Shown piece after piece: positions 1 to 33,981 of a DNA stretch of 33,981 nucleotides. The position numbers and the translations under genes are program-made. Position 1 is the first letter of the stretch, and each line of letters starts with the position of its first letter. The notes under the pieces are model-generated. The model was not told the origin of the DNA. It searched no databases and was given only the letters and a program-made list of their open reading frames with translations. The stretch is from a virus: the IMG/VR virus record IMGVR_UViG_3300044641_001380, positions 1 through 33,981 of that record; one strand, 5' to 3'.

Positions 1-81
1 CTCGAATCGACGCTCGTAGTCATTGACGCGCTGCCACATTGCACCGTACTTGATCGGGTCAATCTCTACCGGCTCCATCAT
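1..81 (-). CDS. 5' part of coiled-coil membrane protein gene (duplicate of 33856..33936)
   Basis: This is the duplicated first third of the gene whose complete copy lies at 33700..33936. It reads off the left end of the window and is present only because the contig ends overlap. It should not be counted as a separate gene. The ATG at 79-81 overlaps the TGA stop of the fibre-assembly-like gene by one base. Confidence 0.9.
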   Translation of the reverse strand, partial: MMEPVEIDPIKYGAMWQRVNDYERRFE

Positions 82-126
82 CACACCTCATCGTCAACAG
101 GCCAGGTAATCTGCAAAGAGGCCAGC
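1..126. repeat. Terminal direct repeat, left copy
   Basis: These 126 bases are identical to the last 126 bases of the window. The copy runs through the 5' end of the coiled-coil membrane protein gene and into the 3' end of the fibre-assembly-like gene. Joining the ends restores both genes without a break, including a stop/start TGATG junction, so the molecule is circular or circularly permuted. An exact repeat of this length is what an assembler leaves when a circular contig closes. A true short terminal repeat is the alternative. Confidence 0.95.
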
Positions 127-512
127 GCATCCACGCTTGTGCAAGCCGCTATTGCAGCCTCGTTCGCATCAGAGGCAGCGCGGATGGCCGTCCTCTTTGC
201 CAAGGTGTCAGCGTCCGCAGGTTTGACACCCTCGGCAGCGCGGACGATCTTCCAATCGGTCGGCGCGAGCAGCGAGCCAGCCGTCGCCTTGACCTGCTCC
301 GTCATCTGCTTCTTGAGCTGCTCCAGATCCTTCGGCACGCCAGGCGCCCAGTAGAAGCGGTCATCATGCGGTGCAGGATCAGCGACCTCGGTGATGCCGA
401 TGGCCGCCTTCTCCTCCGAGCTGGTCAGGCGCAACCAGTTGGCGGGGTATTGCACACCATTAGCGTCAAAAGGTGTGTCGAGTGGCAGAGGGTTACCGTT
501 GAGCAAAAACAT
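81..512 (-). CDS. Tail fibre assembly-like protein
   Basis: A 143-residue protein encoded directly behind the tail spike gene (2 nt gap). The N-terminal part (1-45) has the pattern of a small domain common in phage tail-fibre assembly proteins: a short strand with LNGNPLPLDTPF, then PANWLRL and a charged helix with GITEV. The middle (60-85) is a Lys/Gln-rich helix, and the C-terminus is Ala-rich and acidic. Position after fibre and spike genes is typical of chaperones that help trimerise or attach fibres, but the role is inferred from position and weak pattern similarity. Downstream, the gene is coupled by TGATG to the coiled-coil membrane protein of the lysis region, so the late operon continues through the contig join. 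Confidence 0.55.
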   Translation of the reverse strand: MFLLNGNPLPLDTPFDANGVQYPANWLRLTSSEEKAAIGITEVADPAPHDDRFYWAPGVPKDLEQLKKQMTEQVKATAGSLLAPTDWKIVRAAEGVKPADADTLAKRTAIRAASDANEAAIAACTSVDALASLQITWPVDDEV

Positions 513-514
513 GA

Positions 515-2836
515 TTACCTCGCAAGGGAAAGTTTGAATGGGTGTTCGGCCATAGCCATAAATATGAAGGTTCCGCCGTTAGTGTTCTGGTTGGTTGACT
601 TCATCTTGAAGCCGTTAGACAGCCAATCAAAGTGGTCTGTTGATGCGTCTTCTGCATTCGACAAGTTGGGGTAAAGCACTTTTGTGTCTGGGTTCCTTGT
701 GCTTCTAGCGCGGTCATACATCGTCCAGTTTCCGGTGCTGTCCGTGCGCTTGAGCATGATGAACGCTGGAGCAAACCCGCAAAACACAAACGGCCCATCC
801 GCGCTGCCGTTGCCGGTGTAGCTGCCGAAGCGCGAGAAGCCTGCGACTTCAGCGAAGAGGTAGGCGACGTAGGTGCTGCCGTTTGCATTAACGCCTGTTG
901 ACGTTCCAACAGTGAAGACAGAGCTTGTTGGCGATGTGTTGTTCCAAGCTCCACCAGAACCCGCAGAGGCGTTGGTGAGGTTTAAATAAACAGCGTTTGC
1001 ATTACCAAGGCTTGCATGGTAGGTGAACCAATCGCCGTTTGTTGCAGAGTCCCTACGCTTCACAATCATCATGCTCGGCGCAACACCAAGCGAGTGCGCC
1101 ACTGTGCGGTTCACACCCGTCCCCGTATACGTCACAATATCGAAGCCCTGCGTCGCGCCTTCTTTCCATTGCCAGCCAACGTAAGTTGCGCCATTAAAGT
1201 TTACGTTGCCGCCTCCGCCAGAGCCATTGAGAGAAAATCCTGCGCTGTCAAAACTTTGGAATCCATTTGCAACGGTATATTCTGCGTCAGTTAGGTTTGG
1301 ATAAAGTGCTTTAGGTGCGCCACGAACCGTGTCATAAACATCGTGAGGGTCTGCCCTTGAACGACTTTTAATCCAAACCAAGTCGGGCGCAAAAGCCATC
1401 CCTGTGATGCTTTGTGTGCTTCCGTTGCCCGTATACGTCTTGGCGTCAAAATACAGATTGCCCTTCTTAATCGTCGGCTCGGGCAGGTTCAGCGTGTTCA
1501 GCGCCTTGAAGCCGCTAGGCGGCGTGTAGGCGAAGGGGCGCTGGCCGAAGTTTATTGATACGTTGTTTGCCGTTCCCGATGTTCTACCACTGACAGCAAA
1601 GTAATAAGGCCCGCTTGTCAGGCCAGTGTAGGCCGCGCCTTGAGTGGTTCCGTTTTTGTAGAAGGTAAGCGTTCCAGCGTCAGCGTCAAATGCAATACCA
1701 ATGACATCGCCACTGGTGTAGGTCGCGCCGTAAGTGGCCGAGCTTGCGTTTGTGTACTTGTTGCCGTTGCCAGCGTAGTAGCCCCAAGAGGTTGCAGTAG
1801 AACCAACGTAGGACGAGCCTGTGCCGCCAGTGGGGGCTTGTGCAATGCCGCAAGACGTTTCCGTTCCAACGGTGGTCACAGTCATCTCGGCGTACCACGC
1901 GCCCGATGTCATGCCAATGGTCGATAGCCCAATGAGGTCGCCGCCTGTCACCCGCAGGTTGCCGTCGATTATGGTCGGCCTGTTGATGTTGAGCGGATTC
2001 AAAGTTGCGTAATTCCCCCGCCCATTCCCGCCATCAGCCCACAGCGTCGGCACATCCAGCATCGAGTCGTAGGTGGCCCCGCTGGTCACGCTTATGTTGT
2101 TCGGTGTCCAGTTGTTGCCGTTGCCGCTGTAGTCCTTGCCGATGGTGGCTGCGGTGTTGCTGCTGTTGTCTGAGAAGTTCAGATAGAAGCCGTTTGTGCC
2201 GTATGTGCCAGCGTACTTCTTAGGCTTCCATACGCCAGTGATGGCATCGATTTCACCGAAGCTGGATGGTGTCAGGGCTTGACCGTCAATGAAGTTGATC
2301 TCGGTGAGGTAGCCGTCAACATACCCGCTTGCGTTTGGCTGTCTGCCAATATTGTGAACTGTGCCAGAACTATTCCAGTCGAAGTTTGTGTTTTGAGCAG
2401 GGTAGGACGCAGTGTCAAAAGATGTTAGCTGAACACCGTTCTGATACCACTTAACTCTATTAGATGCTGTACCTTGTGTAGTATCTATTGAGACAACAAA
2501 GTGATACCACGCACTAGTGTCGCGTGATCTTGCGGTGTTAAGAACATAAGAAACAGTGCTGCCACCACCGTCTGATTGAAACAACTCGAAACGACCGTCA
2601 GACAAACCGTTGTAATAGATTTGAAAACGAGGGTTGTTTGTTGTCTGTGCGCCAAATATGGAGCCAGCAAAATTTCCAAGTTTTATCCACCACGAAAATG
2701 TCATGATCTGACGATTGCCAGCACTCCCCGGTGTACGGCTGAAGTAAGCAGACGCACTTGAACGCAGCCGCACAGAACGGCTGATGTTGTAGCCCTCGTC
2801 ACCCAAGAGCAGTGGGATGGCGTTAACTACGCTCAT
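515..2836 (-). CDS. Tail spike / receptor-binding protein with lectin-like, SPRY-like and repeat domains
   Basis: A 773-residue virion protein predicted to contact the cell surface. Residues about 20-205 look like a concanavalin/LamG sandwich (TFSWWIKLG, WYHFVVSID, KWYQNGVQL, YVDGYLTEINFIDG). Residues about 295-440 resemble a SPRY domain (SGAWYAEMTV and VIGIAFDADAGTLTFYKNG). The C-terminal 295 residues hold three diverged repeats starting near 480, 583 and 687, each opening with an AP-x(3-4)-hydrophobic-x-K-R/S core; this matches the DUF7483 type repeat as I remember it. Its ATG overlaps the stop of the T7-type fibre gene by 4 nt, so the pair is probably translated together, with the fibre as adaptor and this protein as the adhesin. 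No hydrolase active site is obvious. Confidence 0.8.
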   Translation of the reverse strand: MSVVNAIPLLLGDEGYNISRSVRLRSSASAYFSRTPGSAGNRQIMTFSWWIKLGNFAGSIFGAQTTNNPRFQIYYNGLSDGRFELFQSDGGGSTVSYVLNTARSRDTSAWYHFVVSIDTTQGTASNRVKWYQNGVQLTSFDTASYPAQNTNFDWNSSGTVHNIGRQPNASGYVDGYLTEINFIDGQALTPSSFGEIDAITGVWKPKKYAGTYGTNGFYLNFSDNSSNTAATIGKDYSGNGNNWTPNNISVTSGATYDSMLDVPTLWADGGNGRGNYATLNPLNINRPTIIDGNLRVTGGDLIGLSTIGMTSGAWYAEMTVTTVGTETSCGIAQAPTGGTGSSYVGSTATSWGYYAGNGNKYTNASSATYGATYTSGDVIGIAFDADAGTLTFYKNGTTQGAAYTGLTSGPYYFAVSGRTSGTANNVSINFGQRPFAYTPPSGFKALNTLNLPEPTIKKGNLYFDAKTYTGNGSTQSITGMAFAPDLVWIKSRSRADPHDVYDTVRGAPKALYPNLTDAEYTVANGFQSFDSAGFSLNGSGGGGNVNFNGATYVGWQWKEGATQGFDIVTYTGTGVNRTVAHSLGVAPSMMIVKRRDSATNGDWFTYHASLGNANAVYLNLTNASAGSGGAWNNTSPTSSVFTVGTSTGVNANGSTYVAYLFAEVAGFSRFGSYTGNGSADGPFVFCGFAPAFIMLKRTDSTGNWTMYDRARSTRNPDTKVLYPNLSNAEDASTDHFDWLSNGFKMKSTNQNTNGGTFIFMAMAEHPFKLSLAR

Positions 2837-4560
2837 TTGCGATCCCCGATCAAACGGGCTGTAATGTTGGTTGTGCTGTCAACATAGTAAGCCAGAATGT
2901 CCACAGCGTTGGCGGCGGTTGTCAGTGTTGGCGCAGTGCCAGCCGCGAAGTCCCAATAGCTGCCGAAGGCCAGCGTGCGAGAGCCGGTGCCATCTTGCGT
3001 GATCTTGATGACGCCTGACTGCCCAGCCACCAGGTTGGTCGGGTTGGCCAGCGTGCGGTTGCCGCCCAGCGTCACGCTGAAGTTGTTGGCCACCGCAAAG
3101 TCGGGCGTGATTGTCGCGCCGTCAGTGAGCGCAGACACCGAGCCGCGCTGGGCTGCAGTGAATGACTGGGCCACATCGGTCTTGGCTGTGTCAGCGTCAT
3201 ACGCTTGCACATCTGTGCCGATGGCCAGACCAAGGAATGACCGAGCAGACGCTCCACCAGCACCCAAGGTAGTCAAGTCAGCGTCATAAGCCTGAACGTT
3301 GGTGCCGATGGTCAGACCCAAGTTTGTCCGAGCTGTGGCTGCGTCGGCCAAGTCAGACAGGTTGCTCGCCTTGGCCAGCTTCTCGCTGTCAACTTCCTCA
3401 ATGGCCGTCTGCACGTTGGTGGCCGCGACACCGCCAGCTGGTGTGAAGTTGATGCTGGACGCCACGCCCTGCACATAGGCCGCAACCCAAGCGCTGCCGG
3501 TGTACAGCTTCATGATGCCAGACACGCTGTTGAAATACAGCGAACCAGCCACCAGCGCGTTGCCGTCGTTGTCAACACTCGGGTCGCTTGTCTTGCTGCC
3601 CAGGTAGCGGTCGTCGAATGAGTCGTACACAGCCAGCGTCTGATCGCGTGCAGCTTCTGCAGCGGTCTGTGCATTGCTTGCAGCTGTTGCGCTGCTTGAT
3701 GCATTGCTGGCCGAGGTGCTGGCATTACTCGCAGATGTCGCTGCCGCTTGGGCGTGGTACTTGGCAGAAAACTCGCCACCAGCGACAGCCCCACTGGTCT
3801 TAGTCGCCCAATCATTTGCAAGTGCAGCAGATGCAGCTGCAGCAGACTCGGATGCTGCAGCATTAGATGCAGATGTGGTGGCCGAAGCTGCATCCACAAG
3901 CAGCGTCCATTTGGCGCTGTCTGTGTTTGTATTGATCGGCTGCGAACCGCTCGAGGTGTGCAGGGTTACACACTGCCAAATGTTATTGTTGGTCGTGTCT
4001 TTGACAATGTCTCGCACATAGTAAGTTGTGCCAGATGCCCAATTGCCTCGGTTGGTTCCCAGCGTTTCACCAAGGGATGGATTGCCACTTGCGTCAAAGC
4101 CGAGGGTCTTATTGGCCCTCAGCGTTGCCCTCGGCAAAATCATGTTGATAGTGGTCGGATCAGTCTGCGGGGCCACCAAAGCACGCTGCAGACCTTCAGA
4201 ATTTTGTTGGTTAAAGATGGTCTGCTGGTCAAGCTCATCGTTCAACACGTTTGCGAAGAAATCGCCGCCAGTGGTGAAGTCAGTAGTCCTGGCAATGGTG
4301 CGGTTGCCAACGATGGCGTACTGGGTCGGGCTGGTGGGAGACAGGGCCAGGCCGGCTGCCGTGATGGTCACCGAGCCGGTGCCATTGGCGTTGATCGTCA
4401 CCGTGTAGTGGGTGGTCAGCGTTAGCAGCACATCGTCCTTGTAGACCGCGATATCTGTCGCGGCAAGGATCTCGAAGGTGAACGCATAGGGGCCAGCGCC
4501 ACCAGCACCGCTGGGCGCATAGACCGCACGCCGGGTCACATTGGAAATTGGCACTGGCAT
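2833..4560 (-). CDS. Tail fibre protein, T7 gp17-like N-terminus
   Basis: A 575-residue fibre. The first ~150 residues match the T7 gp17 N-terminal attachment domain pattern: PYAFTFEIL, DIAVYKDDVLL, YTVTINANGTGSVTIT, and a DFTTGGDFFANVLNDELDQQ segment. Residues about 170-225 form a small Trp/Tyr-rich module (NWASGTTYYVRDIV, IWQCV, WTLLVD). Then follows an Ala/Ser-rich shaft (about 225-310) full of ASNAAAS-type repeats, expected to be a trimeric coiled coil, and a Gly/Thr-rich beta C-terminus. A GAGAGG-like ribosome site precedes the ATG. It likely docks at the tail and carries the downstream spike, since its own C-terminal half lacks an obvious receptor-binding domain. Confidence 0.85.
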   Translation of the reverse strand: MPVPISNVTRRAVYAPSGAGGAGPYAFTFEILAATDIAVYKDDVLLTLTTHYTVTINANGTGSVTITAAGLALSPTSPTQYAIVGNRTIARTTDFTTGGDFFANVLNDELDQQTIFNQQNSEGLQRALVAPQTDPTTINMILPRATLRANKTLGFDASGNPSLGETLGTNRGNWASGTTYYVRDIVKDTTNNNIWQCVTLHTSSGSQPINTNTDSAKWTLLVDAASATTSASNAAASESAAAASAALANDWATKTSGAVAGGEFSAKYHAQAAATSASNASTSASNASSSATAASNAQTAAEAARDQTLAVYDSFDDRYLGSKTSDPSVDNDGNALVAGSLYFNSVSGIMKLYTGSAWVAAYVQGVASSINFTPAGGVAATNVQTAIEEVDSEKLAKASNLSDLADAATARTNLGLTIGTNVQAYDADLTTLGAGGASARSFLGLAIGTDVQAYDADTAKTDVAQSFTAAQRGSVSALTDGATITPDFAVANNFSVTLGGNRTLANPTNLVAGQSGVIKITQDGTGSRTLAFGSYWDFAAGTAPTLTTAANAVDILAYYVDSTTNITARLIGDRK

Positions 4561-4589
4561 GATTCAATCCTCTCTGTCAAATTGTAGGG

Positions 4590-7500
4590 TTACTGGCCTT
4601 CTGTGGCTAGTGGCCTTCTCTCTGGTTGCTGATAGCGGCGCTCGGCCAGCATGCGGTTTTTCTGGATCTGCATGAATGCGTCAGGATGCAGCTGCTGAAA
4701 GCCTGGAGAGTCGATCGCCTCATCCCTATACCGGCCCATTACAGATGACAGTCGGCTGGCAATTCCCTCATAGGCACCGCGATTCATCTCGGCCACAAAA
4801 GCCGGGTTGACCAGCTCTGCCTGCACCGCCTGCTTGAAGGTTTTGCCATCGACCAAGGTCTTGTTCATCAGTTCAAGCATGGTGCTGTACTCAGAGTCAT
4901 TGAGCCTGATGTTGGCCACGGTACGCTGAGGCTTATTCAGCGGGAAGCTCTGCCGAGCCTTGGCAATGTCCAGCAGCCGCTGCTCTGTCGAATCGAGATC
5001 GCGCTCCTTCTTGTGGAACGGGATGATGAATGACAGGGCATCAGGCTCACCAGTGGTCACCACCTCGCCCCAGATGTTCCTGGTTGGAGGCATGCCCTCT
5101 GACAGGATCGGAGTCTTGGCCAGCCAGGTGCGGAACAGGAAATCAAAATAACGCTTCTCTGGAGGCAGGCTCATGTCCAGCGTTACCTCGCGCCTGGCCG
5201 GGTCAAGTACGCTTTCGATCTGACGGATAAGACCGCCGGCTGGCATTGGCACTGGAACTACACCGCCAACCATGGTTTGCGCTATACCGCCAAAGAATTT
5301 ATTGGCAGCCGCACTGGCATTCTCGCCTTTAGGATCGCGCTTGACTTGCTCAATCATCTCGGTCAGGTTGGCCATGCCTTGCATGAATGGCAGCTCTCCT
5401 ATGTACTTGAACGGCAGCAGTGCCGAGTACAGCAGAAGGTCATGCCATTCGTCGTCGTCTTCTTTACCGTAGACCGATCCGATCTCGGCCAGTGTTGCCG
5501 CCATGGCCAGCATGCCACCAATCGGTTCGAGGCCGGCATAGCTGCGGTAAATCGCTCTGCCTTCAGGTGTTTCGCCAACCTTGATGGAATAAGGCATCCA
5601 GCCAGTGCTTTCTTGCAAGAACTTGCGGCGGTTGGGATCGGTCGGCCCAGCGCCGGTGATGGTGCCTTCCAGCGCCATGTAGTAGCCAAAGCCCATGAAA
5701 GCAGCACCCTGGCTCATCTTGCCCAGCGCCATCTGACGGCGGGCACCACCGGCCGCCATGTCAGCCCTGATCTCATCCAATGCAAAGTTGAGCAGTGGCG
5801 TGCGGGCCACCATCTGCTTCTGTGCGTTAATCACCGTCTTGATAAACGGAGCCAGCACCGTGCCAACAGGGCCAATCGGGATTTGATCTAGCTTATTCCG
5901 CATGGTCATCAGCGCCTGGCCAAAGCTACCCAGGTCGCTTTGTAGGGTGCCGTCCAGCACAGCCTGATGCACCCGGTCTAGAGTGCGGGCATCTGGACTG
6001 CTGATCTGCAGGGCCATGCCATCCAGAGCAGCGTCAACATCTACGCCATTGCGGATCGCCGTTAGCGCATCCCTGGCCGCCAGCCTGCGGGTTTCCATCT
6101 GGGCGATCATTGCCTTGCCCATCTCATCGACGGCCAGCATGCTGCGGAATGGCAGGCGCACTGCCTTGCCCAAAAAGTCCACAGCATGAGCCATTGGCGT
6201 GTTCGGGTCAGCAAACAGCCTGGCGCTGATGGCGGGGTCTGGCGTCTTATCCACATCGCGGCCAACCTGATAAACAGGCGCATCTTCTACAAACGCCTTC
6301 AAGCCAGCTCGCAAACCATTGGGCAAGCTGTGGAAAAAGTTGGCCATCTCAACTACCGCCTCGGTAATCGTTACCGAGTCAGAGCTGTTTGATCCGAAGA
6401 TCGGAGATACTACAGTCTTATCCACAGCCCTGCCCACAGTGGAGGCAAAAGCAGTGTCCATGCCCCTGGCCAGCGTCAGGATCATGTTGCCAAAAAATGC
6501 ACGTTCAGTGGTGGCTGGCGCGTACATCAGGCTGGACAGGTACATCTCTTTCCAGATCTTGCCCAGCTGCTGGGTAGTGGTGCCGGCCATTTCAGTAAAG
6601 CGGGCCTGCTGATCCAGTGTCAGTTGTTGGTAAGCTGTGGCCAGGTTCTTCATGTTGGCCCGGCCACCCATCTCGTTGAGCAGGGCGGTGATCTGGTTCG
6701 GGTCAGAGATGCCGGCGGTGCCATCGACCGGCAAGCGGAATGACCGCAGGGCACGGGCAGTTTCAGTCTGTGCGGCCTTCAGGCGCATCTGGATCGCAGC
6801 ATGGGTGGCCAGCTGGTTGCGAAACTGCAGCAGCAGGTTGTCATCCTCAGTGCCTGCCGGCATGTTCTTGATCCTGGTGGTCATGTCCTGCAGCGAGGCA
6901 GCAGAGCGCACCAGCAAGTGCCGGGCGGCCAGCAGCTTCTCAGCGTTCATGGTTTCGCCCACGCGCATCTGCAGCAGCTCTGGCGCAATGTTCAGCCTGG
7001 TGGCCATGTCGCGCAGCGCTTCGTCCGACACCACGCCGCGCTTGGCCGCATCCGTCTGCCTGGCAAATGCCTGGCTGGTTGCGTCAATCACCCGGTCAAT
7101 ATCCTCTGGTGCCTGGATATAGTTGAAATTGAAGTCAACGCCGACCGCCGGGGCGTCTACTCCAGACAGGAATTTATTGGCATCCTCTGCCGTAACTTCA
7201 CGAATGACAACACCAGGCACTTCTGGGCCAACGGCCTCGGGAGCCACAGCTGGCACACTGCCAGGTGGTGCATTCTGCAAAGCCTCGTCAGCCGCCCGGA
7301 TAGCCGTGGCCATCTGCTCTTGTGTGGCCGGCTGCACAGTTGCCTGCTGAGGTTGCCGTGCCGGTGGCCTGCGACGGGGCGTAACGGCCTCTCTGACGGC
7401 CTGAACGGCCCCACGGGTAGCATCCCTCTCCGCTGCCTGTGCAGCGCCTTGTACGGCCTCCTGGGCGGCCCTGGCCCCTGCCTGGTCAACTACCTTGGGG

Positions 7501-7697
7501 GCCGTGGTCGTGCCCTGCTGAATGACCTTGAGCGGGGTAACAATCAGCCGGTCAACCAACCCGGCCACAGGCTCGTATTGCTCTACGGTCTGCTTTGGCA
7601 GGATGGCGCTGAGGGGATCTTCTTGCGGTTGCTGCGGCTGCTCCTGGGCAGCAGGCAGCATGGAGTTGAGGCGCTCAGAGAGTGGTGGGATAGCCAT
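4590..7697 (-). CDS. Large internal virion protein (DNA ejection)
   Basis: A 1,035-residue protein, the largest of the genome, placed where T7-like phages encode the large ejection protein (gp16 position). The first ~150 residues are Gln/Pro/Ala-rich and probably disordered (QPQQPQEDP, RRRPPARQPQQ). The rest is mostly helical with amphipathic stretches. Hydrophobic patches around LPFKYIGELPFMQGM and MVGGVVPVPMPAGGLIRQIE could insert in membranes. I see no lytic transglycosylase motif, so cell-wall cutting is not supported. The ATG overlaps the previous stop (TAATG). The function is assigned from size, gene order and composition, not from a recognised domain. Confidence 0.7.
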   Translation of the reverse strand: MAIPPLSERLNSMLPAAQEQPQQPQEDPLSAILPKQTVEQYEPVAGLVDRLIVTPLKVIQQGTTTAPKVVDQAGARAAQEAVQGAAQAAERDATRGAVQAVREAVTPRRRPPARQPQQATVQPATQEQMATAIRAADEALQNAPPGSVPAVAPEAVGPEVPGVVIREVTAEDANKFLSGVDAPAVGVDFNFNYIQAPEDIDRVIDATSQAFARQTDAAKRGVVSDEALRDMATRLNIAPELLQMRVGETMNAEKLLAARHLLVRSAASLQDMTTRIKNMPAGTEDDNLLLQFRNQLATHAAIQMRLKAAQTETARALRSFRLPVDGTAGISDPNQITALLNEMGGRANMKNLATAYQQLTLDQQARFTEMAGTTTQQLGKIWKEMYLSSLMYAPATTERAFFGNMILTLARGMDTAFASTVGRAVDKTVVSPIFGSNSSDSVTITEAVVEMANFFHSLPNGLRAGLKAFVEDAPVYQVGRDVDKTPDPAISARLFADPNTPMAHAVDFLGKAVRLPFRSMLAVDEMGKAMIAQMETRRLAARDALTAIRNGVDVDAALDGMALQISSPDARTLDRVHQAVLDGTLQSDLGSFGQALMTMRNKLDQIPIGPVGTVLAPFIKTVINAQKQMVARTPLLNFALDEIRADMAAGGARRQMALGKMSQGAAFMGFGYYMALEGTITGAGPTDPNRRKFLQESTGWMPYSIKVGETPEGRAIYRSYAGLEPIGGMLAMAATLAEIGSVYGKEDDDEWHDLLLYSALLPFKYIGELPFMQGMANLTEMIEQVKRDPKGENASAAANKFFGGIAQTMVGGVVPVPMPAGGLIRQIESVLDPARREVTLDMSLPPEKRYFDFLFRTWLAKTPILSEGMPPTRNIWGEVVTTGEPDALSFIIPFHKKERDLDSTEQRLLDIAKARQSFPLNKPQRTVANIRLNDSEYSTMLELMNKTLVDGKTFKQAVQAELVNPAFVAEMNRGAYEGIASRLSSVMGRYRDEAIDSPGFQQLHPDAFMQIQKNRMLAERRYQQPERRPLATEGQ

Positions 7698-9790
7698 TAT
7701 TCAGCCCCTGTCTGTGGAGACTGCTGGCCCCCGGTTACGCCAGCCTGATTTCCTGCGGGAGGGTTGTTTCGTCCAGATCCTCTGGCACCCCTTCTGGGTA
7801 CGCCAGATCCAGGTAGTTCTCCCGCGTTACCGGCAGGTTGAAGTCCTGGAGCAGCTGCACCACGTAGTCCAGCGGCTTCCCACTCTGGAGGTCTGATTCC
7901 TCCTGCTGCTCTAATGACTTCATTTCGTGCCTCCTCGAGGGACAGTTTTCCTTTGCGATATTGTAGCCAGATGTCATCTATCTGCTGGACATTTTTAGAC
8001 TGGCTCTTGAATGTGTCTGGGTACAAGCCGCGCACCGCCTCCCAGGTGATGGACTGCATCTCGCGGGGCAGAATGTTACGCTCCTCTGCAGCCCTACGGT
8101 ATGCCTCAGCATAGAGGCCATAGGTTCCTTTGACCCCCGTTATATCGCTGTCTGCGGTACCGCGCTCACCTTTCGGCCCACCGCCAAAGTTGTGCTTGAC
8201 CTCTCGGCTGTTGCCAGATAGTGGGCGCAACAGGCCGGCCGCCACAGCATGGGTGTCAATCGTCACCGGGCCGGCAGGATCATTGGGCGCATAGATATTG
8301 TTGTAGAAGTTACGCACCTTGTGGGCATCGCCAAGGTTGGTGGAAATCACTTCTCTGCGCGGGTCACGGAAAATAGAGACAGCCTTGCCTATCTCATTGA
8401 GAGATCCCCACGATGTGCCAGTTGGAGTCCTGCCATCAGCATTCATTCGGATGCCCATAAAGTTGCCCTCTGGGCTGACAATCTGATGAGACTTGGGATT
8501 CCTGGCCTGGTCATAAGTACGCAGCCACATTGCCTGCAACCCAGGTTTTGTTATTTCTCCAAGAGTCTTGCCCCTAATCGCGGCCAGCATTGGGGCATAT
8601 TTGTCCTTCTTCCAAATTTGCCGAGCAATGTCGTCCATGCTGGAGTCCCAGCGTGTTGACTGCTGTGCGCTCATGATGTCAAGCACGCGCTGCCCAAGAC
8701 TGACATTCATGAACCAATCTTTCTGTGGCGATAGTACAGCCAGCACACCAGCCACAGCTTGATCTGGCACGCCATAGTCGCTAGAAAAACGATCGGCAAT
8801 GGTTCGTGCGCCGTCATACCAAAGCCGGCTGCGGAGCCTGGTCGCCTCTGGCACCTGGTCATGCAGATACAGCAAGTTGTCTTTGACTTGTGTAATGAAG
8901 TCTTCTGCCACGCGGTCAGGAGTTCTGCCGCGTGTCAGGACATTTGGATACTGTTTGACCAGGCTGACATTGTGAGCAAACGCCTTGGGATCTAGTTTTG
9001 CTGCTTCTAGATTGATCACTAATCGGTTGGCCAGCGGGTCTTCAGTTGCCTTAACCGCGGTCGGCAGGCGGGTGCTGACAATGTTCGGGCCAGGCGGCAC
9101 GATATTGGGCATCAACCCTTGGCGCTGCAATAGGTCGCCAGCCATGCGGCCAACAGTCGGTGCTACTGCTCGGGCAGTTGCGGTAACAGCGCGAACCTGG
9201 CCACCAGGTGCCACCACCTCGCCCATGCTTTCATAGGGCACGTTGCCACCACCAACCTGCCCTACATTCTGGTCAAGCCACTTCTTGACCTCATCTGTCC
9301 GGGGCAGCACAGTGCCACTCTGGAAGCCACGCAAGAATGCGTCCAGCTTGCCCTCTCCAGCATTACGGTTGAATATCTCCTTGATGCCATAGGTCAGCGC
9401 CTCGATGTCACCAGGCAGACCGACAAAGCCCTGCACCAATCCCTTGCCCGTGGCGGCCAGCATGTCAGCCATGCCCTTGGCCGGCTCGGTGATGTCGCGC
9501 ATGCTCGGCGGCCGCAACGGCACACCGCCGCGACCAGTACGCACCGCAGGCCCAGCATCTGTTACGGTATCGGACGGGCCGGCCGCCAGCATGATGGGCC
9601 GGCCTACAGGCATCATCTCGCCATAGGATGTGCGGTAATACACAACCGGGCCATCGTCAGTTTCCTGTGTGACCACCTCATCATCGTCACCAGTGCTGGC
9701 GCGGTCAAGCAGACCCTCGCGCACGCCAGGCGCGGTGATGAAATAGTCAGCCATGTAGATGTCTTCAATGGTCGGCTGCTTTGATCTCAT
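7697..9790 (-). CDS. Internal virion protein with a conserved enzyme-like central domain
   Basis: A 697-residue protein between two ejection-type proteins. The N-terminal 200 residues are acidic and Gly/Pro-rich. The central part (about 290-620) is compact and looks like a folded domain: RLWYDGARTIADRF, GVLAVLSPQKDWFMN, TSWGSLNEIGK, DAHKVRNFYNNIY and VTIDTHAVAAGL. That set recalls an uncharacterised phage domain (DUF7178-like as I remember it), and the DTHA motif within helices loosely resembles helix-hairpin-helix glycosylases; this is a guess. The last ~75 residues are Gly/Pro/Arg-rich and low in complexity exactly where a second gene is encoded in another frame. Coupled to the next gene by TAATG. 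Confidence 0.65.
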   Translation of the reverse strand: MRSKQPTIEDIYMADYFITAPGVREGLLDRASTGDDDEVVTQETDDGPVVYYRTSYGEMMPVGRPIMLAAGPSDTVTDAGPAVRTGRGGVPLRPPSMRDITEPAKGMADMLAATGKGLVQGFVGLPGDIEALTYGIKEIFNRNAGEGKLDAFLRGFQSGTVLPRTDEVKKWLDQNVGQVGGGNVPYESMGEVVAPGGQVRAVTATARAVAPTVGRMAGDLLQRQGLMPNIVPPGPNIVSTRLPTAVKATEDPLANRLVINLEAAKLDPKAFAHNVSLVKQYPNVLTRGRTPDRVAEDFITQVKDNLLYLHDQVPEATRLRSRLWYDGARTIADRFSSDYGVPDQAVAGVLAVLSPQKDWFMNVSLGQRVLDIMSAQQSTRWDSSMDDIARQIWKKDKYAPMLAAIRGKTLGEITKPGLQAMWLRTYDQARNPKSHQIVSPEGNFMGIRMNADGRTPTGTSWGSLNEIGKAVSIFRDPRREVISTNLGDAHKVRNFYNNIYAPNDPAGPVTIDTHAVAAGLLRPLSGNSREVKHNFGGGPKGERGTADSDITGVKGTYGLYAEAYRRAAEERNILPREMQSITWEAVRGLYPDTFKSQSKNVQQIDDIWLQYRKGKLSLEEARNEVIRAAGGIRPPEWEAAGLRGAAAPGLQPAGNAGELPGSGVPRRGARGSGRNNPPAGNQAGVTGGQQSPQTGAE
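7735..7923 (-). CDS. Small acidic protein in an overprinted gene
   Basis: A 62-residue protein read in a different frame of the same strand, fully inside the 3' end of the 697-residue virion protein gene. It is very acidic, with a phage-like sequence (YVVQLLQDFNLPVTRENYLD, then AYPEGVPEDLDE); small phage proteins with a TRENYL-A-Y core are familiar to me. An excellent ribosome site, GAGGAGG at 7930-7936, lies 6 nt before the ATG. The ribosome site, the ordered composition and the degenerate Gly/Pro/Arg-rich composition of the overlapping frame all argue for a real gene. Function unknown. A longer form from an upstream start (to 7977) is possible but lacks this spacing. Confidence 0.7.
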   Translation of the reverse strand: MKSLEQQEESDLQSGKPLDYVVQLLQDFNLPVTRENYLDLAYPEGVPEDLDETTLPQEIRLA

Positions 9791-11541
9791 TGCTGGCCTC
9801 CTTGGCTAACCCTGCCCATGTTGGCTCTAAAACTCTCAATCGCAGACCGCGCATTGTTGATGTCTGCTGAAGATGCTTTTTTACGGATGGCTTCTGCCAA
9901 CGCTCTTTCTACTGCAGCATCATCCCTCAAGTCCACACCACGCAACTCTGGGATTGATAGCTGTGCCTGATTTCTGTTTGCATCAGCAGCCTGCTGGAAG
10001 ACTCGAGACATGCCAGGCGCAGCTTGCTTGGCAAGTGCATCGCCTTTCCTGCGGATGTCTTCAGGTGAAGGCAACCTACCATTGTCACCGGGCGTAGTTG
10101 CGTATTGCATCAACGAAGACACCAGCGTGTTCCTGGTCGAGTTGGCAAGCTCACGCGCCTCAGCATTAGCAATCTCTGGCGGCATGCCACTCTGCTGAAT
10201 GCCGACAGCCCTGTTGATCATGTCAATGGAATACTTGAGGTCATCGCCTGGATTAGCCCTTGCTGCGAGCAATCTTTCTTTTGTAGCGCGTTGCAATGGC
10301 GCGTTGATGATCTCTTGCTCAGTAGCAAGACCAGCAGCCACCCGTGATGTGATTTGCGATAGTGCGGCTAGATTGTTGTATGGCGGGTCTGTAGCCTGCG
10401 CCGAGTCAATCCAATCCCTGGCCTTCTTTATCGTTTCTGCCGATACTGGATGAGTCTGCAGTTCTTCCAATAGCCGTCTTTGCAAACCAGGATCTCTGGT
10501 CGTATACATGCGCTGCAGGATGGTGTTGCCTGTGCGCTCAGAATCTACAAGGGTAGCCGCAATGCCTTCATTCCTGCGCTTGACCGCCTCGAGATAGTTT
10601 TTCTCAACAATGCCTAGAGCCTCGTTGTCAACATTTCTGAAGTGCTTCCAATGCACATTCATGTTGCCGACCACGCCCTCTCGCAAAGCCTCCAGCATCT
10701 TCTCTGGCTTTTCTCTGCCAATAGTCTCAGTCATGTAGCGAGTCAGCGCAGCGATCCTGGCGTTGCGGATAGCAGTAATGGCCTTGGTGCTGGCCTCTTT
10801 CTGCAGCGTCGGATCGTTCAGGGTGACCGCGTTCCTGGCGATCGTTAGCTGGAATACATCGGCCAGGTTTGTAAATTGGTCGGGCGTTGCAATCGCTGCG
10901 TTCTCAAGCAGCTGCACATTCTGATCAAAATCAAGATCAAACTTAATTCGACCTTGGTTGATCGCACGCTCATATTCCAAGTCAAGAGCAGACCTCAAAA
11001 TAGTGCTGCCCTGCGTGGCCATGGTTGCGCGGAACTTGAGCGCAGCATCAGGATCTAGCCGGCCCACAACAGTGCCCAGCCCCTTGATCATGTTGTCGAT
11101 CTTGGTTTGCACCTGCTCGGATGTGGCCTGACCCATCCGCACCTGGTTGAGCATCTTGACCAACTCTGTGCGGCCCTCTTGCTCAAACTTGTTGGCCAGC
11201 TGCAGACTGCGTGCTTTTTGCAGCGTCTGCTGGAAGATCCCGAAAGGGTTGTCGCTTAGGTTGAGTGATGCCAGGTCACCGTTCTTGGCGGCCTCAATCT
11301 GCGCGGCAGTTGGCTCATTGGCCACAGCAAACTGCATCGCCTCGCGCTCGGCCATCCTGCCGGCCTGTTCAAACAGAACAGCGCCCATGCGGTCAAGAGC
11401 CTGAGACAGGGCACTCGATGTCTGGGCCTGCACCTGGCTGCCCACATAGTTAACGCCGGGCTGCTCCACCTGTCGCATGGGAACACCGCCACCAGGCCCA
11501 GATATCTGTACCCGTCCTGATTCAATGCGTTGGGTTGCCAT
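9787..11541 (-). CDS. Internal virion protein (ejection core, gp15-like position)
   Basis: A 584-residue, almost entirely helical protein. The start is glycine-rich (ISGPGGGVPMRQVEQPG), followed by long Ala/Gln/Glu-rich helices (SALSQALDRMGAVLFEQAGRM and many similar), with few cysteines and no catalytic motif. Size, helical content and position between a gp14-like protein and the larger internal proteins fit the middle ejection protein of podoviruses, which forms part of the periplasmic DNA conduit. It overlaps the next gene by 4 nt (ATGA). Confidence 0.7.
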   Translation of the reverse strand: MATQRIESGRVQISGPGGGVPMRQVEQPGVNYVGSQVQAQTSSALSQALDRMGAVLFEQAGRMAEREAMQFAVANEPTAAQIEAAKNGDLASLNLSDNPFGIFQQTLQKARSLQLANKFEQEGRTELVKMLNQVRMGQATSEQVQTKIDNMIKGLGTVVGRLDPDAALKFRATMATQGSTILRSALDLEYERAINQGRIKFDLDFDQNVQLLENAAIATPDQFTNLADVFQLTIARNAVTLNDPTLQKEASTKAITAIRNARIAALTRYMTETIGREKPEKMLEALREGVVGNMNVHWKHFRNVDNEALGIVEKNYLEAVKRRNEGIAATLVDSERTGNTILQRMYTTRDPGLQRRLLEELQTHPVSAETIKKARDWIDSAQATDPPYNNLAALSQITSRVAAGLATEQEIINAPLQRATKERLLAARANPGDDLKYSIDMINRAVGIQQSGMPPEIANAEARELANSTRNTLVSSLMQYATTPGDNGRLPSPEDIRRKGDALAKQAAPGMSRVFQQAADANRNQAQLSIPELRGVDLRDDAAVERALAEAIRKKASSADINNARSAIESFRANMGRVSQGGQQ

Positions 11542-11543
11542 GG

Positions 11544-12170
11544 TTAGCTCCGGGAAACTGTTCTTGCGAAGTCCGTAATGTCCTTCGCCAGGTTAATGTT
11601 GGCAAGCATTGTGCGCCCGCGAGCAGCAGAAGCGGCCTGCTCATACTGGCCAGCCTGCCGGCCAGCAGAAAACAGGGTGAGCGTTCTCTGCAGATCAGTA
11701 GATTGCAGCAGCGCCGTCGCATCCTCAAACCCCAGCACCTTTGCCGCCAGCGCGTTGTAGTCCGTCACGGCCAGGTCACGCATGGTAGCTTGCACATTCT
11801 GCGCGGCCACTGCCTGAGTAGAACCCTCACCGGCCACCACCCCACTCGCAGCAGCTCTAGCCCGCAGCGAGGCATTGGTTGCCCGTAAATTCCTGAGCAG
11901 ACTGTTGCCCTGGATCTGCCAGTTCATGGCCTCTGTTTCTGCCTTCTGCAGCATGCGGCCAGATTGGATCTGAGCATACTGTGCGTCCATGTCGGCACGC
12001 ACCTCGGCAACGGCCAGGGTGTCTCTGGCCTTGAGCAGGTAGCCAGTTTGCTCTTGGATCGCAGCCGCCCGCTGATACTGTGAGGCAGCATAGGACTGCA
12101 GCATGCCAGACACAGAAAATGCCTGGCCTTCAGACATGCCCATTACGGTGGGAGGAGTAGGTGCGGCCAT
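11544..12170 (-). CDS. Internal virion protein (gp14-like)
   Basis: A 208-residue Ala-rich helical protein directly after tail tubular protein B. The sequence has a helical hairpin pattern typical of small podovirus internal proteins: MLQSYAASQYQRAAAIQEQT, then DAQYAQIQSGRM, then SLRARAAASGVVAGEGSTQA, a Gly-rich break. In T7 the equivalent gp14 inserts in the outer membrane at ejection. Assignment rests on gene order, length (T7 gp14 is of similar size) and composition. Confidence 0.7.
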   Translation of the reverse strand: MAAPTPPTVMGMSEGQAFSVSGMLQSYAASQYQRAAAIQEQTGYLLKARDTLAVAEVRADMDAQYAQIQSGRMLQKAETEAMNWQIQGNSLLRNLRATNASLRARAAASGVVAGEGSTQAVAAQNVQATMRDLAVTDYNALAAKVLGFEDATALLQSTDLQRTLTLFSAGRQAGQYEQAASAARGRTMLANINLAKDITDFARTVSRS

Positions 12171-12173
12171 GGT

Positions 12174-14393
12174 TTAGGTTCCTGCGTAAACTGCTACCCG
12201 GTAATCAAGACCGAGTAGGGTCATCTTGAGCGGCAAGGTCTGCGTCACTTCGATAGCTTGCTCCCGGCTGTAACCCAGCACGCCATTGACCCGCTTGATG
12301 CCCGTGAATGTAGGCATCGGCAGATCAAGCAGAGGGTTGTCCAACAGTCTGGTGGTGACAGGTTGGTTGTTGATGTTCAATTCCTGAGTGTCTTTCAAAA
12401 TCGCACTGATCTCGACAATGCGCTTTTTGAACCCAATGCGCTGCCCAGTTTGCAGCTTCAGCTCCACAGGCATGGTTTTTAGGTAAACGGTGTATGGGAG
12501 GCCAACCTCATAGCTGACCGTACTTGCCCGGTCAAATGTGACAGAGCCGCCACCGCTGACGGTTTCGTTGGACTGCGGCACGCCATCAGTGATCACATTG
12601 AGAGACTTGGCAATATGCGGCAGACTGCTTGCGCTGGCAGCAGCACCGCCCGTAAAAGCACAGTCCGTATACAGCGTGTCCATGAAGCGCTCAACAAAGT
12701 ACCTAGTGGTGCCATTAAACACCCGCTTTGTCACACAGTAAATGTCGGTCACATCCACGCCCACATCGACAAACTCGCCATCGGTGGTGAACTCGCTGGG
12801 CGAGGTGATCTGCTGGCTACGCATCACCGAAAACACGGCCATGCTGCCATCTGTGGTGTTGGTCATCAGTAGCAGATCAGACTCGTCTGTGCTGGATGCA
12901 CGGCGCATAGCAATACGCTGCGGCCCCTTGAGCAGATGGCCAGATAGCAGAGAGATACGCTGCGTGATATAGGTCAGCTGCGTGTCAGAGAACACAAACT
13001 CGTTGAGACTCTTGCCCTGGCGCTGGATGTAGACCGAGCCGGTTTCCAGAGTCAGCACCCTGGTGCCAGGCTTGATGCCGTTGCGGCTGACGTTCTTGAA
13101 TGTGAAGGTCAGAGGCGTGATCGGGTCTGTGCCTTGTTGCGGCACATAGAACTCGCCACCAGTAGTGAACACCTGGAAGTCACGCGAGCTGATGATGTCT
13201 GTTACTACGTTGAGTTCATTTGTGTCCAGCGTTGCCTCGACCGCATCATCGTCTAGAGACTCGGTTGGCACAAAGTCGAAAAACAGCCCGATCTTGCTGC
13301 CCCAGATGGTGCTAGGCCGGGACTTGCTGCCGCCAAAGTACAGACGCCCCTCATGGAAGGTGACCGTGCGCGGCCAACCCTTGGTGCTTGACCAAACATC
13401 CTCGTAGTTGTGCTCCAGCTCCCAGCGGCCAGCATCAATGGCATTCGTGTTGAAGAACGGGTACTCGGTCACCGCTTCGACCACGGTTGCAGAGACATAG
13501 CGCAGAATCCTGGCCCGCCCCTGCGGCTGCACGTTGACGTACTGGTTAACCGATTGGGTCGTCCAGGTAGTGATCTCGTAATTGCTGGTGGCGTTTGGCG
13601 CTGTGGTGAACGCGACATCGACGGTGGCCACCTTGGTGCTGCCGACATAGTCCTCAATGAGCCTTACCTGACCAGCACCAGTGCCGCTGGTGATGGTGAC
13701 ATACATGCCGTTGTAGATGTCGTCGGTGGCGCTGGCCGTCGATTTCAGCGTAATGGTGGTGCTGGTGCCGGCCTGCGCTGCGCCGCTGTCGTGGTGCGTT
13801 GTCGAGGCGGTCAACGTCACATTGCCAGCCACCGCAGACGGTGTCAGCGTTGAGCCGTTGTTGGTGTGGAAGTCGATGTTGAATGCGTACTTTGGGATGC
13901 TGTCAAACGTGACTGTGGTGGCCGTCCAGCTTGCGTCTGTAGCACCACGCACTAGCTTGATTGGTTGCAGATCAGGATGCACCACAATCAATGTGTCGGC
14001 GCTCTGTGTCCAGCACATATCGTCAACCATGTCGCTGGTCAACGCGGTAATCGCCAGATAGTTATTGCCGCTGCCATTGATGTTGGCCACCACATTGCCG
14101 GCCTTGATCACATACATGCGCTGATGCGTGAAACACAGCATGTAACTGTCAGTTACAGAAAACTGAAAGGACACTAGGCGCACGCCGTTGCCAGCAGACT
14201 CGGTGCTGGTGTTTGGCAGCTCGAGGGTATGCTTAGTGCCAGGCCGGCGGCGCAAGCCACCCTGGGGCTGGATCAAAACATTGGTCGCCTTGGCCAGCGC
14301 ATTGGCATATTGCTGCAGGTCAATCCTAGAGCGCAGCAGCGGGTCAAGCTCTCCCGTACTGAAATTGGTTTGAACCTCGACAAAGCGGCTCAT
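12174..14393 (-). CDS. Tail tubular protein B (tail nozzle, gp12-like)
   Basis: A 739-residue tail protein. The start is diagnostic for the family: FVEVQTNFSTGELDPLLRSR, then a DLQQYANALAKATNVLIQPQ region and GGLRRRPGTKHT. The remainder is beta-rich (VRLVSFQFSVTDSYMLCFTH, MYVIKAG, LIVVHPDLQPIKLVR), as expected for the propeller-like nozzle closing the tail. It binds below the adaptor and provides the platform for fibres. The start ATG overlaps the adaptor stop by one base (TGATG). Confidence 0.88.
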   Translation of the reverse strand: MSRFVEVQTNFSTGELDPLLRSRIDLQQYANALAKATNVLIQPQGGLRRRPGTKHTLELPNTSTESAGNGVRLVSFQFSVTDSYMLCFTHQRMYVIKAGNVVANINGSGNNYLAITALTSDMVDDMCWTQSADTLIVVHPDLQPIKLVRGATDASWTATTVTFDSIPKYAFNIDFHTNNGSTLTPSAVAGNVTLTASTTHHDSGAAQAGTSTTITLKSTASATDDIYNGMYVTITSGTGAGQVRLIEDYVGSTKVATVDVAFTTAPNATSNYEITTWTTQSVNQYVNVQPQGRARILRYVSATVVEAVTEYPFFNTNAIDAGRWELEHNYEDVWSSTKGWPRTVTFHEGRLYFGGSKSRPSTIWGSKIGLFFDFVPTESLDDDAVEATLDTNELNVVTDIISSRDFQVFTTGGEFYVPQQGTDPITPLTFTFKNVSRNGIKPGTRVLTLETGSVYIQRQGKSLNEFVFSDTQLTYITQRISLLSGHLLKGPQRIAMRRASSTDESDLLLMTNTTDGSMAVFSVMRSQQITSPSEFTTDGEFVDVGVDVTDIYCVTKRVFNGTTRYFVERFMDTLYTDCAFTGGAAASASSLPHIAKSLNVITDGVPQSNETVSGGGSVTFDRASTVSYEVGLPYTVYLKTMPVELKLQTGQRIGFKKRIVEISAILKDTQELNINNQPVTTRLLDNPLLDLPMPTFTGIKRVNGVLGYSREQAIEVTQTLPLKMTLLGLDYRVAVYAGT

Positions 14394-15007
14394 CAGTTCC
14401 TCACTGCGATCAGCGTGTAATCGTCGATGATACGGATCTGGTTGCTCTGACCATCAATCTGGGTCGCCTGCCTGAAGTAGCCACCACGGCCATTCTCAGA
14501 CGGGTCGCCAGTGGCCACTCGCTGCCATTTGTTGGCCTTGTCTTGCTGCTCTGTAATAGCCTCTGCAATGTGCCATGCCACCATGTACTTGAGCAGCTGC
14601 ACGAAGTAATGCGGCATTGCGTACTCAGGCACGCTGTACTGGTAATCAATGTAGACCGCCGGCAGATTGGCCAGCAGCTGATCGCCCTGGATCTCCCACT
14701 CCCTGCGGACATTGGCACCCACTGCGGCAGTGTCATATACAGCACGCGGGCCAGCAAGGCGATCGCCTGGCAGTTGGTATGCGTACTGCCATACATTGGT
14801 CGGCGCAGTCACCAGCTGGGCAAGCTGCACCTTCTTGGTTGCAAAACTCCACGGGTACATGCTGAGGGTGGAGTCGCGGATATCTGGGTAAAGTCGATCG
14901 CAAACGCTCGACTCATCTGTGCCATCATTAAAGGACGAAATGGCCTTCGCGCCCAGCAGCAACAGTGCGTCTGAGCAGATAGTGATTCCTGTATCGCCTG
15001 CGGCCAT
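14393..15007 (-). CDS. Tail tubular protein A (adaptor, gp11-like)
   Basis: A 204-residue adaptor that sits between portal and nozzle. Family signs include the start TGITICSDALLLLGAKAISS, the YPDIRDSTLSMYPWSFATKK helix-loop, YQLPGDRLAGPRAVYD, and IDYQYSVPEYAMPHYFVQLL followed by an aromatic helix. A GAGG ribosome site precedes the ATG. It follows a hairpin that separates it from the capsid/decoration unit, so its transcription may be partly reduced compared with the capsid. Confidence 0.85.
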   Translation of the reverse strand: MAAGDTGITICSDALLLLGAKAISSFNDGTDESSVCDRLYPDIRDSTLSMYPWSFATKKVQLAQLVTAPTNVWQYAYQLPGDRLAGPRAVYDTAAVGANVRREWEIQGDQLLANLPAVYIDYQYSVPEYAMPHYFVQLLKYMVAWHIAEAITEQQDKANKWQRVATGDPSENGRGGYFRQATQIDGQSNQIRIIDDYTLIAVRN

Positions 15008-15028
15008 AGTGTCCTCGTGATGTAAGAA

Positions 15029-15060
15029 GGGCCAGCCCCCGAGTACTCAGTGGCTGGCCC
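15029..15060 (-). terminator. Hairpin after the decoration gene, partial terminator
   Basis: Arms GGGCCAGCC (15029-15037) and GGCTGGCCC (15052-15060) pair perfectly over 9 bp with a 14-nt loop. On the minus strand the hairpin lies between the decoration and adaptor genes, and it is followed by TTCTTACA, only a weak U-tract. It could cause partial termination or protect the 3' end of an abundant capsid/decoration transcript, as the terminator after T7 gene 10 does. Confidence 0.6.
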
Positions 15061-15078
15061 AGTTCTTGATGCCGACGA

Positions 15079-15357
15079 TCAATCGCCGTCGGTGTTCGCC
15101 AACGTGGTGCCGTCAGTCACATCCACCACACCAGAGGCGTTGGACACCACATACACAAGGGTGACAACGGCGGTTGTGCCGGTCGAAGTCACACAGTGAA
15201 TGATGTCGCCCACCTCAAGGGTGTTGGCCAGCGAGTTGAAATACCCGCTGGTGTTGACGTCAGCAATGGCGTCGGTGGTCTTGTAACCATACATCGACGG
15301 GGCATTGCCACGCTTGCTGGCGCTGTAGGCGGTAAAGCCATCTGCAGAGTAAGCCAT
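15079..15357 (-). CDS. Probable head decoration / capsid-associated protein
   Basis: A 92-residue protein directly downstream of the capsid gene. It has a Ser/Tyr/Ala-rich start, a YKTTDAIADVNTSGYFNSLA segment, then strands LEVGDIIHCVTSTGTTAVVT and VYVVSNASGVVDV. Small beta proteins of this kind, with GYFN and VGDII motifs, are found next to capsid genes in many podoviruses and are usually virion proteins. An AGGAGGG ribosome site spans the gap after the capsid stop, which predicts high expression. Role as decoration is inferred from position and expression signals. Confidence 0.6.
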   Translation of the reverse strand: MAYSADGFTAYSASKRGNAPSMYGYKTTDAIADVNTSGYFNSLANTLEVGDIIHCVTSTGTTAVVTLVYVVSNASGVVDVTDGTTLANTDGD

Positions 15358-15373
15358 TTTTCAGACCCTCCTA

Positions 15374-16228
15374 TTAAGCCGCAGCCGCAGTGTCGCGGGC
15401 GGTGATCTTCACGATACCCTCGCTGTCGATCGCAACAGAGCCAGCCGAGAACAGCGCATTGACAAGCCAGCTGGTCTTCTCGGGGATGTAGTTGATCTCA
15501 GTCTTGGGAGCGATGCCTTCTGCGTAGCCGATCGCATCCTTGTGGAATGCAAACAGCGTACGGTCGCTAGAGCCGTCGATCGGCAGGCCGCCTTCAGAAC
15601 GGTCACCCAGCACATGGAAGGTAAAGCCCATGAACTGGTTGATCTCACCCTGCACAAGCGCCTTGACCGTGTTGAAGTCAGAAGAAGTCACCGAGGTCTG
15701 CTCCAGCATCGCGGCCAACGAATTGGCGTGGATGATGATGTGACGGCCATCAGACGGCACATTCTTCTGGTTCAGGATCTTGGCAGCTTCGCGCAGCTTG
15801 GCGATGTTCATGTTGGTGTTCGAGCCACCAATAGAGTTCGCCACGGTGCCAGTGCTGGTAGCAGCATTCAGAGCATCCAGAATCAGCTGATCCTGGCGGC
15901 GACCGATAGCGTTACCGACAACCTGGACAAGCTCAGAGCGCTCGTCAAAGTTAACCTTGGCCTGCGAGAAGATGTCCGAGTACTCGGCAGCATTCCAGTC
16001 GCCAAGCGTGCAAGTCACGGTGCTAAACCCGACATTCATCGGGGTCACATCGGTCTGAGTCACGCGAGCGGTGGCAACGCCACGGCCTACTTTCGGAAAT
16101 TTCACTTGGGAGCCTTCGACGCCCCGACGCTGACGCACAGCGCCCACCAGCATTGCTTTGCCCTGGTAAGCCTGTTTGACCTCAGCATCGAACAGCGTAA
16201 CAAAGGCGTTTGAGAGAGAAACGCTCAT
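15374..16228 (-). CDS. Major capsid protein
   Basis: A 284-residue capsid protein of the HK97-fold type used by several marine and freshwater podoviruses. Visible signs: SLSNAFVTLFDAEVKQAYQG start, FPKVGRGVATARV, TLGDWNAAEYSDIFSQAKVN, a long helix with GRRQDQLILDALNAAT, HIIIHANSLAAMLEQ, and FAFHKDAIGYAEG near the C-terminus followed by a WLVNALFSAGSVAID strand. It is shorter than T7 gp10. It has its own promoter hexamers and a long leader (about 130 nt), and a GAGG ribosome site 8 nt before the ATG. The leader also holds a possible 21-codon frame at 16261-16326 with no clear ribosome site. Confidence 0.88.
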   Translation of the reverse strand: MSVSLSNAFVTLFDAEVKQAYQGKAMLVGAVRQRRGVEGSQVKFPKVGRGVATARVTQTDVTPMNVGFSTVTCTLGDWNAAEYSDIFSQAKVNFDERSELVQVVGNAIGRRQDQLILDALNAATSTGTVANSIGGSNTNMNIAKLREAAKILNQKNVPSDGRHIIIHANSLAAMLEQTSVTSSDFNTVKALVQGEINQFMGFTFHVLGDRSEGGLPIDGSSDRTLFAFHKDAIGYAEGIAPKTEINYIPEKTSWLVNALFSAGSVAIDSEGIVKITARDTAAAA

Positions 16229-16368
16229 TTGATTACCTCATTCGGTTGGTTGATCAGGGTTTATCGCATCGGTGAGCCAGTTGCCTGGGCCTGTGCTTGC
16301 TGCTTACGGCAGCCGCTCGTCAGCATCTCACTGCGGTCAGGGTCGGTTACCCGGTGGGCCTTGGCCGC

Positions 16369-16395
16369 ATTATAGGCTTTCCAATAATTTGTCAA
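16369..16395 (-). promoter_or_regulatory. Sigma70-type promoter for the capsid unit
   Basis: On the minus strand there is a perfect TTGACA (16390-16395) and a perfect TATAAT (16369-16374), separated by 15 bp. The spacer is shorter than the ideal 17, which may tone the promoter down or make it dependent on a factor. Transcription would begin near 16362 and read into the capsid gene. The -35 element lies 13 bp beyond the U-run of the terminator that ends the scaffold transcript. Confidence 0.75.
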
Positions 16396-16408
16396 CACCT
16401 TTTTTTAC

Positions 16409-16436
16409 AAAAAAACCCCGGCGGGTTAGGCCGGGG
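16409..16436 (-). terminator. Rho-independent terminator after the scaffold gene
   Basis: On the minus strand CCCCGGC (16430-16436) pairs with GCCGGGG (16416-16422) around a 7-nt loop and is followed by seven U (16409-16415) and, after GTA, another poly-U. It lies 37 nt after the scaffold stop. It is the strongest intrinsic terminator in the window and separates the terminase-portal-scaffold transcript from the capsid transcript. Confidence 0.9.
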
Positions 16437-16473
16437 CAAGTGGCAACTGCCTTGCGGCAGAAGGGAGACAATC

Positions 16474-17268
16474 TTATTTGGCAAACTGCTGGAACATCCG
16501 CTCCACCTTTTGCCGATATGCTGGGTCTGTTTTGTAGCGGGGATCGCCCACCATTTGGTAAAGCTCCTCTTGGCTGGGCGCTCCCTCGACAGGCGCAACC
16601 TCAATGGGCACCCGCCCTTCATACGCCTCGCGCAGCTTAACCAAAGCAGTCAGGCCGCGAGCCGTTCCACCCATGATCTTGAATTCATCAAAATCATCGG
16701 ATGACCAGATGCCTTTCTTGACCATGCCCCTGGCCCAATCGACCATGCCATTGATCACGGCCTGTCCGTTGGGCCCAAGCTGCTGGATCTCCTTGGCCGG
16801 GTCGATCATCTCGTCAGCCATAATCTGCTGGGCATTGGTCTGCAGCTGCTCGACTAGATCGTCGAACTGGGCCTGCGACAGGCCATTGTCCTTGGCCCAG
16901 CCGGTCAGGGTGCTGGCCATCGGGTTCTGATCTGCACCCTCGCCAAACTTGCTGACATCGTACTTGCCATCAGCCGGGGCATTGTGAGCACCCTTGCTGA
17001 TCTTGGCCCGTAGGTCGCGCCAGGACTTTGCCATGCCTTCAAGATCTGGCTCACCCTTCTCGGAGTTCCAGAAGTTCTCGGGCAGGTATTCGGGTCGCGT
17101 CTTGGGTGCGCCTGTGTTGGAGGCCGGTGCGGCAGGGTCTGCTGCAGATGTTGGCCTGTGGCTGATTTCCGTCTTCTGCGGGTTTTCCGCAGGGGTATTG
17201 GGGTCGTCGATGGTCGCGCTGTCCAGTAGGCCAGTGTTGCCACCGGGCTGGTCATTGGTTTCGCTCAT
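16474..17268 (-). CDS. Scaffold (capsid assembly) protein, gp9-like
   Basis: A 264-residue protein between portal and capsid genes, the standard scaffold position. The first ~55 residues are disordered and acidic/Pro-rich. Residues about 58-85 carry the podovirus scaffold signature (RPEYLPENFWNSEKGEPDLE, then GMAKSWRDLR). A helical middle with DNGLSQAQFDDLVEQLQ follows, and the C-terminal helix-rich tail (APSQEELYQMVGDPRYKTDP) is the likely capsid-binding end. It starts with a 4-nt ATGA overlap with the Bbp19-like gene and ends just before the strong terminator. Confidence 0.85.
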   Translation of the reverse strand: MSETNDQPGGNTGLLDSATIDDPNTPAENPQKTEISHRPTSAADPAAPASNTGAPKTRPEYLPENFWNSEKGEPDLEGMAKSWRDLRAKISKGAHNAPADGKYDVSKFGEGADQNPMASTLTGWAKDNGLSQAQFDDLVEQLQTNAQQIMADEMIDPAKEIQQLGPNGQAVINGMVDWARGMVKKGIWSSDDFDEFKIMGGTARGLTALVKLREAYEGRVPIEVAPVEGAPSQEELYQMVGDPRYKTDPAYRQKVERMFQQFAK

Positions 17269-17525
17269 AGGTTCCTTGCTTGTTGAATCCGCGCCATCAT
17301 GTCCCGCACCACCGTCCTTTGCCCCTCGGCAAAAAACGCATGGGACGGGTCAGTGCCGGGCACGGCGATCGGCACATTCACATACATGCCGCGCAGCCAG
17401 GTCAGCAGCTTCTGGCCGTCCTCGCTGCCAAATACCCGCAGGCATAGCCTGGCGATGTCTTCTCGTTGTTGCTGGACATCACGGATGTCAATTATTTCTG
17501 CCTCCAGGTCATCCCATCCGCTCAT
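17265..17525 (-). CDS. Bbp19-like small phage protein
   Basis: An 86-residue protein wedged between portal and scaffold with 4-nt overlaps on both sides. The core REDIARLCLRVFGSEDGQKL and LTWLRGMYVN, followed by VRDMMARIQQA, fits the Bbp19-like family (named after Bordetella phage BPP-1), which is found at this position in many podoviruses. Its role in the head is not known; the tight coupling to portal and scaffold suggests a head-assembly part needed in set amounts. Confidence 0.7.
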   Translation of the reverse strand: MSGWDDLEAEIIDIRDVQQQREDIARLCLRVFGSEDGQKLLTWLRGMYVNVPIAVPGTDPSHAFFAEGQRTVVRDMMARIQQARNL

Positions 17526-19138
17526 GCCATCATCCCTTCAGGTGCCGGGGCTGGCTGACCACCTGGTGCGCCGCCCATGGCCTGCATTGCCTGGGCCTGC
17601 GCCATGGCGGCCATTGCCTGCTGGTTGGCCGCTTCTTCCATGAGCACTGCACGCTCCTCACGGTTGTTGCGTACAGCGGCAGGCACGCCCAGCTTGTCGC
17701 CCAAGTAATCCACCAGGATATCGTTCTTCAGGGCCATCGCGCCATCTGCGCCAAAGTTGGGCAGCAGCTGCGCGTACTGCAGGATGGCGTTGACCTCCTC
17801 CATGTTCTGCGCCTGGGCTAAGGGAGCAACCGGCACCACCTTGACCTCTAGGCCATTGACCCGCAGCGGCATGTCGATCAGGCCGCGCTCGTCCATGACC
17901 TCGAGGATCTTGGCCACCAGAGGGATCATCGTTTCGTTGATCAGACGGCCAAAAGCGCTGCCCAGGTTTTGGGCCAGTTCCTTCATGCGCTCCACGATTT
18001 CGGTGGCCGAGCGGGCGCTCATGTTGTCAGGCGGCAGCGACTCATCAAGCAGGATGCGTTTGATGTTGGCGACCAGGTCGTTAATCACCAGCTGCGACAC
18101 GTTAAAGTCGCCAGAGCGGGGCAGGGCTTGCAGTGCCGGGCCTTGCGGGCCGCCGTTTCGAGCCACCGGGATGATTGCACCGGGGGCCAGCTTGACCGTG
18201 TTCGGATTCAACACACCGTCATCAGCGGCGGTGTAGACCCCTGCCACAGCCAAGCTGGCATTCTTGAGCAATAGCTCTTTTGTCTTGTTCAGCGTCTTGA
18301 TGTCTGGCAGAGCCGTCATCAGCGGGCCACGGCCGTAGATTTCGCCGGCCACCTTCATGTAGCGACTGATCACCCATGGGCTGGTCTTGCGTCTGCGGTA
18401 GACAATTTCCTGCTTCGATACCTTGTCGATAACGTGATAGCAGAAGTCGCCACGCTTATGATCGTGGATCGTAGCCTCGAGCAGTTCGATGTCATCGGCC
18501 GGTTTGTTATCTATGCGCCGCTGCATATCGTCTGGGATCTTGGCATCTGGCCACTGGCGCTGAATGCTTTCTCCCTTCATCCGCATGCGTCGGTAGACGT
18601 TGTCCACCTGGCCGTTTGCGCCCTCCTCGTATGACACCAGAAACAGGGGCACAGGGATGAAATTGATGGGGGCCACATCGTCACCGGGCTGCACCATCAT
18701 GCAGGCGGTGCCCACAGCCAGGTCAAGCAAAAACTCGCCCATGGCGATGTCAAAGTTGGACTGCTTGAGCACAGTGAACATCTTGTCGGCGTAGAGTTCC
18801 AGCACCGCCTGGGTAGTAGATCTGCGATCGAATGGGATGTCGTTGCCGGCCTCGAGCCGCGCCCATTTGCGCTGGGGCGGGAAGACAACAGACTGCAGTC
18901 GGTTGGCAAAGCGCTGGGTGCTGTTGATGGCGGTCGAGTCAAAGACGCGCTGCATCTTCTTCATGCCAGTGGCGCTGCCTTCCCAGACTCCATACAGCTG
19001 ACGCTGGGGCAGGGCAAACTCGTAGGCATCCTGGTACAGCTGCTGGAACTCGTCCTTTTTACGCTGGGCGGCCTCTTGCCGCTTGAGGATCTCGTCGGGC
19101 TTGAGCCGCAAGCCGCCCACGGGTGTCTTGTATTCCAT
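17522..19138 (-). CDS. Portal protein (T7-type head-tail connector)
   Basis: A 538-residue portal. Family features: LYQDAYEFALPQRQLYG near residue 35-50, a RVFDSTAINSTQRFANRLQS helix, VVFPPQRKWARLEAG, GEFLLDLAVGTACMMVQPGD, and NFIPVPLFLVSYEEG. The central SRYMKVAGEIYGRGPLMTAL strand region and the long C-terminal helices are typical. The last ~30 residues are Met/Ala/Gln-rich (QQAMAAMAQAQAMQAMGGAP), likely a disordered tail or barrel extension inside the head. It forms the ring at the DNA entry vertex together with terminase. Confidence 0.9.
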   Translation of the reverse strand: MEYKTPVGGLRLKPDEILKRQEAAQRKKDEFQQLYQDAYEFALPQRQLYGVWEGSATGMKKMQRVFDSTAINSTQRFANRLQSVVFPPQRKWARLEAGNDIPFDRRSTTQAVLELYADKMFTVLKQSNFDIAMGEFLLDLAVGTACMMVQPGDDVAPINFIPVPLFLVSYEEGANGQVDNVYRRMRMKGESIQRQWPDAKIPDDMQRRIDNKPADDIELLEATIHDHKRGDFCYHVIDKVSKQEIVYRRRKTSPWVISRYMKVAGEIYGRGPLMTALPDIKTLNKTKELLLKNASLAVAGVYTAADDGVLNPNTVKLAPGAIIPVARNGGPQGPALQALPRSGDFNVSQLVINDLVANIKRILLDESLPPDNMSARSATEIVERMKELAQNLGSAFGRLINETMIPLVAKILEVMDERGLIDMPLRVNGLEVKVVPVAPLAQAQNMEEVNAILQYAQLLPNFGADGAMALKNDILVDYLGDKLGVPAAVRNNREERAVLMEEAANQQAMAAMAQAQAMQAMGGAPGGQPAPAPEGMMA

Positions 19139-19139
19139 G

Positions 19140-19319
19140 TCAGTCCTCGTTTTCTTCCAACAGGTAGCTGGCCAGCATCACGCGCTCCATGCGGGTCAAG
19201 ACACCGTTTGCCTTGAGCTTCTTGCCGATCAGCATCTTCTGCTCGTCGGAAAGCTCTGGCTTTTTCATGCCGGGCTTTTCCTTCTCGCCGCTCTTTTCAA
19301 TCTCGATTTCGATCTTCAT
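19140..19319 (-). CDS. Small charged protein upstream of portal
   Basis: A 59-residue hypothetical protein, 1 nt before the portal gene and overlapping the preceding small gene by 4 nt (ATGA). It begins with alternating Ile/Glu (MKIEIEIEKSGEKEK), and has a short helix-turn-helix-sized C-terminal half (LSDEQKMLIGKKLKANGVLT, then RMERVMLASYLLEENED). Both flanking couplings support it being translated. Function unknown. Confidence 0.7.
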   Translation of the reverse strand: MKIEIEIEKSGEKEKPGMKKPELSDEQKMLIGKKLKANGVLTRMERVMLASYLLEENED

Positions 19320-19477
19320 GTTTTGTACTCCTTCATCATCCCGCCCTTCTTGCGGGCGCGGCGCTGTTCAGATAGGCCGATGGCGATCGCCTGCTTGCGG
19401 CTGGTCACCTTGTCGCCAGAACTGGACTTGAGGGTGCCAGCCTTGTACTCGCGCATCACCTTCTCGACCTTGTCCAT
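19316..19477 (-). CDS. Small basic protein, DUF6496-like
   Basis: A 53-residue, strongly basic protein. The core VMREYKAGTLKSSSGDKVTS followed by RKQAIAIGLSEQRR matches the short family known as DUF6496 (K-V-MxE-(F/Y)KxGxLKSSSGxKVTxRKQAIAI). The family is scattered in phages and bacteria and its role is unknown. The gene sits 1 nt after the upstream coiled-coil protein and is coupled by ATGA to the next. Because it is so basic it may bind nucleic acid, which is a guess. Confidence 0.8.
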   Translation of the reverse strand: MDKVEKVMREYKAGTLKSSSGDKVTSRKQAIAIGLSEQRRARKKGGMMKEYKT

Positions 19478-19478
19478 G

Positions 19479-20057
19479 TCATGCTCCTTGCAGAAGTGGC
19501 CGTGCGCTCTTGCGGCTGGCCGCCGTCAACCGGCTGGCGCGGCGCTCGCCTGTTTCTCTGGAAAACTGCTCTTGCAGCGCGGCTTTGCGTTGCTCAAACG
19601 GGGCAGCGTTGAACTCGGCCAGCTGTGGCATGGTCGGTGCGGTAGGCGTTGTGGGCTTGACTGCCTCGAACTTGGGGATTGGTTTAGGGTCGTAGACCGT
19701 GACATCGGCATACTTCTTTTTGCCGTACCAGCTGCGGCCAACCATTACCCGCTCCGTCCTGGCTGTGACCGGGTCGGCCTCGATCGCCTTGAGTTGCGCG
19801 TTGTATGCGTCCAAGGCGCGCTGGTATTCGGCGGCAGCTGACTCATAAGCAGGCATGGCCACATTGCGGTACTGAGCCATCTCTGCCTCGAACGGAGCCA
19901 GCTGCTCTGCACGCTGCCGCTGGAACTGTCCGAAGGATGCCTCATATTCGCCGGTCAGCTGATCGACGCCTTGCCGAAACTGGCTTGCCAGGCGATCCAG
20001 GTCAGATGAGCTGCGGCGAGCCATCTGCTTTACTTTGAATTGAGGAATGGTGGCCAT
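19479..20057 (-). CDS. Coiled-coil structural-region protein
   Basis: A 192-residue protein. The N-terminal half (20-100) is one long helical, Gln/Glu/Ala-rich segment (SQFRQGVDQLTGEYEASFGQ, FQRQRAEQLAPFEAEMAQYR). A charged strand region VMVGRSWYGKKKYADVTVYD follows, then a Pro/Thr linker and a basic C-terminus (RRASRLTAASRKSARPLL). The ATG overlaps the previous stop (TGATG); a GTG one codon upstream would give ATGA-like overlap. It lies in the terminase-portal interval of the late operon, so a virion or assembly role is likely but unproved. Confidence 0.6.
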   Translation of the reverse strand: MATIPQFKVKQMARRSSSDLDRLASQFRQGVDQLTGEYEASFGQFQRQRAEQLAPFEAEMAQYRNVAMPAYESAAAEYQRALDAYNAQLKAIEADPVTARTERVMVGRSWYGKKKYADVTVYDPKPIPKFEAVKPTTPTAPTMPQLAEFNAAPFEQRKAALQEQFSRETGERRASRLTAASRKSARPLLQGA

Positions 20058-20503
20058 CACTGCATCCTTGTTCCGACGCCGATCATGGGCGACTCAATGC
20101 CAAGCTCTGCATCAGGGCGCACGCTTGAGAGCAGGGATCTGCGGCCACCACGGGTGCGGGCCTTTAGCGCCGATACCTCAGCGGCTGCGGCCTTGCGGCG
20201 TTCTTCTTCTGCAGCGGCCTGCACCTCCTTGGCCCGGCGATCCATCTCGGACTTGTTCTGGCTGTACTGCAGTTGCGCCGCGTCGAACTGCTCCCTGGCC
20301 GTCCTGGCCTGAGACTCAAGCGAAGATGCCTGCTGCGAGTAGATCTTGGTCTGCTCGGCCAACTGGGCACGCATGGCGGCCTGGTCGGCAGCCTGTTGCT
20401 GCAGGGCAGTTGCCTGCTGATCTCTGGCTGCAGATGCAGACCTTCTCGCTTGATTCGCTTGATATGCGCTACCGGCCAGCACGGCCAATGCAATCCATGG
20501 CAT
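20057..20503 (-). CDS. Membrane-anchored or signal-bearing coiled-coil protein
   Basis: A 148-residue protein with a hydrophobic N-terminus (MPWIALAVLAGSAYQA), then a long Gln/Ala coiled coil (about 20-110, for example QQATALQQQAADQAAMRAQL) and a short Arg-rich tail with LLSSVRPDAELGIESPMIGV. The layout is that of small podovirus internal-virion-type proteins. A GGAGG site 6 nt upstream decides the ATG start, even though an in-frame TTG precedes it. Function is not established. Confidence 0.6.
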   Translation of the reverse strand: MPWIALAVLAGSAYQANQARRSASAARDQQATALQQQAADQAAMRAQLAEQTKIYSQQASSLESQARTAREQFDAAQLQYSQNKSEMDRRAKEVQAAAEEERRKAAAAEVSALKARTRGGRRSLLSSVRPDAELGIESPMIGVGTRMQ

Positions 20504-20505
20504 GG

Positions 20506-20820
20506 TCAACCTCCAATCAGAACTTCATCCATCTTGTCTGGCTCTGTCTCGTCAGTGGCGTGAATACAGAACCAGACCGCATCCTCGTGAGCAACGATCC
20601 TGTGCTTGCACCCAGCCTTGATCACGATGCAGGCCGGGGCGCGGTACTCCTCAACATGGCCGTCCATGTCCACCGTCACATGGCCCTGGGCCAGGATGCT
20701 GAGGTGGTCATAGTCATGGACATGCTTGATCGCATAGTGGTTGGCAGGCAGACTCATCTGCTTGGCATACACGCCCGCAGCGAAGTGATGCACCACACAA
20801 GGATCGATGTCGATACTCAT
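20506..20820 (-). CDS. Cupin-domain protein
   Basis: A 104-residue single cupin. The first cupin motif is readable as H33-x-H35-x3-H39-x6-G46, with His where the usual motif has Glu; the second is around PACIVIKAGCKHRI with H73. These residues would bind one metal ion in a small beta barrel. It is encoded between large terminase and the structural genes, so it is made late. Substrate unknown. No good ribosome site precedes either candidate ATG (20820, or 20841 for a 111-residue form), so the start is uncertain. Confidence 0.75.
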   Translation of the reverse strand: MSIDIDPCVVHHFAAGVYAKQMSLPANHYAIKHVHDYDHLSILAQGHVTVDMDGHVEEYRAPACIVIKAGCKHRIVAHEDAVWFCIHATDETEPDKMDEVLIGG

Positions 20821-20828
20821 ACCAATAG

Positions 20829-20857
20829 ATTCTATGGGCATTTTGGAGAATGGTCTA
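20829..20857 (-). promoter_or_regulatory. Candidate promoter upstream of the cupin gene
   Basis: On the minus strand TAGACC (20852-20857) and TAGAAT (20829-20834) are separated by 17 bp, matching the sigma70 hexamers at four and five of six positions. Predicted initiation would be almost at the ATG at 20820, giving a nearly leaderless message, in line with the missing ribosome site. This is a weak match and only a suggestion. Confidence 0.35.
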
Positions 20858-20862
20858 ATATG

Positions 20863-20879
20863 TATATCGTTGCGATATA
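20863..20879. promoter_or_regulatory. Perfect inverted repeat after large terminase
   Basis: TATATCG (20863-20869) and CGATATA (20873-20879) flank a 3-bp centre. The dyad touches the terminase stop codon and lies just upstream of the candidate cupin promoter. It is AT-rich and has no following U-run, so an operator is more likely than a terminator. Confidence 0.5.
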
Positions 20880-22433
20880 TTAGAAAATCTCGAAGTCAGT
20901 TTTGGCTAGGACAATGCCGGGCGCTCTGCTGCCGCCCAGGCTTGGCGTGCGGGTCATGCGGTTGTACTCGCCACCGCCCAGCATCAGGTAGCCGAATGAG
21001 TCGCCAATATGTGAGTGCTCGTTCTTGTTGGGTGCATCCCTGAATCTTTCTTGCCCCGCTCCGACTGCAACACGCTTAAAATGGTAACCGCCGCCCAGTG
21101 CTTTGCGGAGGAGCTTGCATTGTCTGTTGACAATCAAGCCTGGCTTGCCGGCGATCAGGCGCTGCATTGGGGCGGCCGCAGATTCTCGGCGCACCTTGAA
21201 ATCGTTGCTGGCGGTCGGCTGCGCCCGTAGGCCCAGGGTTCGCAGAAAGTCAAAGCTGGTGACCTCATAGATTGCATCCCTGGCCATGCCGGCAGGGTCG
21301 CCCCACAGCAGCACCTGGTGGTTGGGATAGAACTGGTTGAGCAGGGCCAGCAGCTCGAGGCCAAAGCGCTCCAGGCCCATGTCAAAGGTGACGATTTCCT
21401 TGTGGATAAGCCAGCGGCCATTGGGCAGGCGCTGGCCAATGGTGGCGGCCGGGGTCAATCCAAAGTCCAGCCCGATCTGGATCGGCACCGACGGGTCAAC
21501 CTCAGTATCCCCGGACATGGTGCTATCGTCATACTCTGGCCAGACGGGCCGGCCCTCCTGGACATAGGTATAGAGGCCGCCGGCATAGCACCTGATCCAA
21601 TCAAGGTTCTTGCCGAGCAGCATCTGCGGGTAGTAGCCGCCGGGCAGGTTGTTCAGGTTCTCGGCAACCGGGTTGATCTTCCACCACTTGCCGGCAGAGA
21701 AAACATGGTCATTGGCCTCGGGGTTGTCGGGCAGCTGGTCGGGGTCAGCCTCCATCACCCCGCCGGGCTGCTTCCAGAACTTCCAGGCATAGGGGCCGGT
21801 CATCTTCTCCTTCTCGGCCATGTTGTGCCACCAGTGGTCATCATCCATGGGGTTGGTGTCCATCCAGATGCCGTGCCAGGTAGCGCCGCCATCGCGCTTG
21901 GTGGGGTAGCGGCCAACCCGGTGGGTAAGACCGTCGATCACCGCCTTGGGCAGCTCCCTGGCCTCGTTGACCCACGCGCCGGTCAGCTCGAGCGAGAGCA
22001 GTTTCCTGACATCCTTGGGCTGATCCAGGGCCAGGAAGATGACCTCGCAGTCAATGCCGGCAGCATCGCCACGGGCGGGCAAGCGGATGTGGTGGGTGAT
22101 AGGAGGCGTCCAAAGCATGGGGCCAAAGGTGGCCTCCGGGAACAGATCCAGCCAGGTCTTGATGGTGGTCGTCTTCAGCATCGGGTAACTGTTCCTGACC
22201 ACCGCCCAGCGGGTATAGCGGATGTTGTCATGCGGGCTGGGTTTTTGCTGGATCGCCTTCTTGAAGATCTTGGCCGCGCAGCCGTAAGACTTCCCAGACC
22301 CAACCGGCCCCATCAGACCCTGCACAAAGGCATTGCTCTGAAAGAAGTCGTAGATCACAGGCGACTGCGAAAAGTCAAACCTCAAGCCGCCGGCACTAAT
22401 CTCCCGGCTGCTCTGCTCCTTGGTCTTGCTCAT
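20880..22433 (-). CDS. terL: Terminase large subunit
   Basis: A 517-residue packaging motor. The ATPase P-loop GPVGSGKS is at 42-49, and an acidic ATPase region with GAWVNEARE is at about 152-160. The RNase-H-like nuclease residues are D323 (IGLDFGLTP), D379 (LLWGDPAG) and D478 (HIGDSFGY), correctly spaced. The ATG at 22431-22433 is preceded by GGGAG and lies 1 nt after the small terminase stop; a longer form from 22463 has no such site. It cuts concatemeric or circular DNA and pumps it into the prohead through the portal. Confidence 0.93.
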   Translation of the reverse strand: MSKTKEQSSREISAGGLRFDFSQSPVIYDFFQSNAFVQGLMGPVGSGKSYGCAAKIFKKAIQQKPSPHDNIRYTRWAVVRNSYPMLKTTTIKTWLDLFPEATFGPMLWTPPITHHIRLPARGDAAGIDCEVIFLALDQPKDVRKLLSLELTGAWVNEARELPKAVIDGLTHRVGRYPTKRDGGATWHGIWMDTNPMDDDHWWHNMAEKEKMTGPYAWKFWKQPGGVMEADPDQLPDNPEANDHVFSAGKWWKINPVAENLNNLPGGYYPQMLLGKNLDWIRCYAGGLYTYVQEGRPVWPEYDDSTMSGDTEVDPSVPIQIGLDFGLTPAATIGQRLPNGRWLIHKEIVTFDMGLERFGLELLALLNQFYPNHQVLLWGDPAGMARDAIYEVTSFDFLRTLGLRAQPTASNDFKVRRESAAAPMQRLIAGKPGLIVNRQCKLLRKALGGGYHFKRVAVGAGQERFRDAPNKNEHSHIGDSFGYLMLGGGEYNRMTRTPSLGGSRAPGIVLAKTDFEIF

Positions 22434-22434
22434 A

Positions 22435-22857
22435 TCACTCCCTTGGCGGCGGGGCCACCACATTCACATCAATCACGCTGGGCTTGTCGTTTTCCTCCGG
22501 GCTATCGAGCAAGCCACTGGCCTTGGCCAGCAGCCGCAAGACCCCCACCTTATCGTATAGCTCCACCTCCAGCGTAGCATTGCCATCCTTGTCAGTCCTG
22601 ACCCGGATGTTCTTGATCGCCTGCAGCGCATGCTCCGGGATGTCCGAGGCCCGCTTGACCTTGACCTGGCCAGCCTCATCCCAATCCATGATGTCGGTGA
22701 TCTTCGTATTGGCCATGCACAGCAGCGCATAGGCCACAGCCTCCCGGTTCTGCACCAAGGTATTGCTGCGATCCATGCGCCGCTCAATCGAACGCACACC
22801 ACCCCAGTTCTTCAGGCTGGGGATCTGCTCCGATATGCGTGCTCTAGGTCTGGGCAT
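22435..22857 (-). CDS. terS: Terminase small subunit
   Basis: A 140-residue protein immediately upstream of the large subunit. The helical N-terminal half (RISEQIPSLKNWGGVRSIER onwards) and the basic middle (KVKRASDIPEHALQAIKNIR) fit a DNA-recognition and oligomerisation role, and the C-terminal part (VGVLRLLAKASGLLDSPEEN) resembles the large-subunit contact seen in small terminases. It is assigned mainly from gene order. Its ATG overlaps the stop of the SSB-like gene (TAATG). Confidence 0.75.
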   Translation of the reverse strand: MPRPRARISEQIPSLKNWGGVRSIERRMDRSNTLVQNREAVAYALLCMANTKITDIMDWDEAGQVKVKRASDIPEHALQAIKNIRVRTDKDGNATLEVELYDKVGVLRLLAKASGLLDSPEENDKPSVIDVNVVAPPPRE

Positions 22858-23120
22858 TAGAACGGAATGTCCGTGTCATCGGACTTCTGCGGTTGATAAC
22901 CATTGCCCTTGTCCTGTGAGTGGCCACTCACTTGAACAACATCCCCAATGCTCAGACTCAGCCATGTCTCACCAGCCGCAGTCTTCTTCGCCCAGATGTC
23001 CACATACCTGATCTGCCCATCAGGCAGCATCACCTTGCCCTTGTAGCCAGGCTGGGTGTCCTTCGTCTTCTTCTCGTTCTTGAACAGGCTTCCCTGTCCA
23101 GCTCTCATTTCGTAAGCCAT
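22857..23120 (-). CDS. SSB-like OB-fold protein with DIPF tail
   Basis: An 87-residue protein. Residues 26-65 look like a short OB-type beta barrel (GYKGKVMLPDGQIRYVDIWA, then KKTAAGETWLSLSIGDVVQ), similar to small phage DUF736-like proteins. After a polar linker it ends in DDTDIPF, the same acidic tail used by bacterial SSB to bind partner proteins. That tail suggests it competes for or recruits host replication and repair proteins. The ATG has a strong AAAAAGGAG site; the upstream in-frame codons do not. It heads the packaging operon, apart from the recombination genes. Confidence 0.7.
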   Translation of the reverse strand: MAYEMRAGQGSLFKNEKKTKDTQPGYKGKVMLPDGQIRYVDIWAKKTAAGETWLSLSIGDVVQVSGHSQDKGNGYQPQKSDDTDIPF

Positions 23121-23133
23121 CACTAACTCCTTT

Positions 23134-23466
23134 TTAACATTGTGACAAAAAACAGGGGAAAAATTGCGGGTGGCCCCCACTCGTACCTGGCGACCGGGGG
23201 GGGCAAGGGGTGCCTTTCAACGCGGGCGTCATCATGCGCGGTATCAGGCGCGAGCACCTGGGCGCATATGGTTCGGCCTGGCCAGCCAGGGACACGGCTC
23301 GACCCCCCTCCCTCTGTCCAAAACCCATACGTTCGTTTGGGTTCTGTACAAACCTCATAGAACGGCCTACAAGCTCGCGGAAGGGTGAGTGGCTACCCAT
23401 GCCTATCCCCGCCTGCGATCGCGTCTCCTGTGGCCTTCTAGGTGCCTTGCTGAGGATCTGGCTCAT
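23134..23466 (-). CDS. Doubtful 110-codon frame in the gap between initiator and SSB-like gene
   Basis: An open frame that begins with a 4-nt ATGA overlap with the initiator stop and fills the 342-nt gap before the SSB-like gene. Its product would be Pro/Arg/Cys/Gly-rich with no recognisable fold, unlike the neighbouring genes, so it may be noncoding. The gap also holds an 8-G run (23196-23203) directly after GGCGACC (23189-23195), a C-rich stretch near 23303 and a site resembling the initiator iterons (23339-23356). A packaging site, leader or promoter region upstream of terminase would suit it better than a gene. Confidence 0.25.
   Translation of the reverse strand: MSQILSKAPRRPQETRSQAGIGMGSHSPFRELVGRSMRFVQNPNERMGFGQREGGRAVSLAGQAEPYAPRCSRLIPRMMTPALKGTPCPPRSPGTSGGHPQFFPCFLSQC
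23339..23356. promoter_or_regulatory. Degenerate iteron-like palindrome
   Basis: GGGTT-C-TGTACA-A-ACCTC resembles the 16-bp palindrome at 23708-23723 inside the initiator gene, but has one extra base in each half. If the initiator binds here it could autoregulate the downstream packaging operon. The match is partial, so confidence is low. Confidence 0.3.
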
Positions 23467-24335
23467 GCGGTGTCCCGGTGCATCTGCAGGATGCTCTCGG
23501 CCAGCAGGCTAGGCGCTGGTGTCAGTCCTTCAGCCTGGTAGATCGGCCACAAGAAATCCATTGACTCTTGAATTTGTTTTTCGTTCATTTCAACTTTCTG
23601 GTTGTACAGAAGTCTAATAACCTCTTTAAAACACGTTTTCTTGCGTTCTTCACAACCTTCTGAGGTTGTGGGCTGCACAACCTCTAGAGGTTGTATGTGA
23701 GGCTCTGGAGGTTGTACAACCTCTGGAGGTTGTAGCTGGGTCTTTTTCTTGTGTGCTGCTATTTCTTGTTTCATCTTTTTAACTGTAACGGACTCGCCTG
23801 GTTTAGGCATGGTTGGCTCCTGCTTGGTGGGTGGTTGTCTGAGTGCTTTGGCGATCAGCTGGGCGATGCGCCGCTGGCCATCTGGGTCTGGGGTCTGGTC
23901 TTCTTGTTCCTTTCGCATGTAGGGTGGTCTGGTGTCTTCTTGGGCTGATGTGATGGCCACGGCGTCCTCGGCGGTCAGGCTGGGGTCGAAGATGACGCGC
24001 CAGGTGGCGTGCCGTTGGCCTGGTATGGGCTTGCGGATGACCTCGAGATAGCCGGCCTTGGTCAGCTTGACCAGGTGCTTGCTGACGGCCTGCTGGGTAA
24101 CTCCCATCTGGCTGGCCAGCTTGGCCTGGCTGACCCAGGTGATGCCGGCGCGGTTGATGTAGCTGCAGATCAGCAGCAGGGCGCGGATCATGCCGTGGGT
24201 CATCTGCTTGTCTGTGCAGGCGCGGATGGGTATGACCGCCAGCTTGCGCTGGTCGGGTGTTGGCTCATGCTCCTTGATCTTGGGTTGCTTGGCCGGCAGC
24301 GCGAATGGCACTACGGTGTCAGGCAAGGCGCTCAT
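23463..24335 (-). CDS. Replication initiator, lambda O-like, with winged helix
   Basis: A 290-residue protein. Residues about 45-110 form a winged helix (ALLLICSYINRAGITWVSQA, then KLASQMGVTQQAVSKHLVKL with a wing ending in RKPIPGQRHATWRVIF). A long charged and Pro/Gln-rich linker follows, and a C-terminal helical domain (about 232-290) may contact host helicase or loader. The linker codons at residues 201-229 contain the palindromic iterons, producing repeated EVVQP peptides. Lambda O has the same order: DNA-binding domain, iteron-bearing linker, partner-binding domain. The ATG at 24335 gives a 17-nt overlap with the previous gene; a TTG three codons upstream is possible. No loader (P/DnaC-like) gene is seen nearby. 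Confidence 0.7.
   Translation of the reverse strand: MSALPDTVVPFALPAKQPKIKEHEPTPDQRKLAVIPIRACTDKQMTHGMIRALLLICSYINRAGITWVSQAKLASQMGVTQQAVSKHLVKLTKAGYLEVIRKPIPGQRHATWRVIFDPSLTAEDAVAITSAQEDTRPPYMRKEQEDQTPDPDGQRRIAQLIAKALRQPPTKQEPTMPKPGESVTVKKMKQEIAAHKKKTQLQPPEVVQPPEPHIQPLEVVQPTTSEGCEERKKTCFKEVIRLLYNQKVEMNEKQIQESMDFLWPIYQAEGLTPAPSLLAESILQMHRDTA
23571..23650. other. AT-rich tract beside the iterons, candidate unwinding element
   Basis: I count 25 G or C in these 80 bases, clearly lower than the surrounding GC-rich DNA. It directly abuts the iteron cluster and contains TAATAA and TTTAAAA steps and a lone GGTTGTACA half-site at 23600-23608. In lambda the AT-rich element also lies next to the iterons inside gene O. 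It is still coding for the initiator C-terminal domain. Confidence 0.6.
23651..23733. repeat. Palindromic iteron cluster (candidate replication origin)
   Basis: Seven copies of the half-site AGGTTGT/ACAACCT lie within 83 bp. They form CACAACCT-TCTG-AGGTTGTG (23651-23670), the perfect 18-bp palindrome ACAACCTCTAGAGGTTGT (23677-23694), a lone inverted half-site (23708-23715) and ACAACCTCTGGAGGTTGT (23716-23733). The last two also make a perfect 16-bp palindrome centred on TGTACA (23708-23723). All are inside the initiator gene. Confidence 0.85.
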
Positions 24336-24549
24336 GCTTGGCAATCCATCTCATGTAGCCTCTGATCCGCTCCTCGGCTCCCTTGCCGTAGAGCTTGTCG
24401 CAGCGGGCCAGCATCCTGTCCACCGCCTCCTTGTCCTTGTTGACTTCCCAGGTTGTGAGCAGCACCCGTGCCTCGCCCATCTCGAGCACCTTGGTGTCTG
24501 GCCTGGGTATGCGCGGGTAATGCCAACGGTGCGGTTGGTTTTTGGTCAT
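24319..24549 (-). CDS. Small hypothetical protein
   Basis: A 76-residue protein with a His/Arg/Pro-rich start (NQPHRWHYPRIPRPDTK), then a short strand (ARVLLTTW) and a helical, charged C-terminus (EAVDRMLARCDKLYGKGAEE, RIRGYMRWIAKHERL). It starts inside the previous stop (ATGA) and its 3' end overlaps the start of the initiator. Position suggests a role in early control or replication; no family recognised. Confidence 0.6.
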   Translation of the reverse strand: MTKNQPHRWHYPRIPRPDTKVLEMGEARVLLTTWEVNKDKEAVDRMLARCDKLYGKGAEERIRGYMRWIAKHERLA

Positions 24550-24758
24550 TGCTTGGCCTCCCGCTTGGCCTGCAGCTGTAGTTCCTTGTCCAGCACCTTG
24601 CGGCCCAGGTCGGTTACCACACTGCCGGCAGATACCAGGCCACGCCGGCGCAGCGACCAGTAGGTGTTCCAGCTGCCCCTGACATCGTTGGTGAGCTTGA
24701 ACCGCCAGCCCATGGCGAAGTGCTTGAGCATGAAAACCTGGTGGTTTGACAGACTCAT
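24546..24758 (-). CDS. Small winged-helix-like protein
   Basis: A 70-residue protein. SLSNHQVFMLKHFAMGWRFK, then WNTYWSLRRRGLVSAGSVVT and DLGRKVLDK have the helix-helix-wing pattern of small phage DNA-binding proteins (NTYWSLRRRGLV as recognition helix, then a LTxxG-like turn). The ATG overlaps the upstream stop by 4 nt, which fixes this start over a longer one at 24785. Probably binds DNA; target unknown. Confidence 0.6.
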   Translation of the reverse strand: MSLSNHQVFMLKHFAMGWRFKLTNDVRGSWNTYWSLRRRGLVSAGSVVTDLGRKVLDKELQLQAKREAKQ

Positions 24759-25192
24759 CTGGCCCACACCTTCCAGGCTCGCCAAGTTGTGACATGGCAG
24801 TCAACCTCCCAGACCCGCACGCCGGTGACCTTGGCCTGGTGCTGCCGCAGCTTCCGCATGGCCTTCATGTATATCTGCCTGACCCGTTCGCGGCTGCAGT
24901 TCAGCACCTTGCCGGCCTCGTCGAGCGTGTCCTCGTCGTAGGCGATCAGCTTGACGGCCAGCATTTCCCGATCTGTCAGCGGTGCGTCGGCTAGGATTTT
25001 GAACAGCAGATCCCGGTTCTCCACCGGCTCCATGTCTGTCTGCAGTTCCCATGACCACTTGTACTGCGGCAGTTCTGGCAGCTCGTAATCCCGGCTGTAC
25101 CAGATCTGCTTGACCTCGCTGGGCAGGGTTTCGGTCATCAGCTTGCCGTACCACGGTGTGCCCTTGCCCCTGCTCATATTGGCCGCGGTCAT
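24755..25192 (-). CDS. Sigma-region-4-like transcriptional regulator
   Basis: A 145-residue protein. Residues about 66-117 match the helix-turn-helix of sigma70 region 4: LTDREMLAVKLIAYDEDTLD, then EAGKVLNCSRERVRQIYMKA and MRKLR, with the recognition helix SRERVRQIY at 100-108. There is no region 2, so it is not a full sigma factor. The N-terminal 60 residues are Trp/Tyr-rich (LPQYKWSWEL). It could redirect or modulate host RNA polymerase, for example to late promoters, by contacting -35 DNA. The start uses an ATGA overlap with the membrane protein gene; longer frames upstream read as noncoding Arg-rich sequence. Confidence 0.75.
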   Translation of the reverse strand: MTAANMSRGKGTPWYGKLMTETLPSEVKQIWYSRDYELPELPQYKWSWELQTDMEPVENRDLLFKILADAPLTDREMLAVKLIAYDEDTLDEAGKVLNCSRERVRQIYMKAMRKLRQHQAKVTGVRVWEVDCHVTTWRAWKVWAR

Positions 25193-25389
25193 AGCGTCTT
25201 GCCCTCCTTGTACATCCGCAGCATGCGGCAGCGCTCCTTCTCTGCCGGCGTCATGTCTGGGCTGATCTCGGCTATCTGGCACAGGTGATCGCGTGGCTTG
25301 TGCTCTACCTGGGCGCTGACCCAGATGGCGACGGCCATTGTGGCGACGCACAGCGCGATCATGGCGATGTAGCTGATGATGGTGGTCAT
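25189..25389 (-). CDS. Small single-pass membrane protein
   Basis: A 66-residue protein with one N-terminal membrane helix (TTIISYIAMIALCVATMAVA, about 2-27) and a charged tail with two cysteines (C37, C54) and a KERCRMLRMYKEGK end. If the tail is periplasmic, the cysteines could pair. Early timing and membrane location would suit superinfection exclusion or control of host physiology, but nothing in the sequence proves this. ATGA overlaps on both sides. Confidence 0.65.
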   Translation of the reverse strand: MTTIISYIAMIALCVATMAVAIWVSAQVEHKPRDHLCQIAEISPDMTPAEKERCRMLRMYKEGKTL

Positions 25390-25736
25390 GTGTTCCCCCT
25401 TGCTCTGATTTCTGCTGCTTTACTTCTCACCCATGAAATCGCGTAGCTGGATTCCATCTCTCGCTCCATATCGTCTGCCATACCGTCAATAATCCGGGCG
25501 CAGGCTTCACGTTCTTTGTGAACAGCCGCCTCCACCGCAGGCTGGATCATCTGCACGGCAGTCTCTTGCAGTTTGTTCAACGTCTCACACAATGCGCTCA
25601 ACCCGGAGATTTGTTCTTGGCTCCGCTTTGCCGCCTCCAAGGCTTCACGCAGCAGTTCACGCTGGGCCGGATAGGCATCGTCGAAATTCAAGGTTGCCAG
25701 CACAAGGTTAATCGCCTCAATGGATGTTCTGTTCAT
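25386..25736 (-). CDS. Hypothetical helical protein
   Basis: A 116-residue helical protein. AINLVLATLNFDDAYPAQRE and LLREALEAAKRSQEQISGLS, then a Glu/Lys helix with VHKEREACARIIDGMADDME and the end SWVRSKAAEIRARG. The EREACA-x-I-x-G-M motif is frequent in small phage accessory proteins of Proteobacteria. Function unknown. It is joined to both neighbours by 4-nt overlaps. Confidence 0.65.
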   Translation of the reverse strand: MNRTSIEAINLVLATLNFDDAYPAQRELLREALEAAKRSQEQISGLSALCETLNKLQETAVQMIQPAVEAAVHKEREACARIIDGMADDMEREMESSYAISWVRSKAAEIRARGNT

Positions 25737-25930
25737 GTTGTCCCTTTCATTTTTTCGTCCACGATGCGGCGCAGTTGTTCCTGCATCCCATCGGTAAACC
25801 CTCGCTCGTATTCCTTGCGCAACAATTCTTCAGGCTCCCAAGGCAAAGGTGTGCCAGCGTGTTTGTAAGCCTCGTTGCGCCACATGGACGCGCTAAGTTT
25901 GTGTCGTTCGCAGTGAGGGCATTTGCTCAT
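25733..25930 (-). CDS. Small protein with single CxxC
   Basis: A 65-residue protein with an N-terminal CPHCERHKL knuckle, which together with nearby His could bind a metal, and a helical charged end (LLRKEYERGFTDGMQEQLRR). No family recognised. It is part of the ATGA-coupled chain. Confidence 0.6.
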   Translation of the reverse strand: MSKCPHCERHKLSASMWRNEAYKHAGTPLPWEPEELLRKEYERGFTDGMQEQLRRIVDEKMKGTT

Positions 25931-26346
25931 GTGTCACTCGCTACGTCTGCCTGAATCAACTGCGCTGCAACGTGCCAGTAGTTGTGCGCTCCTTTTGCCG
26001 CCTCGTGCTGGATCATCAGCAGGTTGACGATGCGCTGGCGCTCTGCCATGACGCCCTTGGTGTAGATTCCGATGGCTGGCGGATTGTTGTGCATGGCTTT
26101 GTCCCACTGATTGCGCCACTGCATGATGCGCCCCATAACCCTGTCACGGTCTAGGCGTTCATCGTTGTCAACCTCCATGCACACAATGTCGTGGGTCAGG
26201 TTCATCGCTGCTGTGTTTACGGACTTCAGTCGCCACTTCAACCCGTCTATCTCGGTCGCCATACGCTGCTGTTCAGCAACCATGACGCCTATCGCATCCC
26301 AGTCTGGCTTGAAGTCATTTTGGTTCATGTTGTGATCTCCACTCAT
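25927..26346 (-). CDS. Hypothetical protein
   Basis: A 139-residue, mostly helical protein: PDWDAIGVMVAEQQRMATEI, then DGLKWRLKSVNTAAMNLTHD, a middle with RVMGRIMQWRNQWDKAMHNN, and a C-terminal YTKGVMAERQRIVNLLMIQH segment. The MAERQRIVNLL helix resembles the end of other small phage proteins (ERERI-type). The start might also be the internal ATG at residue 7 (MNQND). Function unknown; coupled on both sides. Confidence 0.6.
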   Translation of the reverse strand: MSGDHNMNQNDFKPDWDAIGVMVAEQQRMATEIDGLKWRLKSVNTAAMNLTHDIVCMEVDNDERLDRDRVMGRIMQWRNQWDKAMHNNPPAIGIYTKGVMAERQRIVNLLMIQHEAAKGAHNYWHVAAQLIQADVASDT

Positions 26347-26645
26347 TTCAAAAACTCCTTCACATCTTCATACACACCGTTCCTTGCGCTGTTGTCAGAC
26401 TCATACTTAGTCCACCCGGCGTAGCGCATCTCGTTCTCGCAACGCTCCAGCAGTTCACGCGCTCGGTCACGCTCTTTCGCCAACTCACGCATCACCTCAA
26501 TGACCGCCTGCTCGTGCTTGAGAAGGATGGCGCGGATCATGTCCATCGGCGTTTCAATCATGGCAGTGGCAGCAGCCTTGATCTTTTCCTGCTCGGTCTT
26601 GGCTTTGAGAACGGCTTCTTGATGTAGTTTGCTCAGTGGTTTCAT
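26343..26645 (-). CDS. Hypothetical coiled-coil protein
   Basis: A 100-residue protein dominated by charged helix: LSKLHQEAVLKAKTEQEKIK and VIEVMRELAKERDRARELLE form a likely coiled coil, and a short YAGWTKYESD segment follows. No catalytic pattern. ATGA overlaps with both neighbours. Confidence 0.6.
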   Translation of the reverse strand: MKPLSKLHQEAVLKAKTEQEKIKAAATAMIETPMDMIRAILLKHEQAVIEVMRELAKERDRARELLERCENEMRYAGWTKYESDNSARNGVYEDVKEFLK

Positions 26646-27040
26646 GTGTTCTTCTCCTTGAGTTTGGCTTCGATGGACCGGGCGAAATCCAACGGGTGTT
26701 TTGCGGCATCTTCAATGTCCAACACCTCATCTCTCGTCAGACCGACCCACTGGCGCTGTGGTGGGGAGGTGTACAACTTATCGCCGATCTTGATGCCATT
26801 GGCGTTGTCCCATGCAACCCGTGGTCTACCATTTGGCTCAAACAAATAAACGTGCGCCACCGGCTCCTGCTCCGGTTTTCTGCACTCAGGATGCACTTCC
26901 TCGCACCCTTCCCAATGCGTCCGTTGTGGCTGCGCCAGCCTCTCGCGCAGGGCAGTTATCAGGATTCGCACTGTGTTCATATCCACCGGAACGATTGCTC
27001 CCGGGCGCAGCCACTGCTGCATCAGTTCTCTGTCTGTCAT
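26642..27040 (-). CDS. Hypothetical phage accessory protein
   Basis: A 132-residue protein. An N-terminal helix (MTDRELMQQWLRPGA) and LITALRERLAQPQR are followed by EPVAHVYLFEPNGRPRVAWD and KIGDKLYTSPPQRQWVGLTR. The EPVA...G..LYTSPP...W.GLT pattern is common in phages of Betaproteobacteria and their relatives, and is one reason for my host guess. Function unknown. The ATGA overlap with the zinc-ribbon gene selects the ATG at 27040. Confidence 0.7.
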   Translation of the reverse strand: MTDRELMQQWLRPGAIVPVDMNTVRILITALRERLAQPQRTHWEGCEEVHPECRKPEQEPVAHVYLFEPNGRPRVAWDNANGIKIGDKLYTSPPQRQWVGLTRDEVLDIEDAAKHPLDFARSIEAKLKEKNT

Positions 27041-27195
27041 CCCTTCTTCTCCTTCGGTTTGATCACCTTCAACACCCTTTCCATGGTGGTGAAGCGGTGA
27101 CCGTTGCCACACTCATAGCGCCTGTACTTTTCGTTCTCTGGTCGGCGGCGCGTTTCTTTGATCTCCGTCCAGGCTGCACACACTGGACACTTCAT
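27037..27195 (-). CDS. NrdR-like zinc-ribbon microprotein
   Basis: A 52-residue protein that looks like the zinc ribbon of NrdR without its ATP-cone: CPVC at 3-6, TEIKETRRRPENEKYRRYEC, then C29-x2-H32 and RFTTMERV. Phages carry such stand-alone ribbons. In NrdR the ribbon binds operator DNA of ribonucleotide reductase genes, so this protein may bind DNA or interfere with host regulation. It is fixed by ATGA overlaps with the RuvC-like gene before it and the next gene. Confidence 0.75.
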   Translation of the reverse strand: MKCPVCAAWTEIKETRRRPENEKYRRYECGNGHRFTTMERVLKVIKPKEKKG

Positions 27196-27647
27196 TGCTC
27201 TGCTGCCCAGTGCAGAAGCGCCAGCGCGTCAGCCTCGTTGTCATCTGTCACCGGGTGCCCCTTGGCCTGCATGGCCGCCAGCATGGCCGCCTTGTCAGCG
27301 TTTCCCTTGCCAGTAGCGTGCTTCTTGATGGTGCCGACAGGCACGCCCTCATAGGGAATGTTCCTGCTCTCGCACCAGGCGGTCAGCGTGGCCATCAGGC
27401 CGCCGTAGACATGCGCGGCATCGGTGCTGGCATGCCGGCGCACCTCCTCGAAATAGACCGCATTGATGTCGCCTGCGGTGCCGTAGATCTCGTGCAGCCA
27501 GCGACTGAAGCGCAGGTAGCGCATGCCACCGCCCTCGTACCGGCCGCCCTTCAGAGACATCCAGCCGTGCGCGATCGCCCCGGTTGTGGGCCGCAGCGCC
27601 CAGCCCGTAGTGGTGCCCAGGTCGAGGGCCAGGATGCATGGAGTCAT
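27192..27647 (-). CDS. RuvC-like Holliday junction resolvase
   Basis: A 151-residue RNase-H-fold nuclease. Acidic residues fit the RuvC set: D9 in LALDLGTTTGWAL, E67/E68 in VYFEEV, and D136/D140 in TDDNEADALALLHWA, with the conserved GVPVGTIKKHATGKGNADKA stretch between them. It would cut four-way junctions made by recombination (RecT/YqaJ) before packaging. The ATG at 27645-27647 overlaps the previous stop (ATGA), and the frame upstream of it reads as noncoding. Confidence 0.85.
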   Translation of the reverse strand: MTPCILALDLGTTTGWALRPTTGAIAHGWMSLKGGRYEGGGMRYLRFSRWLHEIYGTAGDINAVYFEEVRRHASTDAAHVYGGLMATLTAWCESRNIPYEGVPVGTIKKHATGKGNADKAAMLAAMQAKGHPVTDDNEADALALLHWAAEQ

Positions 27648-27820
27648 AGTAGCCCCGCCTTTCTCAGATCGGCCAGGAACGCCTCGATGTCCTGGCAGGG
27701 CACATCTTGCCAACTGGCAGCATCCCCCGTCAGGAACAGCGCCTCGGCCATCACATCCTCTGGTATAGGCTGGCCATCCTTTGCCATGTCCAGTAGCTTG
27801 TTGGCCTCCTGGTGCGTCAT
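27644..27820 (-). CDS. Small acidic hypothetical protein
   Basis: A 58-residue acidic helical protein (HQEANKLLDMAKDGQPIPED, then AEALFLTGDAASWQDVPCQD and a DIEAFLADLRKAGLL end). Both junctions are ATGA overlaps, which strongly supports translation. No family recognised. It might pair with the RHH protein as its partner, given the coupled arrangement, but a toxin or antitoxin role is not shown. Confidence 0.65.
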   Translation of the reverse strand: MTHQEANKLLDMAKDGQPIPEDVMAEALFLTGDAASWQDVPCQDIEAFLADLRKAGLL

Positions 27821-28002
27821 TTTGTGCCCTGCAGCAGCTTGTCCAGCCTGTCATGCACATCAGCGTAGCGCCGGCTCAAGTTGTCTCGGATCAGCTGATC
27901 AACAATGCTGGCCCTCGAGCGCCTTTGATCTCTGGCCGCTCGGTCAAGCAGCTCTCGAGTGCTGGCCTGCAGCCGCATCATGAATGGTCGGTTCGTTTCC
28001 AT
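27817..28002 (-). CDS. Ribbon-helix-helix (Arc/CopG-type) DNA-binding protein
   Basis: A 61-residue protein with the RHH layout: a short N-terminal strand (RPFMMRLQAS), helix one (TRELLDRAARDQRR) and helix two (SRASIVDQLIRDNLSRRY), then a tail. Such dimers bind short direct or inverted repeats. As the first gene of the leftward operon, next to the divergent intergenic region, it probably represses or balances the two early promoters. CCATTGT repeats and an inverted repeat lie in that region. A CopG-like copy-number role is also possible if the phage is maintained as a plasmid. Confidence 0.75.
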   Translation of the reverse strand: METNRPFMMRLQASTRELLDRAARDQRRSRASIVDQLIRDNLSRRYADVHDRLDKLLQGTK

Positions 28003-28041
28003 ATGACTCCTGTATTGCAGAGTGCAACATTATGGCAGCGA

Positions 28042-28057
28042 CCATTGTAGCCATTGT
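28042..28057. repeat. CCATTGT direct repeat
   Basis: CCATTGT occurs at 28042-28048 and 28051-28057, a 9-bp period. RHH dimers often bind paired direct repeats at about such spacing, and the RHH gene starts 40 bp away. It overlaps the candidate leftward -10 element, so binding would repress that promoter. Confidence 0.45.
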
Positions 28058-28099
28058 CTTAGGGTAAACACCTACGCCAGACGGCCAGAAACCTGTGGC

Positions 28100-28105
28100 T
28101 ATAAT
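28100..28105 (+). promoter_or_regulatory. Rightward -10 element
   Basis: A perfect TATAAT 57 bp before the first rightward gene. Initiation would fall near 28112, just at the inverted repeat. No recognisable -35 lies 16-18 bp upstream. A TG pair lies two bases further upstream than in a canonical extended -10. Confidence 0.5.
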
Positions 28106-28113
28106 GGCGGCAC

Positions 28114-28134
28114 GGTGTATCGCGGTGATACACC
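28114..28134. promoter_or_regulatory. Inverted repeat at the rightward transcription start
   Basis: GGTGTATC (28114-28121) and GATACACC (28127-28134) form a perfect 8-bp dyad with a 5-bp centre, starting where transcription from the TATAAT is predicted to begin. It fits an operator for a dimeric repressor, or a small hairpin at the very 5' end of the message. Confidence 0.55.
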
Positions 28135-28161
28135 AGAACCACCGAGAAACAGGAGTTCAAA

Positions 28162-28404
28162 ATGCAAGTTCTCATTACCCGCGCAGAAGCAGTCGAAAAC
28201 GGCAAGTATCTTGAGGCCGACTGCGGCAAGATCTCCGCGCACATCTACATCAGCAAGGCTGGCTATATCAACGTGTGCTGCAAGAACGCATCGCACAAAG
28301 CATGGAAAGCCAATGGCCGCTACTTCCGCACCTTCGATGAAGCATTCGCTGGCTACAAGTCAGCCGAGATGCAGGCCATCATCAATGCAGCCAAGGAGGC
28401 TTGA
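28162..28404 (+). CDS. Hypothetical protein, first gene of rightward operon
   Basis: An 80-residue protein with an alternating strand pattern (MQVLITRAEAVENGKYLEAD, CGKISAHIYISKAGYINVCC) and a helical end (RTFDEAFAGYKSAEMQAI). CAGGAG precedes the ATG. Four cysteines or fewer are visible and no metal site is clear. Function unknown; as first gene after the operator it is probably expressed earliest. Confidence 0.7.
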   Translation: MQVLITRAEAVENGKYLEADCGKISAHIYISKAGYINVCCKNASHKAWKANGRYFRTFDEAFAGYKSAEMQAIINAAKEA

Positions 28405-28406
28405 TC

Positions 28407-29048
28407 ATGGCCACCTACATCGCGTACTACCGCGTCAGCACCGAGCGCCAGGGCCAGAGCGGCCTTGGCCTGGAGGCCCAGCAGGCAGCCGTCAAAGCCT
28501 ACGCTGACAGCATCATCCACAGTTTCACCGAGATCGAGTCTGGCAAGAATGATGACCGGCCCCAGCTGGCCGCTGCCATCGCCTTGTGCAAGTCTACTGG
28601 CGCAGCCTTGCTCATTGCCAAGATCGACCGGCTTTCGCGTCAGGCCGCCTTCCTGCTGACCTTGCGCGACTCTGGCGTGCAGATCGTGGCGGCCGACATG
28701 CCGCACGCCGGCACCCTCGAGTTCGGCATCCGCGCCGTCGTTGCCCAGCATGAGCGCGAGGAGATCAGCCGCCGTACCCGTGCCGCGCTGCAGGCCGCCA
28801 AGGCCCGTGGCGTGCGCCTGGGCAGCGGCAATCCCACCGCCGGCAGCGCTGCAGGCAACGCGGCCATCCAGGCCCGTGCAGCAGCCTTCCAGGCCCGCAT
28901 GCAGCCCATCCTGGCCCAGATCCAGGCAGCCGGCTGCACTACCCTGCGCGAGATCGCTGCAGCCCTCTCTGCCCGCGGTGTTCAGACCGCCCGCGGCAGC
29001 ACCATCTGGCACCCCAGCCAGGTCGCAACCCTTCTCTCAACCAACTGA
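28407..29048 (+). CDS. Serine recombinase (resolvase/invertase type)
   Basis: A 213-residue small serine recombinase. The catalytic serine is S11 in YYRVSTERQGQSGLGLEAQ, and the DRLSR motif lies at 74-78. The long helix with EREEISRRTRAALQAAKARG follows the catalytic domain and the C-terminal ~45 residues (ILAQIQAAGCTTLREIAAAL) form the DNA-binding domain. It lacks the zinc and coiled-coil parts of large phage serine integrases, so resolution of multimers or inversion is more likely than integration. AAGGAGG sits 7 nt before the ATG, which decides against an upstream TTG. Confidence 0.88.
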   Translation: MATYIAYYRVSTERQGQSGLGLEAQQAAVKAYADSIIHSFTEIESGKNDDRPQLAAAIALCKSTGAALLIAKIDRLSRQAAFLLTLRDSGVQIVAADMPHAGTLEFGIRAVVAQHEREEISRRTRAALQAAKARGVRLGSGNPTAGSAAGNAAIQARAAAFQARMQPILAQIQAAGCTTLREIAAALSARGVQTARGSTIWHPSQVATLLSTN

Positions 29049-29057
29049 AAGGCAATC

Positions 29058-29132
29058 ATGGACAGTCTGTATGCTGCGGCCACCGTGGCCGTATTTATTC
29101 TCATCGGCGTCATACTCGGGGCGGGGGTTTGA
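29058..29132 (+). CDS. Single-helix membrane microprotein
   Basis: A 24-codon frame whose product is almost entirely one hydrophobic helix (YAAATVAVFILIGVILGAGV). It lies between the recombinase and the next gene with GAAAGG upstream of the ATG, and ends 1 nt before the next start. Very short, so confidence is moderate. Confidence 0.5.
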   Translation: MDSLYAAATVAVFILIGVILGAGV

Positions 29133-29133
29133 C

Positions 29134-29316
29134 ATGCCGCACGGAACTCCAATAGTCCCATCTCAATCCCTTATGCAGGGCAAACCCTACACCCCGGCAG
29201 CGGCCACTGATGTCACCAAGACATGGCTGCGGTTTGGCTGGCAGCCGCCAAGCCGGGAGGCCCAGGCCCAGGAATACCAGCGCCTCAACCACACACAGCA
29301 GGAGGTCATGCAATGA
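29134..29316 (+). CDS. Small hypothetical phage protein
   Basis: A 60-residue protein containing GKPYTPAAATDVTKTWLRFG, then WQPPSREAQAQEYQRLNHTQ. Small phage proteins with a YTPA-x-TDV-x2-TW-x-RFGW core are familiar in Proteobacteria phages, without known function. The start could also be the second ATG (29173). It overlaps the following gene by 4 nt (ATGA). Confidence 0.7.
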   Translation: MPHGTPIVPSQSLMQGKPYTPAAATDVTKTWLRFGWQPPSREAQAQEYQRLNHTQQEVMQ

Positions 29317-29516
29317 GCCAGTGCCAGGACATACTGGCCATGCTCGAGCGCGGCCCGGTCACCGCAATTGATGCACTGCAGCAAGCCGGCTGCTTTCGCC
29401 TGGCGGCCAGGATCGCAGACCTCAGAGCCAGTGGCCATGACATACACACCGAAACCGTCGTCACCCCAACGGGCAAGCACATTGCCCAATACACCCTGAA
29501 AGCGAGGAAAAAATAA
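29313..29516 (+). CDS. Small helix-turn-helix protein (HTH_39-like)
   Basis: A 67-residue protein: ILAMLERGPVTAIDALQQAG, CFRLAARIADLRASGHDIHT, then a two-strand wing (ETVVTPTGKHIAQYTL). This is the short winged helix-turn-helix known from many phages (HTH_39 type). It probably regulates the recombination operon or other early genes. Coupled to the neighbours by ATGA and TAATG. Confidence 0.8.
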   Translation: MSQCQDILAMLERGPVTAIDALQQAGCFRLAARIADLRASGHDIHTETVVTPTGKHIAQYTLKARKK

Positions 29517-30475
29517 TGGTAGGAAAAGTCACCCCCAACACCATGCTGTCAGCCAGCCGGCTGCCAGGCGTCATGGGCATCAGCCGGTACTCAAGCCCCA
29601 ATGATGAGCTTGAGTCCAGCATCCTGGCACTGCGCGGCCTGGAGACAGAGTTCGAGGCCAAGGAAGCCATGGAGTGGGGCAACATGATGGAGCCGCTGAT
29701 CCTGTCCGAGTCAGCCCGCCGGCTTGAGCTGGCCGACCTAGTCACCGATCACCCGGAGGCCAGGTTCCACGACAGCCTGCCCCTGTGCTGCAGCCTGGAC
29801 GGCACTGGAGATGGCCGGGGCCAGGTCATCAGGACAGACGCCGAGGCTGGCATTTATGTGGTTGGCCAGGACAGCATCACCCTGGACGGCATCGGCGTCC
29901 TCGAGGGCAAGCTCACCGCCATGGATGTCGAGGATGTGCCCCCGCTGTGGCGCGGCGTGGTGCAGCTGCAGGCCCAGATGGACATCATCAAGGCCAAGTG
30001 GGGCGCCGTCTGTGTGCTCTACCGTGGCACCGAGCTGCGGGTGTTTTTATTCGCCCCACACCAGGGCACGGTCGATCGCATCGCCCAGGTGGCCACCGAC
30101 TTCCAGCGCCGGCTGGACGCATGGAAGGCCACCGGCACGGTGGAGTACTACCCGCCGGCAGACAAGGAGAAGTGGCCAGACGGGCGGGGCATGTATCCAG
30201 CCGTTGAGGAACCTGTGCAGCTGCCTGGTGAGGCCGCAGTGCTGGCAGACCAGATTGCCTACTGGCGGGGCGTCAACAAGAAGAATGAGGAGGAAATCAC
30301 CAAGGCCGAGGAGCAGCTAAAAAAGCTGATGGGCCATGCCACCGTGGGTCTGGCCGGCAAGTGGCAGATCAAGTGGCCGACCAGGTATTACCAGGCGCAG
30401 CCTGCCAAGACTGTGCCGGCCAAGGAAGCCTACACAATCAGGCTGGCCAACGTATCAATCAAGGAGCTGAAGTGA
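29516..30475 (+). CDS. YqaJ-type viral exonuclease
   Basis: A 319-residue nuclease of the lambda-exonuclease/YqaJ fold. SASRLPGVMGISRYSSPNDE leads the domain, EWGNMMEPLI gives E59, CSLDGTGDG gives D95, VLEGKLTA gives E130-x-K132, and VVQLQAQMDI the conserved glutamines. It would degrade one strand of duplex ends to make single strands for RecT. The C-terminal ~80 residues contain a charged helix (NKKNEEEITKAEEQLKKLMG). Stop/start TAATG overlap precedes it, and a GTGA overlap follows. Confidence 0.87.
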   Translation: MVGKVTPNTMLSASRLPGVMGISRYSSPNDELESSILALRGLETEFEAKEAMEWGNMMEPLILSESARRLELADLVTDHPEARFHDSLPLCCSLDGTGDGRGQVIRTDAEAGIYVVGQDSITLDGIGVLEGKLTAMDVEDVPPLWRGVVQLQAQMDIIKAKWGAVCVLYRGTELRVFLFAPHQGTVDRIAQVATDFQRRLDAWKATGTVEYYPPADKEKWPDGRGMYPAVEEPVQLPGEAAVLADQIAYWRGVNKKNEEEITKAEEQLKKLMGHATVGLAGKWQIKWPTRYYQAQPAKTVPAKEAYTIRLANVSIKELK

Positions 30476-30657
30476 CAGAGCACCCTGAAGATCGCCTGCT
30501 GCAGGCACACCGCCGTGCTGTGGATGCAGTGCGGTTCAACATTGAGAAATGTACGGCAGAGGATGCCGACGAAATCGTGACGGCCATCGTGGCCCTCGTC
30601 TTTGAAACCATGCGTCAATACTTTCCAGGAGGCAACAATGCAATTGACAACCACTAA
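30472..30657 (+). CDS. Small helical protein between YqaJ and RecT
   Basis: A 61-residue acidic helical protein (EHPEDRLLQAHRRAVDAVRF, EDADEIVTAIVALVFETMRQ). It starts with GTG overlapping the exonuclease stop (GTGA), with AAGGAG 5 nt upstream, and runs 20 nt into the recT gene. Function unknown; it may be a helper of the pair. Confidence 0.6.
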   Translation: MTEHPEDRLLQAHRRAVDAVRFNIEKCTAEDADEIVTAIVALVFETMRQYFPGGNNAIDNH

Positions 30658-31714
30658 CCGACAGGGCTTTGCGCCCGCCACTCTTGACGAAGCCATGCGC
30701 TTTTCTGACATGCTGGCCAACAGCAGCATGGTGCCCAAGGCATACCAAGGCAAGCCCCAGGACATCCTGGTCTGTGTGCAGTGGGGCTATGAGATGGGCC
30801 TGGCCCCCATGCAGGCGCTGCAGAACATCGCCGTGATCAACGGCAAGCCAAGCGTGTACGGCGATGCGGCCATGGCCCTGGTGCAGGCCAGCCCGGTCTG
30901 CGAGGATGTCGAGGAATACTTTGAGAACGAAGGCACCCAGAACCCTATTGCGGTCTGCGTGGCCAAGCGGAAGGGGCGCAAGCCAGTAACCGCCAAGTTC
31001 AGCGTCGAGGACGCCAAGCGGGCCGGCCTGTGGGGCAAGCAGGGGCCGTGGCAGGCATACCCCAAGCGCATGATGCAGATGCGGGCCAGGGGGTTCGCGC
31101 TGCGCGACGCCTTCCCTGATGTGCTCAAGGGGCTGATCACCGCCGAGGAGGCCCAGGACTACCCGGCAGAGGGGTTGTCTCCTAATTCAGCTGTCAATAA
31201 GAGACAACCGCCGGCCAACCCGTTGGACGCGCTTGCAGCGCCGACCACCACCAGCGACCCTGCGGTCATTGCAGAAACATTCGCCCAAGACACAGAGGCC
31301 GAGGAGCTGGCCAACAAGAAAATTGACAAGGGGCTGAAGGCGCTGGATGAGGCCATAAACATTGCCGACAAGATGCTCGAGCAGTTCGAGGTTGTGGACA
31401 TCCCCGAGGCGACGGTGCAGGAAGAACCAGCAGCGGTGGGCGTGGTGGGCTACGGGGTGATGGTGCCAGGCAAGACAGAACCATTCAGTACGCATGCCAG
31501 CCTGGATGAATGGGCCGACGCCTACGAAGCCGTTGCCGAGAAAACCGCCATGGCAGGCAAGCGCCCGCCCAGGGAGCGGATGACCCTGCTGCGTGAGCTG
31601 CAGGAGGCCAACGATGCCACGCTCAAGCGGGTGGACACCGTCAAGAGGGTGCGTCACATGGCAGCCTACAGCAAGCGGCTGGCCGCCCTTGGAGCACTAA
31701 TCGGAGAGAAATAA
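30638..31714 (+). CDS. recT: RecT-family single-strand annealing protein
   Basis: A 358-residue protein. The core (about 10-190) has the RecT features SMVPKAYQGKPQDILVCVQW, GYEMGLAPMQALQNIAVING, KPSVYGDAAMALVQASPVC, and YPKRMMQMRARGFALRDAFP. It anneals complementary strands and works with the YqaJ exonuclease. The C-terminal part (about 190-358) is variable and helical, with Ala/Glu stretches and a basic end (KRVRHMAAYSKRLAALG). AGGAGG at 30627-30632 decides the ATG at 30638. Its 3' end overlaps the convergent endolysin gene by 18 bp. Confidence 0.88.
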   Translation: MQLTTTNRQGFAPATLDEAMRFSDMLANSSMVPKAYQGKPQDILVCVQWGYEMGLAPMQALQNIAVINGKPSVYGDAAMALVQASPVCEDVEEYFENEGTQNPIAVCVAKRKGRKPVTAKFSVEDAKRAGLWGKQGPWQAYPKRMMQMRARGFALRDAFPDVLKGLITAEEAQDYPAEGLSPNSAVNKRQPPANPLDALAAPTTTSDPAVIAETFAQDTEAEELANKKIDKGLKALDEAINIADKMLEQFEVVDIPEATVQEEPAAVGVVGYGVMVPGKTEPFSTHASLDEWADAYEAVAEKTAMAGKRPPRERMTLLRELQEANDATLKRVDTVKRVRHMAAYSKRLAALGALIGEK

Positions 31715-32197
31715 CTCGATCTCTGCCTTGCGGCGGCGCACCAGCCCAGGCAGTTCCTTGCCGCCGCCTTTCGTCCACTGCATGAACGCCTCTGCTGCGC
31801 CCTCCCAATCGCCTCGGTTGGCCTTCATGCGGATGGTCGATCGCTGCAAGTTGCCTAGACCGAAGTTAAAGCTAATGCTGACCAGAGCGTCAAAGCTGCC
31901 TTGACGGCCAACCACAGCGGGAACAAGTCGAAGAACACCGCGTTCAAAAGACGCGACATCAGAAGCGAATAGTTCCTCGATCTCTTGCTTGCTCCAGACT
32001 CTTGCATGCTCTGCCCTCAGTGGGTAATCTTTCCTGGCGATCTTGCCCTCAGTGGCCACCATGGGTAGCCTGATCTGATCCTGGTATAGGACATGGCCAT
32101 AGCCGATAGTCCAGATGTGCGCCGGGCACAGGTAGGGCTTGTTCCTACACCCCTCAAAGCGGTGCATCAGATCAGCGCCGGCCTTGCTCAGTTTCAC
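31697..32197 (-). CDS. Endolysin, GH24 lysozyme
   Basis: A 166-residue lysozyme. The catalytic triad has the P1 Lyz/lambdoid layout E15-x8-C24-x5-T30 (HRFEGCRNKPYLCPAHIWTI then GYGH), with Cys where T4 lysozyme has Asp. Later family motifs are ALVSISFNFGLGNLQRSTI and WTKGGGKELPGLVRRRKAE. No signal or SAR sequence is present, so release depends on the holin. The GTG at 32195-32197 overlaps the holin stop (GTGA); a GTG at 32209 would add four residues. The gene ends against RecT. Confidence 0.85.
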   Translation of the reverse strand: MKLSKAGADLMHRFEGCRNKPYLCPAHIWTIGYGHVLYQDQIRLPMVATEGKIARKDYPLRAEHARVWSKQEIEELFASDVASFERGVLRLVPAVVGRQGSFDALVSISFNFGLGNLQRSTIRMKANRGDWEGAAEAFMQWTKGGGKELPGLVRRRKAEIELFLSD

Positions 32198-32697
32198 TTC
32201 TTGCCCCACTGACGCGATCCAAACCAGAAGCCAATGATCCCGCCCAGCATGGCCATCTCATCGCTGGAGAAGATCAGATCAGAATACTTGATGATGTCAT
32301 CCACACTCTTGATCAGCTCCGAGTGGTTCCAGACATAGAAGGCCATGAAGAAGTTGATCAGCACCAGCTCGATCACGAAGATGTAGGTCACGGTCGGACG
32401 CACGGTGCCAACATAGGAAGCCACCCACTTGTGCGCCTTCTCGAGCACCTTCTCATCGTGCTTGAGTGCGGCCTCAGTCATCTGCGCCTCGGTCTGCATC
32501 ATCACCTGGTCGGTACGGATCTCCTCAATCCGCTGCTGTGCAGCAAAACCCTGAGCCGCCATCTGCAGCTCGCGCTCCGTCTGCATGCGAGCCAGGGCAA
32601 GCTCATGCTTCTGGTCACTCTTGTTTTGGAAATACTCCAGCAGCTTAGGCAAGCCGCTGATCAGCAGACCGCCGAGGGTAGAGATAAGAGATAGCAT
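32194..32697 (-). CDS. Holin, 3-TM gene-transfer-agent type
   Basis: A 167-residue protein. It has an N-terminal hydrophobic segment (LSLISTLGGLLISGLPKLLE), a charged coiled-coil middle (ELALARMQTERELQMAAQGF), a hydrophobic helix in YVGTVRPTVTYIFVIELVLI and a third in MLGGIIGFWFGSRQWGKK. This layout and the GFWFG-x-R end fit the 3-TM holin family first named for gene transfer agents. It would form holes that let the leaderless endolysin reach the wall. It follows the DUF4337-like gene by 1 nt and overlaps the endolysin. Confidence 0.8.
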   Translation of the reverse strand: MLSLISTLGGLLISGLPKLLEYFQNKSDQKHELALARMQTERELQMAAQGFAAQQRIEEIRTDQVMMQTEAQMTEAALKHDEKVLEKAHKWVASYVGTVRPTVTYIFVIELVLINFFMAFYVWNHSELIKSVDDIIKYSDLIFSSDEMAMLGGIIGFWFGSRQWGKK

Positions 32698-32698
32698 G

Positions 32699-33217
32699 TC
32701 AGACTCCTAGATATGCAAAGGCCATCAGGGCAGCGCCCACACTACCCACCGCCACGCTGGCCCAGAACAGCGGCATGGTCACAGCCAGGATGGCTGCGGT
32801 TGAAAGCACAATCCCAAGCTGCAGCGCCGAGCCAGCCCAGGTGTAGTACGGGCTGCGCTCCCTCGCCTTGTCGCGCTCTGCCTCGAGCGCCTTGGCCCTG
32901 GCCGACAGCGCCAGCATCCCGTCCTCTGGATCGTTTCTCAGCCGCTGCACCTCGTGACGGAAATGCTGCACCAGCTGCGCGTCCTTCTTCGTCATGTCAT
33001 CAGACTCAACCATGTCGGCCATGGCAGTGTTGAGCACAGAGCGGATGTTCTTGGCCTGGTACCACGCCCAGACGTTATTGGCCTGAATGGTATTGGTCAT
33101 CACCTTGCTGCTGTTGCTGTTGCCCAGCATGGTATTGATGGCCAGCAAAGCAGCAAACGCCGTGACCGTCACAGCTGCCCGGCCCTTGATCAAGATCTCA
33201 AGTTCTGATCTGGTCAT
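32699..33217 (-). CDS. DUF4337-like membrane protein
   Basis: A 172-residue protein with one N-terminal membrane helix (VTVTAFAALLAINTMLG), the IQANNVWAWYQAKNIRSVLN region typical of DUF4337, a charged coiled middle (LSARAKALEAERDKARERSP) and two C-terminal membrane helices (LQLGIVLSTAAILAVTMPLF, SVAVGSVGAALMAFAYLGV). The ATG at 33217 lies 1 nt after the previous stop; 27 in-frame codons before it look noncoding. It sits in the lysis block and may help holin function or exclude other phages, but no function is known. Confidence 0.75.
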   Translation of the reverse strand: MTRSELEILIKGRAAVTVTAFAALLAINTMLGNSNSSKVMTNTIQANNVWAWYQAKNIRSVLNTAMADMVESDDMTKKDAQLVQHFRHEVQRLRNDPEDGMLALSARAKALEAERDKARERSPYYTWAGSALQLGIVLSTAAILAVTMPLFWASVAVGSVGAALMAFAYLGV

Positions 33218-33218
33218 G

Positions 33219-33698
33219 TCAGTGTTGCACTTGCAGTGCCTGAAAAACAAAGTAGAAGGTGATGCCCAGCACCAGCAGGGTAGCAGACACAGCAGCAATG
33301 ATCAGGATCGCGTCATCCATCTCTGCCTTCTTCCGCTTGGCCTCTGCCTTGCGCTTGCTTTCAGCCCTTGCCGCATCGGCCTCCATCTGCTTGGCGCGGG
33401 CTGTGATCCGCAGCCAGACATCCATTTTGTTGGATTGGAAGAACAGCATCTTGACCTGTTCTTCAAACTCCCTGGCCTGCTCGAGAGCCATCTCCAGCTC
33501 GAGCGCCTTGCCAAGCGCTGAACCCTGAAAGCCGCCGCTCTTTGACTTCTCGACCACCTCAATGGCCTGGGCCTTGGCGTCAAAGTATTTGCCGAGCACC
33601 GGGCCTAAAGACTGCACATCCTGGACAGTGGCCACTGCCTTCTTGACCAGGTTGACCGCACTCGAGACTGCAGCCAATGCGGTGATCGGGTCAATCAT
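33219..33698 (-). CDS. Tail-anchored coiled-coil protein of the lysis region
   Basis: A 159-residue protein. Start MIDPITALAAVSSAVNLVKK and VQDVQSLGPVLGKYFDAKA recall proteins widespread in podoviruses and cyanophages near late genes. A long basic coiled coil (ITARAKQMEADAARAESKRK) precedes one C-terminal membrane helix (ILIIAAVSATLLVLGITFYF). An AAGGGGGG site just upstream decides the ATG at 33698. Likely membrane-bound with the coil in the cytoplasm; a spanin-like role would need the opposite topology and is not supported. Confidence 0.65.
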   Translation of the reverse strand: MIDPITALAAVSSAVNLVKKAVATVQDVQSLGPVLGKYFDAKAQAIEVVEKSKSGGFQGSALGKALELEMALEQAREFEEQVKMLFFQSNKMDVWLRITARAKQMEADAARAESKRKAEAKRKKAEMDDAILIIAAVSATLLVLGITFYFVFQALQVQH

Positions 33699-33699
33699 T

Positions 33700-33936
33700 T
33701 CATCCCCCCTTGAAGTGCCCCGCGATCCACGCCACCGCAGCACCCACGCTGCTGGCAATCGTCATACCCATCCAGAAGCCGCCTTTGCCCTTGTTGGCGA
33801 GGGCAAGCAGCTCCTCGATCTGGCGCTCCATCTTGTCGAGCTTCTTGTCGATGACCTCGAATCGACGCTCGTAGTCATTGACGCGCTGCCACATTGCACC
33901 GTACTTGATCGGGTCAATCTCTACCGGCTCCATCAT
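33700..33936 (-). CDS. Coiled-coil membrane protein (XhlA-like layout)
   Basis: A 78-residue protein: EVIDKKLDKMERQIEELLAL is a coiled coil, then KGKGG and one membrane helix (FWMGMTIASSVGAAVAWIAG). The layout is that of XhlA-type lysis accessory proteins, which sit next to holins and endolysins. The ATG overlaps the stop of the fibre-assembly-like gene (TGATG) across the contig join; a GTG one codon upstream is an alternative. The 5' part is repeated at the left end of the window. Confidence 0.65.
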   Translation of the reverse strand: MMEPVEIDPIKYGAMWQRVNDYERRFEVIDKKLDKMERQIEELLALANKGKGGFWMGMTIASSVGAAVAWIAGHFKGG

Positions 33937-33981
33937 CACACCTCATCGTCAACAGGCCAGGTAATCTGCAAAGAGGCCAGC
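33856..33981. repeat. Terminal direct repeat, right copy
   Basis: Identical to bases 1-126. Removing one copy gives a circle of 33,855 bp in which the late operon continues without interruption from the spike region into the lysis block. Confidence 0.95.

Follow-up and report, generated by a model that had tools for sequence, protein, structure and literature searches.

A conserved four-hairpin leader RNA between the promoter and the capsid gene of aquatic phages related to MEP301

Behind the scaffold gene of the virus record analysed here, an intrinsic terminator and a consensus promoter are followed by a structured leader RNA of four hairpins which, judging from the sequences compared, is conserved in hundreds of aquatic phages. 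A sequence-only reading of the same DNA had described the terminator and the promoter and passed over the structured, conserved RNA that sets in at the predicted start of transcription. The explanation that we favour, with a little better than even confidence in it as a whole, is that a capsid-and-tail unit starts at this site and that the leader is a cis-acting 5' RNA on the capsid messenger. The structure of the leader is well shown; its function is what we infer.

Genes and signals around the boundary

The window, that is, the whole stretch of DNA that was analysed, has a length of 33,981 bases and is the virus record of a relative of the short-tailed phage MEP301. Its late genes lie on the minus strand and encode terminase-like, portal-like, scaffold, major capsid, tail tubular A-like and B-like, and internal virion proteins. 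The features discussed below are, in the direction of transcription:

16474..17268, minus strand: scaffold or capsid-assembly gene (phrog_1052, weak match), upstream of the boundary
16409..16437, minus strand: intrinsic terminator, 7 GC pairs and seven U
16390..16395, minus strand: -35 box TTGACA, 6/6 consensus
16369..16374, minus strand: -10 box TATAAT, 6/6 consensus; its place relative to the leader RNA recurs in relatives
16257..16362, minus strand: structured leader RNA with four hairpins, from alignment, pair counts, covariance model and mutual-information scan
16339..16361, minus strand: hairpin H1, with an AGG/CCU base, a C-NN-A internal loop opposite a single C, and a CGG(GUAA)CCG tip
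16318..16335, minus strand: hairpin H2, CAGU...GCUG, with a C-G closing pair
16296..16315, minus strand: hairpin H3, with a strongly conserved CGYAA loop and a GCAAGC 3' flank
16271..16291, minus strand: hairpin H4, with a C-NN-A / C internal loop as in H1 and a CCAG(GCAA)CUGG tip
16236..16239, minus strand: capsid-gene Shine-Dalgarno sequence GAGG, not part of the conserved fold
15374..16228, minus strand: major capsid protein gene (phrog_3437)
12174..15357, minus strand: genes downstream of the capsid gene (phrog_18004 protein, tail tubular A-like, tail tubular B-like), probably cotranscribed with it

The MEP301 counterpart of the scaffold gene carries the annotation 'capsid assembly protein'. 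Elsewhere in the window, on the plus strand (29516-31714), two genes match the families of RecE-like exonucleases and RecT-like annealing proteins.

The earlier claim that a strong intrinsic terminator closes the scaffold gene is borne out. On the minus strand (16437-16409) the sequence reads CCCCGGC-CTAACCC-GCCGGGG and then TTTTTTT (16415-16409), so that a GC-rich hairpin of 8 pairs, 7 of them GC, adjoins a U tract, as is typical of such terminators. In three scans it had the highest GC-pair count among the terminator-like sites. A hit of Rfam model RF02278 on it is due to chance (score 24.7, cutoff 50). Among the relatives, 120 of 175 distinct sequences have an intrinsic terminator within 130 nt upstream, where shuffled sequences lead one to expect about 1.4. 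MEP301-like phages and several freshwater-type lineages are without it, and in MEP301 the scaffold stop codon lies only a few bases ahead of the -35 box.

The window scans found no strong minus-strand terminator after the capsid gene, so the tail genes are probably part of the capsid transcript. The idea that terminator and promoter isolate the capsid unit is not supported, given this lack and the absence of the upstream terminator from MEP301 and many relatives. The reading as a transcription boundary is right in outline: scaffold and capsid are separated by it, the promoter here is of the host type, and promoter-like sites recur in the relatives. The site would be the start of a capsid-plus-tail unit.

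The promoter and its spacer

The two perfect hexamers had been described exactly: TTGACA begins after a gap of 13 nt behind the terminator (16408-16396), and a 15-nt spacer (AATTATTGGAAAGCC, 16389-16375) separates it from TATAAT in the same direction. The pattern TTGACA-N13-19-TATAAT has this single match in the window, and 0 of 100 dinucleotide shuffles contain it; a generic promoter scanner missed the site, as it tested spacers of 16-18 only. With 12/12 sigma-70 hexamer positions, the promoter sits at the short end (15 bp) of the working range of 15-19 bp, the optimum being 17. The short spacer had been taken to suggest dependence on a factor or on DNA twist. This is not borne out by published work, in which consensus promoters stay highly active with spacers anywhere from 15 to 19 bp (PMC8695583) and a test promoter with a 15-nt spacer is almost insensitive to DNA relaxation (PMC9303308).

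The promoters of the relatives were picked by a simple score and their sequences are related, which applies to all of the following counts. The commonest forms are TTGCNN with a spacer of 16 or 17 bp. TTGACA is found with spacers of 15 (9 distinct cases), 18 (11) and 19 bp (3), and with 17 bp once only. Examples of its almost exclusive pairing with off-optimum spacers are L004, L015, L016, L065, L068, L073, L188 and L227, together with the window (16395-16369). Because there are 9 distinct TTGACA-N15 promoters, the recurring 15-bp spacer is, on the sequences at hand, a lineage feature and not an error. A perfect -35 box with an off-optimum spacer, as against an imperfect one with a near-optimum spacer, may mean that promoter strength is held down; the pattern is only suggestive, and seems to agree more readily with tuning of strength than with a need for an activator.

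Of 159 distinct upstream regions, 132 have a -10-like hexamer at a distance of 4-9 nt from the start of the conserved leader; in 104 of the 132 the gap between the end of the hexamer and the RNA is 6-7 nt, which places the fold at +1/+2 of the predicted transcript. MEP301, a close relative, lacks an RNA polymerase (PMC8024684). RNA polymerase with a sigma-70-type factor of the host would start the late capsid-and-tail unit at about A16362 (predicted), while the upstream terminator, where present, would stop transcripts from the scaffold and portal genes, so that leader and capsid would be transcribed only from the capsid promoter.

Structure and covariation of the leader RNA

Relatives were collected as 80 IMG/VR loci with capsid proteins 92-96% identical to that of the window, and further loci were fetched by a DNA pattern, by the MEP301 capsid and by the more distant SI2 capsid. 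In the regions upstream of the capsid gene, the part between the -10 box and the start codon is conserved above the level of the promoter itself. We aligned 42 diverse relatives, 36 of which were picked for less than 80% likeness. Standard pairs make up 95.9% of the cells, and 14 of the 24 pairs show changes on both sides. Such double compensatory cells number 165, compared with 49 (sd 6) in shuffles, and sliding the partners as a control lowers the paired share to 19-41%; all sequences come from one phage clade, and these counts are not independent events. A mutual-information scan that assumes no structure gave the same result: each of its eight highest-ranking column pairs is a helix pair of the four hairpins. 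The helices therefore covary beyond the controls, as expected of a structured RNA family, and the window leader scores 110 bits against the covariance model. H1 continues down through A2-U34, with two Watson-Crick swaps, each in single sequences.

Folded alone, the window leader is no better than its shuffles (z -0.06), and the case for the structure is thus a comparative one. GNRA tetraloops account for 71 of 189 four-base loops on the sense strand and for 10 on the antisense strand; together with the recurring distance from the -10 box, this supports the sense strand as the probable folded form. The distance lends support to the promoter as well. Given the predicted start at A16362, the first helix begins at nucleotides 1-2 of the transcript. 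The RNA ends about 17 nt before the Shine-Dalgarno sequence, and the capsid gene follows about 30 nt past the RNA.

The same asymmetric internal loop is present in H1 and in H4: a G, then C-N-N-A, then a pyrimidine on one side, and a single C on the other. Next to the loop A comes a pair that is normally C-G or U-A. C-A takes its place only if the loop is CCC or CCU (47/47 cases in H1, 3/3 in H4) and never with other loops (0/86 in H1, 0/145 in H4). A non-Watson-Crick rule that holds at two places in one RNA argues for a genuine three-dimensional motif, as far as sequence can tell.

Several other identities were considered for the leader and given up. The string CTGACGAG, which recalls a hammerhead ribozyme, belongs to H2 and is not conserved. 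Neither the start codon nor the frame of a short ORF in the leader (22 codons long in the window) is conserved, and the same is true of a hairpin ACC..GGU that would mask the Shine-Dalgarno sequence. A likeness to the 16S rRNA sequence GGCUCACC was dropped, as its middle letters vary.

Distribution

In three sets, the covariance model, built from the 42 sequences, matched those loci whose upstream sequence was long enough. Its matches to loci found by the MEP301 capsid, mostly outside the training set, reach 105 bits. Each of 22 phage records of 31-40 kb, MEP301 among them, has one convincing copy of the RNA just upstream of the major capsid gene. For the matches of the DNA pattern, a capsid gene lies just downstream in 187 of 241, typically 55-70 nt from the conserved core. 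The remaining 54 comprise 49 chance-like matches in contigs of bacterial genomes and others that run off contig ends or are chance-like as well; out of n=50 matches in bacterial genomes only L112, a contig with a phage capsid gene, looks real. Two apparent second copies were rejected. One in the window (29177, 13.6 bits) lies inside another ORF and is judged to be due to chance, and one in L136 (1-1280) is an inverted segment of scaffold, terminator, promoter and leader at the end of a probably chimeric contig.

We were not able to find any match of the Rfam 15 covariance models, at the gathering threshold, over the leader of the window or of ten relatives. Within this comparison with Rfam 15, the leader RNA is a family absent from Rfam.

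In more distant capsid relatives (SI2-like, Vibrio and Pelagibacter phages) the leader is absent or undetectable. Weak covariance matches lie just upstream of distant capsid genes in HTVC028P / L336 (2374-2472, 14.7 bits) and in L390 (2907-2975, 11.1 bits), and these could possibly be remote relatives of the leader RNA. The SI2-like sister phages, whose capsid is about 50% identical, carry another leader in this position, also strongly conserved but different, and in many of them a similar terminator lies upstream. This second leader reads AGATGCAGACCC...GGCACC...AGGCCC...CTCGATC in L338-L388 and L083 (e.g. in L343, about 110 nt before 3001). A few compensatory changes suggest that this leader may be structured too.

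Possible functions of the leader

Of the proteins of a virion, the major capsid protein is usually required in the largest amount, and the control of its dose in small phages without an RNA polymerase of their own is where such a leader would be of interest. In the explanation that we favour, the first ~105 nt of the transcript would fold into the four-hairpin RNA, with the capsid ribosome-binding site further downstream, and the RNA would most likely act in cis on the capsid messenger, stabilising it, binding a protein, or both. RppH and RNase E need single-stranded 5' ends, and 5' structures therefore stabilise messengers (PMC3997798). The predicted closed 5' end of the leader should keep both enzymes off and give a longer-lived mRNA; by this analogy, stabilisation of an abundantly needed messenger would be the most economical function. 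Since the invariant loop letters go beyond what simple stabilisation calls for, an additional role is to be expected, most likely one involving a protein, and the conserved loops, above all the doubled internal loop, are the most likely sites of binding.

A less probable candidate, yet a serious one, is an autogenous translational operator, in which the capsid protein, or else the scaffold protein, would attach to the RNA (perhaps to the doubled loop) and tune capsid translation to assembly. The strict link of the RNA to the major capsid gene and the presence of one internal loop twice under the same constraint would both agree with this, and so would the different leader of the SI2-like sisters, which is expected if leader and capsid diverge together. 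However, masking of the Shine-Dalgarno sequence is not conserved and the RNA ends well before it. Among the relatives we saw no conserved pairing between the RNA and the Shine-Dalgarno region, which varies and lies outside the fold, and so a switch mechanism or occlusion is not evident. A slightly more tentative proposal is that the RNA is a protein-binding module with two sites, in which the identical internal loops of H1 and H4 are recognised jointly, by the capsid protein, the scaffold protein or a host protein, and that capsid synthesis is matched to assembly in this way. If this is true, the leader would stand for a kind of capsid-leader RNA that is widespread among aquatic phages and had not been described before, and sister clades would have analogues that differ in sequence.

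It is unlikely that the RNA is a non-coding RNA, trans-acting or processed, that does no more than borrow the capsid promoter, e.g. to titrate a host RNA-binding protein. A compact fold that starts at the promoter and has invariant loop letters would suit such a role, but neither a conserved terminator nor an evident site of processing separates the RNA from the capsid gene (a window scan found no terminator in the leader), the distance from the conserved core to the start codon is kept within narrow limits, and the genomes searched contain no convincing copy elsewhere. Even less likely is a riboswitch or another sensor of a host small molecule. This analogy draws on the conserved multi-hairpin 5' leader and on the glutamine riboswitches of some marine phages (PMC9004378), but no expression platform was seen, neither a terminator nor a conserved anti-Shine-Dalgarno sequence, and no Rfam riboswitch matched the window or the ten relatives.

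A neutral leader behind a terminator and promoter that do all the work is scarcely credible, as the non-significant single-sequence fold, which would agree with it, is contradicted by the compensatory changes and the slid controls. Just as improbable is an element that acts as DNA (a cruciform, or a replication or packaging site): hairpins can form in DNA, and the C-A cells at one pair would be G-T on the other strand, but the GNRA loops favour the sense strand and the position is locked to the promoter and the capsid gene.

The favoured explanation, a cis-acting RNA on the capsid messenger, is directly testable, as the folded RNA lies at the 5' end of that messenger in a clade that is common in IMG/VR and of which one phage, MEP301, is in culture on an OM43 host. 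A family absent from Rfam in which a loop with a non-Watson-Crick rule occurs twice should also be useful for work on RNA motifs.

Comparison with known systems

One of the closest systems is MEP301 itself, which shares with its IMG/VR relatives the same RNA, promoter region and capsid gene, with one copy per genome. It differs in that it has no terminator and its promoter is TTGCAA-N17-TATATT; in the stretch of its record considered here, the RNA is unannotated.

The C-loop motif is an asymmetric internal loop whose longer strand carries a C and an A. The loop of H1 and H4 is like the C-loop of T-box stem I (PMC7583486) in being asymmetric, with C and A on the longer strand, a likeness that consists of sequence resemblance and the C-A/CCY rule only.

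On the side of function, the 5'-terminal stabilising stem-loops of the E. coli ompA and papA mRNAs, as they appear through the references in PMC3997798, belong, like the leader, to abundant mRNAs of structural proteins and close the 5' end, as the leader is predicted to do. Unlike them, the phage leader has four hairpins, one internal loop in two copies and invariant letters in its loops, and its stabilising effect is a presumed one. Autogenous leader operators, such as ribosomal-protein leaders and the targets of T4 translational repressors, are likewise conserved structured leaders on mRNAs of abundant proteins, whereas the phage leader shows no occlusion of the ribosome-binding site and its binding protein is putative.
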